Source: an uncultured Alphaproteobacteria bacterium
GTDB lineage: Bacteria; Pseudomonadota; Alphaproteobacteria; Puniceispirillales; Marisalimonadaceae
Direction of reading: 5' to 3'
Length of the DNA: 64,000 nt
Assembly: GCA_937142855.1 (NCBI GenBank)
Contig: CAKZQZ010000121.1
Span: 1-64,000, forward strand
This document shows, piece after piece, positions 1 through 64,000 of the stretch (the stretch's first letter is position 1; each line of letters begins with the position of its first letter). The position numbers were made by a program, and so were the translations under genes. A model generated the notes under the pieces. The model was not told the DNA's origin and did not search any database. It saw nothing but the letters and a program-made list of their open reading frames with translations.

Positions 1-624
1 CAATCAGTTATAGATCTCTCAGGTGGTGTGTTGTTTATATTATTATGTTTAACAGCAATTTCTGCAATCATCCTTGGGATGGGTATGACAACTACAGCAG
101 TTTATATAACTGTTGCCGCGCTTATAGTGCCTTCTTTGATAGAGGCAGGTATTATCCCAATTGCAGCACATATGTTTGCATTTTATTTTGGAGTTGTTTC
201 TACAATTACTCCTCCAGTGGCTTTAGCCTCATTTGCAGGTGCTGCTATTGCCAAATCACCTCCAATGGCTACTGCTGTAGAGTCCAGCAAGGTTGGAATT
301 GCAAAATATATTGTTCCATTTGCATTTGTATATAACCCTTCATTATTAATGCAAGGGCCTATTATATGGAGTATTTATAGCCTTGTCGCTGTCCTCTTAG
401 CTTATTGGCTAATGACATTTGGGCTTGAGGGTTGGTTTAATGGAGCTTTAAATGTCTACAAGAGAATTTTGGCTTTTGTTGGTTCTATAATGCTTTTAAT
501 GCCTCCCTTAGAGATAATTTATGGAATAAATGGTCTGTATTATAATATTGTTGGAGTATTAATTTTATTGGTTATCTATTTTTTACAAGGTAAGCTAAAT
601 TTCAAAATGAAGACTGTGTCATGA
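1..624 (+). CDS. TRAP transporter fused permease (4TM/12TM family), C-terminal part
   Basis: This is the 3' end of a TRAP transporter large permease. The frame is already open at base 1, so the gene starts before the window. The remaining ~207 residues are almost wholly hydrophobic membrane segments. They contain the stretch GMGMTTTAVYITVAALIVP followed by FGVVSTITPPVALASFAGAA, which is typical of the fused 4TM/12TM TRAP permeases that take up organic acids across the inner membrane with a periplasmic binding protein. The binding protein (TAXI or DctP type) would be expected upstream, outside the window. The stop overlaps the start of the next small gene in an ATGA, so the two are translationally coupled. 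Confidence 0.88.
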   Translation, partial: QSVIDLSGGVLFILLCLTAISAIILGMGMTTTAVYITVAALIVPSLIEAGIIPIAAHMFAFYFGVVSTITPPVALASFAGAAIAKSPPMATAVESSKVGIAKYIVPFAFVYNPSLLMQGPIIWSIYSLVAVLLAYWLMTFGLEGWFNGALNVYKRILAFVGSIMLLMPPLEIIYGINGLYYNIVGVLILLVIYFLQGKLNFKMKTVS

Positions 625-806
625 ATAAAATTTTTCTTGGTAAACCCTTACATTGGTTAATGATTTCATTAACAACTATTGTAATTTTTGCTTGCGGATT
701 AAATAAAATGCACGTTAGTGATTTTAATTTATTCATTTCGATTGTATTTATTTCTGTGGCCTTATTAATTTTGTTAATTTTAAAGACATCAAAACAAAAA
801 AATTGA
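621..806 (+). CDS. Small hydrophobic protein, two membrane segments
   Basis: This 61-residue protein has two predicted membrane helices, roughly residues 12-26 and 36-54, and a short basic tail (KTSKQKN). I do not recognise a family. Its ATG overlaps the TGA of the TRAP permease gene by 4 bp, which supports it as real and co-translated. A small accessory membrane subunit of the transporter is possible, but that is inference from position only. Confidence 0.6.
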   Translation: MNKIFLGKPLHWLMISLTTIVIFACGLNKMHVSDFNLFISIVFISVALLILLILKTSKQKN

Positions 807-826
807 TTACATTACATTTATTGTTA

Positions 827-854
827 TTGTCAAAATTTAAAAATTTTATGTAAT
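827..854 (+). promoter_or_regulatory. Candidate promoter for the BMP-type ABC importer operon
   Basis: A -35-like TTGTCA (827-832) and a -10-like TGTAAT (849-854) lie 16 bp apart, each one mismatch from the sigma-70 consensus. Transcription would start only a few bases before the ATG at 864. That gene has no visible Shine-Dalgarno, so the mRNA may be leaderless or nearly so. In an AT-rich genome such matches occur by chance, so this is tentative. Confidence 0.33.
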
Positions 855-863
855 GGGTTTTTT

Positions 864-2426
864 ATGAGCAACACAAAAGAATTAGATATTCTTTTAGAAG
901 CTAACAAAATTAATAAAAAATTTGGTAACTTTACAGCCAACAAAGATATTGATATTTCCATCTTAAAAGGAGAAATTCACGCTCTTTTAGGAGAAAATGG
1001 AGCAGGAAAATCAACGCTTGTTAAAATATTATATGGTATATTAAAGCCTGAATCTGGAACTATAAAAATTAATAATGAGGAGATCACAATTTCCTCTCCT
1101 AACGTGGCTAGGAAAAATGGAATAGGAATGGTTTTCCAACATTTTTCACTATTTCCAGCTCTTACAGTTGCTGAGAATATTTTAATAGCACTTGATCAAA
1201 AAATAAAATTTAAAGATTTAATTTTACGAATTAAAGAACTTTCAACAGAATGGGAATTATTTATTGACCCTTTAAAAATTGTAAGTGAGCTATCGGTTGG
1301 TGAACAACAAAGAGTAGAAATTATAAGATGCTTAATGCAAAATCCCAAATTACTAATTATGGATGAACCAACCTCAGTTTTAACACCTCAAGAAATTGAA
1401 AACCTTTTCAAAATATTAAAACGTCTTGCTTCTTCAGGCTGCTCTATTTTATATATAAGTCACAAATTAGAAGAAATAATAGAACTAGCTAATAAGGTTA
1501 CCATTCTTAAATCTGGCAAATCAATAGCTACCATCGATGCAAAAAATACTACTACCAAATACTTAGCTGAAACAATGGTTGGCAAAGAGATAACCACCCT
1601 AAAAAAAGTACAATCAAAAAATTTATCTAAGGGCATTGCCCTAGAGATAAGAAATCTTAATAAAGCCAATACAAGCGATTTTGGAATTTCTCTTACAAAT
1701 ATAAATGTAACAGTCAATTATGGTGAAATATTAGGAATAGCAGGAATAGCGGGTAATGGCCAAACTGAGCTAATGGAAATTTTAAGTGGTGAAACTATTT
1801 GCGATAAAGAAGATCAAATATTCTTGGATGGCGTTCCTATCGGTTTCGAAGATATTACCAAAAGAAGAAAGTTAGGTATTGAAACTATCCCAGAAGAACG
1901 CACCCTTCACGCAACTGTTCCAAATTTAAAAATTAATGAGAATACATTTCTTACTTATTTCCCAAAATATAATCAAAATAGAAGCTTTATAGGTAAAATT
2001 TTAAATAATCCTGAAAATAGTCTTGTTGAGAGCGAGCAAATAATTAAGGAAAATGACGTGAGATGTCCTGAACCTAACCCAATGGCTAGCCAATTGTCAG
2101 GTGGTAATTTACAAAAATTTATTTTAGGCAGGTCATTAGCAAACAATCCAAAAGTTGCAATATTTTCTCAACCCACTTGGGGAGTAGATATTGGGGCAGC
2201 GACAACCATCAGACAAAAATTACTGAATCTTTCTCAAACGGGAAAAGCTGTAATTCTTATCAGCCAAGATCTAGAAGAAATTTTCCAACTATCTGATAAA
2301 ATTGCTGTCCTTAATAATGGAAATTTGAGTGAAGTTTTAAGTGCTAATGATATTTCTGCTGCAAATGTTGGGTTGTTAATGGGAGGAAACTCTAAATCAC
2401 AGAATGATCAGGAGGAAAGTAAATGA
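864..2426 (+). CDS. Nucleoside-type (BMP family) ABC importer, double ATP-binding subunit
   Basis: This 520-residue protein carries two fused ABC ATPase domains, as in sugar and BMP-family nucleoside importers (NupO/YufO type). The first half has Walker A GENGAGKST (residues 43-51), signature LSVGEQQR and Walker B LLIMDEPT. The second half has the degenerate P-loop GIAGNGQTEL, a good signature LSGGNLQKF and the altered Walker B region SQPTWGVD that is usual for this family. It should energise uptake by the two permeases that follow and the binding protein at 4522. Its stop overlaps the next start (ATGA). The substrate is probably a purine nucleoside or related compound, inferred from family only. 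Confidence 0.92.
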   Translation: MSNTKELDILLEANKINKKFGNFTANKDIDISILKGEIHALLGENGAGKSTLVKILYGILKPESGTIKINNEEITISSPNVARKNGIGMVFQHFSLFPALTVAENILIALDQKIKFKDLILRIKELSTEWELFIDPLKIVSELSVGEQQRVEIIRCLMQNPKLLIMDEPTSVLTPQEIENLFKILKRLASSGCSILYISHKLEEIIELANKVTILKSGKSIATIDAKNTTTKYLAETMVGKEITTLKKVQSKNLSKGIALEIRNLNKANTSDFGISLTNINVTVNYGEILGIAGIAGNGQTELMEILSGETICDKEDQIFLDGVPIGFEDITKRRKLGIETIPEERTLHATVPNLKINENTFLTYFPKYNQNRSFIGKILNNPENSLVESEQIIKENDVRCPEPNPMASQLSGGNLQKFILGRSLANNPKVAIFSQPTWGVDIGAATTIRQKLLNLSQTGKAVILISQDLEEIFQLSDKIAVLNNGNLSEVLSANDISAANVGLLMGGNSKSQNDQEESK

Positions 2427-3499
2427 TTACTTTTACTCCTAGAGATAAAGTTTCAAACTATTGGACACTAATTGGCCCTATACTATCAATCATTCTTACT
2501 GTTATCTTTGGCTTGTTGATTTTTACATTTCTTGGTTTTGATCCAGCTGAAACGTTGTACCAAATTTTCATTTCTCCTTTTTCGAGAATAGATAGAGTAA
2601 GTGATATTTTTGTTAAAGCTTGTCCACTAATAATAGTAGGGATTGGATTAATGTTTTGCTTTAAAGCCAATGTTTGGAATATTGGGGCAGAAGGGCAGTT
2701 TATAATGGGAACATTACTAGCTGGAGCATTTGCGTTATTATTCCCAAATGTTGAAACAAAGCTATTGATAATATGCATGTTATTTATTGGTTTTATAGGA
2801 GGAGCATTATGGGCATTCATACCCGCAATCCTCAAAACAAGACTAAATGTTAATGAGATTTTAGTTAGCTTAATGCTTGTATATGTAGCAATGCTGTTTA
2901 TTGATTTTATCGTTAGAGGTCCTTTAAGAGACCCTATGAGTTTTGGATTTCCATTATCAAAACCATATCCTGAAGGAGCATTGATAAATAAAATTTCGTT
3001 CCCTGGAATAGGCTACCTAGGACAATTACACTATGGAATTTTATTCATCATCTTTTTAATTCCTCTGACATGGATTTTTATTAACAAAACATTAGGTGGT
3101 TTCAAAATTAATGTTTTAGGCTCAGCTCCAAAGGCGGCAAGATTTGCTGGTTTCAGTAAAGATAAAATAACAATGACTGTTTTATTATTATCAGGTGGAT
3201 TAGCAGGTGTTGCTGGCGTAATAGAAGTTTCAGCTAATATTGGTCAACTTCAACCAGAAGTATCTTTTGGGTATGGTTTCACAGCTATTATAGTTGCATT
3301 TCTAGGAAGATTAAGTCCCGTTGGAATCTTGTTTGCCGGTGTAATAATAGCAACTGTTAAATTAGGTGCAGATAACGCACAAATGACTATGGGAATTCCA
3401 AAAGTAGTAACCGGATTATTTGAAGGAATTCTTCTTTTCTTCCTTTTAACAGGAGAAACACTTCAAAAATATAAAATTAAGTGGTCGTGGAATAAATAA
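2423..3499 (+). CDS. Nucleoside-type ABC importer, permease 1
   Basis: This is a 358-residue inner-membrane permease of the branched-chain/ribose/BMP class (NupP/YufP type). It shows many hydrophobic helices and the family region NVWNIGAEGQFIMGTLLAG around residues 86-104. The later segment SGGLAGVAGVIEVS is the expected cytoplasmic coupling region. It overlaps the ATPase gene by 4 bp and is followed after 2 bp by the second permease, so the three genes form one translational unit. It would pair with the 303-residue permease to form the translocation channel. Confidence 0.9.
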   Translation: MITFTPRDKVSNYWTLIGPILSIILTVIFGLLIFTFLGFDPAETLYQIFISPFSRIDRVSDIFVKACPLIIVGIGLMFCFKANVWNIGAEGQFIMGTLLAGAFALLFPNVETKLLIICMLFIGFIGGALWAFIPAILKTRLNVNEILVSLMLVYVAMLFIDFIVRGPLRDPMSFGFPLSKPYPEGALINKISFPGIGYLGQLHYGILFIIFLIPLTWIFINKTLGGFKINVLGSAPKAARFAGFSKDKITMTVLLLSGGLAGVAGVIEVSANIGQLQPEVSFGYGFTAIIVAFLGRLSPVGILFAGVIIATVKLGADNAQMTMGIPKVVTGLFEGILLFFLLTGETLQKYKIKWSWNK

Positions 3500-3501
3500 A
3501 T

Positions 3502-4413
3502 ATGGAATCATTAATTTTAACTATAATTGCAACTTCCATACCCCTGTTAATGGCAGCAATAGGTGAGTTAGTTACTGAAAAAAGTGGTGTTTTAAATCTT
3601 GGTGTTGAAGGAATGATGCTTAGTGGAGCTGTAGGAGCATTAGGAGCTGTCTTATGGCTTGAGAATCCTTATTTTGGGATAATTGCTGGAGCTATGTCTG
3701 GATTATTTATGGCATGTATTTTTTCTGTATTTACGATTAATTTTATGACTAACCAAGTTGCGACAGGTCTAGGGTTAACAATTTTTGCTACCGGACTAAC
3801 TGGTCTAGCAGGTGCGCCGTTAGTTGGAAAAACAATCCCTTCTCTACCAAAGATAGAGATATTCCTATTATCTGACATCCCCTTTATCGGTAATATTTTA
3901 TTCAAACAAGATTTAGTTGCTTATTTGTCGATAGGCATAATTATTTTAATAACTTATTTCTTAAAATATTCTAAGCCTGGTATCATACTAAGAGCTGTTG
4001 GTGATAATCATACAAGTGCGCATTCAGTGGGATACCCTGTAAAAAAAATTCGTTGGTATGCAACATGTTTTGGTGGCATGTGTGCTGGCGTTGGTGGCGC
4101 ATATATACCTCTGGTTTTAACACCCCATTGGTCAGAAGGAATGACAGCTGGTAGAGGATGGATTGCGCTAGCTCTTGTCGTTTTTGCATCCTGGATTCCT
4201 TGGAGAATAATTGTAGGCGCATTAATATTTGGAGGTATTACAATTGCTCAACTAGTTGGACAAGCTAGAGGGTGGGCTATTCCTTCTCAAATTCTTTCTA
4301 TGATGCCATATTTAGCGACAATAATTGCCTTAACCATAATATCAAGTAGGATTTCTAAAAATAATAGTGTTGTTCCTGCTTCTCTTGGTAAACCTTTTTT
4401 TGATACTCAATAA
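3502..4413 (+). CDS. Nucleoside-type ABC importer, permease 2
   Basis: This is a 303-residue membrane protein and the shorter partner permease (NupQ/YufQ type). The N-terminus contains GELVTEKSGVLNLGVEGMML, the diagnostic motif of this permease pair, and later GGMCAGVGGAYIPL corresponds to the coupling loop. It starts 2 bp after the first permease gene. The operon breaks after it: 108 bp of AT-rich sequence with its own candidate promoter precedes the binding-protein gene. Confidence 0.9.
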   Translation: MESLILTIIATSIPLLMAAIGELVTEKSGVLNLGVEGMMLSGAVGALGAVLWLENPYFGIIAGAMSGLFMACIFSVFTINFMTNQVATGLGLTIFATGLTGLAGAPLVGKTIPSLPKIEIFLLSDIPFIGNILFKQDLVAYLSIGIIILITYFLKYSKPGIILRAVGDNHTSAHSVGYPVKKIRWYATCFGGMCAGVGGAYIPLVLTPHWSEGMTAGRGWIALALVVFASWIPWRIIVGALIFGGITIAQLVGQARGWAIPSQILSMMPYLATIIALTIISSRISKNNSVVPASLGKPFFDTQ

Positions 4414-4468
4414 AAATGTCAAAATAAAATGCATTAAAAAAATTTAATCAAAAATTTAGTTTTTTTTA

Positions 4469-4496
4469 TTGTTATTTTGTAGATTCATTCTAGAAT
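4469..4496 (+). promoter_or_regulatory. Candidate promoter before the BMP binding-protein gene
   Basis: TTGTTA (4469-4474) and TAGAAT (4491-4496) are spaced by 16 bp and sit 25 bp before the ATG, which has an AGGAG ribosome binding site at about 4510. A separate promoter would let the periplasmic binding protein be made in excess over the membrane subunits, as is common for ABC importers. The match is moderate and untested. Confidence 0.33.
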
Positions 4497-4521
4497 TTTT
4501 AGATCAATTTAGGAGTTTGAA

Positions 4522-5628
4522 ATGTTAAAATTTTGTAAACGTATTTTTTCACTGTTTGCACTAAGTGCATCAGTTATTTTTTTTATAGTCACTAATTCTT
4601 TTGCTAGTCCAACAAAAGTAGGCTTTGTATATCTTACAACACCTGGTGATCATGGGTGGACATACGCACACGAACTTGGAAAACAAATGGTTGAAAAACG
4701 ATTTGGTAACGATGTTAAAATATCTGTTGTAGAAAATGTGCCTGAAGGTCCAGACGCGACACGTGTAATTAGAGAATTAGCAAAACAAGGTAATGAAATT
4801 ATTTTCACAACATCATTTGGTTACATGGAACCTACATTAAAAGTAGCTAAAGAATTTCCAAATATAAAATTTGAGCATATTACAGGTTATAAAAGATCAA
4901 AAAATGTTGCTACTGGAAATATACGTTTTTATGAAGGTAGATATATTCAAGGTGTTGTTGCTGGTTTGATGACCAAAACAAACAAGATTGGATATATAGG
5001 TGCTTATCCAATTGCTGAGGTTATAATGGGGATTAACGCATTTGCACAAGGGTTAAGATCAGTAAACAAAGATGCATCTATTTCAGTGATATGGGCTAAC
5101 ACTTGGTATGATCCTGTTAAAGAAGCTGATGCTGCCAAGGTACACATAGCAGAGGGTGCCGATATTTTAGCTCAGCATACAGACTCACCTGCTATGCTTC
5201 AAATTGCAGAAAAGAATGGTGCTTTAGGTTTTGGTCAATCTACCGATATGTCAGCGTTTGCACCAAAAGCTCAATTATTTGCTTCTGAAAATAATTGGGG
5301 ACCTTACTACATCAAAAAAATCGAACAACTACAGAATGGTAAATGGAATACAGGTGATGGGCCTGATCATTGGGCTGGAAATGAATGGGGAGGAATTAGC
5401 TCCGATATGCTTACAATTTCTAAATTCCAAAATATGCCTGATTCAGTAGCCAAAAAGGCAGAAGAAGCTGTTAATGGGATTAAGAACGGCTCTATCAAAA
5501 TTTTTGCAGGACCATTAGTTGATAATACTGGTAAAGAAATTATTCCAGCTGGTAAAACTCTTGATGATGGCGCTTTGTGGGGCATGAACTACTACCTCAA
5601 AGGTGTTAATGGAAAAGTTCCTGGTTAA
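4522..5628 (+). CDS. BMP family periplasmic substrate-binding protein
   Basis: This 368-residue protein belongs to the basic membrane protein (BMP/PnrA-like) family, whose characterised members bind purine nucleosides. The N-terminus is a clear Sec signal (basic LKFCKR, hydrophobic core, cleavage near NSFAS). No lipobox cysteine follows, so it should be free in the periplasm. The mature part begins KVGFVYLTTPGDHGWTYAHE, which is typical of the family. It belongs with the ATPase and permeases upstream. A ribosome binding site AGGAG precedes the ATG. A perfect 9-bp hairpin follows the stop codon and probably ends the transcript. Confidence 0.92.
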   Translation: MLKFCKRIFSLFALSASVIFFIVTNSFASPTKVGFVYLTTPGDHGWTYAHELGKQMVEKRFGNDVKISVVENVPEGPDATRVIRELAKQGNEIIFTTSFGYMEPTLKVAKEFPNIKFEHITGYKRSKNVATGNIRFYEGRYIQGVVAGLMTKTNKIGYIGAYPIAEVIMGINAFAQGLRSVNKDASISVIWANTWYDPVKEADAAKVHIAEGADILAQHTDSPAMLQIAEKNGALGFGQSTDMSAFAPKAQLFASENNWGPYYIKKIEQLQNGKWNTGDGPDHWAGNEWGGISSDMLTISKFQNMPDSVAKKAEEAVNGIKNGSIKIFAGPLVDNTGKEIIPAGKTLDDGALWGMNYYLKGVNGKVPG

Positions 5629-5639
5629 TTAAAATGTTG

Positions 5640-5672
5640 GGTAGCCATAGCAATATGGCTACCTTCCTAATT
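5640..5672 (+). terminator. Hairpin terminator after the BMP binding-protein gene
   Basis: GGTAGCCAT (5640-5648) and ATGGCTACC (5655-5663) form a perfect 9-bp stem with a 6-base loop (AGCAAT), followed by the pyrimidine-rich TTCCTAATTT. It starts 11 bp after the stop. The T-tract is weak, so termination may be partial. It overlaps the first codons of the longest ORF reading into the next gene, which argues for a later start of that gene. Confidence 0.65.
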
Positions 5673-5675
5673 TCA

Positions 5676-6389
5676 ATGTTCTTCAAACCTCAAAAAAATT
5701 GTTTTTTAATATTTTTTTTCCTTATACTAATTACTTTCTCAACATCAAGTTTTGCAAAAGTTAATATTTCTGAAGTTACTAATGAAATATTTATTTTAGA
5801 TATTTATGGAAAACGCTATGTTTTAGATAATACAAAACAAATAAAAAAAGGTGATTATTTAAAAACTAGAAAAAAACCTGCCTATATAATACTCAATGAT
5901 AAAACAAAAATTTGTTTAGCTGCTAACACCTCTCTTAAGATATTAAATTTAAAAAATATAGATGATAAAATTGAAATTTCATTAGGTTTTAATAAGGGAG
6001 TTTTATTATTAGAAATGAATGAAGATCAATCTAATATTTACAATCTGCATTTTTCTTCTTACCAATTGAATGACTTAAGAAGTGATATTATATTGTCTAA
6101 CAAAAAGAAATTGGAATTGATTAATTTTGAAGGGCAATTAAAGTTTTATTCAAAAATCTCTAAAAAAATTAATAAAGCTGAAGCGTACAAAGCTTATGAA
6201 TTGAGGCCTAACGCAGATATGAAAATTTCTTCTGAGCTTTTAAATCTAGATCAATTCAACCAAAAATTTCTTGGTAATTGTGAAAAAGATTTACCAAAAT
6301 TTTCTACAATAAAGAAAAAAAATTTGGAAATGCAATATGGTTGCATTACTCAAAATGGCCGGCTAGTTTGTGGTAATCGCTATAAATAA
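5676..6389 (+). CDS. Secreted FecR-like domain protein
   Basis: The ORF track starts this at 5634, but the first 14 codons lie inside the terminator hairpin. The ATG at 5676 gives a clean signal peptide (FFKPQKNCFLIFFFLILITF, cleavage near SSFAK). The mature protein resembles the FecR domain: KKGDYLKTRKKPAYIILNDK, then SLKIL and a short beta-rich repeat region. There is no adjacent ECF sigma factor and no N-terminal anti-sigma domain, so it is not a classical FecR regulator. The C-terminus holds three cysteines (GNCEK, YGCIT, LVCGN) that could form a disulfide in the periplasm. The role is unknown. The next gene is convergent. Confidence 0.6.
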   Translation: MFFKPQKNCFLIFFFLILITFSTSSFAKVNISEVTNEIFILDIYGKRYVLDNTKQIKKGDYLKTRKKPAYIILNDKTKICLAANTSLKILNLKNIDDKIEISLGFNKGVLLLEMNEDQSNIYNLHFSSYQLNDLRSDIILSNKKKLELINFEGQLKFYSKISKKINKAEAYKAYELRPNADMKISSELLNLDQFNQKFLGNCEKDLPKFSTIKKKNLEMQYGCITQNGRLVCGNRYK

Positions 6390-6394
6390 TATAA

Positions 6395-7138
6395 TTAAAA
6401 ATTTAAATAAATAATTCTTACAGCTATAAAAGCTAGAAGTATCAAAGTAATTTTATCAAACTTTTCCTTGGAAACACTTTTAGCAATCCAGGATCCTATA
6501 GGCATAAATGATAGTAATACAATTGTTGAAACTAAACTTGCTATAATAATTTCAAAATTTAAAAAATCATAATAATATAAAGTTGGCATTTGGAATATTG
6601 ACATCACCCCAAAATAAACAGAAATTGTTGGTATAAACTGGTTACGTTCTAATTTCATGGCATTTAAAAATGTTATTGAAATTGGTGCAGACAATCCAGC
6701 AGTCCCCTGAAGGACTCCACCTGCAGCTCCTAGAATGAATACTAACTTAGTTGCTTTTTCATACATTAATTTCCAGGATGGAACAATTAGCTTAAGAAAA
6801 ATATAAATAATTACAATGAAGGCAACTGATAAAGTTAAAATTTTTATTGATAGTTTTGCTAGTAAAATTGTTCCAACAAAAGCTCCAATACCCCCTCCTA
6901 CAGCAAAAGAAATAGTAAAAAAAGATGGAAGAATAGTTTTACGATATTGATAAATTTGACCTATATTTGTTAATAAATTAGGTATCACCATAATTATTAC
7001 AGCTACTCTTACATCATAAAACGCAGCAATAACAGGAATAGTAACAATAGGTGCGCCCGCTCCAGTTGCACCTTTAAGAATTCCACCTAGTGCAAAAGCA
7101 ATTAATATAGCTATTATTGTTATTGTATCAAAAATCAA
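6395..7138 (-). CDS. TSUP family (TauE/SafE) membrane exporter
   Basis: This 247-residue protein has about seven to eight hydrophobic segments and the two-fold TSUP pattern, with GGILKGATGAGAPIVTIPV near the N-terminus and GGVLQGTAGLSAPISI in the second half. TSUP proteins move sulfite, sulfonates or organic acids across the inner membrane. The start is TTG, 12 bp downstream of the MDR oxidoreductase stop, so it is probably the last gene of the four-gene operon at 6395-9896. That context suggests export of a product or uptake of a substrate of this pathway. The exact solute cannot be read from sequence. Confidence 0.85.
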   Translation of the reverse strand: MIFDTITIIAILIAFALGGILKGATGAGAPIVTIPVIAAFYDVRVAVIIMVIPNLLTNIGQIYQYRKTILPSFFTISFAVGGGIGAFVGTILLAKLSIKILTLSVAFIVIIYIFLKLIVPSWKLMYEKATKLVFILGAAGGVLQGTAGLSAPISITFLNAMKLERNQFIPTISVYFGVMSIFQMPTLYYYDFLNFEIIIASLVSTIVLLSFMPIGSWIAKSVSKEKFDKITLILLAFIAVRIIYLNF

Positions 7139-7150
7139 AAGAAAGAAACT

Positions 7151-8122
7151 TTAAAGTTTTAAAACTAATTTTCCAAAATGTTGATTATCTCTCATGAAAC
7201 TTAGAGCGTTCTCAACATCCTTAAAATCAAATACCTTTTCTACTGGCAGAGATAATTCTCCAGACACTACTAAATTCTCAAAATCATTCCACATTTTTGA
7301 GTAAACATCTCTTATTTCATCTATCGACCTAGTACGAAAAGTTACGCCTTCGTAATTTATTCTTCTCAAAGCATGAATATCACAATTAAAGTCTGTACTA
7401 CCACCAGCTAATCTTCCAACATTAACAATCTTGCCTTTAATTTTGGTGGCCTGCATGTTTTGATTTACAGTATATCCTGACAACTGATCAACAACTAAAT
7501 CTACGCCTTGACCGTCAGTTGCAGATAAAACTTGATTTACCCAGTCTGAATCTTTTGAATTTAAAACCAAATCAGCACCTAATGATTTTAATTTTTCAAA
7601 TTTATTTGCTTTTGTTGAAGTCCCTATTACAATTTTAGCTTCTAGATGTTTTGCTATTTGCAAGCCCATCAAACCAACGCCTGAACTTGCTCCTTGAATT
7701 AAAATTGATTGTCCTTTAGTAAAATTTCCAACAGTTAATATTGCATTATGCATAGTAGCAAGGGCTATAGGATAAGTGCTTGCTTTTAAATAATCCATAT
7801 TATTATTTGGAATTTTTATAACTCTTCCATGATCAGCGACAGCGTATTCAGCCCAAGCTGATGATCCAGAACACATAACCCTGTCACCGACAGAGTAACC
7901 TTTAACGTCGTTACCAAATTCAACTACCTCACCTGAAAACTCCATACCAACAATGGTTCCAGGCCCTCCAGAAGCTCCATGAGCACCTCCATCAGCAACA
8001 ACTAAATCGGCTCTGTTCAATCCACATGCATAAACTTTAACAAGAATTTCATTGTGTTTAGGTGTAGGTGTCTCTACATCTTTAACACTCACACCTTCTT
8101 TAGTGACTACAACAGCTTTCAT
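7151..8122 (-). CDS. Zinc-independent MDR oxidoreductase (quinone reductase-like)
   Basis: This is a medium-chain dehydrogenase/reductase of the NADPH:quinone reductase type, with an N-terminal GroES-like fold (KVYACGLNRADLVVADGG) and a Rossmann fold with GASSGVGLMGLQIAKHL. The cysteine and histidine zinc ligands of alcohol dehydrogenases are not evident. The track start (8137) adds five residues; the internal ATG at 8122 has an AGGG ribosome binding site about 8 bases upstream and begins MKAVVV, the family's usual N-terminus, so I chose it. It lies between the aldolase and the TSUP gene in one operon and may reduce or oxidise an aldehyde or ketone from the pathway. The substrate is unknown. 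Confidence 0.85.
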   Translation of the reverse strand: MKAVVVTKEGVSVKDVETPTPKHNEILVKVYACGLNRADLVVADGGAHGASGGPGTIVGMEFSGEVVEFGNDVKGYSVGDRVMCSGSSAWAEYAVADHGRVIKIPNNNMDYLKASTYPIALATMHNAILTVGNFTKGQSILIQGASSGVGLMGLQIAKHLEAKIVIGTSTKANKFEKLKSLGADLVLNSKDSDWVNQVLSATDGQGVDLVVDQLSGYTVNQNMQATKIKGKIVNVGRLAGGSTDFNCDIHALRRINYEGVTFRTRSIDEIRDVYSKMWNDFENLVVSGELSLPVEKVFDFKDVENALSFMRDNQHFGKLVLKL

Positions 8123-8142
8123 TATAAGCCCTTTCAATTAAA

Positions 8143-8901
8143 TTATGATCTAGCTTCCTTTAGTTTATTCCCTATACCCTCAGCATATATTCTTATATCA
8201 CTTGCTAAAGTTGCTAAATCATATCCGCTAGAGAGCTTCTCTTTTAGATAAGATGGAGATAAACAATGTATTCCAACTTTTATATTATTATTTTTACATG
8301 CATTTTCTATTTTTTTAATTGCTTCAATCATTTCAGGCTCTTGTCTATCTAAACCTGGTTTATAACCCATTGAAATACTGAGATCAGACGGTCCAATATA
8401 AATTCCTGTCAAACCTTCAGTAGCTGCTATTTTTTCAACATTTTCTAAAGCTTCAACTGTTTCTATCATAGCAAATGAAATAATATTATCATTGGCTTCA
8501 TCATGATAGTTTGGGCCGTGAACCATCATAGCTCTTGTTGGTCCAGAACTTCTATATCCTAATGGCGCGTATCGAGTAGCACCAACAAAATTTATAGCGT
8601 CGTCAGGCGTGTTTATCATAGGGCATACAATACCTAATGCTCCTGCATCTAGAGCTTTCATTATTATACCGGGTTCATTCCAAGGGACTCTTACCATTGG
8701 TGTTTTTCCAGAACCAGATATAACTTGGAGCATATTAAGTGCTGCCTGATAATCAACTAAACCATGCTGCATGTCTATTGTTATTGAGTCGAAGTCATTC
8801 ATTGACATCATTTCGGCCGTTACTGTGTTAGGAATAGAACACCAAGCATTAATAGCACCTTTACTATTCTCCCAACAATTTCTTAAAGTTTGTTGTTTCA
8901 T
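8143..8901 (-). CDS. HpcH/HpaI family class II aldolase
   Basis: This 252-residue protein is a pyruvate-type class II aldolase (HpcH/HpaI, CitE-like barrel). Expected catalytic and metal residues are present: IDMQHGLVD (His near residue 46), MVRVPW, AMIETVEALEN (metal Glu) and IYIGPSDLS (metal Asp). Family members split 2-keto-3-deoxy acids or 4-hydroxy-2-oxo acids into pyruvate plus an aldehyde. It sits 11 bp after the D-2-hydroxyacid dehydrogenase gene, which suggests a route from a hydroxy acid through a keto acid to aldol cleavage. A second, divergent copy is encoded at 41550-42296. Confidence 0.9.
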   Translation of the reverse strand: MKQQTLRNCWENSKGAINAWCSIPNTVTAEMMSMNDFDSITIDMQHGLVDYQAALNMLQVISGSGKTPMVRVPWNEPGIIMKALDAGALGIVCPMINTPDDAINFVGATRYAPLGYRSSGPTRAMMVHGPNYHDEANDNIISFAMIETVEALENVEKIAATEGLTGIYIGPSDLSISMGYKPGLDRQEPEMIEAIKKIENACKNNNIKVGIHCLSPSYLKEKLSSGYDLATLASDIRIYAEGIGNKLKEARS

Positions 8902-8912
8902 TATGTTATCTC

Positions 8913-9896
8913 CTACAAAACATTTTTATTAATAATTACGTCTGGATCTACTTTGTTATCAAATACATCAAGTACATTTTGAACAGCTTGTTTTGACATT
9001 CTTATAGTTGCTTCTTGTGTGACTCCTGCAATATGGGGAGATAGAAGAATATTATCCAAACCAAAAAGAGGATTTGATGATGTTGATGGTTCGTCATCAT
9101 AAACATCTAAGCCAGCTGAACGAATTTTGTTATTTATTAATGCATCGTATAATGCTTTTTCATTTACTATACCGCCTCTAGCACAATTTATTAAAATAGA
9201 AGTGCTTTTCATCGCATCAAACTCTTGAACTGAAAACATATCAGTAGTTTCTTTTGTCTTTGGACAATGCAACGTAACGGCATCCATTTGAGGTAAAATA
9301 TTTCTAAAATCATCTACATAGTGAGCGCCAGATCTTTTTATGTCTGCATCATCAACATATGGATCATAAACAAAAACATTCATATCAAAAGCCAATGCTC
9401 TTTTTACTAATTTTGATCCTATTCTACCATATCCAATGACAAGTAAACTTTTTTCAGCAAGATCCCATGCTCTTATATTCCAGCGAGTACTCCAGTCAGC
9501 TTTCCTTGCAAATTCATCATAATAAAATACATTTTTAGAAAGAGCTAACAACATGAACATGGCATGCTCTGCAACAGAAATCATATTTGAATGCGCTGCT
9601 ATTGCAAGTGGGATATTACAATCATTTAAAGCGTCCACATCAACAGAATCATAACCAACACCGTGTCTAGAAACTACTTTCAAATTTTTTGAGTTTTCAA
9701 TAATTTTTCTAGAAATATTAGCAGTCCTAACAGTAATGCCATGAACATCTTTAGCAGCTTCCAAAATTTCATTTTCATCTGCTGACATTATTGTGATGGG
9801 TTCAATATCATCTCTCGCCAATAATAATTTTTTCCCTTCTTCATGAAGGCCTTGGACCATTAAAACTTTTTTTTTGTTGGTATTTTTAATATTCAT
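8913..9896 (-). CDS. D-isomer-specific 2-hydroxyacid dehydrogenase
   Basis: This 327-residue NAD(P)-dependent dehydrogenase has the catalytic Arg in NCARGGIVNE, the Glu in YDDEP and the His in SPHIAGVT. The nucleotide-binding region is SLLVIGYGRIGSKLVKRAL. Members oxidise D-2-hydroxyacids or reduce 2-keto acids such as glyoxylate, hydroxypyruvate or phosphoglycerate. It is the first gene of a minus-strand operon with the aldolase, MDR and TSUP genes. A G-rich GGGGG element lies about 10 bases before the ATG. The true substrate is not determined; SerA-like phosphoglycerate activity seems less likely because the C-terminal ACT domain is absent. Confidence 0.9.
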   Translation of the reverse strand: MNIKNTNKKKVLMVQGLHEEGKKLLLARDDIEPITIMSADENEILEAAKDVHGITVRTANISRKIIENSKNLKVVSRHGVGYDSVDVDALNDCNIPLAIAAHSNMISVAEHAMFMLLALSKNVFYYDEFARKADWSTRWNIRAWDLAEKSLLVIGYGRIGSKLVKRALAFDMNVFVYDPYVDDADIKRSGAHYVDDFRNILPQMDAVTLHCPKTKETTDMFSVQEFDAMKSTSILINCARGGIVNEKALYDALINNKIRSAGLDVYDDEPSTSSNPLFGLDNILLSPHIAGVTQEATIRMSKQAVQNVLDVFDNKVDPDVIINKNVL

Positions 9897-10006
9897 TTAA
9901 CGATTACCCCCAATGGATTTAAAACAAATATAAAATTATCTTATTTAACATGTAAACAAAAGCTAAATGACAAATTATATAAATAAAATATGTACTTTTA
10001 AATATA

Positions 10007-10504
10007 TTAAAACAATATCTGCATTAAATGCACATCAATTATTTCATCAAATTTTTTCCCAACGTTTTTCATCGTTCCAATATTAGAAAACCCTAACTTT
10101 TTATGTAAATGCACACTTGCCTCAGATTTTCCTGCTATTCTTGAAACTAAAGTTCTAAAGTTTTTTTCTTTTCCAATTTCAATTAGTCGTTTCAAAATAT
10201 TAAAACCAATCCCCTTAGAATGAAAATCTGGATCTACATAAAATGAAATTTCCCCTGTTCCAGAGTAAGCACATCTATCAGACCAAGGACTAATTGAACC
10301 CCAAGCGAGAACTCTCCCATTTTCCCGAGCAACAATGACTGGATGTTTTTCATCATGTGACTCAAACCAACCAAGTTGGGATTGGGTAGTTTTTCTATCA
10401 GTATCAAAAGTTGCAGAAGTGTTTTCTATAGCCCAATTGTATATTTCAACAATTCTATTCAAATCCTGCTTCGTTGCAATATTTATTTGTAGCTCAATAT
10501 CCAT
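10007..10504 (-). CDS. GNAT acetyltransferase, MnaT/phosphinothricin acetyltransferase-like
   Basis: This 165-residue single-domain GNAT enzyme resembles the YncA/MnaT and phosphinothricin acetyltransferase group. It starts with IATKQDLNRIVEIYNWAIENT, has the family's AWGSISPWSDRCAY strand region, and the acetyl-CoA loop HSKGIGFNILKRL. These enzymes acetylate small amines such as methionine derivatives or aromatic amino acids in the cytoplasm. It stands alone between the catabolic operon and tRNA-Phe, transcribed on the minus strand. Substrate assignment is family-level only. Confidence 0.85.
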   Translation of the reverse strand: MDIELQINIATKQDLNRIVEIYNWAIENTSATFDTDRKTTQSQLGWFESHDEKHPVIVARENGRVLAWGSISPWSDRCAYSGTGEISFYVDPDFHSKGIGFNILKRLIEIGKEKNFRTLVSRIAGKSEASVHLHKKLGFSNIGTMKNVGKKFDEIIDVHLMQILF

Positions 10505-10624
10505 TAGAGTAACTCAAAATAAAATTACTTTAATTAATATTAGTGACTTAGCATATAAAATAATATTTTAAAATTTTTTAATGAAGGGAGGGTAAGACTC
10601 AATCAATTTGTAGGTCGGAAAACG

Positions 10625-10700
10625 TGGTGCCCGGGGGCGGATTCGAACCACCGACACGAGGATTTTCAGTCCTCTGCTCTACCTACTGAGCTACCCGGGC
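10625..10700 (-). tRNA. tRNA-Phe (GAA)
   Basis: The minus strand folds as a complete cloverleaf: acceptor GCCCGGG with CCCGGGC, D arm GCTC...GAGC, anticodon stem AGGA with loop CTGAAAA (anticodon GAA), and T arm GGTGG TTCGAAT CCGCC. The CCA end is encoded. It sits downstream of yacG, a conserved position in alphaproteobacteria. Confidence 0.97.
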
Positions 10701-10760
10701 AAAATGTTAAATTATCTATAACGTGAACAAAAGATTATGTCTAGCTAACAAATCTAAAAA

Positions 10761-10937
10761 TTAAGTATCTTTTTCATAATCTTCTTCATCTACTTGAATA
10801 GAGTATTTTTCTCCTAACCAATTATTTAAGTCTATATAACTACATCTTTTAGAGCAAAAAGGTTTAGTTTCTGTATTTTCACTAAACATTTTCTTACATA
10901 TTATACACTTTATGATTTTAACATTATTTTTATTCAT
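10761..10937 (-). CDS. yacG: YacG-like zinc-finger protein (DNA gyrase inhibitor family)
   Basis: This 58-residue gene is too short for the ORF track. The translation begins MNKNNVKIIKCIICKKMFSE and shows CIIC and CSKRC, the four-cysteine zinc site of YacG, followed by SYIDLNNWLGEKYSI, which matches the family's conserved C-terminal segment. Characterised YacG inhibits DNA gyrase in E. coli. Its ATG overlaps the TGA of the RNase E/G gene (ATGA), and the order infA-maf-rng-yacG-tRNA-Phe is standard in alphaproteobacteria, which supports the call. Confidence 0.88.
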   Translation of the reverse strand: MNKNNVKIIKCIICKKMFSENTETKPFCSKRCSYIDLNNWLGEKYSIQVDEEDYEKDT

Positions 10938-11956
10938 TTAGACATTTCCATCAATTCACCATAGTTATTTGGAAGATCTAATCTTTCAATAATTTTAATA
11001 AAAGGTGGCAATTTTTGTTCTTTAATTTTTTTATAAAGATTTTTACCGCAAATAAATTGAATATTATTTTTTGATTTATTCTCTTTTGATTTTCTCCATA
11101 AAGATCTTAAATGATTTTGAAATTCAAACTCTTCTTCATTTATATAAAACCTTTCCAGTGGTGGAAAATTTCTGGGAATATAAAGTTCATATAATTGCAA
11201 TCTTGAGAAACCAAGAAAGCTTCCATCAGAAAAATATTTTTTCCCTTTGTTTAAAATATATTCATGTAGTTTTTTTTTGCTCTCAAACGAAATTCTTGGA
11301 AAATCAATAATAATCATTCCTCCAATATTTCTTAGTTTGATTTCTTCTATACATTTTATAAATACTTTTTTACTAAATTCCAAATTAGCTTCATCTGAAT
11401 CTAATAATAAATTATGTGTGTCTACATCAATTAGTGTTGCTGTCTTAGTTTTCTCTATCCATAAAACACCACCATTCTTGATTTCCACTCGGGAATTCAA
11501 AGCGTTAAGGAAAATTTTGTCTAAATCTAAAATATTCCAATATATGGCGTGATGATCTTCCACAATTGGTAAGTTTTTTTGAAAAAAAAGATGAATAATC
11601 CTCTGTATATTGCTTAATTCTAAGCAATCAGACATGTCTTGTAAGAAAATTTTTGCTTGGACTGGTTTATCATCATATTGTTCACTTGTAATGATAACGT
11701 CAATTTTACTATTCGCTTTTATGTCTTTTGGAACACCTCTAACAGTGAGAACCAGATGATCCTTAGTTTTTGCTCGTACAACTCCCCCATTTAATTTTTT
11801 AATGATATCCGCTTTATAAATATTTCCAATTATAGGAGGGCTACTATCAGGCCAACAAATATATTTTGTTAAAATTCTATCTTCAATTTCTGCTATTCTT
11901 GTCTGACCGGCACATTTATCTATTAAAATAAAGTGATCTTGAATCTTACGTGGCAT
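10934..11956 (-). CDS. rng: Ribonuclease E/G family protein, short form
   Basis: This protein of about 340 residues belongs to the RNase E/G family of endoribonucleases for rRNA and mRNA processing. The DNase I-like catalytic region is present: TATLIDVDTHNLLL and GGMIIIDFPRI carry the two metal-binding aspartates. The N-terminal part (GNIYKADIIKKLNGGVVRAK) matches the S1-like domain region. E. coli RNase G has 489 residues; here the CPxCxG zinc link and most of the region beyond it are absent. The track start at 11974 is a TTG; I prefer the ATG at 11956. It overlaps maf and yacG in a tight operon. Confidence 0.8.
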   Translation of the reverse strand: MPRKIQDHFILIDKCAGQTRIAEIEDRILTKYICWPDSSPPIIGNIYKADIIKKLNGGVVRAKTKDHLVLTVRGVPKDIKANSKIDVIITSEQYDDKPVQAKIFLQDMSDCLELSNIQRIIHLFFQKNLPIVEDHHAIYWNILDLDKIFLNALNSRVEIKNGGVLWIEKTKTATLIDVDTHNLLLDSDEANLEFSKKVFIKCIEEIKLRNIGGMIIIDFPRISFESKKKLHEYILNKGKKYFSDGSFLGFSRLQLYELYIPRNFPPLERFYINEEEFEFQNHLRSLWRKSKENKSKNNIQFICGKNLYKKIKEQKLPPFIKIIERLDLPNNYGELMEMSK

Positions 11957-12548
11957 TTTTGAACTGGTATCCAATAGATAGCAAAGCTCTATATAATTCT
12001 GCTAGAGGTAATCCCATTACATTACTATATGACCCAGATAAAAAGTTTACAAATGATGCAGCTACGCCCTGGATTGCATAACCACCTGCCTTGCCTTCCC
12101 ATTCATTGGTGTCAAGATAATATTTGATCTCTTCTTCGTGAAGTCTCTTGAACTTTACTACAGACACCACAGTTTTAACCTTTAAATTTTTATTAGGTGA
12201 GTGAATAGCAAAGCTTGTTAATACTTTATGTCTTTTTCCTGAAATCAACCTAAGACAATCCTCTGCCATTTTAACATCAGTTGTCTTGGGTAAAATTCTT
12301 CTTCCTACCGAAACAACAGTATCGGCAGTTAATATTATTGAATCTTTATATTTGGGCTGAAGAATTAAGTTTTTTTGAATAGCCATTCTTTTTACATAAT
12401 CTAAAGGCAATTCTTTCCTTAGATTGATTTCATCAATGTTAGGCGAGATAACTAAGTCAGGGTTTAAACCTATTTGATTCAAAAGGTCTAAACGTCTTGG
12501 CGATGCAGATCCTAATAAAAAATGATTGTTACAAATGACTTTGTTCAT
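11946..12548 (-). CDS. maf: Maf-like nucleoside triphosphate pyrophosphatase
   Basis: This 200-residue protein starts with the Maf signature LGSASPRRLDLLNQIGL and has the catalytic segment LTADTVVSVG and the GKAGGYAIQG motif. Maf proteins hydrolyse non-canonical or pyrimidine nucleoside triphosphates to monophosphates and are linked to septum control. Whether it prefers dTTP/UTP (YhdE) or m7GTP (YceF) cannot be settled from sequence here. It lies between infA and rng in the conserved alphaproteobacterial block, with a short overlap into rng. Confidence 0.93.
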   Translation of the reverse strand: MNKVICNNHFLLGSASPRRLDLLNQIGLNPDLVISPNIDEINLRKELPLDYVKRMAIQKNLILQPKYKDSIILTADTVVSVGRRILPKTTDVKMAEDCLRLISGKRHKVLTSFAIHSPNKNLKVKTVVSVVKFKRLHEEEIKYYLDTNEWEGKAGGYAIQGVAASFVNFLSGSYSNVMGLPLAELYRALLSIGYQFKNAT

Positions 12549-12570
12549 AAAACAAACTTGTAGTTAGTAA

Positions 12571-12789
12571 CTATTTAAATCTAAAGGTAATTCTTCCTTT
12601 TGTTAAATCATAAGGAGTCATTTCTACGTTAACTTTATCACCAAGTAAGACCCTTATTCTATTTTTTCTCATTTTACCACTTGTATGAGCCAAAACTTCA
12701 TGATCATTGTCTAGTTTAACTCTAAACATAGCATTCGGTAATAATTCTTCAACAATACCAGAAAACTCTATAACACCTTCTTTAGCCAT
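12571..12789 (-). CDS. infA: Translation initiation factor IF-1
   Basis: This 72-residue OB-fold protein is full length for IF-1. It starts [20 protein letters not shown] and ends with [11 protein letters not shown], both near-invariant. It binds the ribosomal A site during initiation. The gene heads the infA-maf-rng-yacG set; a 75-bp gap separates it from hisD upstream. Confidence 0.98.
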
Positions 12790-12864
12790 TTAACCTCTTT
12801 TTTTTATTAAGTAAGACTAATCTCACTATTATTGAAAAATAGTCAAGATTTTTGTCAAAATTGA

Positions 12865-14175
12865 TCATTTATTGTTTAATCTCAATTCAACAGACATTGC
12901 ATGTGCGTCAAGTCCTTCTGCTTTTGCTAGAGTAACAACATTTTGACCTATTTCATGCAAATTTTCTTTATTAAATTCAACAATGGTAGTCCTTTTGCAA
13001 AAATCAACTACACCAAGACCACTTGAAAACTTTGCTGTACCATTTGTAGGCAAAACATGATTAGGTCCAGCAATATAATCTCCAACAGCTTCTGGGGTAA
13101 AATGACCTATAAAAATAGCTCCAGCATTTCTTATGTTTTTTAATAAATTTTCTGTTTTGCTAACCATTAACTGCAAATGCTCAGGTGCAATAAAGTTTAC
13201 CAAATCTATTGCTTCATCAATATTATCAAGAAGTATTATTGAACCAAAATCATTCCAAGACGAAGTGGCAATTTTAGATCGGGGAAGTTCTTTAAGAAAT
13301 TTTTTGATACAAATTTGTACTTTTTGAGCAAGATCTAAGTCATCTGTTAACAGAATTGCTTGAGCCTGCTCATCATGTTCTGCTTGAGATAGTAAATCTA
13401 TTGCTACGTGGTCAGGGTTAGCTGTTTTATCCGCAACAATTAAAACTTCAGATGGGCCAGCAATCGAGTCAATTCCAACTGTACCAAAAACTTGTCTTTT
13501 AGCTTCTGCTACATACGCATTGCCCGGCCCTACAATTTTGTTTACAGGCAAAATGGTTTCTGTACCATAGGCAAGTGCTCCAATAGCATGAGCTCCTCCC
13601 ATACATATAAAGTCTGTGACTTCGGCAACGTATGCAGCGGCTAAAACAATAGATGATTTTTTTAAATCTGCAATAGGGCTAACAACTACCCTTCTACTAA
13701 CACCCGCAACCAGAGCCGGAATTGCATTCATTAAAACTGACGATGGATATATTGCTTTACCACCAGGAACATAAAAACCTGTTGCTTCTATTGGTGTATA
13801 ATTTAAACCAAGTTTTACTTCAATATGGTCTTTATAATCAATGTTTCTAGGTTTCTGATATTGATGAAATTCCTTAATTCTGTCAGCAGCTAAATCTAAA
13901 GCAAGCTTTTCTTCTTTTTTTAAATTTAAATAAGCATCTTTTAAAAGACTTTTAGAAAGAAACAATTCTTCAACTTTATTAAATTTAATTTTATCAAAAT
14001 TTTGAACAAATTCTTTAAGTGCCAAATCTCCGTTATTTTTAACTTCTTCTATAATGTCAAAAACAGTTTTGTAGAGGTTTGATTGATTTGTTTTACTAAG
14101 TCGTAATAAATAATTTAATTTTTTTTTAAACTCTTTATCACTTGTTTTTAATATTTTTGAATGAAGTTTATCCAT
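12865..14175 (-). CDS. hisD: Histidinol dehydrogenase
   Basis: This 436-residue enzyme catalyses the last two steps of histidine synthesis, oxidising L-histidinol to L-histidine with NAD. Zinc-ligand and catalytic segments are present: [13 protein letters not shown] (Gln and His ligands), [10 protein letters not shown] (Glu-His pair), [14 protein letters not shown] (Asp) and [11 protein letters not shown] near the C-terminus (His). It overlaps hisG by 8 bp, so the two are co-translated. Other his genes are not in this window. Confidence 0.97.
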
Positions 14176-14827
14176 TTAAAACTTCTCCAACTTTATCAAT
14201 CCACACTTGAATCGTTTTTGTGTTTGTCTTCATAAAACTCCTATTTACCGCCAAACGTGTAGAAACTTTACAAATCTCTTCCACTTCAACAAGTCCATTA
14301 GCAGCTAATGTATTACCAGATTCTACTAAATCAACTATCCTCCTACATAAACCCAATGAAGGTGCTAATTCCATAGCACCATTTAATTTTATACATTCGG
14401 CATGTACTCCTCTAGCTTCGAAATGTCTTCTGGTAATATTTGGATATTTGGTAGCCACTCTAACATGACTCCATGTTCTCGGGTCTTCATTCATCACCAT
14501 TTCTTTTTGAGCTGCCACCACCATCCGACAATTACCAACATTAAGGTCAAAAGGTGAATAAACTTCTGAATGATTAAATTCAGAAAGGACGTCACTTCCA
14601 ACAAACGCCATTTGTGCAGCACCATAAGCTAAAAAAGTAACTACATCAAAAGAACGGACTCTAATAATATCTATATTATTTACATTTGTATCAAACCTTA
14701 ATTTACGATCTTGATTATCAAAGAAAGAGGCTTCAGGTTCTATGCCAACATTTGACAAAATAGGTAAAACAACATCTAAAATCCTACCTTTTGGAAGAGC
14801 TATAGTAAATTTACTATTTGCATTCAT
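14168..14827 (-). CDS. hisG: ATP phosphoribosyltransferase, short catalytic form
   Basis: This 219-residue HisG is the short form that lacks the C-terminal regulatory domain. It catalyses the first step of histidine synthesis. Seen motifs are [18 protein letters not shown] at the N-terminus and [22 protein letters not shown], the phosphoribosyl-pyrophosphate binding loop. Short HisG enzymes need the HisS-like regulatory partner HisZ, which is not encoded in this window and should be elsewhere. The gene is coupled to hisD and follows the DUF2948 gene by 9 bp. Confidence 0.96.
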
Positions 14828-14836
14828 TTATAGTGC

Positions 14837-15271
14837 CTATTCAATATCATGTTTAGGTTTTAGTTTGGTTGGCCAAGGTACATCAATATCTTCAATTAAA
14901 ACACTCATTTTTTCACAATTTAATATAATTTCTATAGATTTAGAAAAATGTAAAAAAATTCTTTTTTCTTTATGTGTTATAGCTAGAAGATTTAAAAATG
15001 GAAGGTTATTACTATACTTTTTATAATTAATAGCGCTAACGTTTTTGATTTGCAACCCACAAACAACCCTATAGTAAAGCTGGTCTTCTTTATTGGTCTG
15101 AGCATCATCTTTTTCCCAGCAATATCTAGAGAAGGTTGCAATAAATATTTTTTTTTCTTTATCAAAGAAAAGTTCTTCTTTTGAGAAAATTGCATCCTGA
15201 CATAAATATGAAATTATATTTAAATCTTTTTTAGTGGAAGCTGTTAATTTAATTTTTTCTTCAATATTCAA
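14837..15271 (-). CDS. DUF2948 family protein
   Basis: This 144-residue cytoplasmic protein matches the alphaproteobacterial DUF2948 family by pattern: KLTASTKKDLNIISYLCQDA, ATFSRYCWEKDD, an LQIKNVSAI strand, NLLAITH and the C-terminal PWPTKLKPKHDIE. Its function is unknown. The start codon is TTG with a purine-rich AGGG about 10 bases upstream. The position between murA and the hisG/hisD pair is the usual one for this family and is the main support for the assignment. Confidence 0.8.
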   Translation of the reverse strand: MNIEEKIKLTASTKKDLNIISYLCQDAIFSKEELFFDKEKKIFIATFSRYCWEKDDAQTNKEDQLYYRVVCGLQIKNVSAINYKKYSNNLPFLNLLAITHKEKRIFLHFSKSIEIILNCEKMSVLIEDIDVPWPTKLKPKHDIE

Positions 15272-15299
15272 AAGTCTACCCTAAAGTTTGATTGATAAT

Positions 15300-16577
15300 T
15301 TACCTTGATCTTCTTATATCTGCCCCAAGATTAGACAATTTATCTACTATATTTTCGTAACCTCTATCTAAGTGATAAATACCATCAATTTCACTAGTTC
15401 CTAATGCCACTAAACCACCTAAAATCAAACACATTGAAGCTCTTAAATCTGATGCCATTACTTTAGCAGCCTTAAGGTAGTCAACACCCTTGATTGTTGC
15501 CTTTTGCTTGTTTACAGATATTTTAGCTCCCATTCTGATTAGCTCTGGTACATGCATGAATCTATTTTCAAATATATTTTCTGTTATTTGACTATTACCA
15601 TCTGCTAATGACATTAGTGTCATGTATTGTGCTTGAAGATCAGTTGGAAAACCTGGATGTTCTTGAGTGGTAACATCATATGGTAATGGCTTTCTAAAAG
15701 CACAAATATTTATTGAATTCTTAAATACTTCAACTTTGCTACCAGTATTTTCAAGAACTTTTAAGAAAAATTGTAAATTTTTAGGTATTACATTTTTTAT
15801 CTCTACATCACCCATTGTTATACTAGATGCTATTGCAAAAGATCCAGCTTCTATTCTATCAGCAACAACTTCGTGATGAACTTTATTTAAGCTCTTAACT
15901 CCATTTATGATAATTTTATTGGTCCCTTCCCCCATAATATCTGCACCAGCTTTATTAAGACAATTGACTAAGTCAACGATTTCAGGTTCTTGAGCTGCAT
16001 TAGAAATTACTGTTTGTCCTTTGGCTAAGGCTGCCGTCAATATTGCACTTTCCGTAGCTCCTACAGAAATTTTTGGAAAATCAATTTTAGCTCCCTTTAA
16101 ACCTGAAGAGGGAACAGAGCCAATAATATAACCGGACTCAAATTTTATATTGGCTCCAAGCCTTTCCATTACCATAACGTGTAAATCAATAGGCCTACTT
16201 CCAATAGCACATCCACCAGGCAGTGGAACTTTAGCTGAACCTTGAGAGACCAGCAAAGGGCCTAAAATAAGAATTGATGCTCTCATTTGTCTAACAAGAT
16301 CGTATGAAGCATGATCGTTTAAAGGCAAGCCATTAAAATCAATTTTTCCATTTTCCCATTTTGTTTGTATGCCCAGATCATTTAATAATTTTAACATTAA
16401 TCTCGTATCCGCAAGATTTGGAACATTTGATAATGTGAAGCCTTTATTAATTATAAGCGATAATGCCATTAAAGGTAATGCAGCATTCTTAGCTCCGCTT
16501 ATAGTAACAGAGCCATGTAATTTTTTGCCTCCAGTAATAAAAATCCTTTCATTAGTATTTTTAACTAAATCATCCAT
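15300..16577 (-). CDS. murA: UDP-N-acetylglucosamine 1-carboxyvinyltransferase
   Basis: This 425-residue enzyme makes the first committed step of peptidoglycan synthesis, adding enolpyruvate from PEP to UDP-GlcNAc. It has KKLHGSVTISGAKNAALPLM with the conserved Lys and Asn, and the active-site cysteine loop PGGCAIGSRPIDLHV, so it should be sensitive to fosfomycin in principle. Length is normal. It lies 11 bp downstream of a small conserved gene and 28 bp before the DUF2948 gene. Confidence 0.97.
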   Translation of the reverse strand: MDDLVKNTNERIFITGGKKLHGSVTISGAKNAALPLMALSLIINKGFTLSNVPNLADTRLMLKLLNDLGIQTKWENGKIDFNGLPLNDHASYDLVRQMRASILILGPLLVSQGSAKVPLPGGCAIGSRPIDLHVMVMERLGANIKFESGYIIGSVPSSGLKGAKIDFPKISVGATESAILTAALAKGQTVISNAAQEPEIVDLVNCLNKAGADIMGEGTNKIIINGVKSLNKVHHEVVADRIEAGSFAIASSITMGDVEIKNVIPKNLQFFLKVLENTGSKVEVFKNSINICAFRKPLPYDVTTQEHPGFPTDLQAQYMTLMSLADGNSQITENIFENRFMHVPELIRMGAKISVNKQKATIKGVDYLKAAKVMASDLRASMCLILGGLVALGTSEIDGIYHLDRGYENIVDKLSNLGADIRRSR

Positions 16578-16588
16578 TTTAAGAATTT

Positions 16589-16750
16589 TTAATTTTTAGC
16601 ATTTAAATCTAACCTTGGAATACCAATTTTTATTGTTCTTTTACCAGTAATTTTTTTATTATCTCTATCTGTTATTTGTTTTTTTCTTAGCTTTAAATTG
16701 TCTTTTAAAGATGCAGATAATTCTTCATTATTACTATTTTTTTTTATCAT
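16589..16750 (-). CDS. Small basic protein upstream of murA
   Basis: This 53-residue ORF is below the track cutoff. It reads MIKKNSNNEELSASLKDNLK, then LRKKQITDRDNKKITGKRT and ends IGIPRLDLNAKN. Many alphaproteobacteria carry a small protein with a similar L-x-NLKxRKxQ motif near murA, so I think it is real, from memory of that pattern rather than a search. It is rich in Lys and Asn and has no membrane segment. No clear ribosome binding site is visible. Function unknown. Confidence 0.5.
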   Translation of the reverse strand: MIKKNSNNEELSASLKDNLKLRKKQITDRDNKKITGKRTIKIGIPRLDLNAKN

Positions 16751-16865
16751 GAACACTTGTCGTTATCTATTTTATTTATATAAAATTATTATCATATCAA
16801 TAATATCCAATAATAAAAAACTTGTCATTAATGAAAACATAATTAAATTATCAATTAAGAAGAGT

Positions 16866-16941
16866 GCCGTCATAGCTCCAGCGGTAGAGCGCGTCATTGG
16901 TAATGACGAGGTCACTGGTTCAAATCCAGTTGACGGCACCA
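16866..16941 (+). tRNA. tRNA-Thr (GGT)
   Basis: The plus strand folds as a cloverleaf: acceptor GCCGTCA with TGACGGC, anticodon stem CGTCA/TGACG with loop TTGGTAA (anticodon GGT), T arm ACTGG TTCAAAT CCAGT, and an encoded CCA. It is flanked by genes on the opposite strand. Confidence 0.97.
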
Positions 16942-16968
16942 ATTTCAATATATTTAAAGTTTATTATA

Positions 16969-19371
16969 TTATTGAGACCTTAATGACCCTGATAGTTTTG
17001 TACCTATTAAATTGATTAAATCAGCACTAATTTTTTCTAAGTCATCATCCGTTAAAGTTTCCGTTAAAGGTTGAATAGTTACTTTAATGGCAATTGATTT
17101 TTTCCCATCTGGAATATTTTTACCTTTATAAACATCAAAAATTAAAACGTCTTTGATTAGATCTTTATTGGATGATCTTGCTATTTGAGCTAGTTTTTCG
17201 GCTGGGGTTGTTTCATTAATTACGAATGCAAACTCTCTCGTTACAGATTGCAAAGGAGAAACCTTTAACATAGGTCTAGATACTTTAATTTTCTTCGGTA
17301 TTGGAATATTTTCATAAAAAATTTCAAACCCCAAAATAGATTTTTCAAATCCATAGAAATCAAGAATTTCTGGATGTATTTCTCCTAAATTAGCTATTAG
17401 CTTTTGTCCTATTTTTAAAACAGCACTTCTTCCCGGATGGAAATAACTTGGCGTATCTTCATAAGTTTGAAGACTGCTTATATTAATACCAAGAGCTTCT
17501 AAAGTTTTTAAAACATCCAACTTGATGTCATAAAAATCAAAATCTCTTGAAGAACTTCTCCAATCTCTTTTGATTTTATTACCTAATCTTAAACCCGTAA
17601 CACTACTAGTTTGTTCATCTGGCTTATCACCTAAAAAGATTGGACCAACCTCAAAAAGAGATAAACTATCAGAACCAACGTTTATATTTTTTTGTGCTGC
17701 CAATAGTAATGTTGGAAGGATCGATGGCCTCATATGCGTTAATTCAGAGGAAATTGGATTTACTAAAGCTAGTTGCTCTATTCCTCCATTAAATTGTTTA
17801 GCCATGACCTCATTTAAAAAAGAAAAAGTTATAGCTTCACTATAACCTCTAGTTGCTAAGGTTCTAGATGCAATAGATGATTGTCGCTGCTTTATATTCA
17901 TTGCTGGTTTAGCAATGTAATTTTTCCTTGGCAGCTTTATAGAAGGAATATGGTCATAACCATTGATCCTAATTATTTCCTCGACTATATCAGCAATACC
18001 ATCTATGTCAGGTCTCCATGATGGGACTATAACGTCCCAAACATCATTATTATTGGTAATTTTAAAACCTAGTTTTTCTAAGATTGATTTAGATAATTCA
18101 CTTTCAATTTCAACGCCTGTTAATTTATAAGTGCTTGTTGGGGTAAAATTAATTATTTTTTTTTGTTTTCCCAATTCAAGCTTGACTATTTTACTACAAG
18201 TGCCACCACATATTTTTTTTACCAATGATGCTGCATAGTGCATTACTAGATCTGGTGAATCATAATCCAAGCCTCTTTCAAATCTATACCTAGCATCAGA
18301 GTTTAAATTTAACCTTCTACCAGTATTGGCAATTGATATAGGATCAAAAATCGCAGCCTCTAAAAACATTTTAGTTGTATCTTCTTTTACGCCGGTCCGT
18401 TCACCACCCATTATGCCAGCCAAATCATCAATGCCATGCCCATCAGATATTACTAGCATTCCTTCATCTAAATCATACTTTTGACCGTTAAGCGCTGAAA
18501 ATTTATCACCTTGTTTTGATTGTTTTATTGTTAGACTATCTCCTACAATTTTATCTGCATCATAGGCATGCAAAGGTCTACCAATATCAATCATTATGTA
18601 ATTAGTTATATCAACTAAAGATGAGATAGGACGTTGGTCAACAGCTAACAATCTATTTTTTAACCAAGATGGAGATTCCACATTTACAACATTGTGAAAT
18701 GATCTTCCAAAAATTTTAGGACAAAGATTTTTCTTATCTTCATCTAAATCTATTTTCCAATTAATTATACTATCAAAATCACCATCAATTTCTTCAAATT
18801 CGAGGTCTTTTAAAGCCCCCATTCCAGCAGCAGCCAAATCTCTTGCTATCCCTCTTACACCTAAGCAATCACCTCTGTTAGGAGTAATCTCTATTTCAAT
18901 TGTTGGATCGGCTAAATCCATAACATTTACAATAGGCACACCAATTTCAGAAGTTTCTGGTAACTCTATGATCCCCTCATGATTGTCTGACAATGTTAAT
19001 TCTTTTTCTGAACATAACATTCCCTCGGAAGATTCTCCTCTAATTTTTGTTTTCTTTAATATTAGATCTATGCCTGGAACATAAGTTTCTACATTAGCAA
19101 AAACTCCAATCATTCCAGATTTTACGTTAGGTGCACCACAAACGACATTAAAACTTCTATTACCATCAAATACTTTACATACATTAAGTTTGTCAGCGTT
19201 TGGATGTTTTTTTACATCTATCACTTTTACAGTTACAAATTCTTTAAGATCATCTGCTAAATTTTTAACTGAAGCTACCTCTAAACCAAGCTTAGGAAGG
19301 ACTTCTACTATTTCATTAATGTTTTTGTCTGTTTGAAGATGATCAAGTAGCCAATGCCACGTAAATTTCAT
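16969..19371 (-). CDS. pheT: Phenylalanyl-tRNA synthetase beta subunit
   Basis: This 800-residue subunit has the usual bacterial layout: an N-terminal tRNA-binding OB domain (VKVIDVKKHPNADKLNVCKV, about residues 48-67), the B3/B4 editing domain, B5, the catalytic-like core and a C-terminal anticodon-binding FDX-ACB domain ending LIGTKLSGSLRSQ. It forms the alpha2-beta2 enzyme with PheS. The start overlaps the pheS stop by 4 bp (ATGA), so both subunits are made in balance. Length is as expected. Confidence 0.97.
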   Translation of the reverse strand: MKFTWHWLLDHLQTDKNINEIVEVLPKLGLEVASVKNLADDLKEFVTVKVIDVKKHPNADKLNVCKVFDGNRSFNVVCGAPNVKSGMIGVFANVETYVPGIDLILKKTKIRGESSEGMLCSEKELTLSDNHEGIIELPETSEIGVPIVNVMDLADPTIEIEITPNRGDCLGVRGIARDLAAAGMGALKDLEFEEIDGDFDSIINWKIDLDEDKKNLCPKIFGRSFHNVVNVESPSWLKNRLLAVDQRPISSLVDITNYIMIDIGRPLHAYDADKIVGDSLTIKQSKQGDKFSALNGQKYDLDEGMLVISDGHGIDDLAGIMGGERTGVKEDTTKMFLEAAIFDPISIANTGRRLNLNSDARYRFERGLDYDSPDLVMHYAASLVKKICGGTCSKIVKLELGKQKKIINFTPTSTYKLTGVEIESELSKSILEKLGFKITNNNDVWDVIVPSWRPDIDGIADIVEEIIRINGYDHIPSIKLPRKNYIAKPAMNIKQRQSSIASRTLATRGYSEAITFSFLNEVMAKQFNGGIEQLALVNPISSELTHMRPSILPTLLLAAQKNINVGSDSLSLFEVGPIFLGDKPDEQTSSVTGLRLGNKIKRDWRSSSRDFDFYDIKLDVLKTLEALGINISSLQTYEDTPSYFHPGRSAVLKIGQKLIANLGEIHPEILDFYGFEKSILGFEIFYENIPIPKKIKVSRPMLKVSPLQSVTREFAFVINETTPAEKLAQIARSSNKDLIKDVLIFDVYKGKNIPDGKKSIAIKVTIQPLTETLTDDDLEKISADLINLIGTKLSGSLRSQ

Positions 19372-20483
19372 GACAAAACCCCATTAAGACCAGAATGCAA
19401 ACTTGGGTTGTCTACGGGTATAAAACCATAATGTTTAAGCCATCTTAAATCACTATCATAAAATGGTCTCAAATCAGGAATACCATACTTTAGCATAGTT
19501 AATCTTTCTAAACCCATCCCAAAAGCAAATCCTTGATATTTTGAAGGGTCTATTCCTACTCCTTCAAGAACGCGAGGGTGTACCATCCCCGATCCCAAAA
19601 TTTCTAACCAATCTTCTCCACTACCTATTGATAAACTACCATCTTTCTCTTTTTTACAACCAATATCAACTTCTGCAGAGGGTTCTGTAAAGGGAAAATA
19701 ACTTGGTCTGAAACGAACTGGAAGATCTTCTACGTTAAAATATGTTCTACAAAAATCAATTAAACATCCTTTTAAGTGACCCATATTAATATTTTTTCCA
19801 AGAACTAGACCTTCGCATTGATGAAACATTGGAGAATGAGTGGCATCATGATCTGATCTATAAGTTCTGCCAGGTATTATATATCTAATTTCGTCAAAAT
19901 TTTCTAAATTTATTTTTTCCATTGTTCGGATTTGAACTGGACTAGTATGCGTTCTTAAAACTTTTCTATTTCCATTTTCATCTGGCTGAAGATAAAAAGT
20001 GTCATGTTCTTGTCTGGCAGGATGTTCAAGAGGAATATTTAAGGCTGTAAAATTGTAGTAATCTGTTTCAATATCTGGACCTTCAACAATTGAAAAACCC
20101 ATATCAGCAAAAATTGCACACAGTTCTTCTATTGTCCTTGATAATGGATGTAAAGTACCTGTGTTATTTTCATGTGGAGTTAGAGTAACATCAATTTTTT
20201 CTGTTATTAATTTTTCATTAAGGATTTGAGTTTTAAAAAAATCTTTTTTTTCAATTATTAAATTATTAATTTTATTTTTAAGATCATTTACCAAAGCTCC
20301 AATTTCTCTTTTTGAAACTTCATCATATTCCCTTAAATTTTTCAGATATGAAGTTATTAAACCCTTTTTTCCAAGACTGTTGACTCTAATTTCTTCTAAA
20401 TCATTTAGGCTATTGGATTGAGATATCGATGTAGAAATTTCATCTGATAAATTTAAAAGTTTATCTCTTAACTCAGAAATCAT
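19368..20483 (-). CDS. pheS: Phenylalanyl-tRNA synthetase alpha subunit
   Basis: This 371-residue catalytic subunit is slightly longer than the E. coli protein (327). It has the N-terminal coiled-coil arm, motif 2 region RTYRSDHDATHSPMFHQCEG and motif 3 FAFGMGLERLTMLKYGIPD. It charges tRNA-Phe with phenylalanine together with PheT. It follows rplT by 57 bp and overlaps pheT by 4 bp, giving the rpmI-rplT-pheS-pheT order. Confidence 0.97.
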   Translation of the reverse strand: MISELRDKLLNLSDEISTSISQSNSLNDLEEIRVNSLGKKGLITSYLKNLREYDEVSKREIGALVNDLKNKINNLIIEKKDFFKTQILNEKLITEKIDVTLTPHENNTGTLHPLSRTIEELCAIFADMGFSIVEGPDIETDYYNFTALNIPLEHPARQEHDTFYLQPDENGNRKVLRTHTSPVQIRTMEKINLENFDEIRYIIPGRTYRSDHDATHSPMFHQCEGLVLGKNINMGHLKGCLIDFCRTYFNVEDLPVRFRPSYFPFTEPSAEVDIGCKKEKDGSLSIGSGEDWLEILGSGMVHPRVLEGVGIDPSKYQGFAFGMGLERLTMLKYGIPDLRPFYDSDLRWLKHYGFIPVDNPSLHSGLNGVLS

Positions 20484-20540
20484 ATTTAATATGGAACCTA
20501 ATTTTAGAAAAAATAAATATGCTTAATAGAATTTGGTTAT

Positions 20541-20897
20541 TTAAGCCATGGATGATTTAGCTTTTGAAACAAGTTCTTCAAAAGCTAATGGTTCATAAAC
20601 AGCAATATCAGCTAAAATTTTTCTATCTATATCTATACCGGCTAATTTTAACCCATTCATAAACTTTGAATAGTTTAAACCATACATACGAGACCCAGCA
20701 TTAATTCTTTGTATCCAAAGGCCTCTAAATGTTCTTTTTTTGTTTCTACGGTCTCTATAAGAATACTGACTAGCTTTTTCTACAGCTTGAGTAGCTACTG
20801 TAAATAAATTTTTTCTTGCACCATAATAACCTTTAGCTGCTTTTAAAACTTTTTGGTGCCTCGCATGAGTTGTAACACCTCTTTTTACTCTAGCCAT
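20541..20897 (-). CDS. rplT: Large ribosomal subunit protein bL20
   Basis: This 118-residue L20 is full length and starts [26 protein letters not shown]. It binds 23S rRNA early in 50S assembly and in several bacteria represses its own operon by binding the leader mRNA. A strong ribosome binding site (AAGGAG) lies 5 bases before the ATG. It is 11 bp downstream of rpmI. Confidence 0.98.
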
Positions 20898-20908
20898 AAA
20901 TATTCTCC

Positions 20909-21106
20909 TTAAGCATATGGTAAGAATTGTTTAACGATTTTAGCGTCAGAATCGTTAAGTATCATTGTACCACGTGCTTGTCTTTTCATTTTTTGAGACC
21001 TTTTACGCAAGTTATGGCTTAAAAAAGCTGGACTACCTTTAACTTTTCCTGAAGCTGTTAGGCTAAATCTTTTTTTTGCACCACTTTTAGTTTTTAATTT
21101 AGGCAT
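20909..21106 (-). CDS. rpmI: Large ribosomal subunit protein bL35
   Basis: L35 normally begins [14 protein letters not shown], and that ATG is at 21106. The track start (21112) adds two residues (MI) and would place the AAGAG binding site against the start codon. The corrected protein has 65 residues, which is normal. It is followed closely by rplT and preceded by an 88-bp gap holding an inverted repeat. Confidence 0.96.
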
Positions 21107-21135
21107 AATCATCTCTTATTTTATATTTAACAAAC

Positions 21136-21153
21136 ATGCTTATACATAAGCAT
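21136..21153 (-). promoter_or_regulatory. Inverted repeat in the infC-rpmI gap
   Basis: ATGCTTAT and ATAAGCAT flank two bases, giving an 8-bp perfect inverted repeat about 30 bases before rpmI. It could fold in the mRNA as part of an L20-responsive leader, or be a processing or weak termination site. There is no T-run that would make it a standard terminator. Confidence 0.4.
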
Positions 21154-21200
21154 TCATAAGTAAGCAACACAAACTTTAACATAATTTACAATATAAATTA

Positions 21201-21734
21201 TTATTTAGGAGCCAAAACCATTACCATTTGCCTACCTTCTAACTTTGGAACCATTTCAACCTTACATAGTTCTTCAGTATCTTCTTTAACTCTGTCTAAA
21301 ACTGTAGCACCTAAGGTTTGATGCGCCATTTCTCTTCCTCTAAACCGAAGAGTAATTTTTACTTTGTCACCATTATCAATGAATTTTTTAACCTGTTTCA
21401 TCTTTACAATGAAGTCATTGCTGTCGATATTCGGTCTTAATTTTATTTCCTTAACTTCAATAATTTTTTGCTTTTTTCTAGCTTCATTTTTTCTCTTTTG
21501 AGCTTCATATTTGTATTTTCCATAATCAAGAATTTTACAAACAGGTGGCTCAACATTAGGTTGAATTTCTACTAGGTCTAAATTTAATTGTTCTGCTATT
21601 TTTAAGGCCTCTAATATTGGGATAACTCCCAGTTGTTCTCCATCAGCACCTATGCATCTTACACTATCTGCTCTTATTAATTCGTTAATTCTAGGTCCAT
21701 CCTGCTTTGGAGGCGTGTTATTTAAACCTACTAT
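21201..21734 (-). CDS. infC: Translation initiation factor IF-3 with AUA start codon
   Basis: The track shows only the last 66 residues (from an internal ATG at 21401). The same frame is open upstream and encodes the whole IF-3 N-domain: [60 protein letters not shown]. No ATG, GTG or TTG is available in frame there. An ATA at 21734 lies 8 bases after GGAG, giving a 177-residue protein, normal for IF-3. E. coli infC also uses a rare start (AUU), which lets IF-3 repress its own translation; the same logic is likely here. It lies between thrS and rpmI. Confidence 0.9.
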
Positions 21735-21849
21735 ATGAAAATCTCCTTTAAAAATTTAATTTGGATACTATTACAACATTTTGGAAGTAAGTGTTAATAA
21801 TTTTTAAAATATTAATTAACAAGTCAATTACATGAGCATAAAGTTCACA

Positions 21850-23766
21850 TTATACCATATCTGGTGGTAAACATTTCAAGGAAACATCTTCTATAAAGTT
21901 TTCGATTTCCAGAACTTGCTGATTTTTAGATCCTAAATACCTAATAGCAACAGTTTTCTTATCTTTTTCTTGATTACCTATAACTAAAATAATTGGAACT
22001 GCCTTATTTGAATGCTCTCTAATTTTGTAACCTATTTTTTCATTCCTAATATCAATTTCATTTCTGATACCAGATTTGTCTAAACTTTCCTTAATTTCTA
22101 AAACATAGTCATTTACAGATTCTACTATTGAACATATGACAACCTGAGTGGGAGCAAGCCATAGTGGCATTCTTCCAGAGTATTGTTCAATTAAAATTCC
22201 AATCCAGCGTTCTAATGAACCTAGTATTGCTCTATGCAGCATAACAGGATGTTTTTTTTGACTATCTGCGTCTACATAGAAGGCTCCCAACCTTTCTGGT
22301 AAAACAAAATCCACCTGAAGAGTGCCACATTGCCAATCTCTTCCTATAGCGTCGGTGAGAACAAATTCTAATTTTGGCCCATAAAAAGCTCCTTCTCCTG
22401 GGTTAAGTGTGAAACTTATATTTGCAGCTTTGACAGCTTTTAAAAGTGCTTCTTCTGCTTTATCCCAAGTTTCATCATCACCAGCTCTAATTTCAGGTCT
22501 GTCAGAGAATTTGACCTTTAAGCCAGCAAAACCAAAATCTTTATATATTTGTTGAAGTAGTTCACAAAAATTCACACATTCATCAGTGATTTGAGAATTC
22601 ATACAAAAAATATGAGCATCATCTTGTGTGAATTGTCTTACTCTCATTATACCATGCAATGCCCCAGACGGTTCATTTCTATGGCAAGAACCAAATTCAG
22701 ACATTCTAATTGGCAAGTCCTTATAAGATTTCAATCCTTGTTTATAAATTTGCACGTGTCCTGGACAGTTCATTGGTTTCAATGCAAGAGTTTTTTCATC
22801 ATCGCCCTTCGCCATAAACATATGCTCTTGAAACTTGTCCCAATGCCCGGATTTTTCCCACAATGATCTATCTATCACTTGTGGCGTTTTCACCTCTTCA
22901 TAAGACTTCTTTAGTTTTCTTCTCATATAGGCTTCAATTTCCAGATAAATTGACCAACCTTTTTTATGCCAAAAGACAGAGCCTACTGCTTCTTCTTGAA
23001 GATGAAATAAATTTAACTCTTTTCCAATTTTTCTATGATCTCTTTTTTCAGCTTCCTCAATCATTAAAAGATAGTTTTTTAAATCTTTATCATTCAAAAA
23101 TGCCGTCCCGTATATTCTTTGTAAAACAGCATTTTTACTGTCTCCTCTCCAATAAGAGCCGGCTAGTTTTGTTAATTTAAAGGAATGTCCTAATTTCTTA
23201 GTAGAAGGAGCGTGCGGGCCTCTACACAAATCTATGAAATTACCTTGTCTGTAAAAAGTTACAGTTTCATTTTCAGGAATAGCATTAACTAGTTCTACTT
23301 TAAAATTTTCATTATTTTTTTTAAAAAAATCTAAGGCTTGTTTTCTTGTCCAAACTTCTCTAGTTATTTTCTCATCTCTATCAACTATCTCATGCATTCT
23401 CTTTTCAATAATTTCTAAGTCTGATAAATTAAATTTTTTCTCTCTGAAAAAATCATAATAAAAACCATTTTCAATAGATGGGCCAATAGTAACTTGCGTT
23501 TCTGGAAATATCTCTAAAACTGCTTCAGCCATAATATGAGCGGCATCATGCCTTATTAAATCTAGTGTTTCATTATTTTTTGAGGTTAAAATAGAAACTG
23601 TGCTATCTGTATTAATTAGCCTGTTTAAATCCCAAAGCTCTCCATTAACTTCTGCAACGAAAGCGTCAGATGCTAGCCTTGGTGAAATTTCAGTTGCTAT
23701 TTGTAAAGCGGTGACAGGACTTTTATAATTTTTTTTATCTTTATTAGGTAATGTAATAGTTAGCAT
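21850..23766 (-). CDS. thrS: Threonyl-tRNA synthetase
   Basis: This 638-residue class II synthetase has an N-terminal TGS domain, the HxxxH-type editing domain ([20 protein letters not shown]), the class II core with the zinc-binding cysteine in [16 protein letters not shown], and a C-terminal anticodon-binding domain ([15 protein letters not shown]). Length matches E. coli (642). It charges tRNA-Thr and edits Ser-tRNA-Thr. It is the first gene of the thrS-infC-rpmI-rplT-pheST block. Confidence 0.97.
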
Positions 23767-23798
23767 TTATTTAGTACTTAAATTAGTTATATAAATTT

Positions 23799-24956
23799 TC
23801 AAATTTTAGCCTTATATTCTAATATACATTGTTTATATAAAGATAAAGTAAGTTTGCACATTTTATCATGACTGAAATTTTTAGACACTGCTTTTTTTGA
23901 GAATTCTGACATTTTTTCTCTACTAGTTGGTTTTAGTGAAAGAGCCATTGAAATTTTTTCTGCAAGACTCTCTACTTTTACAGGATCAGCTAAAAATCCA
24001 TTTTTGCCATCGATAATTGTTTCTGAAGCACCACCATGATCAAAAGCAATTGGGATTTTTCCTAAAGCCTGAGCTTCTAAAATAATTCTACCAAATGGTT
24101 CTGGAGTAACTGAAGGCATCACAACTATGTCACTTAACATCAAGGCAGCTTGAATATCATTAGAGGACTTACTTAATTTCACTTTTGTTTCTAATTTTAA
24201 TTTAATAATTTTATCTATAAGAGTTTTTTGAAAATTTTGACTACCATTTTCTGCACCAATTAATACGCATTGAAAGGTATCATTTACTAATGACAACGCC
24301 CTTATTAGCTCTAAATATCCTTTCCACATTGCCGGACGTGCAGCCATCATAATAACTGGAATATTATCTTTTAAATTTAAATTTTTAGATTGAGCTATTA
24401 CTCTTGCTGGCTTTATATTATTAGCATTAAAAAGTTCTAAATCAACTCCTCTATGAACTACAGTAATTTTGTTTTTTATAGTAGGATTTGGAAAAGATTC
24501 TAAAATTGTTTTTTCAATATGTTTTGAGATAGCAATTATGGAGTCACCCTTAGTTAAAATACTATTATAATATTTTTTTAAAAAATTTGTTTTCCTGAAT
24601 CTCATATGTACTGATGTGATAACAGGAATATCCAACATTCTGCCTAAAGGGAACACTATCCAAGCAGGGGCTCGAGAACATAAATGAATTAGGTCAACAT
24701 TCTCTTTTTCTAGAATTAATTTTACTTGTTTTCTTATTTTAGGCCATTTAAATGGATTTTTTGTATTTACATTTAACTCATAATGCGTGGTACCAGTTCT
24801 TCTAAGTTGGGGAACCATGTGCCCACCTGATGACAGAACTATTGATTTGAACCCATTATCGTTTAGAGATTTAGAAATTTCAATCACACCTCTTTCGACA
24901 CCACCAGTATTTAAGGCTGGTAAAATTTGAGCTATAGTATATTTTTTTTTATTCAT
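23799..24956 (-). CDS. GT4 family glycosyltransferase
   Basis: This 385-residue GT-B fold enzyme has the N-terminal PALNTGGVERGVIEISKSL and the C-terminal donor-binding signature EPFGRIILEAQALGKIPIAF with the EX7E motif, then HGGASETI. Members transfer sugars from nucleotide donors to lipopolysaccharide core, exopolysaccharide or lipid acceptors. It is encoded alone, divergent from the next gene and 33 bp from thrS. Acceptor and donor cannot be predicted; an LPS-core role fits its common place in alphaproteobacteria but is inference. Confidence 0.88.
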   Translation of the reverse strand: MNKKKYTIAQILPALNTGGVERGVIEISKSLNDNGFKSIVLSSGGHMVPQLRRTGTTHYELNVNTKNPFKWPKIRKQVKLILEKENVDLIHLCSRAPAWIVFPLGRMLDIPVITSVHMRFRKTNFLKKYYNSILTKGDSIIAISKHIEKTILESFPNPTIKNKITVVHRGVDLELFNANNIKPARVIAQSKNLNLKDNIPVIMMAARPAMWKGYLELIRALSLVNDTFQCVLIGAENGSQNFQKTLIDKIIKLKLETKVKLSKSSNDIQAALMLSDIVVMPSVTPEPFGRIILEAQALGKIPIAFDHGGASETIIDGKNGFLADPVKVESLAEKISMALSLKPTSREKMSEFSKKAVSKNFSHDKMCKLTLSLYKQCILEYKAKI

Positions 24957-24987
24957 TTAAATTACCTTAAGGTGCGATGGTATAACG

Positions 24988-25734
24988 ATGACAAAATTTA
25001 TAAATACTCCACATGGTAGTACAATAGCATACAACAAAATCAAAGGTAAAAAAGCTGGCATTGTTTTTCTAAGTGGTTTTAAGTCTGATATGCAAGGTAA
25101 AAAAGCTATTTATATTGAAAATTGGGCAAAAGAAAATAATCATAGTTTTTTAAGATTTGATTACTCAGGTCATGGGAAATCGTCTGGAGACTTCCAAAAA
25201 ACTCACTTTTCTGACTGGTATAATGATGCACAATTTTTAATAGAACACCTAACTGAGGGCAAACAAATTCTCATAGGGTCATCAATGGGTGGATGGATAA
25301 TGTTAATGCTTGCAAGGCGGATACCTAAAAAAATTTCATCTATGATTGGTTTAGCACCAGCTCCAGATTTTCCTAAAATTTTAATTTGGGATAAATTGAA
25401 TTTTAGTCAAAAAAGACAATTTATTAAAAATAGAGGGTTTTCTATAAAAAATGATGATGGGACAGAAAACTTCTTTTCTTATAATTTTATAAAAGATAGC
25501 TTAAATAATTTAACACTTACAAATAAAATTAATTTTAAAGGTCCTGTATTTTTATATCATGGCATGCAAGATACTGATGTGCCTTACCAATTAAGTACTG
25601 AGATTTCAAAAAATATTATTGGGACTAATGATATTAAAATTTTATTAGAAAAAAATGGTGGACATAGATTATCTGAAGATAGTCAATTAAACACAATTAT
25701 TAATCTAATTAAAGATATTTATAACTCATTATAA
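24988..25734 (+). CDS. Alpha/beta hydrolase
   Basis: This 248-residue protein has the hydrolase fold: the oxyanion-hole region FLSGFKSDMQGKKA, a nucleophile elbow GSSMGGW, a late Asp in QDTDVP and the catalytic His in NGGHRLSED. There is no signal peptide, so it acts in the cytoplasm. It resembles small esterase or palmitoyl-thioesterase-like bacterial hydrolases. Substrate unknown. It is divergent from the glycosyltransferase and abuts the convergent GST gene. Confidence 0.85.
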   Translation: MTKFINTPHGSTIAYNKIKGKKAGIVFLSGFKSDMQGKKAIYIENWAKENNHSFLRFDYSGHGKSSGDFQKTHFSDWYNDAQFLIEHLTEGKQILIGSSMGGWIMLMLARRIPKKISSMIGLAPAPDFPKILIWDKLNFSQKRQFIKNRGFSIKNDDGTENFFSYNFIKDSLNNLTLTNKINFKGPVFLYHGMQDTDVPYQLSTEISKNIIGTNDIKILLEKNGGHRLSEDSQLNTIINLIKDIYNSL

Positions 25735-25735
25735 T

Positions 25736-26404
25736 TTAAATGTCTAAAAGCTTATAATTTTCATGTGGCGTTAGACCAACAATATGATCTTTTAATAGAT
25801 TTTTAAAAGAAGGTCGTGATTTTAGTTTAAAATACCACTCTTGTAATTTGGGGTAATCATCTAAATTTAATAATCCTAAATAGTCTAAAACAGATAAACT
25901 AGCCGCTGCCAAAAAATCACATGATGTATATGTATCAGCAACTAAATAATCTTTATCTTTTAGTAAATATTCCAAGTATTTAATATGGAAACCTAAATTC
26001 TGCATGGCATTTCTTATGTTCACGCTATTAGGAGTTACATTTTCGACAATCCTAGAAAATACCTTTTCATAGATAATAGGGTCTAAAACTTCTTTTTTAA
26101 ACAGAGTATCAAACCAATGATATAATCTATAAATCTCTGCTTTTTTTCTATAATTATCACAGAAAATATTAGGTTTTAGATCTAAGTCCTTAATATACTC
26201 CACACAAGCATTAAAGCCAACTATTGGAAAGTTATAACTATCTATTAAAACAGGCAAGTGACCAGCTGGGTTTAAAAGTAAAAAATCTTCTTGAGGTTTC
26301 CAATAATTCTCTAACTGGGTAATATATTCAATCTTATATTCATCTAGTAAAAGTCTTATAAATCTAGAAGATGGACATAAATGATAATGATATAGGGTAA
26401 ACAT
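25736..26404 (-). CDS. Glutathione S-transferase family protein
   Basis: This 222-residue protein has a thioredoxin-like N-domain (YHYHLCPSSRFIRLLLDEYK, NPAGHLPVLID with the cis-Pro, and the glutathione-binding VGFNACVEYI) and an all-helical C-domain with TSCDFLAAASLSVLDYL. It probably uses glutathione in detoxification or reduction, and the serine-rich CPSS active-site region leaves the catalytic residue uncertain. It is followed 11 bp upstream in coordinates by a GNAT gene on the same strand, suggesting co-transcription. Confidence 0.86.
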   Translation of the reverse strand: MFTLYHYHLCPSSRFIRLLLDEYKIEYITQLENYWKPQEDFLLLNPAGHLPVLIDSYNFPIVGFNACVEYIKDLDLKPNIFCDNYRKKAEIYRLYHWFDTLFKKEVLDPIIYEKVFSRIVENVTPNSVNIRNAMQNLGFHIKYLEYLLKDKDYLVADTYTSCDFLAAASLSVLDYLGLLNLDDYPKLQEWYFKLKSRPSFKNLLKDHIVGLTPHENYKLLDI

Positions 26405-26415
26405 AAATTTATAAA

Positions 26416-26931
26416 CTAAGCCATGGGTAAAAGTTTGGAGTTTTTAGGCAATAAAGAAAAAGCATTTTTTTTCAGTTCACATATAAGTAAGTCATCAAAA
26501 GATAATGGGCCCAGGGTTTTTATATTTAAATTTTTATCATTAACTTTATAAAAATTAAAACCTTTATAATAATTGTAATCACCGGAAACAAAACAAATTT
26601 TTTGATTTTCAGCTATAGCTAATTCTAATCCTCTTTTGATAAGTGATTTTCCAAAGCCTTCACCTTGATATTTCAGTTTTACTGCTAATGGCCCTAATAA
26701 TAAGCATTTTATTTTATTAAGTAGTACGGGGTAAAAACTTATCGTTCCAATAACAATAGAAGGATCATCTTTTATACAAGAAACTAATGAAAGATGTCTT
26801 AAAGGAAGTGTTTTTCTATATAGATATACAGTTCTATCATATCTATTATGTCCAAAACATTCATCTAGAATTTTTTGAATCTGTATATTATCAGATTCAA
26901 TTTTTTCTCTAATTTGAATATTTCCATTCAT
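26416..26931 (-). CDS. GNAT acetyltransferase (YhbS-like)
   Basis: This 171-residue GNAT protein carries the acetyl-CoA motif LKYQGEGFGKSLIKRGLELA and the following VSGDYNYYKGFNFYKV, typical of the YhbS group of putative N-acetyltransferases. It probably shares a transcript with the GST gene 11 bp downstream. The acceptor is unknown. Confidence 0.85.
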   Translation of the reverse strand: MNGNIQIREKIESDNIQIQKILDECFGHNRYDRTVYLYRKTLPLRHLSLVSCIKDDPSIVIGTISFYPVLLNKIKCLLLGPLAVKLKYQGEGFGKSLIKRGLELAIAENQKICFVSGDYNYYKGFNFYKVNDKNLNIKTLGPLSFDDLLICELKKNAFSLLPKNSKLLPMA

Positions 26932-26999
26932 AGCAATCTCGGCTGAATTAATAGATATTATTTCCTATACATCTATTATTAATTAAGCCCAAGAGTTTT

Positions 27000-28442
27000 T
27001 TATCGTGGTAAATCAGACTTTCCCATAAGGAATTGATCAATAGATCTAGCACATTGCCTACCCTCCTTAATAGCCCAAACTACAAGAGACTGACCACGCC
27101 TAGAATCACCTGCAACAAAAAATTTATCAATAGAAGTTTTATATTCTATATCGTCAGCTTTAACGGTACCGTTATTTGTTAACTCTACACCAGTTTTATG
27201 AATTAAGTTTTCATGAATTGGATGAACAAACCCCATCGCAAGTAATACTAAGTCAACTTCAAAAGAAAACTCTGATCCCTTAATTTCAGACATTTTCATT
27301 TTTCCACTATTATCTTTTAACCATTCTACCTTTACACAATTTGCTCTTGAAACTTTTCCATTATTACCTTCAAATGATTTAGTTAAAACTGACCAATTTC
27401 TCTCACAACCTTCTTCATGAGAAGTAGAGGTTCTTAATTTCATAGGCCAGTTGGGCCATGTTAAGGCCTTATCTTCAATAGCTGGTGGCTGGTCAAGAAG
27501 TTCTAGTTGCGTTACAGACTTAGCACCCTGACGATTAGATGTTCCTACGCAATCTGAACCAGTATCACCTCCACCTATAACAAGAACATTTTTATTTTTG
27601 GCTAATATTTCAACTGAAGAATCTACATTTTCACCAGAAACTCTATCATTTTGCTGAGATAAAAATTCCATTGCAAAGTGAACACCATCAAGCTCTCTTC
27701 CTTCAACTGGTAAATCTCTAGGTTTTTCTGAGCCGCCACAAAATACAATCGCATTAAAATCTTTGTTTAGGTCATCAAAGCTGATATCAACCCCTATGTG
27801 ACTATTAACTTTGAACTCTACCCCTTCTGCCTCCATTTGAGACATCCTTCTATCAATGAGATGTTTCTCCATTTTAAAGTCAGGAATGCCTATTCTTAGA
27901 AGTCCTCCTATTCGGGCATTTTTTTCAAATACTACTACAGAATGGCCAGCTCTAGCTAATTGTTGTGCACAAGCTAAACCAGATGGACCAGATCCTATAA
28001 CCGCAATTTTTTTATTTGTTTTAGTGACTGAAATTTGCGGCTTGATCCATCCTTCTTCCCATCCCCTATCCACAACTGAACATTCAATTGTTTTGATAGC
28101 AACGGGGTTGTCAGTTATGTTTAAAGTGCATGAAGCTTCACATGGTGCAGGACAAATTCTACCTGTGAATTCAGGAAAATTATTAGTGGAATGTAGAAGA
28201 TCTATCGCATCTTTCCATCTATTATTATAAACCAAATCATTCCAATCTGGAATAAGGTTGTTAACAGGACAGCCTTGGTGACAATATGGAATACCACAAT
28301 CCATACACCGAGCACCTTGTTTAGATATCTCCTTACCATCAAGAGGGACAAGAAACTCTTTAAAATGTTTAATCCTATCTTCAACAGGCTCATAACCTCT
28401 TTCAATTCGGTCTAGTTCCATAAAACCAGTTGCTTTACCCAT
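27000..28442 (-). CDS. gltD: Glutamate synthase small (beta) subunit
   Basis: This 480-residue NADPH-dependent flavoprotein delivers electrons to GltB for making glutamate from glutamine and 2-oxoglutarate. The N-terminal iron-sulfur cysteines are in [19 protein letters not shown] and [11 protein letters not shown]. The FAD site is [19 protein letters not shown] and the NADPH site [19 protein letters not shown]. The start is 2 bp after the gltB stop, so the two are coupled. Confidence 0.97.
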
Positions 28443-28444
28443 GA

Positions 28445-31400
28445 TTATTCTCCAGCGATTCTACTTGGTATTTTTTCTTCTTTTAAATTTTGTCTTCTTT
28501 CATTTAGAGCTCTCTTAAACTCAAAAGGGGTTATTTTAATAAATAATGGAAGATATTTTTCCCAATTATCTATTATTAATTTAGCTTTTTGACTTTTAGT
28601 ATTTTTATAATGTCTATTAATTAATAACTTTAAACGAGAAATATCAAAATCTAAAAGATCACTGTTGATTTCTTTTTCTGTATGTTTTGTATTGATATCG
28701 TCTTTAGATAATTTTTCTAAATCTACCATTGATTTGTTGCAATTAGACTCAAACATTTCATCTTCATCAAGAATATACGCTATTCCGCCTGACATCCCAG
28801 CAGCAAAATTTCTGCCTGTTTTCCCTAAAACAACAACTATACCTCCTGTCATATACTCGCAACCATGATCACCACAACCCTCAACAACGGCAGTAGCACC
28901 AGAGTTTCTTACAGCAAAACGCTCCCCTACAACGCCACTTAGGTAACACTCTCCAGAAATTGCTCCATATAAAAGCGTATTTCCAGCAATTATGTTTTTA
29001 TCAGGTATAATTTTACTTTTACTATGAGGATATACAGCAATTTTACCACCAGATAGACCTTTGCCAACATAGTCATTAGCATCTCCTTCTAAGTTAAAAG
29101 AAATACCTTTTGCTAACCAAGCGCCAAAACTCTGCCCAGCATTACCTTCAAAGTCTATGTTAATAGTGTTGTTCGGCAAACCATTGTGACCATATTTTTT
29201 TGCTACTACCCCGGATAACATAGCTCCAACTGTTCTATTTGTATTAATAATTTTTGATTTGAAATTAATTTTTTGTTGATCTGAAATGGCAAGTTTACAT
29301 TTTTCAATAAGCACATTATCCAGAGCCTTATTTAATTGATGATCTTGTGTTTTTGAATTAAAGAAGTCCTGTTTGTCTTGGTTATCTAAAGGAACTATAA
29401 GTTTACCTAAATCTAGGCCATGAGCTTTCCAATGAGTTTCAGCTCCTTGAAAATTCAGCAAGTCTCTTCTGCCTATTAAGTCGTTAAAATTACGAATACC
29501 AAGTTCAGCCATAATTTCTCTAACTTCATTAGCAATAAAAACAAAAAAGTTAACAACATGATCAGGTTGACCAGTAAAATTTTTTCTTAATTCAGGATCT
29601 TGGGTTGCAACACCTACAGGACACGTATTTAAATGACACTTTCTCATCATGATACAACCCTCTGAAATCAATGCTGCAGTTGCAAAGCCAAATTCATCTG
29701 CTCCGAGTATGGCTCCTATAACAACATCCCTACCTGTTCTAAGACCTCCATCAACCTGAACAGCTATTCTGTCCCTTAGTCCATTCATAACTAAAGTTTG
29801 ATGAGTTTCAGCCAGACCTGTTTCCCAAGGACCTCCGGCGTTTAATAATGAAGTGATTGGACTTGCCCCTGTACCTCCATCATTGCCTGATATTGTTACA
29901 TGATCTGCGTAAGCTTTACTAACGCCAGCAGCAACAGTACCAACTCCTATTTCAGAAACTAACTTGACTGACACCCTGGCTCTTGGATTTACATTTTTTA
30001 AATCGTGAATTAATTGCGCTAGATCTTCAATTGAATATATATCATGGTGTGGTGGAGGTGAAATCAATCCTACCCCTGGAGTGGAATGTCTAATTTTAGC
30101 TATAAAATCATTAACTTTACCACCTGGAAGTTGACCACCTTCTCCAGGCTTAGCACCTTGAGCCATTTTAATTTGTATATCTGTTGCATTTGAAAGGTAC
30201 TCTGTTGTAACACCAAATCTACCTGAAGCTACCTGCTTAATTCTAGAATTCATAGAATCGCCATTTTCCATAGGCGAAAATCTAGAGGGCTCCTCTCCAC
30301 CCTCACCAGTATTAGATCTACCACCAATCCTGTTCATGGCAATTGCAAGAGTAGTATGAGCTTCAGTGGAAATAGACCCTAATGACATGGCACCAGTTGC
30401 AAATCTTTTCACTATTTCTGATACTGGCTCAACTTCATCTAAACTAATTGATTCGGTATTTGATGAAAATTTAAAAAGCCCTCTTAAATTTTTTAATTTA
30501 ATTGAATGATCATTGATTTTCTTAGAGTATTTTTTAAATGTATTGTAATTAGCACTTCTTACTGCGTGCTGAAGTACGCCGATTGTCTCAGGTGTCCAAA
30601 CATGTTCTTCACCTCTAATTCTAAAAGATAAATCACCACCAACATCAAGATCATTTTGAAGTAAAGGTGAGTTTCCAAAAGCGAGTTCATGTCTATTTTC
30701 AGTTTCTTTTTGAATTTCCTCAAGACCTATACCTTCAACCTTAGAAGAGGTTCCACAAAAATATTTATCTACAAGCTCTGAAGATAATCCAACAGCATCA
30801 AAAATCTGAGCTCCAGAGTAGGATTGATAAGTTGAGATTCCCATTTTAGACATGACTTTAAGCATTCCTTTAGTCACAGCCTTAATATATTTTTTATAGG
30901 CCTCATCTTCACTCATCTCATAATCACTATTTTTAATGATATTTGATAACGTATAAAAAGATAGGTAGGGATTAATAGCCTCAGCTCCATAACCTGCAAG
31001 AAGACATAAGTCGTGAACTCTTCTTGCTTCTCCCGTTTCAATTACGAGTCCAACTTTCGTCCTAAGACCTTTTTTGATTAAAAAATGATGAATTGTGCTT
31101 GTTGCTAATAAAGCAGGAATTGCAATATTATCTTTATCAAGGTTTCTGTCTGATAAAATTATTATATTGCATTCATTACCCAATATTAATTTTTCTGCTT
31201 CATCACATATATCTTTTAGAAAAGTTTCAATTTTAAGGTTTGGGTTCTCTTTTTTATTATAGCAAATATTAAGAGTATGAGCTTTCAATTGACCAGATGT
31301 AAATTTTTGAATGCTTCTAATTTTCTCAATATCAATATTAGTTAAAATAGGATGATTAACTTCTAATAATTTTTGCTTTTCACCAGATTTGGGATCTAAC

Positions 31401-33076
31401 AAGTTTGGTCTTGGTCCTATAAAGCTAAGTAATGACATAACTAATTCTTCACGTATAGGGTCAATCGGTGGATTAGTAACTTGTGCAAAAGTTTGAAAAA
31501 AATAATCATAAAGTAATCTATTTTTATCAGAAAGTGCAGCTAAAGGAATATCTCTTCCCATTGAACCTATAGGGTCTTGACCATCTTTTATCATTGGTTC
31601 TAAGAAAAACTTTAAGTCTTCTTTATTATAACCATGAGCTTGCTGAAGATCTAAAAGTGTTTCATTATCTGGTGTCTGAAAATTAGTTTCAAATTTGAAA
31701 GATGATAGGGAAACCTTAGAAGTATTTATCCAATCTTGATAAGGGTTAGCATTAACCAAATCATTTTTAAGTTCTTCATCTGATATTATTCTTTTTTGCT
31801 CTAAATCAACCAAAAGCATCTTCCCTGGCTGAAGTCTCCATTTTTTTACTATTTTACTCTCAGGAATATCTTGAAGTACTCCAACCTCAGATGACATTAT
31901 AACCAAATCATCATCAGTTACTATGTACCTTGCAGGTCTTAGACCATTTCTGTCTAAAGTAGCTGCAATTTGAACACCGTCTGTGAAAGCCATTGCTGCT
32001 GGACCATCCCAAGGCTCCATAAGTGCTGAATAATATTCATAAAAAGACCTTCTTTGTGGATCCATTAATGCGTTATCTTTCCACGCTTCAGGTATCATTA
32101 GCATCATGGCATGTGGTAGAGAGTATCCAGACATTACAAGCAATTCTAGAGCATTATCAAAAGTTGCAGAATCTGAAGGTGATTTTTCAATAATAGGCCA
32201 TAATTTATTAAGATCATTTTTTAATAAATCAGAAACCATACTATATCGTCTAGCGTTCAACCAATTTGAATTACCTCTTACAGTATTAATTTCTCCATTA
32301 TGACATAAATATCTAAATGGCTGAGCCAGTCTCCATGATGGAAAGGTATTAGTAGAAAATCTTTGATGAAATAAAGCAATTGCAGACTTAAAATTGTGAT
32401 TTTGAAAATCTAGGTAAAATTTTGATAAATTAGGAGCTAAAACCATACCTTTAAAAATAATTGTTCTTGTAGATAGTGATACAATATAAAAATCGTCCCA
32501 ATCATCGTCAGTTTTAGCTAAAAGATGGAGGCTTTGTTTTCTTATAACATAAAGTTTTCTTGCAAACTCACTTTCAGACAAAACGGTATTACCCATTTTA
32601 ACAAAAAATTGTTTAATTATCGGGGCGTTATCCTTAACTGTTTCACCTAAAACATTAGAATCCACAGGAACGTCTCTCCATGTTATTAATTCTTGGTTTT
32701 CGTTTCTGATAGCAGTTTCAATAGAATCAATGGCTAGTTTAGCTCTTTGAGGATTAGAAGGTAAAAAAACCATACCTACTCCAAAATGACCAACTTCCGG
32801 TAGCATAATTTTGGAGTTCTCAAACTCTTTTCTAAAAAATTCATCTGGTATTTGTATTAAAATCCCAGCACCATCACCTGCCAGCGGATCAGCGCCTACC
32901 GCACCCCTGTGATCTAAATTATGAACAATTTCAAGGGCTTGGTGCACTATTTCATGTTTCGGCTCATTATTTATATTAGCTATAAAACCAAAACCACAAT
33001 TCTCATGTTCATTTTGAGGGTCATAGAGTCCATACTCTGTAGGAAAACCGTTTTTGCTAATTTCATATCCAGACAT
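28445..33076 (-). CDS. gltB: Glutamate synthase large (alpha) subunit
   Basis: This 1543-residue enzyme has the N-terminal glutamine amidotransferase domain, a central domain, the FMN-binding synthase domain and the C-terminal beta-helix. Residue 27 ([11 protein letters not shown]) is the likely N-terminal nucleophile cysteine after removal of a 26-residue propeptide. The 3Fe-4S cysteines are in [19 protein letters not shown]. With GltD and glutamine synthetase it assimilates ammonium at low concentration, which suits an oligotroph. The 159-bp upstream gap holds an inverted repeat and a TATAAT-like box. Confidence 0.98.
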
Positions 33077-33198
33077 GTACTAAACCCTAAGTAAAAATTT
33101 CTTCTTTGATTTTGTTCAACAACCTTTTCACCCCAGTCAATGAGGAAATGGACATTAGTCAATTAAATTATAATTGTAAAACAAATCACCATATATCA

Positions 33199-33219
33199 GA
33201 AATGCAAAAATTGCATTTC
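33199..33219. repeat. 9-bp inverted repeat between the LysR gene and gltB
   Basis: GAAATGCAA and TTGCATTTC flank AAA as a perfect inverted repeat. On the minus strand no T-run follows, so it is not a typical terminator for the LysR gene. It lies about 120 bp before gltB and may be an operator for a dimeric regulator, or a stabilising 3' hairpin. Confidence 0.5.
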
Positions 33220-33235
33220 AAAAATGATTAACAAA

Positions 33236-34129
33236 TTAATTAATAACTTCGGCTTCTTTCAACATAAAATCTTTGAAAGCTTTAATTCTAGAGTCATTTC
33301 TTAGTTCATAATTAAAACATAATGATATTGACATCTTAGGGCCTTCTAGTTGAGATAAAATTTCTGTTAGCTCAATCATTTCAAATTCCATCCAATCAGG
33401 TAACGATGCAATACCCATCCCAACTTCAGTAGCTTTTGCTATACCATAAATACTAGAAACCTCCAGGATAGGTTTGCGAGGCCTTTTATTATCTTTACCA
33501 ATTGTAAGCAACCAATTTAATCTATGTCTATCAATCGGAGGCTGTGCATCTTCACCATAAGAAATAATTTTATGATAATCTAAATCATTGGTTGTTTTGG
33601 GAAAACCGTTTTCTTTAATATAATCTTTTGATGCAAAAATTTTATATCTACAATCTGCCAGTTTAATTTGCACATCATCTTGTGAAAAACTTGGAGTCAT
33701 TCTTACTTCTATGTCTGAGTTGAAGTTTGTAACTCTGGGCTCTGAATCCCTTAAACTAAGAGCCACGGAAATATCAGGATAAACTGATTTAAATTTTGAC
33801 ATTCTTGGCGCAACCCATAATGCACCAAATGCATTTGTTGCTGTCACATTTAATCTTCCTGAAGGGACATCCATATCTTCAAGAAGTTGGTTATGAGTTT
33901 TACTAATGTCAGAGGCCAGAACTTGAACAGAAGAAAACAATCGCATTCCGGCTTTCGTTAAAGTTATTCCATCAGAATTTCTTAAGAAGAGCTTTATACC
34001 TAATTCATGTTCAAGAGATTTCATCTGCCTACTTAATGCTGATTGACTCATCTGTAGGATATAAGATGCCTCTGTAATATTTCGCGTTTGCGCAACAATA
34101 TTAAATAATCTTAACCTATCCCATTTCAT
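33236..34129 (-). CDS. LysR-type transcriptional regulator
   Basis: This protein of 297 residues has an N-terminal winged HTH (MKWDRLRLFNIVAQTRNITE, QMSQSALSRQMKSLEHELG) and a C-terminal effector-binding domain. The track start at 34138 is a GTG lying inside the AGGTG ribosome binding site; the ATG at 34129 is correctly spaced from that site. It follows the CysJ-like reductase by about 30 bp on the same strand and gltB follows it. It could regulate either neighbour. The effector is unknown. Confidence 0.9.
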   Translation of the reverse strand: MKWDRLRLFNIVAQTRNITEASYILQMSQSALSRQMKSLEHELGIKLFLRNSDGITLTKAGMRLFSSVQVLASDISKTHNQLLEDMDVPSGRLNVTATNAFGALWVAPRMSKFKSVYPDISVALSLRDSEPRVTNFNSDIEVRMTPSFSQDDVQIKLADCRYKIFASKDYIKENGFPKTTNDLDYHKIISYGEDAQPPIDRHRLNWLLTIGKDNKRPRKPILEVSSIYGIAKATEVGMGIASLPDWMEFEMIELTEILSQLEGPKMSISLCFNYELRNDSRIKAFKDFMLKEAEVIN

Positions 34130-34162
34130 AATAAACACCTTATTAAGAAATAGTTGAAATCA

Positions 34163-35281
34163 CTAATAAACATCTAATAAATACCTTTTTTCTTTTTTTA
34201 AATTCTTTATGTACAAAATACTCTTATCCTCGCTACAATTAAGTTGTTCTTGAATGATTTTTTGTAAAATTGAATTTACATCTTTAGCCATATTAATGGC
34301 ATCACCGCATACATATAAATAGGCTCCTTCTTTAATCCATTTAAAAAACTCAGACTTCACTTCATATATTTTATCTTGAACATATATTTTTTTTTCCTGA
34401 TCTCTAGAAAAGGCAATATCTAGTTTATCAAGAACCTTATTGTCTTGAAAATAAATTAACTCATTTTCATAAATATGATCAGTTTTTCTAAATTGAGCAC
34501 CATAGAACAACCAGTTTTTACCATGACTTTTCAATTGTGTTCTTTCTTGTAAAAAGGCAATGAAAGGGGCTATTCCAGTACCTGGGCCAATCATAATAAT
34601 TGGTTTGTCATGGTCTACTGGAAGTCTAAAATTTCTGTTAGGTATTAAAAAGACCTTAATTCTTGTACCTTGATAACAATTATCAGCTAAAAAAGTTGAA
34701 CAAACACCACCATATTTTTGGGAACTCTTTTCCCATCTTTGCGTTGATACAGTTAAATGCACTTCTTTTGGATACTTTAATAAACTAGATGAAATAGAGT
34801 AGGCTCTATGTTGAAGTGGCTTTAATAGTGATAAAAAAATTTTTAAATCAATATTAAATTTACTATCCAGATTTAAAAAATCTAAAACACTCTTACCGTA
34901 TTTGAATTGAGACAATAATGTTTTGTCTTGATTTTTTATAATTTTATTGAGTTCTGTATGATGAATGTTTTCATTGATGTATGCAATAAACCTATTTGTC
35001 GGAGATAAAATTTCGAATTGTGACTCTAGTAATTCAAAAATTGTTTTGTCATAACCTTCAACAATATTTAATGGACTATAGCCTAATCTAATAATTATAT
35101 CCGTAACTAGTTGATGATTGTTTAGTGGAATAACTCCTAAGCTATCACCAGGGTTATATTTTATTTTGCTATCACCTAAAGAAATTTTATAATGCATTAT
35201 CTCTTTATTAGAGTTTTTTCCTGATAAAAGTTTAGCCGAAATAATTTCTGCTAAATATGGGTTTTGTTTATTCCAAATCAT
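34163..35281 (-). CDS. CysJ-like FAD/NADPH reductase lacking the flavodoxin domain
   Basis: This 372-residue protein matches the FAD- and NADPH-binding half of sulfite reductase flavoprotein CysJ. Motifs are KYNPGDSLGVIP, the FAD motif HRAYSISSS, GGVCSTFLAD, the NADPH loop IMIGPGTGIAPFIAFLQER, YVCGDA and the terminal KRYLLDVY that matches the end of CysJ. The FMN-binding flavodoxin domain of about 220 residues is missing, although the start is clean. It may need a separate flavodoxin or ferredoxin, or serve another reductase. No sulfite reductase hemoprotein gene is adjacent. It is probably co-transcribed with the LysR gene. Confidence 0.82.
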   Translation of the reverse strand: MIWNKQNPYLAEIISAKLLSGKNSNKEIMHYKISLGDSKIKYNPGDSLGVIPLNNHQLVTDIIIRLGYSPLNIVEGYDKTIFELLESQFEILSPTNRFIAYINENIHHTELNKIIKNQDKTLLSQFKYGKSVLDFLNLDSKFNIDLKIFLSLLKPLQHRAYSISSSLLKYPKEVHLTVSTQRWEKSSQKYGGVCSTFLADNCYQGTRIKVFLIPNRNFRLPVDHDKPIIMIGPGTGIAPFIAFLQERTQLKSHGKNWLFYGAQFRKTDHIYENELIYFQDNKVLDKLDIAFSRDQEKKIYVQDKIYEVKSEFFKWIKEGAYLYVCGDAINMAKDVNSILQKIIQEQLNCSEDKSILYIKNLKKEKRYLLDVY

Positions 35282-35386
35282 TTAAACACAACTCAATTAT
35301 TGACCCTTGAATTTCTCTTAAATTTTATTATAGCTTTTAATCATTTATAAACATAATAATATGTTATTTTAACTTTTGAGCATAAA

Positions 35387-36181
35387 ATGGCGCTAGAAGT
35401 AATTATAATATTATCAATAATCCAAGGTTTTACAGAATTCCTTCCTATATCCTCAAGTGCTCATCTAGTATTTCTATCTGAAATATTTGGAGATTTTATA
35501 TCAAAGAGAAATTTTGATGTTTCTCTTCATTTTGGATCCTTATTAGCCGTTATCATTTATTTAAGAAAAGAAATATTAGAAATCATTTTAGATTTAATTT
35601 TTTATAAAAAGAGAGATAAAGATAGTTTCAAAATTTTAATAAACTTAATAATTAGTACATTACCTATTGTATGTGTCGGGTTTTTAATTCATTTATACGA
35701 TTTTGATATAATACGTAGTTTAGAAATTATTGGTTGGTCAACATTAGTTTTTGGAATTATTTTAGGAATAGCAGACAAAAATCTTAAAATTATTAAAATT
35801 TTAAAAAATCTTAAACCAAGGGAGGCTTTTCTTCTTGGTATAGCTCAAACCCTTGCTTTGATTCCAGGTACAAGTCGATCAGGTATTGTAATAACGGCAG
35901 GCTTGTTTATGGGTTACAGTCGATATGAAGCTTCAAAATATTCTTTATTATTATCAATTCCAGTTATTTTAGCTGCAACAACATTGGAAAGTTTATCTCT
36001 ATACAGCGACAAGGGCTCATTATTCAGTCATGAAATGTTTTTAGGAATTGTAATTAGTTTTATAACTGCACTAATAACAATAAAATTATTTATGAAATGG
36101 ATAAATAATGCATCTTTAAAAATATTTGTAATTTACAGAATAATTCTTGGAATTATTATTTTAGTATATGCTTATAATTAA
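35387..36181 (+). CDS. uppP: Undecaprenyl-diphosphatase
   Basis: This 264-residue integral membrane protein (BacA family) dephosphorylates undecaprenyl diphosphate to recycle the lipid carrier for cell-wall and polysaccharide synthesis. The catalytic motifs are present: QGFTEFLPISSSAHL with the active-site Glu and Ser residues, and IPGTSRSGIVITAGL. Length is normal. It is convergent with, and overlaps by 4 bp, the epimerase-like gene that often neighbours it in alphaproteobacteria. Confidence 0.95.
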   Translation: MALEVIIILSIIQGFTEFLPISSSAHLVFLSEIFGDFISKRNFDVSLHFGSLLAVIIYLRKEILEIILDLIFYKKRDKDSFKILINLIISTLPIVCVGFLIHLYDFDIIRSLEIIGWSTLVFGIILGIADKNLKIIKILKNLKPREAFLLGIAQTLALIPGTSRSGIVITAGLFMGYSRYEASKYSLLLSIPVILAATTLESLSLYSDKGSLFSHEMFLGIVISFITALITIKLFMKWINNASLKIFVIYRIILGIIILVYAYN

Positions 36182-37095
36182 TTTTGATAAATTTTTATTA
36201 ATTCATCTTTTAAATCTTTTGGCTTCACTCCTAAATCTTCGATGCCAGGTAAATTATTAATTAAAATATTATCATTTTCTAATAGTATCATTTGGTCCAC
36301 AGTAAAAGGTGGTCTTGGCAATTTCTGTAAAAAAAATGCTGGGATTTTCATTAATTTAGAGTTTAGTGGTAAAAAAATTCTTTTTATATTTTTTACTTCT
36401 AACAACATTTTCAAAAGTTCTTCAAAACTATAAGTTGAACGGCCACCTAATTCATATAATGCATTTTTTTTTCTTTTTCCTATCAGTAAATTTATAATGC
36501 CAGTTGCTACGTCAATTACAGATATAGGTTGAAATTTTGTTGATCTAGAGATTAAGGGTAATACAGGACTTATAGAAGCCATTTGTGAAAACTGCCCAAA
36601 AAAATTATCTCCATGTCCAAATAATAGTGATGGCCTTAGTATTTTAGCATTAGGAAAATTTTCTAACAACCTTCTCTCTCCAGAAGCTTTGCTTGATGAG
36701 TATTTACTTTTTGAATTTTCAGACACTCCCAATGCAGATATATGAATTAAGTTTCTAACGTTATGCTTTGAAGACATTTTTCCCAAAATAGCTGGTAAAT
36801 CAGAATGAACTCTATAAAAATCTCCCCTTTTGTTCTCATATAAAATTCCACACAAGTTTATAACGGCTTCTACTTTTAAAAAATGATTTTCTATAGACTG
36901 AATGTTATCTAAACTCCAGCCAACTATTTTAAGATTATTTTTGGGAATGTATTTGAGAATTTTTTTTTCTAAAGTTTTTTTCTGACTGAAAACAATGATT
37001 TCAAAATCAAATTCACCAAGCATATTAATAAGGTTTTTTCCAAGAAATCCACTTCCACCAAAAATTAAAATTTTTTTATTTTTATTTTCTCTCAA
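36178..37095 (-). CDS. NAD(P)-binding protein, complex I NDUFA9-like
   Basis: This 305-residue extended short-chain dehydrogenase-like protein starts with the Rossmann motif LIFGGSGFLGKNLINML. It lacks a clear YxxxK catalytic pair in the usual epimerase context (KYSSSKASGERRLLENF is the nearest). This fits the atypical SDR group related to the complex I accessory subunit NDUFA9. Start is TTG. Function in bacteria is not established. Its position next to uppP supports the family assignment. Confidence 0.78.
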   Translation of the reverse strand: MRENKNKKILIFGGSGFLGKNLINMLGEFDFEIIVFSQKKTLEKKILKYIPKNNLKIVGWSLDNIQSIENHFLKVEAVINLCGILYENKRGDFYRVHSDLPAILGKMSSKHNVRNLIHISALGVSENSKSKYSSSKASGERRLLENFPNAKILRPSLLFGHGDNFFGQFSQMASISPVLPLISRSTKFQPISVIDVATGIINLLIGKRKKNALYELGGRSTYSFEELLKMLLEVKNIKRIFLPLNSKLMKIPAFFLQKLPRPPFTVDQMILLENDNILINNLPGIEDLGVKPKDLKDELIKIYQN

Positions 37096-37185
37096 AATAC
37101 TTACCTTTAACTACCTGAAGATATATGTTAATTATAATTAATATATTTATCTAATATTTTAAAGTTGAATCAGTAGCTAATTAAA

Positions 37186-37809
37186 ATGACATATTATTTG
37201 TATAAAGACGACATACCTTCTGAAATTCAATTTGGAGATATAGTTGCTATAGATACTGAAACCATGGGTCTTAATTTAAATAGAGATCGTTTGTGCCTAA
37301 TTCAACTATCTAACGGTGATGGGGATGCTCATTTAGTTCAAATTTCTCCCCAAGCTCTTGCCGATGAAAACAGCTTTGTAAATTTAAAAAAAATATTTAA
37401 AAATCCTAATTCAACTAAATTATTTCATTTTGCTAGGTTTGATATAGCGGTAATTGAAAAAAATATATGCTTATTAGATGGGCCAATGTATTGTACTAAA
37501 ATAGCATCTAAATTATCACGCACTTTTGGTGCTCGACATGGCCTTGCTGATTTATGTAGAGATCTTTTAGACATAGAATTAGATAAATACAATCAAACAT
37601 CTGACTGGGGAACTCCAGATTTATGTGAATCCCAACTCGCTTATGCTGCCTCAGATGTATTATACTTACACAGGTTAAAAGAAGAATTAGATATAATTCT
37701 TAAACGTGAAAAAAGACAAAAAATTGCACTTCAATGTTTTAATTTTTTAAAAACTAGATGCCAGTTAGATATTATAGGTTTTGATAATTTAGATATTTTT
37801 TCGCATTGA
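37186..37809 (+). CDS. rnd: Ribonuclease D, short form
   Basis: This 207-residue DEDDy 3'-5' exoribonuclease has IDTETMGL (Asp and Glu), HFARFDIAVIEK (Asp) and the YxxxD motif YAASDVLYLHRL. It lacks the HRDC domains of E. coli RNase D (375 residues), as is usual in alphaproteobacteria. It trims tRNA and small RNA 3' ends. It lies 31 bp before lptC, the conserved position in this class. Confidence 0.93.
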   Translation: MTYYLYKDDIPSEIQFGDIVAIDTETMGLNLNRDRLCLIQLSNGDGDAHLVQISPQALADENSFVNLKKIFKNPNSTKLFHFARFDIAVIEKNICLLDGPMYCTKIASKLSRTFGARHGLADLCRDLLDIELDKYNQTSDWGTPDLCESQLAYAASDVLYLHRLKEELDIILKREKRQKIALQCFNFLKTRCQLDIIGFDNLDIFSH

Positions 37810-37840
37810 TTAACATCAATTAAATTTTTGAATTTCAAAC

Positions 37841-38413
37841 ATGAAAACAATTAATACCAAATTTATTTTTGCTTTTTTAATAACAATTTTGATTTTAGTT
37901 TTTGTTATAAGCAGCTTTATTAACACAATGGAATCTAAACCAGCTAAAATTCAAAATAATAATATTAAAGAAGATGCTAAAAAAATAGTTGGTGTTGAAA
38001 TACGACAACAAAATAAAAAAGGCACGAAATTTTTAATTGTTGCCGATACACTTGAAGAAACAAAATCAGAACTTAATAAAGTTATTCTAGAAAACTCCTT
38101 CACGACTATTGATCAAAAAGGAATTTTAACTAAAATTAAGGCTGGACACGCTGTTATTACAAATAATTATGAGAACTTTGATTTCTCAGATAAAGTTTTA
38201 ATTACAAAAAAAAGTAGAGATTTTACTTTGAGAACCAAAACACTTACTGGAACATTTAAAAAGGGGAATTATCAAACTAATGACAAAGTTGATATTGTTT
38301 CAGGTAATATATCTATAAAAGGAAATGGATTAACAGTTAGAAATAATGGGGAATACATAAAAGTTAAAGGAAAGGCTTTTCTTGAAATGCTTTTATCAAA
38401 CGCAAGAAAATGA
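37841..38413 (+). CDS. lptC: LptC-like LPS export protein
   Basis: This 190-residue protein has an N-terminal membrane anchor (KFIFAFLITILILVFVISSF) followed by a periplasmic beta-rich domain. It is the bitopic LptC that links the LptBFG transporter to LptA. Sequence is divergent, and the call depends partly on its place directly before lptA (ATGA overlap) and after rnd. Confidence 0.85.
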   Translation: MKTINTKFIFAFLITILILVFVISSFINTMESKPAKIQNNNIKEDAKKIVGVEIRQQNKKGTKFLIVADTLEETKSELNKVILENSFTTIDQKGILTKIKAGHAVITNNYENFDFSDKVLITKKSRDFTLRTKTLTGTFKKGNYQTNDKVDIVSGNISIKGNGLTVRNNGEYIKVKGKAFLEMLLSNARK

Positions 38414-39222
38414 TTAAAAAAATTTTTGTTTTAATTTTTCTATCTTTATTTTCTTTTTCATCTAATGGGTTTGCAGAAAAACAAAATGATAAAAACAGTT
38501 CTGAACTCACTGTTGAAGCTGATGATTCTATAGAGTGGTTTGAAAAAGAAAAATATTATGTTGCAAAAGGAAATGTGATTTTAAAAAAAGATGGTTTTAC
38601 ATTGAATGCTAATTTTGTACAGGCTTATTACGAAATTAAAGATGGTGAGAATGTATTAAACAAAATATTAGCTAAAGATAATGTCACTCTGACAAAAGAA
38701 AAGACTAAGGCTACAGGTCAATTAATGACATATAATTTAAATAATAAAATTGCTATTTTATCTGGACCATTTCAAACACTTACATCACAATCTGGATATG
38801 TTGAGTCTAACGAAATCATTAAATTTAATGATTTAAAAAATAAAGCTGAGGCTGAAGGAAAGGTCAAAGTTATTTTGTCTAACAAGACCGTTATTCGTGC
38901 AGACAAAATCAATGCAGATTTAAACCAGAAAGATAAATCTATCGAATATGCTATTGCCAGAGGAAATGTTTTTATAGAAAACAAAATTAAAGGTAATAAA
39001 TCTAAAGCAAATTTAGGTATATATAATTCATCCGATGAAATTATAAAGTTATCTGGAAATGTAACGCTAACTAATATGGACTCGACTATTAGCGGTTCTA
39101 AAGGTGAAACTAATTTAAAAACTGGCATAAGTACTATAATTAGCGATCCTAATAATAAACAAAGAGTAAAAGGTGTTTTTTCTCCAAGAAAAAAGTCAAA
39201 AAATGGAGGTAAAACTGAATAA
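38410..39222 (+). CDS. lptA: LptA-like LPS transport periplasmic protein
   Basis: This 270-residue protein has a signal peptide ([22 protein letters not shown]) and an OstA/LptA-type repeat domain: [25 protein letters not shown], with later repeats [13 protein letters not shown] and [13 protein letters not shown]. It bridges the periplasm for LPS delivery to LptD. It is longer than E. coli LptA (185), with additional beta-jellyroll repeats and a basic tail ([12 protein letters not shown]). It is coupled to lptC and overlaps lptB. Confidence 0.9.
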
Positions 39223-39994
39223 TTTTGAAGAAGAACTGATTGTGCAAAAAAGTTTTAATTTAGACACTCATTTTCCAACTCATAGTTTGAAAGTAAAATC
39301 AATTTCTAAAATTTATGAAAAAAGAAAAGTTGTAAACAATGTATCATTAGAACTGAAGCGAGGAGAAGCAATTGGTCTATTGGGTCCAAATGGTGCTGGA
39401 AAAACAACATGCTTTTATATGATAGCAGGTCTTATAGATTGTGACTCAGGTGATATTTACTTGAACCAACATCGTATTAATCATCTTCCTATGCATTTAA
39501 GAGCTAGAAATGGTATTGGCTATTTGCCTCAAGAATCATCTATATTTAGAGGATTAACTGTTGAAAAAAATATTTTATCGGTATTAGAAATACAAAATTA
39601 TACCGGGAACAAAAAAAATCAAAGGTTAGATGAATTATTAAACGAATTTAATCTTAGTAAAATCAGAAACTCTTATGGAGCAACTCTTTCCGGAGGCGAA
39701 AGAAGAAGAACTGAAATAGCTAGAGCTTTAGCTTCAAACCCCAACTATATACTTCTAGATGAACCTCTAGCGGGGATAGATCCAATAGCTATTAATGATC
39801 TAAAAAATTTGATACAGCAATTAAAAAATAAAAATATAGGTGTGCTTATAACTGACCATAATGTTAGAGAAACATTAGGGATTGTTGATAAAGCGTATAT
39901 TCTCTTTGACGGCTCTGTTATAATGTCTGGAAGCCCTGAAGAGATTAAAGCAGACGAAAGAGTAAGAGAAGTATACTTAGGAAATAATTTTTGA
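39203..39994 (+). CDS. lptB: LPS export ABC transporter ATPase LptB
   Basis: This ABC ATPase of 263 residues drives LPS extraction from the inner membrane. It has [19 protein letters not shown] (Walker A), [15 protein letters not shown] (signature) and [15 protein letters not shown] (Walker B). The track start at 39173 is GTG inside lptA; the ATG at 39203 cuts the overlap to 20 bp. It has an N-terminal extension of about 30 residues before the ABC domain. LptF and LptG are not in the window. Confidence 0.95.
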
Positions 39995-40016
39995 ATTAAA
40001 TTTATTTATTATAAGC

Positions 40017-40045
40017 TTGACGGATGCAATAGTTACCATTATTAC
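40017..40045 (+). promoter_or_regulatory. Candidate promoter for ptsN
   Basis: TTGACG (40017-40022) and TATTAC (40040-40045) are spaced by 17 bp in the 90-bp gap between lptB and ptsN. The -35 box is one mismatch from consensus. It would give a leader of about 35 bases. Confidence 0.35.
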
Positions 40046-40084
40046 ACTCGCAGTTTATTAATTCATAAAATTTTAGGATATTTC

Positions 40085-40549
40085 ATGAACATTAATGAGA
40101 TGTTAAATGACAATTCATTTCTAGTTGGCTTTGAAGCAACAAGTAAGAAGCATATACTTAATGAGCTTTGCAAATTAGCTAATAAAAATTTTAATGTAGA
40201 TGAAAGAGTTTTATTAGAAAATTTGACGAAAAGAGAAAAACTAGGATCTACAGCTGTTGGAAACGGTATAGCTATTCCTCATGCCAATGTGTTTAACATT
40301 GAAAAACCAAAAGTATTAGTAGCTACTTTATCAAAAGGGCTAGACTTTTATGCTATTGATGAGCAACCTGTGGATGTTATATTTTTACTACTAGCACCAA
40401 ATGAAAATTCATCAGAACATTTACAAGCCCTTGCTTTAATTTCTCGATTGTTAAGGAATAATGAGCTTACTAACAAGCTCAGGGGTTGTAAAAATGCTGA
40501 AAGTGCAATGATGGTATTAACACAAACTGATAGTGAACAAGCCGCCTAA
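40085..40549 (+). CDS. ptsN: PTS IIA-like nitrogen regulatory protein PtsN
   Basis: This 154-residue EIIA-Ntr protein has the phosphorylatable histidine in GNGIAIPHANVFN and the preceding KREKLGSTAVG. It normally receives phosphate from NPr/EI-Ntr and regulates potassium and nitrogen or carbon metabolism. In many alphaproteobacteria rpoN and hpf lie between lptB and ptsN; both are absent here. No other PTS component is in the window. Confidence 0.94.
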   Translation: MNINEMLNDNSFLVGFEATSKKHILNELCKLANKNFNVDERVLLENLTKREKLGSTAVGNGIAIPHANVFNIEKPKVLVATLSKGLDFYAIDEQPVDVIFLLLAPNENSSEHLQALALISRLLRNNELTNKLRGCKNAESAMMVLTQTDSEQAA

Positions 40550-40551
40550 CA

Positions 40552-41529
40552 TTAAGAATTAACCTGATTTAATATTAGCTTTTTATCAACAAAATTTATA
40601 ATTGAATTTATAGCTTCACACGCGATGTCATTAAAACATTCATCTGTCCAGCAAAGAGCATGTGGTGTAAGAATAACATTCTTATGATTTAGCAACTTAC
40701 TTGTATTAGCAAGTGGTTCAACCTCAGTAACATCTAAGCCTGCTCCAGCAATTATTTTTTTTTCTAAAGCATATTCCAAATCCTTCTCATTTATAACTGG
40801 GCCCCTAGATAGATTTAATATATACCCACTATTTTTCATGCTAGAAAAAAAGTTTGAGTTTATCATCCCTCGAGTAGATTCGTCTAAGTTACACAAAATG
40901 GCGATAAAATCACTCTTTTTGGCAAGCTCTATTAATTCTGACTTTTGGGCACCTTTTTTATGAATTTGTTCTTTAGATAAAAATGGATCATAAGCTAAAA
41001 TATTTTTAAAAAAGGGTTTAGACAATTTAATAGTTTCAGTACCAATACTACCTGCACCAACAACGCCTAACGTTTTGTTTGCTAAACCAACCCCCATATG
41101 ATTTGTTCGTTCATTCCATCTACCACTTCTAACTAAATCATCTTTAATTATTAATTTACCAGCAATTGTAAAAAGCATAGTTAAAGTAGCAACGGCAACA
41201 GGTCTCCTTACTGCATTAGGTGTATTAGTAACAATAATATTTTTTTGTTTCATAGCATCTATATCAACAGAATCATAACCCACCCCAAATCTAGCAATAA
41301 TTTTTAATTTACAACTATCATTAGATACTGAATTAGCAGTTGCTTTAGGAAGATTTAACAAAATAGCATCAAATTTGGACGTCATTTCAGGAGTTATCTC
41401 CGATATTGATTTATCCATCCAAGAAACATTTATATCAGATCTTTTTTTTAAAATATTTAGAGGAGCTTCGCCAAAGCATGGCTTATTTTCACTATTCAAT
41501 AAATCACCTGAAATTCCAACTTCAAACAT
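40552..41529 (-). CDS. D-2-hydroxyacid dehydrogenase
   Basis: This 325-residue dehydrogenase has the NAD-binding GVVGAGSIGTETIKL and catalytic residues in NLSRGPVINEKD (Arg), VTEVEPL (Glu) and TPHALCW (His). The track start at 41535 is TTG; the ATG at 41529 has a GGGG element about 10 bases upstream and is preferred. It is 14-20 bp from the HpaI aldolase gene and forms a second aldolase/dehydrogenase cluster with it. It is distinct from the enzyme at 8913. Substrate unknown. Confidence 0.88.
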   Translation of the reverse strand: MFEVGISGDLLNSENKPCFGEAPLNILKKRSDINVSWMDKSISEITPEMTSKFDAILLNLPKATANSVSNDSCKLKIIARFGVGYDSVDIDAMKQKNIIVTNTPNAVRRPVAVATLTMLFTIAGKLIIKDDLVRSGRWNERTNHMGVGLANKTLGVVGAGSIGTETIKLSKPFFKNILAYDPFLSKEQIHKKGAQKSELIELAKKSDFIAILCNLDESTRGMINSNFFSSMKNSGYILNLSRGPVINEKDLEYALEKKIIAGAGLDVTEVEPLANTSKLLNHKNVILTPHALCWTDECFNDIACEAINSIINFVDKKLILNQVNS

Positions 41530-41549
41530 AACCAAAGCCCCTTTTATAA

Positions 41550-42296
41550 TTAATTTATAATTTGAGATATTGAGCGTGATAAGATATTCATTTCAGTTCC
41601 AACTGCTATCATATTAAAACCTAGTTCAGAATACATTTCAAGCTCGTCATTATTATTGACCATTATACCTAAGCTTTTTTTATTTATCTTTCCTGCATCT
41701 ACAACCCTTTTAATGGCATCAAGATAAATTGAAGAAGTAAAATCACCAGGAATACCAAGAAAATTTGTAAGATCAAAATGACCTACCCACAAACAATCCA
41801 CTCCATCAATAGCCGCTATTAATTCTACATTTTCTAATCCATATTTAGTTTCAATCTGAATAATATTGATTAATTCATCATTTGCTTTTTTTATGTATTT
41901 GAGAGGATTTTGATTATTATAATTATCATGTGCAAATCCAAAACCAGCTCCTCTAATTCCCTCAGGAGGATATTTAGATGATTTTACTACCTTCATAGCC
42001 TCTTCAGCAGTGTTAACCATTGGAGCCATAATTCCTGAAGCCCCTAAATCTAATGCTCTAGCAACATAATTATAGCTTACTTCTGGTATTCTAATTAAAG
42101 GTGATATTTGGTTGGAATTACTAATTGTTGCGAGAACTTTAAATTGCTCTAACGATAATCCACCGTGTTCCATATCAAAAATTATAAACTCACAACCTGC
42201 ATTTTTTAAAATAATAGGAATACCAGGGCTAAAAAATTCAAAGATCATAGCTCCACGTAATTTATCTAACGAAGTAACTCTATTTCTTAAATGCAT
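41550..42296 (-). CDS. HpcH/HpaI family aldolase, second copy
   Basis: This 248-residue class II aldolase shows the same catalytic set as the copy at 8143: IIFDMEHGGLSLEQF (His), PLIRIPE (Arg), IIQIETKYGLENVE (metal Glu) and WVGHFDLTNFLG (metal Asp). It has an early ribosome binding site GGAG 6 bases before the ATG. It is flanked by two D-2-hydroxyacid dehydrogenase genes on the same strand. The two copies are clearly diverged, so they are likely to act on different substrates. Confidence 0.9.
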   Translation of the reverse strand: MHLRNRVTSLDKLRGAMIFEFFSPGIPIILKNAGCEFIIFDMEHGGLSLEQFKVLATISNSNQISPLIRIPEVSYNYVARALDLGASGIMAPMVNTAEEAMKVVKSSKYPPEGIRGAGFGFAHDNYNNQNPLKYIKKANDELINIIQIETKYGLENVELIAAIDGVDCLWVGHFDLTNFLGIPGDFTSSIYLDAIKRVVDAGKINKKSLGIMVNNNDELEMYSELGFNMIAVGTEMNILSRSISQIIN

Positions 42297-42320
42297 GAAT
42301 ATCTCCTATAAATTTATTTC

Positions 42321-43259
42321 TTAATAACCTAACTTTTTGTCAACCATATTAGGAGGTGACTTACCTTCATTAATACATTTAATGGCATTAGCGATTTGTT
42401 TGGCTGCTGTTTGAGGGTTAGTTTCAGCAGCTACATGAGGCCAAATTCTAATATTTTCTTGCTTCCAAAATATGTGATTTTGTGGTAAAGGTTCTTGCTT
42501 ATAAACATCTAAAATTGCATTTGATATATGGCCAGTTTTACAACTTTCTAATAAATCTTCCTCAACCACATGATCTCCTCTTCCAGCATTAATAAAGCAA
42601 GAATTTTTTTTCATTAATGAAAAAGTTTCTTTATTGAAAATACCGTTAGTTGACTTAGTTAAAGGTAATAGACAGACATGAATGTTACAACTTTTTAGCA
42701 TCTTCACAAATCCATCATGGCCATGATTACATAATATGTTTTGAATATTCTTTTTTGTTCTACTCCACCCTTCTACATTAAAACCTAAATTATAAAGATC
42801 TTTTAAAACAACATTCCCTATTTCGCCGATCCCATAAATTGCTATTTTAGGAGATAAAAAATCAATTTCTTTTCTAGCTTTGTATATTTTAGATTTTTCT
42901 TGTCCGTAGTAGCCATAAATGTCTCTGGTATAACTCAAAATAGAAAGAAGAACCCAATGACTCATGGTCTTTGCCATGAAAGGATCAACAATTCTTACAA
43001 CTGGGATGTTTTCAGGAACTAAGTCATTTTTTAAAATATGGTCAACCCCTTGACCAAGTGAGATTAGCCCCTTTAATTTTTTTAAATATTTTATTCTCTC
43101 AAGAGGAGCTTTCCATAAAAGAGCCGTTGTTGCTTTTTCTGCTTCCTTAGACAGCAAGGAAACTAACTTTATACTAGGATCATAAAAATTAAGTCTTTCT
43201 TGCCAATCTTGCTGAAGTTCCGATGAGGCATTTTGACTATAAAAAGCAACAATGGTCAT
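42321..43259 (-). CDS. D-2-hydroxyacid dehydrogenase, GhrA-like (glyoxylate/hydroxypyruvate reductase A)
   Basis: This dehydrogenase ends with the GhrA-type pattern NAGRGDHVVEEDLLE (Arg), VYKQEPLP (Glu) and IWPHVAAETNPQTAAKQI (His). The NAD site is IAIYGIGEIGNVVLKDLY. The track start at 43349 adds 30 unusual residues; MTIVAFYSQ at 43259 fits the family N-terminus better. GhrA reduces glyoxylate and hydroxypyruvate. It is first in the minus-strand cluster with the aldolase and the other dehydrogenase, 24 bp before the aldolase. Confidence 0.85.
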   Translation of the reverse strand: MTIVAFYSQNASSELQQDWQERLNFYDPSIKLVSLLSKEAEKATTALLWKAPLERIKYLKKLKGLISLGQGVDHILKNDLVPENIPVVRIVDPFMAKTMSHWVLLSILSYTRDIYGYYGQEKSKIYKARKEIDFLSPKIAIYGIGEIGNVVLKDLYNLGFNVEGWSRTKKNIQNILCNHGHDGFVKMLKSCNIHVCLLPLTKSTNGIFNKETFSLMKKNSCFINAGRGDHVVEEDLLESCKTGHISNAILDVYKQEPLPQNHIFWKQENIRIWPHVAAETNPQTAAKQIANAIKCINEGKSPPNMVDKKLGY

Positions 43260-43367
43260 TGTAAATCCAATCACTCGTTCATTATAATGAACATTAAAAA
43301 TTAATTTTGTAATAATAGAAGCATGAAAACCTATAAAAAAGAATTTCATGATAAAAAAACAAATAAT

Positions 43368-43443
43368 TGGTGGAGCTAAGGGGGCTCGAACCCCTGACCT
43401 CTACACTGCCAGTGTAGCGCTCTCCCAGCTGAGCTATAGCCCC
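43368..43443 (-). tRNA. tRNA-Ala (GGC)
   Basis: The minus strand folds as a cloverleaf: acceptor GGGGCTA with TAGCTCC (one G-T pair), anticodon stem CTACA/TGTAG with loop CTGGCAG (anticodon GGC), T arm AGGGG TTCGAGC CCCCT, and an encoded CCA. It follows the TIGR02300 gene by 8 bp, as in other alphaproteobacteria. Confidence 0.97.
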
Positions 43444-43451
43444 AATATTAA

Positions 43452-43844
43452 TTATTGTTTTGTATCCTCAATTTCTTCATTCTCATCTTCGTCATTTAGA
43501 TCATCATCATCAATAAAAGAAACATTGTCATCAATATCTATTTCTTCAGAATCATCATCTTGATCATTCTTACCAATTTCAATTAAAGGATCATCATCAC
43601 TTACAACCTCATCATCAGATTCAATTTCGATTTCATCGATATCTGAAATATCCTCCGAAATTTTAGAGGTATCTTCCACTACAGCTTTTGTTGATAAACT
43701 TTTGCCTTTGCGGGATCTTAAATATGCATCCGGGTCAAATTCAGCTCCACAAGAAGGACAAATTATTGGAGAATTTTTAAAATCATAATACTTTGTTCCA
43801 CAAGATGGACAAATTCTCTTTTTACCCCATTCCGGTTTTGCCAT
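43452..43844 (-). CDS. TIGR02300 family protein (FYDLN acid domain)
   Basis: This 130-residue protein starts MAKPEWGKKRICPSCGTKYY and has two CPSC knuckles (CPSCGTKYYDF, CPSCGAEFDP), a probable zinc ribbon. The C-terminal 80 residues are extremely acidic (runs of Asp, Glu and Ser). The track start at 43898 is replaced by the ATG at 43844, which has an AAGGAG site 6 bases upstream. The family is restricted to alphaproteobacteria, and its function is unknown. It is divergent from aroA, the standard arrangement. Confidence 0.9.
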   Translation of the reverse strand: MAKPEWGKKRICPSCGTKYYDFKNSPIICPSCGAEFDPDAYLRSRKGKSLSTKAVVEDTSKISEDISDIDEIEIESDDEVVSDDDPLIEIGKNDQDDDSEEIDIDDNVSFIDDDDLNDEDENEEIEDTKQ

Positions 43845-43985
43845 ATTTTTCTCCTTAATTAATAAACCCAATAATGGGATTAGACTTAAAACAAACAATC
43901 TGTCAAAAGTTTTTTTAAAATTATGTTAACTTTTTGTAAATAAAATATATATATATTCCTTATTTAATTATGAGCTGCCTTATAA

Positions 43986-45317
43986 ATGTATTCAATATCA
44001 TCTGAAAATACTCCAAAATTAAGCGGTGAAATTTTAGTGCCAGGAGATAAATCTATTTCCCACAGAGCGCTTATCTTAGGCTCAATGGTGAATGGACGAA
44101 TAGAAATCAAAAATTTATTAGAAAGTGAAGACGTAATAGCTACAGCTAATGCGCTCAAAACTCTTGGGGTTACAATTAAAAAGTTTAAAAACAAATGGGA
44201 AATTTGTGGTCAAGGAATAGGTAGTTTCTCTGGATCCAATTACTTACTTAATATGGGAAATTCTGGTACTGCAGCCAGGTTGTTAATGGGAGTTGTTGCT
44301 GGCTCTGATGTTGAAGCCACTTTTACAGGCGATGAATCATTATCCAAAAGGCCTATGAGAAGGGTAATTTTACCATTATTAAAGACTGGCGCAATGTTCA
44401 AAGAGCCTGATAAAGACACTCTTCCTATTACCTTAAGAGGTAATAAAATACCTTTACCTTTAACCTATCAAAGCCCTGTATCGTCTGCTCAAATAAAATC
44501 TTGTATTTTACTATCAGGATTATCTTCATTAGGAAAAACAACAGTTATAGAACCATCTTTATCACGAGATCATACGGAACGGATGTTAAAGTTTCTAGGA
44601 GCTAACGTAGAAACAACTCAGTTGCAGGATATGTCATGGAAGATTTCTGTTCAAGGATTGCCAGAACTTAAGCCGTTAAACATAAATGTCCCATCTGATC
44701 CTTCTAGTGCAGCTTTTCCAATTGTATCAGCTATAATCACTCCAAATAGTAAAATAAAAGTTAAAAATATTTGTGTTAACAAGTTGCGAATGGGGTTATT
44801 TGAAACTCTAGTTGAAATGGGCGCAAATATTGAGGTATCAAATAAACGAGAAATAAATGGAGAATTGATTGCTGATATTTCTTCAAGTTCAAGTGATTTA
44901 AAAGGTGTTAAGGTTCCAAAATCAAGAGTTCCATCTATGATTGATGAATTCCCTATTCTATCAATAGCAGCAGCTAAGGCCTCAGGCAATACAGTAATGG
45001 AAGGTGTTGAAGAACTCCGATATAAAGAAACGGATAGGATAAAGGCTATATGTGACGGCTTACAAAAGTCTGGTGTGGAAACGATTGATGATAAAGATAC
45101 AATGGTTGTAAAAGGTATGGGGAGCAATAAATTTATAGAAGGAGGTGTGGAAATACATTCAAAACTGGATCATAGAATAGCCATGTCATTTTTATCACTT
45201 GGTTTAACCTCAAAAAAACCAATAATTGTGAATGATACAGAAACGATAAACTCTTCATTTCCTAATTTTTTAGGTGTAATGAATGAATTGGGTGCAAGAT
45301 TAAAATATGTTAATTAG
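43986..45317 (+). CDS. aroA: 3-phosphoshikimate 1-carboxyvinyltransferase (EPSP synthase)
   Basis: This 443-residue shikimate-pathway enzyme joins shikimate-3-phosphate and PEP. It has the N-terminal PGDKSISHRALILGS, the NMGNSGTAARLLMG loop and the C-terminal segment ELRYKETDRIKAI. Length is normal for the alphaproteobacterial class. It heads a plus-strand run aroA, cmk, rpsA, ihfB, trpF, trpB, trpA, accD, folC. The divergent neighbour is TIGR02300. Confidence 0.97.
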   Translation: MYSISSENTPKLSGEILVPGDKSISHRALILGSMVNGRIEIKNLLESEDVIATANALKTLGVTIKKFKNKWEICGQGIGSFSGSNYLLNMGNSGTAARLLMGVVAGSDVEATFTGDESLSKRPMRRVILPLLKTGAMFKEPDKDTLPITLRGNKIPLPLTYQSPVSSAQIKSCILLSGLSSLGKTTVIEPSLSRDHTERMLKFLGANVETTQLQDMSWKISVQGLPELKPLNINVPSDPSSAAFPIVSAIITPNSKIKVKNICVNKLRMGLFETLVEMGANIEVSNKREINGELIADISSSSSDLKGVKVPKSRVPSMIDEFPILSIAAAKASGNTVMEGVEELRYKETDRIKAICDGLQKSGVETIDDKDTMVVKGMGSNKFIEGGVEIHSKLDHRIAMSFLSLGLTSKKPIIVNDTETINSSFPNFLGVMNELGARLKYVN

Positions 45318-45337
45318 TAAAAAGTATAATTTTCATT

Positions 45338-46003
45338 ATGATTGAGATTGCCATAGATGGAACATCCGCTTCTGGCAAAGGGACCTTAGCCAAAAAATTA
45401 TCTGAAAAATACTCTATTCCACATTTAGACACTGGATTAATGTATAGAAAGGTAGCTAGCGAGATCCTAAAAGATAAAGGGAATAATCTTAAAAATATTT
45501 TAGAATTAAGTTGTAAAATAGCCAGAACATTAAATTTTGAAAACTTACAAAACAAAGAGTTAAGAACTGAAGACACTGCTAAAATTGCTTCTGAAATAGC
45601 TGTTTTTCCTTCGTTAAGAGAAATACTTAATCTCAAACAATTAGAGTTTGTTAATAAAAGTAATGAACAGTTTGGTGGATGTGTTCTTGATGGAAGAGAT
45701 ATTGGAACAAAAATTCTTCCCAATGCAAGCTTTAAGTTTTTTATTGACGCATCTATTGAAATACGGGCTAAAAGAAGGCTATTAGAAAAAAATATAACTT
45801 TCTTGCATGAAAATGATGAAAAGTGTATGTTGCAAAACTTAATAAAAAATATGGTTGAAAGAGATAACATTGATAAAAGCAGACCTGAAGCCCCTATGGT
45901 AGCCGCAAAAGACGCTTATATCATTGATACTACTGCAATTAATGCAGATGAATTATTATCAATAGCAACTAACATAATCGAAGGAAATTTAACAAAAAAC
46001 TAA
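45338..46003 (+). CDS. cmk: Cytidylate kinase
   Basis: This 221-residue kinase phosphorylates CMP and dCMP. It begins IEIAIDGTSASGKGTLAKKL (P-loop) followed by PHLDTGLMYRKVA, and contains CVLDGRDIGTKILPNASFKFF. It lies 20 bp after aroA and before rpsA, the conserved order. Confidence 0.96.
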   Translation: MIEIAIDGTSASGKGTLAKKLSEKYSIPHLDTGLMYRKVASEILKDKGNNLKNILELSCKIARTLNFENLQNKELRTEDTAKIASEIAVFPSLREILNLKQLEFVNKSNEQFGGCVLDGRDIGTKILPNASFKFFIDASIEIRAKRRLLEKNITFLHENDEKCMLQNLIKNMVERDNIDKSRPEAPMVAAKDAYIIDTTAINADELLSIATNIIEGNLTKN

Positions 46004-46065
46004 AAAAAATGGGATTTTTTAGTTTAATTTTAACATATAACCCGCTGAAAATTTTTTAAAATTAA

Positions 46066-46104
46066 TTATAATTTGTAGAAATTTCTACTTTTCCATAATT
46101 ATAA
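46066..46104 (+). promoter_or_regulatory. Candidate structured leader hairpin before rpsA
   Basis: TTATAATT (46066-46073) pairs with AATTATAA (46097-46104), and between them lies the perfect 14-base palindrome GTAGAAATTTCTAC. Together they can form a branched hairpin in the S1 mRNA leader. E. coli S1 represses its own translation through leader hairpins, so an autoregulatory role is plausible. AT-only outer pairs weaken the case, and part of it might instead be promoter DNA. Confidence 0.4.
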
Positions 46105-46112
46105 ACTAGCGC

Positions 46113-46127
46113 AAGCAAATTTTGCTT
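46113..46127 (+). promoter_or_regulatory. Small hairpin just before the rpsA ribosome binding site
   Basis: AAGCAA and TTGCTT flank ATT, giving a 6-bp stem with a three-base loop that ends 10 bases before AGGAG. It could expose or mask the ribosome binding site of the TTG-started rpsA. No T-run follows. Confidence 0.38.
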
Positions 46128-46148
46128 AAAGATACATAGGAGATAATA

Positions 46149-47861
46149 TTGTCACAAGCTGATATAACAAACACCCAACCAAAAGAGAGTTTCGCAGAAT
46201 TATTAGATCAAAGCTTTCAGGAAATGACAAGCATTGAAGGTTCTGTAGTAACAGGAACAGTTCTATCTATAGAAAAAGATATGATCTTAATTGATGTTGG
46301 GCTTAAGTCAGAGGGACGAGTTCCTATTAGAGAATTTGGAAATGATGAAGATGAAATAAAGATTAAAGCTGGTGACAATGTTGAAGTGTTTATTGAAAGA
46401 TTAGAAGATGCTAATGGACAAGCAATTCTTAGCAGAGAGAAAGCTAGAAGAGAAGAATCTTGGGTTAATTTAGAAAAAGCACTTGAAAAACAACAAAGAG
46501 TAAATGGCGTTATATTTGGAAAAGTTAAAGGTGGATTTACAGTTGATCTTGAAGGTGCAACTGCTTTCCTGCCAGGAAGTCAAGTGGATATTCGACCCAT
46601 TAAAGATTTAAGTGTGCTAATGGGAACACCTCAACCATTTCAAATATTAAAAATGGATAGAAGGAGAGGTAACATTGTAGTCTCCAGAAGGGCTGTTTTG
46701 GAAGATAGCAGAGCTGAAGCCAGAACTGAACTAGTTGCAAATCTTGAAGAAGGACAAGTCTTACAAGGCGTAATTAAAAACATAACAGATTACGGTGCCT
46801 TTGTGGATTTAGGTGGTGTTGATGGATTGTTGCATGTAACAGACATATCTTGGAAAAGGATTAATCATCCTTCTGAAGCCTTGCAGATAGGTGAGTCAGT
46901 ACAAGTAAAAGTTATTAAATTTAATGACGAAACACAAAGAATATCTCTAGGTATTAAACAGTTGACAGAAGATCCATGGTTAAAGGTATTTGAAAGATTT
47001 CCAATAGGATCCAAAATGTCAGGGGTAGTTACTAACATTACTGATTATGGTTCTTTTGTTGAATTAGAGGATGGTATAGAGGGTCTTGTTCATGTGTCTG
47101 AAATGAGCTGGACCAAGAAAAATGTCCATCCTGGAAAAATTGTCTCTACATCAGAAAAAGTAGAAGTTATGATTTTAGAAATTGATGTTCAAAAAAGAAG
47201 AATATCACTTGGAATTAAGCAATGCATAGACAACCCATGGGAAAAATATAAAACAGAAAATAAAATTGGTGATACTATAGAAGGTGAAATTAGGAACATA
47301 ACTGAATTCGGTTTATTTGTTGCTTTATCAGAAGATATTGATGGATTGGTCCATTTATCCGACATAAGTTGGGATGGTAATGGTGATGAACTAATCAAGG
47401 ATTTCACAAAAGGTACAAGCGTAAAAGCTAAAATTTTAGATATTGATATTGAAAAAGAAAGAATATCACTTGGAATTAAGCAATTAACAGAAGATTTAAC
47501 TTCAACAGAGTTAGGTAATCTCTCTAAAGGTTCAATTGTTACTTGTACCGTGTCTGTCATTTCAGATAAAGGTTTGGATGTCAGTGTAGGTGATAACATT
47601 AGTGGCTTTATCAAGAGAAATGACTTAGCACGCGAAAGGTCTGACCAAAAGACTGAAAGATTTGGCGTTGGAGATAAAATAGATGCCATGGTTACAAATA
47701 TCGATAAAAAATTAAGAAAAGTGTCTCTTTCCATAAAAGCCAAAGAAATTGAAGAAGAAAAGAAGGTTATGGAAGAATATGGGTCTTCTGATAGTGGTGC
47801 AAGCTTAGGTGATATTTTAGGAGCAGCACTTGCAAAAAAAGATGAAGATTCTTCTTCATAA
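46149..47861 (+). CDS. rpsA: Small ribosomal subunit protein bS1
   Basis: This 570-residue protein has six S1 RNA-binding repeats, close in length to E. coli S1 (557). Repeats are visible as GTVLSIEKDMILIDVGLKSEG, ITDYGAFVDLGGVDGLLHV, ITDYGSFVELEDGIEGLVHV and ITEFGLFVALSEDIDGLVHL. It brings mRNA to the ribosome, and matters most for messages with weak binding sites such as many here. The start is TTG with AGGAG 6 bases upstream. A 145-bp leader precedes it with two possible hairpins. Confidence 0.97.
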   Translation: MSQADITNTQPKESFAELLDQSFQEMTSIEGSVVTGTVLSIEKDMILIDVGLKSEGRVPIREFGNDEDEIKIKAGDNVEVFIERLEDANGQAILSREKARREESWVNLEKALEKQQRVNGVIFGKVKGGFTVDLEGATAFLPGSQVDIRPIKDLSVLMGTPQPFQILKMDRRRGNIVVSRRAVLEDSRAEARTELVANLEEGQVLQGVIKNITDYGAFVDLGGVDGLLHVTDISWKRINHPSEALQIGESVQVKVIKFNDETQRISLGIKQLTEDPWLKVFERFPIGSKMSGVVTNITDYGSFVELEDGIEGLVHVSEMSWTKKNVHPGKIVSTSEKVEVMILEIDVQKRRISLGIKQCIDNPWEKYKTENKIGDTIEGEIRNITEFGLFVALSEDIDGLVHLSDISWDGNGDELIKDFTKGTSVKAKILDIDIEKERISLGIKQLTEDLTSTELGNLSKGSIVTCTVSVISDKGLDVSVGDNISGFIKRNDLARERSDQKTERFGVGDKIDAMVTNIDKKLRKVSLSIKAKEIEEEKKVMEEYGSSDSGASLGDILGAALAKKDEDSSS

Positions 47862-47875
47862 TCTAGGAGGTACAA

Positions 47876-48163
47876 TTGAATAAGTCAGACCTGATATTAA
47901 AAATTTTAGAATCTGAACCAACTCTCTATAAAAAAGATGCTACTAAAATAGTCGATGTTTTTTTTGATACTATAAGCAAAGCTATCTCTAATGGTGAACG
48001 TGTTGAACTACGTGGTTTTGGTGTTTTTGATGTAAAACAAAGACAAGCAAGGATAGCTAGAAACCCCAAAAATGGAGAGGCAGTAGCTGTTCCTGCTAAA
48101 AAAGTTCCATTTTTTAGGATGGGAAAAAATATGAAAGACCGAATTAATAAAACAAATTCATAA
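47876..48163 (+). CDS. ihfB: Integration host factor beta subunit
   Basis: This 95-residue DNA-bending protein of the HU/IHF family starts (TTG) MNKSDLILKILESEPTLYKKD and ends RNPKNGEAVAVPAKKVPFF with the DNA-contact arm and Pro. The AGGAGG site is 5 bases before the TTG. It lies 14 bp after rpsA, as in most proteobacteria. IHF-beta rather than HU is inferred from that position. Confidence 0.92.
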   Translation: MNKSDLILKILESEPTLYKKDATKIVDVFFDTISKAISNGERVELRGFGVFDVKQRQARIARNPKNGEAVAVPAKKVPFFRMGKNMKDRINKTNS

Positions 48164-48171
48164 TTCTTTCT

Positions 48172-48837
48172 ATGTCTAATTTTAAATCTATGACAAATTC
48201 GTTTGAAATAAAGATATGTGGAATTAATGATAAAAGCTCAATGGTAGAAGCAGTTAATTCTGAAGCCGATTATATCGGCTTTGTCTTTTACAATAACTCA
48301 CCGAGAAACTTAACATTGTCTCTTGCAAAATCCTTAGTTGCTTTTAGAAATAAAAGGTCAAAAATAGTTGCTTTGACCGTTAATGCAAAAGATGAATTCA
48401 TATCTGAAATAAAAGAGAATATATCGCCTGACTACTTTCAGTTGCATGGAGATGAACCCCCTGAAAGGTGTAAAGACGTTAAATTAAAATTTCAAACTTC
48501 AGTCATTAAAGGTTTAGGAATTAAAGATCAAAATGATCTAACAAAAAATACAAAAAGATACGAAAATATATGCGATATCCTGATATTAGATGCTCCATCT
48601 AGTAATTTACCTGGTGGAAACGGAAAAAAATTTGATTGGAATCTTTTAAAAGGTTATAGTTCTAAAACTAAATGGATGCTTGCTGGCGGATTGAACGTTT
48701 ATAACGTAAATGATGCGATCAAATATACGAATGCTCCAGCAATAGATGTTTCGTCCGGAGTAGAAATATCTAAGGGAGTTAAAGACCCAAAATTAATTCG
48801 AAATTTTATATTAAAATGTAGAAACTTTAATGGATAG
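48172..48837 (+). CDS. trpF: Phosphoribosylanthranilate isomerase
   Basis: This 221-residue TIM-barrel enzyme catalyses step three of tryptophan synthesis. It has the catalytic Cys in IKICGIND, GFVFYNNSPRNL, LDAPSSNLPGGNGKKFDW with the catalytic Asp, and LAGGLNVYNV. A second ATG at 48190 would give a protein starting MTNSFEIKICG and might be the true start. It lies 8 bp after ihfB and 3 bp before trpB. Confidence 0.96.
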   Translation: MSNFKSMTNSFEIKICGINDKSSMVEAVNSEADYIGFVFYNNSPRNLTLSLAKSLVAFRNKRSKIVALTVNAKDEFISEIKENISPDYFQLHGDEPPERCKDVKLKFQTSVIKGLGIKDQNDLTKNTKRYENICDILILDAPSSNLPGGNGKKFDWNLLKGYSSKTKWMLAGGLNVYNVNDAIKYTNAPAIDVSSGVEISKGVKDPKLIRNFILKCRNFNG

Positions 48838-48840
48838 TTT

Positions 48841-50079
48841 ATGTCAGAAATAAATTTTAATAGTTTAAAAACAGGCCCTGACGCTAATGGCAAATTTGGT
48901 ATTCATGGTGGTCGGTTTGTTGCAGAAACTTTAATGCCTCTTATATTGGATGTTGAAAGCTCATACGAAAAAGCTATTAAGGATGATGCATTTATTAATG
49001 AATTAGAAAAGTACAGAAGAGATTATATAGGTAGACCTAGCCCATTATATTTAGCAGAAAGGCTAACTGAGCATTTTGGTGGAGCAAAAATTTATTTAAA
49101 AAGAGATGAGTTAAATCATACAGGTGCACACAAAATAAACAATGTCTTAGGTCAAATTTTATTGGCAAAAAGAATGGGCAAAAATAAAATAATTGCTGAA
49201 ACAGGTGCTGGCCAACATGGAGTTGCTACGGCTACTGCTTGTGCCCTATTTGGATTTGAGTGTGAAGTATTTATGGGTGCTTTGGATATAGAAAGACAAA
49301 AGCCAAATGTTCAAAGAATGCAATTATTGGGCGCAAAAATCTACCCCGTAACATCTGGAACAGGAACATTAAAAGACGCTATGAATGATGCGCTAAGATA
49401 TTGGGTGTCAAATGCAAACACTCACTTCTATATTATTGGTACTGCAGCAGGCCCGCACCCATACCCTAAAATGGTTAGAGACTTCCAATCCGTTATAGGC
49501 GAAGAAGCCAGAAAACAAATTCTAGAAAAAGAAAATCGTTTACCTAACGCCTTAGTCGCTTGTATAGGAGGTGGGTCAAACGCATTAGGATTGTTTCACC
49601 CTTTTCTTGATGATAAAGAAGTTGAAATTTTTGGCGTAGAAGCTGCTGGTAAAGGTATAGGAACAAAATTACATGCCGCTTCACTATCTGCTGGATCTCC
49701 TGGAATTTTACATGGCAATAGAACATATTTACTACAGGATAATGACGGCCAAATTATTGATGCACATTCAATTTCTGCTGGCCTTGATTACCCGGGCATT
49801 GGACCGGAACATTCTTGGTTGTATGACATAGGAAGAATTAAATATCTTTCAACAACCGACGAAGAAAGTTTGGCTGCGTTCGAACTTTGTAGTAGGTTAG
49901 AAGGAATTATTCCTGCCCTAGAACCTGCTCACGCATTACATATTACAGGCAAACTTGCCGCAGACAGAAAAGATCAAATAATAATTATGAATATGTGTGG
50001 CAGAGGAGATAAAGATCTTTCCTCAGTTTTACCATTAATTAACGAAAAAAAGTTAAAAAATGAACAGAATAAAAAATAA
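48841..50079 (+). CDS. trpB: Tryptophan synthase beta chain
   Basis: This 412-residue PLP enzyme condenses indole with serine. The PLP lysine is in [18 protein letters not shown], and the phosphate-binding loop is [10 protein letters not shown]. It forms the alpha2-beta2 complex with TrpA, whose gene overlaps by 20 bp. Confidence 0.98.
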
Positions 50080-50878
50080 ATTTGATCAACTAAAGAATTC
50101 AAATAAAAAAGCACTTGGAATTTTTCTAACAGCTGGTGATCCCGATTTTGAAACTTCACTAAATATAATAGAAAAATTGCCTGACAAAGGGGTAGATTTT
50201 ATAGAAATTGGTATGCCTTTTTCTGATCCCATGGCAGATGGTCCATCTATACAACTATCTAGTCAAAGAGCTCTAAAATCAGGTATGAATATAAAAAAAT
50301 GTTTTATGCTTGTAGAAAATTTTAGAAAAAAAAATTCAGATATACCTATTATTCTTATGGGTTACTTTAATCCTATTTATATTTTTGGTAAGACTAAATT
50401 TATCGATCAATGTAAGAAAAGTGGAGTTGATGGTTTAATAATTGTAGATTTACCTCCAGAAGAAGATGAAGAGCTATATATAGAAGCTGAAAACAAAAAG
50501 CTTAGTTGTATTAGATTAGTGACACCCACAACGCACAATACAAGATTAGCCAAAATTTTATCAAACGCTACAGGCTTCATTTATTATGTTTCTATTACTG
50601 GTATTACAGGAACCCAATCTCCTGAGACAGGCCATGTATCTAGTAACATTAAAAATGTTAAATCATTTAGTGATCTTCCAATTGTAGTCGGTTTTGGAAT
50701 AAGATCTCCAAATCAAGCTTTATCAATGGCACAAATATCTGATGGTGTTGTCATTGGTTCTGCGGTCGTTGATTTAATCAAAGAATCCTTGGACGAAAAC
50801 GGAAACAGCACTGAAATTACAGCCAATTCTTGTTTAGATTTTATTCATGAAGTATCAAAAGAAATGAAACATAATTAG
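50060..50878 (+). CDS. trpA: Tryptophan synthase alpha chain
   Basis: This 272-residue TIM-barrel enzyme cleaves indole-3-glycerol phosphate. Catalytic Glu and Asp are in [18 protein letters not shown], and the phosphate-binding segment is [12 protein letters not shown]. The start overlaps trpB by 20 bp. trpC and trpDE are not present in the window. Confidence 0.98.
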
Positions 50879-50920
50879 GCCTTATTCTTTAATTATTTAT
50901 GTAAAAGAAGGAATTTTAGA

Positions 50921-51775
50921 TTGAATTGGATCAAAGAAACTGTACTCCCTAAATTCAAAGCATTTGTAAAGACAAAAGAGCCAGAAAAAGTTTTATGGAT
51001 AAAATGTAAATCCTGCTCTCAAATGATTTTTCATAAAGAGTTTTATGAAAGCTTCAATGTTTGTAAAGCTTGTGATTTTCATGACCATTTATCAGCGAAA
51101 GAAAGAATAAACTTTATTTTTGATAAAAATTCTGTTGAAGAAGTAATATTACCTAAAGTCAAATCAGACCCACTAGATTTTAAAGATAAAAAAAAATATT
51201 CAGACAGACTAAAAGAAGCGCAAAATAAAACTAGTTTAGATGATGCTTTAGTTGTTAGTTATGGATTGATAAATGGGCAACCAGCAATTTTAGCATGTTT
51301 TGATTTTTCCTTTATGGCAGGGTCAATGGGAAGATATGTTGGAGATGGTTTAATTTTAGCTTCTAAAGAAGCCATTAAAAGAAAATGTTCATTAATAGTA
51401 GTACCTTCTTCAGGTGGTGCTAGAATGCAAGAGGGTATTTTTTCTTTAATGCAAATGCCTAGAAGCACCATTGCCATAAACAATGTTAAAAAAGCTAAGC
51501 TACCTTACATTGTATTACTTGCCAACCCAACCACAGGAGGGGTTACAGCTAGCTTTGCAATGCTTGGAGATGTTCATATTGCTGAACCAGGAGCAATTAT
51601 TGGCTTTGCTGGTAGACGAGTAATTGAAGAAACTGTCAAAGAGAAACTTCCGGATGATTTCCAAACAGCTGAATATTTAAAATCACACGGGATGGTAGAT
51701 ATTGTTATTCCAAGATCTGAACAGAAATTAAAAATATCAAATTTATTAAGGTCTTTAACTCACTCTAGTAATTAA
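50921..51775 (+). CDS. accD: Acetyl-CoA carboxylase carboxyltransferase subunit beta
   Basis: This 284-residue subunit carries the N-terminal four-cysteine zinc ribbon (WIKCKSCSQMIF and CKACDFH) and the carboxyltransferase core (PSSGGARMQEGIFSLMQM, NPTTGGVTASFAML). With AccA it transfers carboxyl from biotin to acetyl-CoA for fatty-acid synthesis. The start is TTG (MNWIKETVLPKFK), with AGAAGGA about 8 bases upstream. The trp-accD-folC order is conserved. Confidence 0.97.
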   Translation: MNWIKETVLPKFKAFVKTKEPEKVLWIKCKSCSQMIFHKEFYESFNVCKACDFHDHLSAKERINFIFDKNSVEEVILPKVKSDPLDFKDKKKYSDRLKEAQNKTSLDDALVVSYGLINGQPAILACFDFSFMAGSMGRYVGDGLILASKEAIKRKCSLIVVPSSGGARMQEGIFSLMQMPRSTIAINNVKKAKLPYIVLLANPTTGGVTASFAMLGDVHIAEPGAIIGFAGRRVIEETVKEKLPDDFQTAEYLKSHGMVDIVIPRSEQKLKISNLLRSLTHSSN

Positions 51776-51801
51776 TTTTTAATATTTTTTTTCATAAAGT
51801 T

Positions 51802-53034
51802 ATGGTTTTAAAAAAAAAATTATCAAAGACTTTAGAAAGAATGTTTTCTTTACATCCTAAGTTAATTGATTTTGATCTTTCTAGATTAAAATTTTTAATG
51901 AATAAATTTGGTAACCCTGAAAATCAATTAAAAAACGTTATACATATTGCTGGCACTAATGGTAAAGGATCGACAGCATCTTTTCTTAAAGAAATTTTAG
52001 AAGCTCACGAACTAACAGTCAACGTCTACACTTCTCCACACTTGATAAATTTTAATGAAAGAATACGAATAAGAAATAAATTAATTTCTGATGAATTATT
52101 AATTAATATTTTAGAAAATATTGAACTTGAAAATAAGAATAAACCCATAACTTTTTTTGAAATAACAACTGCTGCTGCATTAATTGCCTTTCAAAAATAT
52201 AAGAGTGATTTCAATATAATTGAAACTGGTTTAGGTGGCAGATTAGATGCTACCAATATAATTGATAAAAAAAGGCTTTGCATTATTACTAAGATTGGTT
52301 TCGATCATACAGAGTTTCTTGGTAAAAAAATTAAACAAATAGCATTCGAAAAATCTGGTATTCTTAGAGAAAACGTACCTGTAATTATAGCAAAACAAAA
52401 ATATAAAAATGCCCTGGAAACAATACTCGATTCAGCTTCAAAAATTAATGCTAAGGTGATTAATATTGATAATATTTCTGCAAGTACAAAAATTGGATTA
52501 AATGGAAATCATCAATATGAGAACGCTACATCTGCTTATACTGCTGCAAAAGAATTATTACCATCTATAAGCTCCTTAAAAACTCAAGAGGCTTTTAAAA
52601 AAGTATCATGGCATGGTAGAATAGAAAAAGTAGAACGAGGTAAAATTGTTAAGGATAGGAAAAATCTAACAATTTTGGATGGTTCACATAATCAAGACGG
52701 TGCTTACGTTCTAAATCAATACTTGAATCAAACACCCTTATTAAAATGGAATTTAATTATTGGTATGTTAAATAACAGAGATATAGAGGCTTTTATAAAT
52801 ATATTTAAGCAGCACTTAAACAGAGCTTATGCTATAGCCATACCGAACATTGATAATTCTCATAAACCGAACGACATATCATTAAAATTAAATGCGCTAG
52901 GTATAGAAACACATCCTATGAAAAATTTAGAAGAAGCATTGAGATACTCAGATAAGAAAATGCCCCTTCTAATCACCGGGTCTTTATATCTAGCTGGACA
53001 TGTTTTGAAATTTAATAATACTCAAATAGTTTAA
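51802..53034 (+). CDS. folC: Folylpolyglutamate synthase / dihydrofolate synthase
   Basis: This 410-residue Mur-ligase-like enzyme adds glutamate to folates and makes dihydrofolate. It has HIAGTNGKGSTASFLKEIL (P-loop), VYTSPHLINFNERI and LTILDGSHNQDGA. An A10 run lies in codons 3-6 without disturbing the frame. The stop overlaps the convergent trxA stop by 4 bp. Confidence 0.95.
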   Translation: MVLKKKLSKTLERMFSLHPKLIDFDLSRLKFLMNKFGNPENQLKNVIHIAGTNGKGSTASFLKEILEAHELTVNVYTSPHLINFNERIRIRNKLISDELLINILENIELENKNKPITFFEITTAAALIAFQKYKSDFNIIETGLGGRLDATNIIDKKRLCIITKIGFDHTEFLGKKIKQIAFEKSGILRENVPVIIAKQKYKNALETILDSASKINAKVINIDNISASTKIGLNGNHQYENATSAYTAAKELLPSISSLKTQEAFKKVSWHGRIEKVERGKIVKDRKNLTILDGSHNQDGAYVLNQYLNQTPLLKWNLIIGMLNNRDIEAFINIFKQHLNRAYAIAIPNIDNSHKPNDISLKLNALGIETHPMKNLEEALRYSDKKMPLLITGSLYLAGHVLKFNNTQIV

Positions 53035-53351
53035 ATTGTCTCTTTTATCCATGTCTCAAGTGCAGATTTAGGTAGTGCACCCATTTTTTCAGATATTTTT
53101 TGTCCATCTTTAAAAATCATTAGTGCTGGAATACTTCTTATACTATAATTTTGAGAAATTGATGGATTTTCATCAACATTAATTTTGACTATTTTTAATT
53201 TACTAGCCATTTCATCTGACAACTCTTCAAGTGAAGGAGCAATGGCTTTACAAGGACCACACCATTCAGCCCAAAAATCAACTAACACAGGTTCTTTTGA
53301 ATCTAAAACATCTGCTTTAAAATTTTGATCATTTGTTTTATTCGTTGCCAT
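53031..53351 (-). CDS. trxA: Thioredoxin
   Basis: This 106-residue thioredoxin has the WCGPC active site (FWAEWCGPCKAIAPSL) and the cis-Pro segment RSIPALMIFKDG. It is full length. It is a general disulfide reductant in the cytoplasm. It follows the exonuclease I gene by 11 bp on the minus strand; in many alphaproteobacteria addAB occupies that side. Confidence 0.97.
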   Translation of the reverse strand: MATNKTNDQNFKADVLDSKEPVLVDFWAEWCGPCKAIAPSLEELSDEMASKLKIVKINVDENPSISQNYSIRSIPALMIFKDGQKISEKMGALPKSALETWIKETI

Positions 53352-53362
53352 CCATTTATCTC

Positions 53363-54784
53363 CTATCTATTGACATTAAATTTTTTTTCCAACTTTTGAA
53401 GAAAACCATCTAAATCATCTAAAAAAGTTAATTTTTTACCATCACCTTTTTCTTCATATTCGTTTCTTAACGTGTCTAATTGATGATATGATTTTGGCAA
53501 AGTGTTCCACTTTTCATTATCGTAACTTAACACCTGTTTTGCAATAATTTTATGAATATATTCGTAGTCATCCTTTGGTAATATATAAGGTGCTTCTTCA
53601 TAAATAACTCTATGCGCAAAATATTTGAATCTTTGATCACGAAATTGATTTGAAATATGGTATTTATCTTCCCAATTTGAGTTATGAAAGTCCAACATTT
53701 TGTTTTTATCATAGTTATCTGGGAATCCTCCAAAATATAAACTATCTTCAGGTAACATATCTAATTGAGATTTGGTAATTTGTTTTTCTTCATACTCTTC
53801 AAGAAAAATAGTATTAATTTTGTTACAAAAATCGGGATTATTTCGGATTAGCTCTGCTCTTAGATTAAGTGTCTCTAATCCTATTTCCTTATATGAAGGT
53901 ATTTTTTCAAAGTGATATTTATCCATCAAGATTGGATTTTTATTATTTTTTATCTCCCTAATTATTTTGGGTCTATGCTTCATTTTAATTTTTAGTTCTT
54001 TAATAGACAAATCAAAATAATCAATTGGGTCATGCATCAAGTCAAAACATTGAGGGTAATTAAAATAATTTTTACATACATAAGTTACGACGTGTGAACT
54101 GTACTTACCAAAAAAATATTCATCTATACAAAAGATATTGTTTTTGAGAATAAAATTATCAACATCAATTTTACTACTGCCATTCAAACCAGCTTTCCAA
54201 ACACTATTAGCTTTTTTTTGTATATTCTTAGTGAGTTCAATTGTGGCCTCAACATCACCCATAGCATCATGAGCATTGTGAACAATATTATTTAAGCGAG
54301 TTAAATTATCTAATTTAAAAACTTGATTACCCTTTTCGTTTAAACCAACCTGCAAAGAATCTGGATAATAAAATTTTGACGTTCTTGTAATACCAAGCAC
54401 ATCAGCTCTTTTATTACCGTTAAATTGGGTTATATACGGTTCAAATAGTAATTTAAAAAATGTTTTTCTTAAAAACTCTTCATCAAAATTAATTGTATTA
54501 TAACCAATGAAAATTGCTGGAGACCACTTTTTAAATAAATATTGGATTTTTTTTATTAAATCATAGTGTGATAGGTTAACGTTATTTAACATATCTATAG
54601 AGGTATTATTTACTATGAGTGCACCTGGTTCAGGAACTATTCCAGGCCTTAATTTACATCTTTCTTCAAACCTTTCTATTTCATTAAATTCTTCATCAAC
54701 TAAGATAGCTCCAACTTGAATTATTTGATCCCATGTTGAATTTCTTCCAGTAGTTTCAAGATCATAAAAAACAAATTTCATCAT
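53363..54784 (-). CDS. sbcB: Exodeoxyribonuclease I-like exonuclease
   Basis: This 473-residue DnaQ-fold 3'-5' exonuclease resembles ExoI. Metal ligands are in FVFYDLETTGRNSTWDQIIQ (Asp, Glu), YNTINFDEEFLRKTF (Asp) and VHNAHDAMGDVEATIELT (His-x4-Asp). The C-terminal part matches the ExoI SH3-like and helical region (SLYFGGFPDNYDKNKM, LPKSYHQLDTLRNEYEEKG). It degrades single-stranded DNA in recombination and mismatch repair. Its ATG overlaps the TGA of the frame-shifted tsaE reading frame. Confidence 0.9.
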   Translation of the reverse strand: MMKFVFYDLETTGRNSTWDQIIQVGAILVDEEFNEIERFEERCKLRPGIVPEPGALIVNNTSIDMLNNVNLSHYDLIKKIQYLFKKWSPAIFIGYNTINFDEEFLRKTFFKLLFEPYITQFNGNKRADVLGITRTSKFYYPDSLQVGLNEKGNQVFKLDNLTRLNNIVHNAHDAMGDVEATIELTKNIQKKANSVWKAGLNGSSKIDVDNFILKNNIFCIDEYFFGKYSSHVVTYVCKNYFNYPQCFDLMHDPIDYFDLSIKELKIKMKHRPKIIREIKNNKNPILMDKYHFEKIPSYKEIGLETLNLRAELIRNNPDFCNKINTIFLEEYEEKQITKSQLDMLPEDSLYFGGFPDNYDKNKMLDFHNSNWEDKYHISNQFRDQRFKYFAHRVIYEEAPYILPKDDYEYIHKIIAKQVLSYDNEKWNTLPKSYHQLDTLRNEYEEKGDGKKLTFLDDLDGFLQKLEKKFNVNR

Positions 54785-55280
54785 TTAATCCTTTTATTTA
54801 CAACTGGATATTGTTTTAATTTTTCAATCCACCTTTGAGAACCTACTATAGAAATTTTTCTACTATTGGATAATCCATTTTGATTGTTTTTAATTGTTTC
54901 AAAATAAATATTTAACGGATCAAAATAGCTTATTTCAGAACTAAATTTAGGCCATTCTAATAAAATTATTTTTTTTTTAAGTCTTCAAAAACACCCATTT
55001 CTTCAACTTCATCAAAACTATTAATTCTATAAAAATCACAATGAAATAATTCATAATCAAATTGATATGGATAGGTTAATACAAGATTAAAAGTTGGGCT
55101 TGGTATTTCCTTTATTTTTGTAATTTTATTAATTATTGCCTTACACAAAAATGTTTTACCAACACCTACACTTCCATTTAATGTTACAACATCACCAGCA
55201 TTTAAGGTCTTAGCCAAAAAAACGCCAAACCTTCTCATTTCAGTTTTAGAATTAATCATTATTTCTAAAAAAGTCTTCAT
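54781..55280 (-). CDS. tsaE: TsaE, tRNA threonylcarbamoyladenosine ATPase, split by a -1 frame change
   Basis: The track ORF (54966-55280, 104 residues) has the TsaE P-loop LNGSVGVGKTFLCKAII and the segment HCDFYRINSFDEVEEMG, then stops at EDLKKK just after a run of ten A (54969-54978). One base back in frame, 62 more codons read IILLEWPKFSSEISYFDPLN to WIEKLKQYPVVNKRIK, the expected TsaE C-terminus (EWP motif, then beta strands). This frame ends at 54781 with ATGA overlapping sbcB. The combined protein is about 166 residues, close to family length. It may be a sequencing indel, a real mutation rescued by slippage, or programmed slippage. TsaE is needed for t6A in tRNA and is normally essential. 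Confidence 0.85.
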
Positions 55281-55284
55281 TATG

Positions 55285-56676
55285 CTAATAGCGATAAGAA
55301 TCAGATTTAAACGGGCCCTCTACTGGAACACCTATATAATCTGCCTGTTCATTTGATAATTTTGATAATGTTGCACCTACTTTATCTAAATGTAGTTTAG
55401 CAACTTTTTCGTCCAAATGCCTAGGTAAAGTATAAACTTGATTTTTATAATCCTGATATTTTTCCCAAACTTCTATCTGAGCAAGAACTTGATTTGTGAA
55501 CGAAGCACTCATAACAAAACTAGGATGCCCAGTTGCACAACCTAAGTTGACTAATCTTCCTTTAGCTAAAACAATTAACCTTTTGCCATCTCCAAATTCC
55601 ACCTCATCAACTTGAGGTTTAATTTCTGTCCATTTCATATTTTGTAGGGATTCAACTTGGATTTCAGAGTCAAAATGACCTATATTACAAACAATAGCTC
55701 TATCTTTCATATCACGCATATGATCAACTGTTATAACATCTTTATTGCCAGTAGCCGTTACAAAAATATCTCCTCTTGAACACGCCTCTTCCATAGAACA
55801 AACTTCATATCCCTCCATTGCTGCTTGTAAAGCACATATAGGATCAATTTCTGTTACAATTACTCTTGCTCCGCCTTGACGAAGGGATGCAGCAGATCCC
55901 TTGCCAACATCTCCAAACCCAGCAACTACTGCTATTTTACCAGACAACATAACATCTGTTGCCCTTCTTATACCATCAACTAAAGATTCTCTACAGCCGT
56001 ACAAATTATCAAACTTTGATTTTGTAACTGAATCATTAACGTTAATGGCTGGGAATGGTAAATCACCTTTTTCTGCCATTTGATATAACCTAAGAACACC
56101 AGTAGTAGTCTCTTCTGTTACACCTTTGATACTATTTTGTACTTTAGTAAACCATCCTGGAGAACTTTTAAGTCTTGTAAGTATCTGAGCCTTTAATGCT
56201 TCTTCTTCTTCATTGGCTGGTGATGGAAGAACACTCTCTCCTTTTTCAGCTTTGGCTCCCAGAATAATATATAAAGTTGCATCACCACCATCATCAAGGA
56301 TCATGTTCGCAACATTATCATCAGGCCAGGTGAAAATTTTATCTACATACTCCCAATATTCTTTTAGGGTCTCACCTTTTTTAGCAAACACAGGAATATT
56401 TTGCTTTGCAATAGCAGCAGCAGCATGATCTTGAGTAGAAAAGATATTACAACTTGCCCAACGTACACTTGCTCCAAGTGAGGTCAACGTTTCTATAAGA
56501 ACCGCTGTTTGTATAGTCATGTGTAGACAGCCTGAAATTCTTGCTCCCTTTAATGGCTTACTGCTTCCAAACAAATCACGACATGCAATTAAACCAGGCA
56601 TTTCAGTCTCAGCAATAGATATTTCTTTTCTGCCCCAATCAGCTAAATTCAAATCTGCTACTATATAATCACTCAT
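55285..56676 (-). CDS. ahcY: Adenosylhomocysteinase
   Basis: This 463-residue enzyme hydrolyses S-adenosylhomocysteine to homocysteine and adenosine. The NAD site is [19 protein letters not shown], other conserved parts are [14 protein letters not shown] and [10 protein letters not shown], and the C-terminus is [10 protein letters not shown], normal for the family. It carries the insertion found in many proteobacterial forms. It lies 4 bp before tsaE in the minus direction, within the conserved chvIG-ahcY-tsaE neighbourhood. Confidence 0.98.
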
Positions 56677-56761
56677 AAAAAAAACCTTAAAAAGTTTATG
56701 TATAACATTGTAAAGTTAAATTGCAATTTTTGGTTTAATAAAAATTTATAATTTAATATTG

Positions 56762-58360
56762 TTAAACACTTTTAAAAACCACCTTAACAGTAGCTCCTAA
56801 ACATTTACCATTTTTATTATATCTATTATATACTTCAATCTCTCCGCCATGCGCACTTATTATTTCTTTAGATATAGATAAACCTAATCCAGAATGACTT
56901 CCAAAGTTTTCATTTTGAGGTCTTTCGCTATAGAATCTATTAAAAACTTTATTTAATGCGGACTCGTGGAAGCCTGAACCATTATCCTCCACTAAAATAA
57001 TTAAATTTTGATTTTTTTGTTCAATAATAATATTTATTATTTGATTAATTTTTGAAAAGGAAGCTGCGTTTTGTATAAGGTTATCAAAAACTTGAGCAAT
57101 TTTATTTTCATCTCCCATAATACGCAAACTCTCATTTATTTTAGAAATTTGTAATTTGCAATTTATAGTAGAAGACCTAATGTCGATTAATGTTTCTAAA
57201 AGAGCTACAATATTAATTTCTTTCATCTCTATCCTGGATAGCTCAGCATCTAATCTTGAAGCTGCAGAAATATCGTTTATTAACCTATCAACTCTTTCAA
57301 CATCATTTTGAATAACTTTAATTAATTTTTTTTGATCTTTAATATTTTTAATTTTACCAATTGTTTCTGACGCAGATCTAATAGATGTCATTGGATTTTT
57401 TAATTCATGTGCAATATCAGCTGCAAAATCAGCTATATGATCAATTCTATTTTGTAACTCGTTAGTCATTTTAAAAAATGATCTACCAAGGTCTCCTATC
57501 TCATCTCTTCTTGTCCTAAAAGCATCTAAATTAAATCTTTTTAGTTTTTGATCTTCAGAAATTTTATCTGCTTCATTTGCTAGTTTGACTATAGGAGAAG
57601 TTATTGAACGACCAAAATATATAGCCAAGGTAATTGTAGCTAGCAAAATAAGTCCAAATGCCTTAAATAACTCAGTTTCTAAATCTATTAATTCTTGTTC
57701 TATTTTTTCTCCTGAAACAGATAATAGAACCGCCCCCCTTACCATACGTATATTTTTAATTGGAATAGCTACTGATAAAAAAAGTTTACCTTGTTTATCT
57801 TGTCTTAACATTTTGAAACTTTTTCCTTTTAGGGCCATTATGACCTCTGGATTGTTATCAAAAGAAAAAACACTATCATCATTATATATTGGTACATTTA
57901 ATGGGCGTGATATAAAATTTGAGAATAGAGAAACAAAACTATCAAAGTACTCTTTAAATAAAGAGTTTTTTTTAACTGAGGGCAAAGGGCTAACTTTTAC
58001 AAATGGACTATACTTCATACTCGTTTTAGTGTCTGCTATCAAATTTCCGTAAATGTTGAAAACTCGAGCTCTTATATTCGATCCATAATCAACTTTTGGG
58101 ATAAGGCTTTGTAAAGCAGGACTTGAAATTTGATTGTTTTGGATTAAACCATATTGACTTTCTGCTAGAGCTAATGCTTTTGTAAGTGTAATACCTTGTC
58201 TTTCTATTGCAGCAAACTCAGATTTAATAAGTATGTCTTGATATTTGTTAAAGTAAATTATTATAATTGGATATAATAAGACTGGTAATAAAATAATAAA
58301 TAATATCCTTAGATTCAAAGGAAAATATAACTTGTTTAGATATGTTCTTAATATCTTCAA
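56762..58360 (-). CDS. chvG: Sensor histidine kinase, ChvG-like
   Basis: This 532-residue kinase has two membrane helices (about residues 13-35 and 233-252) around a periplasmic sensor domain, then HAMP, the phospho-acceptor His in ADIAHELKNPMTSIRSA, the N box QNAASFSK and G boxes VEDNGSGF and SGLGLSISKEI. Start is TTG, 2 bp after chvI, so the two are coupled. ChvG/ChvI controls envelope stress and acid response in Rhizobiales. Assignment rests on the locus (next to ahcY) plus domain layout. Confidence 0.87.
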   Translation of the reverse strand: MKILRTYLNKLYFPLNLRILFIILLPVLLYPIIIIYFNKYQDILIKSEFAAIERQGITLTKALALAESQYGLIQNNQISSPALQSLIPKVDYGSNIRARVFNIYGNLIADTKTSMKYSPFVKVSPLPSVKKNSLFKEYFDSFVSLFSNFISRPLNVPIYNDDSVFSFDNNPEVIMALKGKSFKMLRQDKQGKLFLSVAIPIKNIRMVRGAVLLSVSGEKIEQELIDLETELFKAFGLILLATITLAIYFGRSITSPIVKLANEADKISEDQKLKRFNLDAFRTRRDEIGDLGRSFFKMTNELQNRIDHIADFAADIAHELKNPMTSIRSASETIGKIKNIKDQKKLIKVIQNDVERVDRLINDISAASRLDAELSRIEMKEINIVALLETLIDIRSSTINCKLQISKINESLRIMGDENKIAQVFDNLIQNAASFSKINQIINIIIEQKNQNLIILVEDNGSGFHESALNKVFNRFYSERPQNENFGSHSGLGLSISKEIISAHGGEIEVYNRYNKNGKCLGATVKVVFKSV

Positions 58361-58362
58361 TT

Positions 58363-59049
58363 TTATACGTCTCTATACCTATATCCGACACCATATAGGG
58401 TCTCAATAGAGTCAAACCCCTTATCAAAAACTCTAAATTTTCTTCTCATTCTTTTTATATGACTATCGATAGTTCTATCATCAACATATATAGTCTCACC
58501 GTATGCCGTATCTATTAATTGGTCTCTGTTTTTCACTAACCCAGGCCTTAAAGCTAATGAATGTAGTATTAAAAATTCAGTTACAGTTAGCCTTACCTCT
58601 TCGCCCTTCCATGTACATAAATGCTTATCAGGATCAAGAGATAAATGATTCCTTTGTATCATTTTAGAAGAGTGTGTTGTATCCGAAGAGCTTCTTCTCA
58701 ATACAGCTCGTATTCTTTCAATTAATAATTTTTGAGAAAATGGCTTAGTTATATAGTCATCGGCTCCCATCCGAAGACCAAAAGCTTCATCAATTTCATC
58801 ATCTTTACTAGTCAAAAATATTACTGGAACATTATTGGATATTCTTAATTCTTTAAGTAATTCCATTCCATCCATTTTAGGCATTTTTATATCTAAAACA
58901 GCTAAATCTGGTGAGTTTTTTTGCAGGGCAAAAAGACCTTGTTGACTATCACTATATGTTTCAACCACCCACCCTTCGGCTCTTAAAGCTACTGACACAG
59001 ACGCTAAAATATTACTATCATCATCGACAAGAATTATTTTTTCACTCAT
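58363..59049 (-). CDS. chvI: OmpR-family response regulator, ChvI-like
   Basis: This 228-residue regulator has a receiver domain ([18 protein letters not shown], phospho-Asp in [13 protein letters not shown], Lys in YITKPFSQ) and a winged-helix DNA-binding domain ([33 protein letters not shown]). The track start at 59061 is GTG; the ATG at 59049 begins [11 protein letters not shown] and is preferred. It is read first, then chvG. Together they form one two-component operon. Confidence 0.92.
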
Positions 59050-59149
59050 TTTTTTGTCCACAAATTATTGATTTAATTGATATTAAAATATTTTAAGAAA
59101 ATTTAGGTTTATTCAAGGCTAAATTAAGTTATTTTTATTATTTTTAATA

Positions 59150-61996
59150 TTAATGAGCTTCAGCCCAATTTTTTCCATACCCAGTATCTACTTTTAATTT
59201 TACATTTAAGGGAACTATAGGCAAATTTGCTGTTTCCATTATAGGCAAAATAATATTGGTAAACTTTTGAATTTTATTTTCATTTATTTCGAATACTAGT
59301 TCATCATGTACTTGCATTAACATTGATATTTGATCTTTATGATCAGATAAATTTCTATGTAATTGAACCATTGCTATTTTAATTATATCAGCGGCGGTCC
59401 CTTGGATAGGAGCGTTAATTGCTTGTCTTTCTGCAAAGCCTCTTAATCTTTGATTTTTTGAATCATTCCCATTTATGTAGATTCTTCTTTTAAATAATGT
59501 TTCTACATAACCGTTAATATCTAACTGCTGTTTAATATTTTCCATATAATCTCTAATCCTAGGGAATCTAGAAAAATATGCATTAATAAAATCTTTAGCT
59601 TCGCTTGAAGTACATTTTAGTTGTTTCGCAAGCCCATAAGGTGAAATACCATAAATGATCCCAAAATTAATTGTTTTTGCTTTTCTTCTATGATCTGAAT
59701 TAACTTGATCTATACGAATTCCAAAAACCTTAGAGGCCGTATCTGTATGAATATCAATGTCATTATTAAAAGCTTCAAGCATTTTTGTTTCATCAGCAAT
59801 ATGAGCAATCAATCTTAATTCTATCTGAGAATAATCCATAGAAACTAATTTAAAACCATCCTTTGGCTCAAATGCCGTTCTTATAAGCCTTCCCTCTGAA
59901 GTTCTTATTGGAATGTTTTGTAAGTTAGGATTTGATGAGGACAACCTACCAGTACTTGCGCCAACCATTGAATAACTAGTATGGACTCTTTTAGTTTTAG
60001 GATTTATTTGTTCAATCAATGCGTCAGCATAGGTACTTCGAAGCTTAGAAAAGTGTCTCCAATCTAAAATAAGTTTTGCTATTGGGTGCCCTTCATCAGA
60101 AATATTTTCTAAGACTTCAACGCTTGTTTGCCAAGAACCATTTTTTGATTTTTTACCACCTGTAATTTTCATTTCATCAAATAGAATTTCGCCTAACTGT
60201 TTAGGTGATCCAACATTAAAAACTTTTTTACTTAGATTAAAAATTTTCTCTTCTACAATTTTGATTTCTTTAGATAAATTATCAGAAATCTCTCTAAGCT
60301 TTATGGGGTTAACAATAACTCCCGTATCTTCCATTTGAATTAGTACATTAATTAAAGGATTTTCTAGTCTTTTATATACCGTGAATTTTTTATCATTTAT
60401 TATTCTTGGCAAAACCCTATTATAAACTGATAACGTAATGTCAGCGTCTTCTGCAGCATAATCTAGAGCTTCTTGAGGAGAAAGTTCGTTAAATAAAATT
60501 TTATTTTTACCTTTACCGCATATTTCTTCAAATTTTATAGTTTCGTGTTGTAATTCTCGCAAAGCCAATGAATCTAATTTATGATTATCAACTCTTCCCG
60601 CATCTAACACATAGGAAATACACATTGTATCTGCAATGGGATTTAAAATGATACTACCATTTTTTGGCTGTCTCATAACCAAAGCGTCAAATTTTATATT
60701 ATGACCTACTTTTAAGATAGAGGAGTCCTCTAACAGAGGTTTCATTAAGCTAATTGCATCATTAAATTGTATTTGTTCAAACGAACCACTGTTACTAGAA
60801 ATAAAGTTAGGTTCATTTATGTTCAAATCATTTCCATGTCTAAGCGGAACATAAGAAGCAACACCTTCTTTAAAAGAGAGAGAAATCCCAATTAAGTCTG
60901 CTGATTTAGCATTTAAAGAATTTGTTTCACAATCTATAGCTATAACAGATTGTTCAGAGCACTCTGTTACAAATTTTTTTAAATTCTCAGTTGTATCTAT
61001 CAATTGATAATCTTGTATTTTTTTATATTCTTTGTGCTCTTTCACTATATTAAAATGAGGAGTGTCAATTTGTTCTTTAGTTTCAAACTCCTCGTAATTC
61101 TCGTATTTATTTAACAAACTCTTAAACCCATGTGTTTTTAAAAAAGGGATCAATTTCTTTGTATCTAATAAGGTACTTATTTTAAAATCTTCAATTTTTG
61201 ATATGACTGAAACATCTTTTTTTAATGTAACTAAAGACCTAGATAGTCGAGCTTGATCAGCAAACTGTATAAGGTTTTCTCTTCTTTTATTTTGTTTAAT
61301 TTCTGCAGCTCTAGATAATAATTGATCTAAATTATCAAATTGATTTATTAGTTCAGCAGCAGTTTTAACACCTATCCCTGGAACACCAGGAATATTATCA
61401 CTACTATCACCTGCAAGTGATTGAACATCTATAACTTTATTGGGGTATACACCAAACTTTTCAAATACCTTATCCTCATTGATCCAAAATTGTTTCATTG
61501 GATCAAATAAAATAATATTATCATCCACTAGTTGCATCAAATCTTTGTCACTAGAGATTATTATTACTTTTTTTTTCATATCTTGGGCTAGAGACGCGTA
61601 TGTAGCAATTAAATCATCAGCCTCAAAACCTTCCATTTCAACCACAGGCAAACCAATTGCTTCTGTTGCATTTCGAATAATAGAAAATTGAGGTATCAAA
61701 TCCTCTGGTGGATCTGATCTATTTCCTTTATAATCTTCATAGATTTCGTTTCTAAAAGTTTTTCTAGCAACATCAAAAATAACAGCCGCATATATTGGTT
61801 TAAGATCGTCAATAAGTTTTAGGAGCATTTTAGTGAAACCAAACACAGCGTTAACTGGAACACCATCTTGATTAGTCATCGGTGGTAATCCATAAAAAGC
61901 TCTAAAAATATACCCTGAACCATCAATCAATATTAGATTATTAGGATCATGTGATTTTAATTCTGGCCTTAAGCTTATCTCTTTATCATTTGTCAT
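59150..61996 (-). CDS. polA: DNA polymerase I
   Basis: This 948-residue polymerase has all three activities: the 5' nuclease (LILIDGSGYIFRAFYGLPP, IISSDKDLMQLVDD, GDSSDNIPGVPGIG), a 3'-5' exonuclease with intact metal residues (IAIDCETNSL and YAAEDADITLSVY), and polymerase motifs A and C (LVSMDYSQIELRLIAH, MQVHDELVFE). Length and order are normal, so proofreading is likely retained. It repairs DNA and removes RNA primers. It is divergent from the ABC ATPase gene across 174 bp. Confidence 0.97.
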   Translation of the reverse strand: MTNDKEISLRPELKSHDPNNLILIDGSGYIFRAFYGLPPMTNQDGVPVNAVFGFTKMLLKLIDDLKPIYAAVIFDVARKTFRNEIYEDYKGNRSDPPEDLIPQFSIIRNATEAIGLPVVEMEGFEADDLIATYASLAQDMKKKVIIISSDKDLMQLVDDNIILFDPMKQFWINEDKVFEKFGVYPNKVIDVQSLAGDSSDNIPGVPGIGVKTAAELINQFDNLDQLLSRAAEIKQNKRRENLIQFADQARLSRSLVTLKKDVSVISKIEDFKISTLLDTKKLIPFLKTHGFKSLLNKYENYEEFETKEQIDTPHFNIVKEHKEYKKIQDYQLIDTTENLKKFVTECSEQSVIAIDCETNSLNAKSADLIGISLSFKEGVASYVPLRHGNDLNINEPNFISSNSGSFEQIQFNDAISLMKPLLEDSSILKVGHNIKFDALVMRQPKNGSIILNPIADTMCISYVLDAGRVDNHKLDSLALRELQHETIKFEEICGKGKNKILFNELSPQEALDYAAEDADITLSVYNRVLPRIINDKKFTVYKRLENPLINVLIQMEDTGVIVNPIKLREISDNLSKEIKIVEEKIFNLSKKVFNVGSPKQLGEILFDEMKITGGKKSKNGSWQTSVEVLENISDEGHPIAKLILDWRHFSKLRSTYADALIEQINPKTKRVHTSYSMVGASTGRLSSSNPNLQNIPIRTSEGRLIRTAFEPKDGFKLVSMDYSQIELRLIAHIADETKMLEAFNNDIDIHTDTASKVFGIRIDQVNSDHRRKAKTINFGIIYGISPYGLAKQLKCTSSEAKDFINAYFSRFPRIRDYMENIKQQLDINGYVETLFKRRIYINGNDSKNQRLRGFAERQAINAPIQGTAADIIKIAMVQLHRNLSDHKDQISMLMQVHDELVFEINENKIQKFTNIILPIMETANLPIVPLNVKLKVDTGYGKNWAEAH

Positions 61997-62170
61997 AATA
62001 AATAATTTTCAAAAGAAAGGTTTGTTAAATGAATGAACAATTTAATTGTTAAAAACTACCACATTAATTTTGGTTAATTATAGTTAATTTGATATCATTG
62101 TCATTAATTCATAATTAAATTCTTAGTTTAAAAATCATAATGCTTAGAACCACTATTTACAGGAAAAAGA
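61997..62170. other. AT-rich divergent intergenic region
   Basis: This 174-bp gap separates divergent polA and the ABC ATPase gene and must hold both promoters. It contains several TTAATT-type motifs but no inverted repeat or promoter I would call with confidence. A GGA-rich element (ACAGGAAAAAG) lies just before the ATPase ATG. Confidence 0.4.
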
Positions 62171-63127
62171 ATGAAAACTAAATATTGGGATTTTCCAGAA
62201 AACAGATTAGCTGTTGAAATAAAAAACCTAAATAAAATTTATAATGACGAAAATCAGAATTTTGCTGTTGAAAATGTTTCTTTAGAAATTCCTACTGGAA
62301 GCATTTTTGGTTTATTAGGTCCTAATGGTGCTGGAAAATCAACGTTGATTAACATAATTTCTGGCGTTGTTATAAAAACATCCGGCAATGTCTCTATATG
62401 GGGATATGATATTGATAAAGAAAGAAAACAATCTAAACTGGCTATAGGGGTGGTTCCTCAAGAGCTTAATATTGATGCCTTTTTTACACCTAAAGAAATG
62501 TTAAATTTACACTCTGGAATGTTTAATGTTCCTAAATCTTCATGGATAAGTCATGACTTATTAGAATTAATGGATTTAACTGACAAAGCTAGCACTTACA
62601 GTAGAAAATTATCTGGGGGTATGAGGAGAAGGTTATTAGTTGCTAAAGCAATGGTACACTCTCCACCAATAATTATATTAGATGAACCTACAGCAGGCGT
62701 AGACGTGGAGTTACGACAGAAACTTTGGGAAAACTTTATAAAATTAAATAAACAGGGAGTTACAATAATACTCACAACCCATTATTTGGAGGAAGCTGAA
62801 TATTTATGTGATCATATCGCTATAATTAACAAAGGTAAAATTATAGCAAATGAAAAAAAAGAAACCTTACTTACTAAATTTAATCAAAAAATAATTAAAA
62901 TTAAAATAAATGAAACAAAAATATCAAAAAAAGATATGTTGTCACTCCAAAAAATAGGAAGTGTAAAATTACTAGAAAGTGAAATTGAAATTAATTACAA
63001 ATTAAATGAAATTAGTATGAAAAATATTATTGAAATTTTATATAAAACTGACCTAGACATTATAGATCTATCTACAAAGGAAGTAAGCTTAGAAGATGTT
63101 TTTATAAATTTGACAAGTAATCATTAG
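62171..63127 (+). CDS. ABC-2 type transporter ATP-binding protein
   Basis: This 318-residue single ABC ATPase has [19 protein letters not shown] (Walker A), LSGGMRRRLLVAKAMVHSP (signature) and IIILDEPTAGVDVELRQ (Walker B), and a C-terminal regulatory tail, as in YadG-type exporters. The usual ABC-2 permease partner is not directly downstream; GIY-YIG and unknown genes follow. A permease may be encoded elsewhere. Substrate is unknown; drug, lipid or polysaccharide export are all possible. Confidence 0.9.
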   Translation: MKTKYWDFPENRLAVEIKNLNKIYNDENQNFAVENVSLEIPTGSIFGLLGPNGAGKSTLINIISGVVIKTSGNVSIWGYDIDKERKQSKLAIGVVPQELNIDAFFTPKEMLNLHSGMFNVPKSSWISHDLLELMDLTDKASTYSRKLSGGMRRRLLVAKAMVHSPPIIILDEPTAGVDVELRQKLWENFIKLNKQGVTIILTTHYLEEAEYLCDHIAIINKGKIIANEKKETLLTKFNQKIIKIKINETKISKKDMLSLQKIGSVKLLESEIEINYKLNEISMKNIIEILYKTDLDIIDLSTKEVSLEDVFINLTSNH

Positions 63128-63138
63128 AACTAATCCAA

Positions 63139-63393
63139 ATGAAATGGTGCGTTTATATGCTTTTATGTAACGACAACTCTATCTATACTGGTATAACAAA
63201 TGACTTAAATAAAAGATTTAGAACGCATATTTCTGGTAAAGGCGCAAAATATTTTAGAGGACGAAAACCTATTGATGTAGTTTATACAGAATTTTTTATA
63301 AATAGAAGCATGGCAACTAAACGTGAAATAGAAATTAAGAAACTAAATAGAAAGAAAAAAGAAATACTTATTAATAAACAATCAAAAATTTAA
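63139..63393 (+). CDS. GIY-YIG domain protein (UPF0213/YhbQ-like)
   Basis: This 84-residue single-domain protein has VYMLLCNDNSIYTGITNDLN with the YxM and YTG core, then the Arg in KRFRTHISGKGAKYFRG. It is the size of the stand-alone YhbQ/UPF0213 nuclease-like proteins and has no homing-endonuclease DNA-binding extension. Function in repair or RNA metabolism is not settled. It starts 11 bp after the ABC ATPase gene. Confidence 0.9.
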   Translation: MKWCVYMLLCNDNSIYTGITNDLNKRFRTHISGKGAKYFRGRKPIDVVYTEFFINRSMATKREIEIKKLNRKKKEILINKQSKI

Positions 63394-63402
63394 GGAGTTA
63401 TT

Positions 63403-63747
63403 ATGTCTAAATCTAAATATTTTTTTATAGTTTCAATGAATGTTAAAACTGAGTATGAGGATTTATTTAATGAAGTTTATGATACTGAGCATATCCCTTA
63501 TTTGTTAGAAGTCCCTGGTGTACAAAAGGTATCTAGAGGAAGAGGACTTCCCTTTTCTTTTTCTATAGGTGGAATGACTAAGTCAATGGATGCACCTAAT
63601 CAAAAATTTGTAGCCATATATGAATTGGATAACCCTGAAGTGGTAAATAGTAACGAATGGTCAGTTGCTGTTGAAAAAGGTAGATGGGGAACTCAGGTAA
63701 GAGAACATACATCTGAAAGATCACATTTTATGTATAAATCTTGTTGA
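63403..63747 (+). CDS. Small conserved protein, possibly a dimeric alpha/beta barrel
   Basis: This 114-residue cytoplasmic protein has no membrane segment. It begins SKYFFIVSMNVKTEYEDLFN and has EHIPYLLEVPGVQKVSRGRG, which looks like the EthD or Dabb ferredoxin-like fold in which strand and helix pairs dimerise. The later region KFVAIYELDNPEVVNSNEW fits that pattern. I do not recognise the family with certainty and give no reaction. It has a ribosome binding site AAGGAG 8 bases before the ATG. Confidence 0.7.
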   Translation: MSKSKYFFIVSMNVKTEYEDLFNEVYDTEHIPYLLEVPGVQKVSRGRGLPFSFSIGGMTKSMDAPNQKFVAIYELDNPEVVNSNEWSVAVEKGRWGTQVREHTSERSHFMYKSC

Positions 63748-63830
63748 TTTAGGACTGAAAAAAATAATTTGACTTAATAAGTCTTTTATAATCATATTAA
63801 TTATTAGTGTCATTAATAGGGGGATTTATT

Positions 63831-64000
63831 ATGACAAATATAATCGAAACTAAATTTGGTACTTTAGTAAATACTAGCAAGATAGCTGCGGGAAGCGCTT
63901 CTAGCATTAAAAAAAGTGGAGCTTTTTACAGTTTTTCTATTAGGATAAGTAACGATGATATTCGTGAATATTCTTTTACTGACCGCTCACGGGCTTTATA
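63831..64000 (+). CDS. Unknown protein, cut by the window end
   Basis: An ATG at 63831 opens a frame that runs to the end of the window (56 codons). A GGGGG-containing ribosome binding site lies 8 bases upstream. The translation starts MTNIIETKFGTLVNTSKIAA and continues SFSIRISNDDIREYSFTDRS, suggesting a mixed alpha/beta soluble protein without a signal peptide. I do not recognise it. Confidence 0.6.
   Translation, partial: MTNIIETKFGTLVNTSKIAAGSASSIKKSGAFYSFSIRISNDDIREYSFTDRSRAL

Follow-up and report, generated by a model that had tools for sequence, protein, structure and literature searches.

A tsaE gene divided between two reading frames at a conserved A10 tract in SAR116 marine alphaproteobacteria is probably expressed by slippage

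Introduction

In bacteria, t6A synthesis requires TsaE. In the window analyzed here, that is, a whole stretch of 64,000 nucleotides from contig CAKZQZ010000121.1 (GenBank assembly GCA_937142855.1), the tsaE open reading frame stops directly after a run of ten A residues, and sequence resembling the rest of TsaE continues in the -1 frame. How, then, could this organism make a complete TsaE? A sequence-only reading of the same DNA had offered three options, namely a programmed or tolerated slippage site, a real mutation or an assembly error, and had pointed to the polymerase slippage known from bacterial endosymbionts. The source organism is a SAR116-cluster marine alphaproteobacterium with a genome of 2.3 Mb (estimated to be 100% complete), and its lineage is free-living in the ocean, not endosymbiotic. 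The endosymbiont analogy held for the mechanism but not for the lifestyle.

The tsaE locus and its protein

The features of the locus are listed in Table 1. The break had been placed exactly by the earlier reading: the frame-0 ORF ends with EDLKKK right at the ten A residues (54978-54969, minus strand). Translation revealed that the gain of one A or the loss of two A at the tract joins the two frames into a protein of 166 aa, whose stop codon lies at 54783-54781. When this joined protein was compared with the TsaE families, as the earlier reading had proposed, it passed the cut-offs of both PF02367 (98.3 bits, vs 83.7 for the truncated protein; cut-off 26.6) and TIGR00150 (82.5; cut-off 60.1). 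The end of the PF02367 match moved from profile position 92 to 120, and the view that the -1 frame holds 62 further TsaE-like codons was thereby borne out.

Table 1. Features at and around the split tsaE gene (positions in the window)
Feature	Position	Strand	Remarks
tsaE frame-0 ORF, N-terminal part, 104 aa	54966..55280	-	TAA stop immediately 3' of the A tract; PF02367 83.7 bits, profile positions 2-92
A10 slippery tract	54969..54978	-	phase A_AAA_AAA_AAA: third base of a Leu codon and three Lys codons; same A10 and phase in 26 species
tsaE C-terminal part, -1 frame, 62 codons and TGA	54781..54968	-	stop-free internally in 25 species; dN/dS like that of in-frame relatives
Walker A motif GSVGVGKT, within the tsaE N-terminal part	55152..55175	-	translation; conserved in alignment
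E-W-P motif, equivalent of E. coli Glu108-Trp109, reachable only after the frameshift	54949..54957	-	translation; aligned with 'LIEW' of HI0065
sbcB (exonuclease I)	53363..54784	-	in the source genome, its start and the TGA that ends shifted tsaE overlap
ahcY, upstream neighbour of tsaE	55285..56676	-	synteny ahcY-tsaE-sbcB common to relatives

Walker A and E-W come together only in the joined protein, as E-W is missing from the frame-0 product. Depending on the species, the frame-0 product comprises 104-116 aa and full-length TsaE about 161-167 aa. In E. coli TsaE, the substitutions E108A and W109A abolished t6A synthesis (PMC4330362). With Walker A present but E-W missing, the frame-0 product should be inactive in t6A synthesis, as judged from its motifs. 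tsaE was found as a single copy in the genome, and tsaB, tsaC and tsaD were all intact; hence, full-length TsaE must derive from the split gene. A structure model of the naturally in-frame TsaE from one sister species (G009) had a mean pLDDT of 41.6 and was not used.

The contact with the downstream gene had also been taken as a sign that the -1 frame is translated. The TGA of tsaE indeed overlaps the first possible ATG of sbcB as ATGA (54784-54781). However, this overlap is peculiar to the source genome: in relatives, a few bases or more lie between the two genes, and they start sbcB where the source genome has its second ATG (54781), a codon in one-base contact with the TGA. Therefore, the overlap as such was confirmed, but on its own it is weak evidence for translation of the -1 frame, and the strong evidence for the split is its conservation in 26 species. 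Throughout the clade, sbcB follows tsaE directly, and in the source genome the translation of sbcB may depend on coupling to the shifted frame of tsaE.

Distribution and age of the frame break

The earlier reading had suggested that close relatives be checked for the same tract, and A10 was found at the same site and in the same phase in 26 of the 29 species of the own and sister genera in which tsaE was identified. In the own genus, 40 genomes including the source were searched, of which 13, all of limited completeness, yielded no tsaE; the gene was split at exactly A10 in 24 of the other 27 and in frame in three. Both genomes of the sister genus were split at A10. On the other hand, tsaE occupied a single frame in two other genera of the family and in other families of the order, and when 384 other genomes of the class Alphaproteobacteria were searched by pattern, none had a tract of at least eight A ahead of the E-W motif. 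No relative possessed a tsaE truly ending at the equivalent of 54966, a case that had been considered as evidence against a split gene; the C-terminus was conserved in all of them.

A tree based on AhcY and SbcB placed the two genera with split tsaE in one clade (support 100), with the split basal. The in-frame species appeared to be nested inside this clade, which suggests that the split is ancestral; parsimony gave 2-3 reversions and four changes in all, although support within the clade was modest. Thus, the split looks ancestral to the clade and would have been followed by reversions, whose positions depend on weakly supported internal branches.

Homopolymers are prone to sequencing and assembly error, and a true tract of A11 would turn tsaE into one ordinary gene. 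However, the identical A10 was present in 26 species, and the split genomes came from several projects, although most of the relatives are single-cell genomes of one large project; some are metagenome-assembled. Moreover, A11 was written at the same site in two sister species and runs of at least 11 A occur elsewhere in the source genome, which indicates that the assemblers were able to write A11. The constraint on the tract described below also runs against an error. The probability of this option, which was the last of the three raised earlier, is therefore negligible.

The three in-frame sister species (L033, L034 and L035, i.e. G009, G032 and G018) have restored the frame in two ways, two by A11 and one by T+A10. 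Such states could be taken as a sign of phase variation, in which the DNA switches between A10 (off) and A11 (on). Nearly all sampled genomes were A10, though, and neither A9 nor A12 was observed among the sampled relatives; in addition, an essential gene that is off in most single cells is implausible. We consider phase variation to be very unlikely. The three species also represent natural material for comparing TsaE levels.

Selection on the two parts of tsaE

In the 25 split species examined, the -1 part had no stop in 1515 codons, vs 140 and 254 stops in the other two frames. The dN/dS ratios between close split pairs were 0.165 before and 0.317 after the tract, and the corresponding values in an in-frame genus (g2) were 0.167 for the N-terminal and 0.290 for the C-terminal part. 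Since the ratios of the C-terminal part are alike in the split species and in the in-frame genus, selection at the protein level is about equal either way. Comparison of the codons thus shows purifying selection on both parts of tsaE, the -1 frame included.

These data bear on whether the gene is decaying. Frame 0 lacks the E-W motif, as could be expected of a pseudogene after a frameshift. However, the split is ancestral on the tree and has been retained, purifying selection acts on the C-terminus to the same degree as in relatives with an in-frame gene, and a bacterium that needs TsaE for t6A has no second tsaE while its tsaB, tsaC and tsaD are intact. A pseudogene is therefore hardly credible, and the real mutation proposed earlier, if understood as a recent inactivating one, is excluded by the basal place of the split on the tree together with the selection on the -1 frame.

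The C-terminal part could instead be started separately, so that two polypeptides associate; translational coupling is possible for adjacent split genes. No conserved ATG, GTG or TTG start for a separate C-terminal ORF was found, though, and the -1 frame opens merely 5-6 codons ahead of the tract end; in three species, including the source, it contains no such codon anywhere. The late opening of the frame together with the lack of a conserved start makes a separate C-terminal protein extremely improbable.

Constraint on the A tract

The nucleotides of the tract were constrained beyond the amino acids that they encode. First, the tract lysines were AAA in 75 of 75 codons (25 split species), whereas AAG, which accounts for 16-21% of the Lys codons nearby, was never seen in the tract. 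Among the invariant Lys columns of AhcY and SbcB, 11 of 42 were purely AAA, giving a rough probability of 0.014 for three all-AAA Lys columns by chance if relatedness is ignored. Because the species share descent and the internal branches are weakly supported, fewer independent tests underlie these tract counts than the numbers suggest. Second, the codon preceding the tract lysines, for Leu or Ile, was TTA, CTA or ATA, i.e. its third base was always A, vs 45% expected. Finally, across 28 syntenic loci (about 6.4 kb around tsaE), this tract was the sole A/T run of at least nine that they had in common. It thus appears from the alignments that selection has kept the tract at ten uninterrupted A.

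To place this site in its genomic context, we located 62 sites of at least ten A in the source genome and examined the stretches around them; 34 of the 62 were in genes on the A strand. tsaE was the only gene found to be internally split at such a run, which indicates a gene-specific pattern with no sign of general decay. The in-frame genes with such runs should give slipped transcripts too.

Runs of at least ten A are frequent inside genes, for example near the folC start, and the run at 51810-51819 is among the 62 sites. At some other A/T runs (position 11270, and loci L119, L128, L165 and L168), a split gene had been considered but was rejected by eye, either because the run lay at a gene start or junction or for want of a matching second part. 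In L119, a wecB-like gene starts at an A11 tract, and L128 has an A10 tract at the junction between a zapA-like end and the start of a gene resembling 5-formyl-THF cyclo-ligase (all names by eye).

The most serious alternative to slippage of RNA polymerase as the main route is programmed -1 ribosomal frameshifting on A_AAA_AAA_AAA, with RNA slippage being minor. The slippery heptamer A_AAA_AAA is present in the correct phase, ribosomes slide by -1 on consecutive AAA codons in vitro (PMC9207662), and one subclade has GAGG just upstream, a possible Shine-Dalgarno-like stimulator. However, neither a Shine-Dalgarno-like element nor a stem-loop was conserved over the clade (RNA folding of the flanks included), AAG, the strong variant in E. 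coli, never occurred in the tract, and the uninterrupted run of ten A was kept together with its first base, an A beyond the heptamer to be used. As both routes yield the same protein, the data are compatible with ribosomal frameshifting as the main route, which we regard as possible but unlikely.

A model for TsaE production

Taken together, we favor the view that tsaE of this SAR116 clade is a slippage-dependent gene, probably through RNA polymerase adding A at the tract and perhaps also through -1 ribosomal frameshifting. The parts of this view differ in strength. Judging from the sequence comparisons, functional TsaE is very probably made through recoding at the tract; transcription is favored with moderate confidence as the main route, on the indirect grounds that the ten A are uninterrupted including the first, AAG never occurs and no stimulator is conserved. 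Among the options of the earlier reading, programmed or tolerated slippage is thus the one backed by conservation, by the ancestral split and by selection on the -1 frame.

In this model, the chromosomal A10 alone would encode only a fragment of 104-116 aa without the E-W motif. RNA polymerase would add one A at the tract in part of the transcripts (giving A11; A8 or A14 would be equally suitable), and the transcripts with A11 would restore the frame and yield the complete protein. Ribosomal frameshifting by -1 on A_AAA_AAA_AAA would give the identical protein and might be an additional source. Two features looked for in programmed transcriptional slippage are present here: a change of frame at a homopolymer of A or T that is 8-9 or more long, in this case A10, and conservation across species, in this case in 26 of 29 with synonymous positions constrained. 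In endosymbionts, 12-50% of transcripts are corrected by slippage (PMC5009743). In E. coli, 10, 40 and 63% of the product was shifted, whether by polymerase or by ribosome, when tracts of the same phase had 7, 9 and 11 A, and dnaX relies on A9/A10 tracts (PMC3711429).

Why would the exact A10 be kept? Presumably, the cell is well served by a lower dose of TsaE that comes from a constant share of the transcripts, and this would be the simplest idea for the retention of the tract. Our literature search found nothing usable on harm from excess TsaE. A more elaborate possibility, which we consider rather improbable, is that the tract acts as a feedback sensor, low t6A leading to more ribosomal slipping on A_AAA_AAA_AAA and hence to more full-length TsaE, by analogy with release factor 2. 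The slippery AAA codons are read by tRNA-Lys(UUU), which is expected to carry t6A37 made with the help of TsaE; the typed tRNA genes (L177-L215) included a single one for tRNA-Lys, with anticodon UUU, next to several further weak tRNA-like matches. In yeast, loss of t6A raises both -1 and +1 frameshifting (PMC4717488), and in vitro the ribosome slides less on runs of AAA when tRNA-Lys is modified (PMC9207662). The split tsaE may serve to test whether the decoding that a tRNA-modification enzyme supports can in turn regulate that enzyme.

Several implications follow for the reading of such genes. Endosymbiont decay is not the only setting in which an essential gene stays out of frame at a poly(A) run: here, a lineage living free in the ocean has retained the split through speciation, in one gene only, while its other genic tracts of at least ten A are in frame. 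Throughout a whole SAR116 genus, automatic annotation will probably report tsaE as a pseudogene or its product as truncated.

Comparison with known systems

The mechanism itself is already known; as far as the searched literature shows, what is new is its occurrence in this gene and in a free-living lineage, as well as how deeply it is conserved. In that literature, we found no case of a slippage-dependent tsaE and no report linking SAR116 with slippage. The closest parallels are the frameshifted poly(A) genes of Blochmannia and Buchnera, whose frame is restored by slippage during transcription (Tamas 2008; Wernegreen 2010; as cited in PMC3017870, PMC4389277 and PMC5009743). Such genes resemble tsaE in being conserved, in having their frame broken at a long poly(A) tract in more than one species and in showing no decay in the remainder. 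Their hosts are small-genome, drift-prone endosymbionts with several such genes each, whereas the SAR116 organism is free-living, has 2.3 Mb and shows one such gene at runs of at least ten A.

dnaX is split at A9/A10 in Thermus thermophilus, and nine species have 10 A (PMC3711429). Like tsaE, it shows a -1 split at A10 at the DNA level, which in dnaX has been attributed to programmed transcriptional realignment. However, both dnaX products, tau and gamma, have roles, whereas the short tsaE product without E-W probably has no function in t6A synthesis. The gene of release factor 2, prfB, is like tsaE a core translation gene that needs a frameshift for its full-length product, and it provides a model for feedback by product activity. 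Its shift is +1, at a site with a stop codon and a Shine-Dalgarno stimulator; that of tsaE goes in the opposite direction at a different site. Finally, compared with bacterial TsaE as defined by PF02367 and TIGR00150, the joined protein is ordinary by sequence, with Walker A and E-W, and the difference lies in its encoding in two frames.
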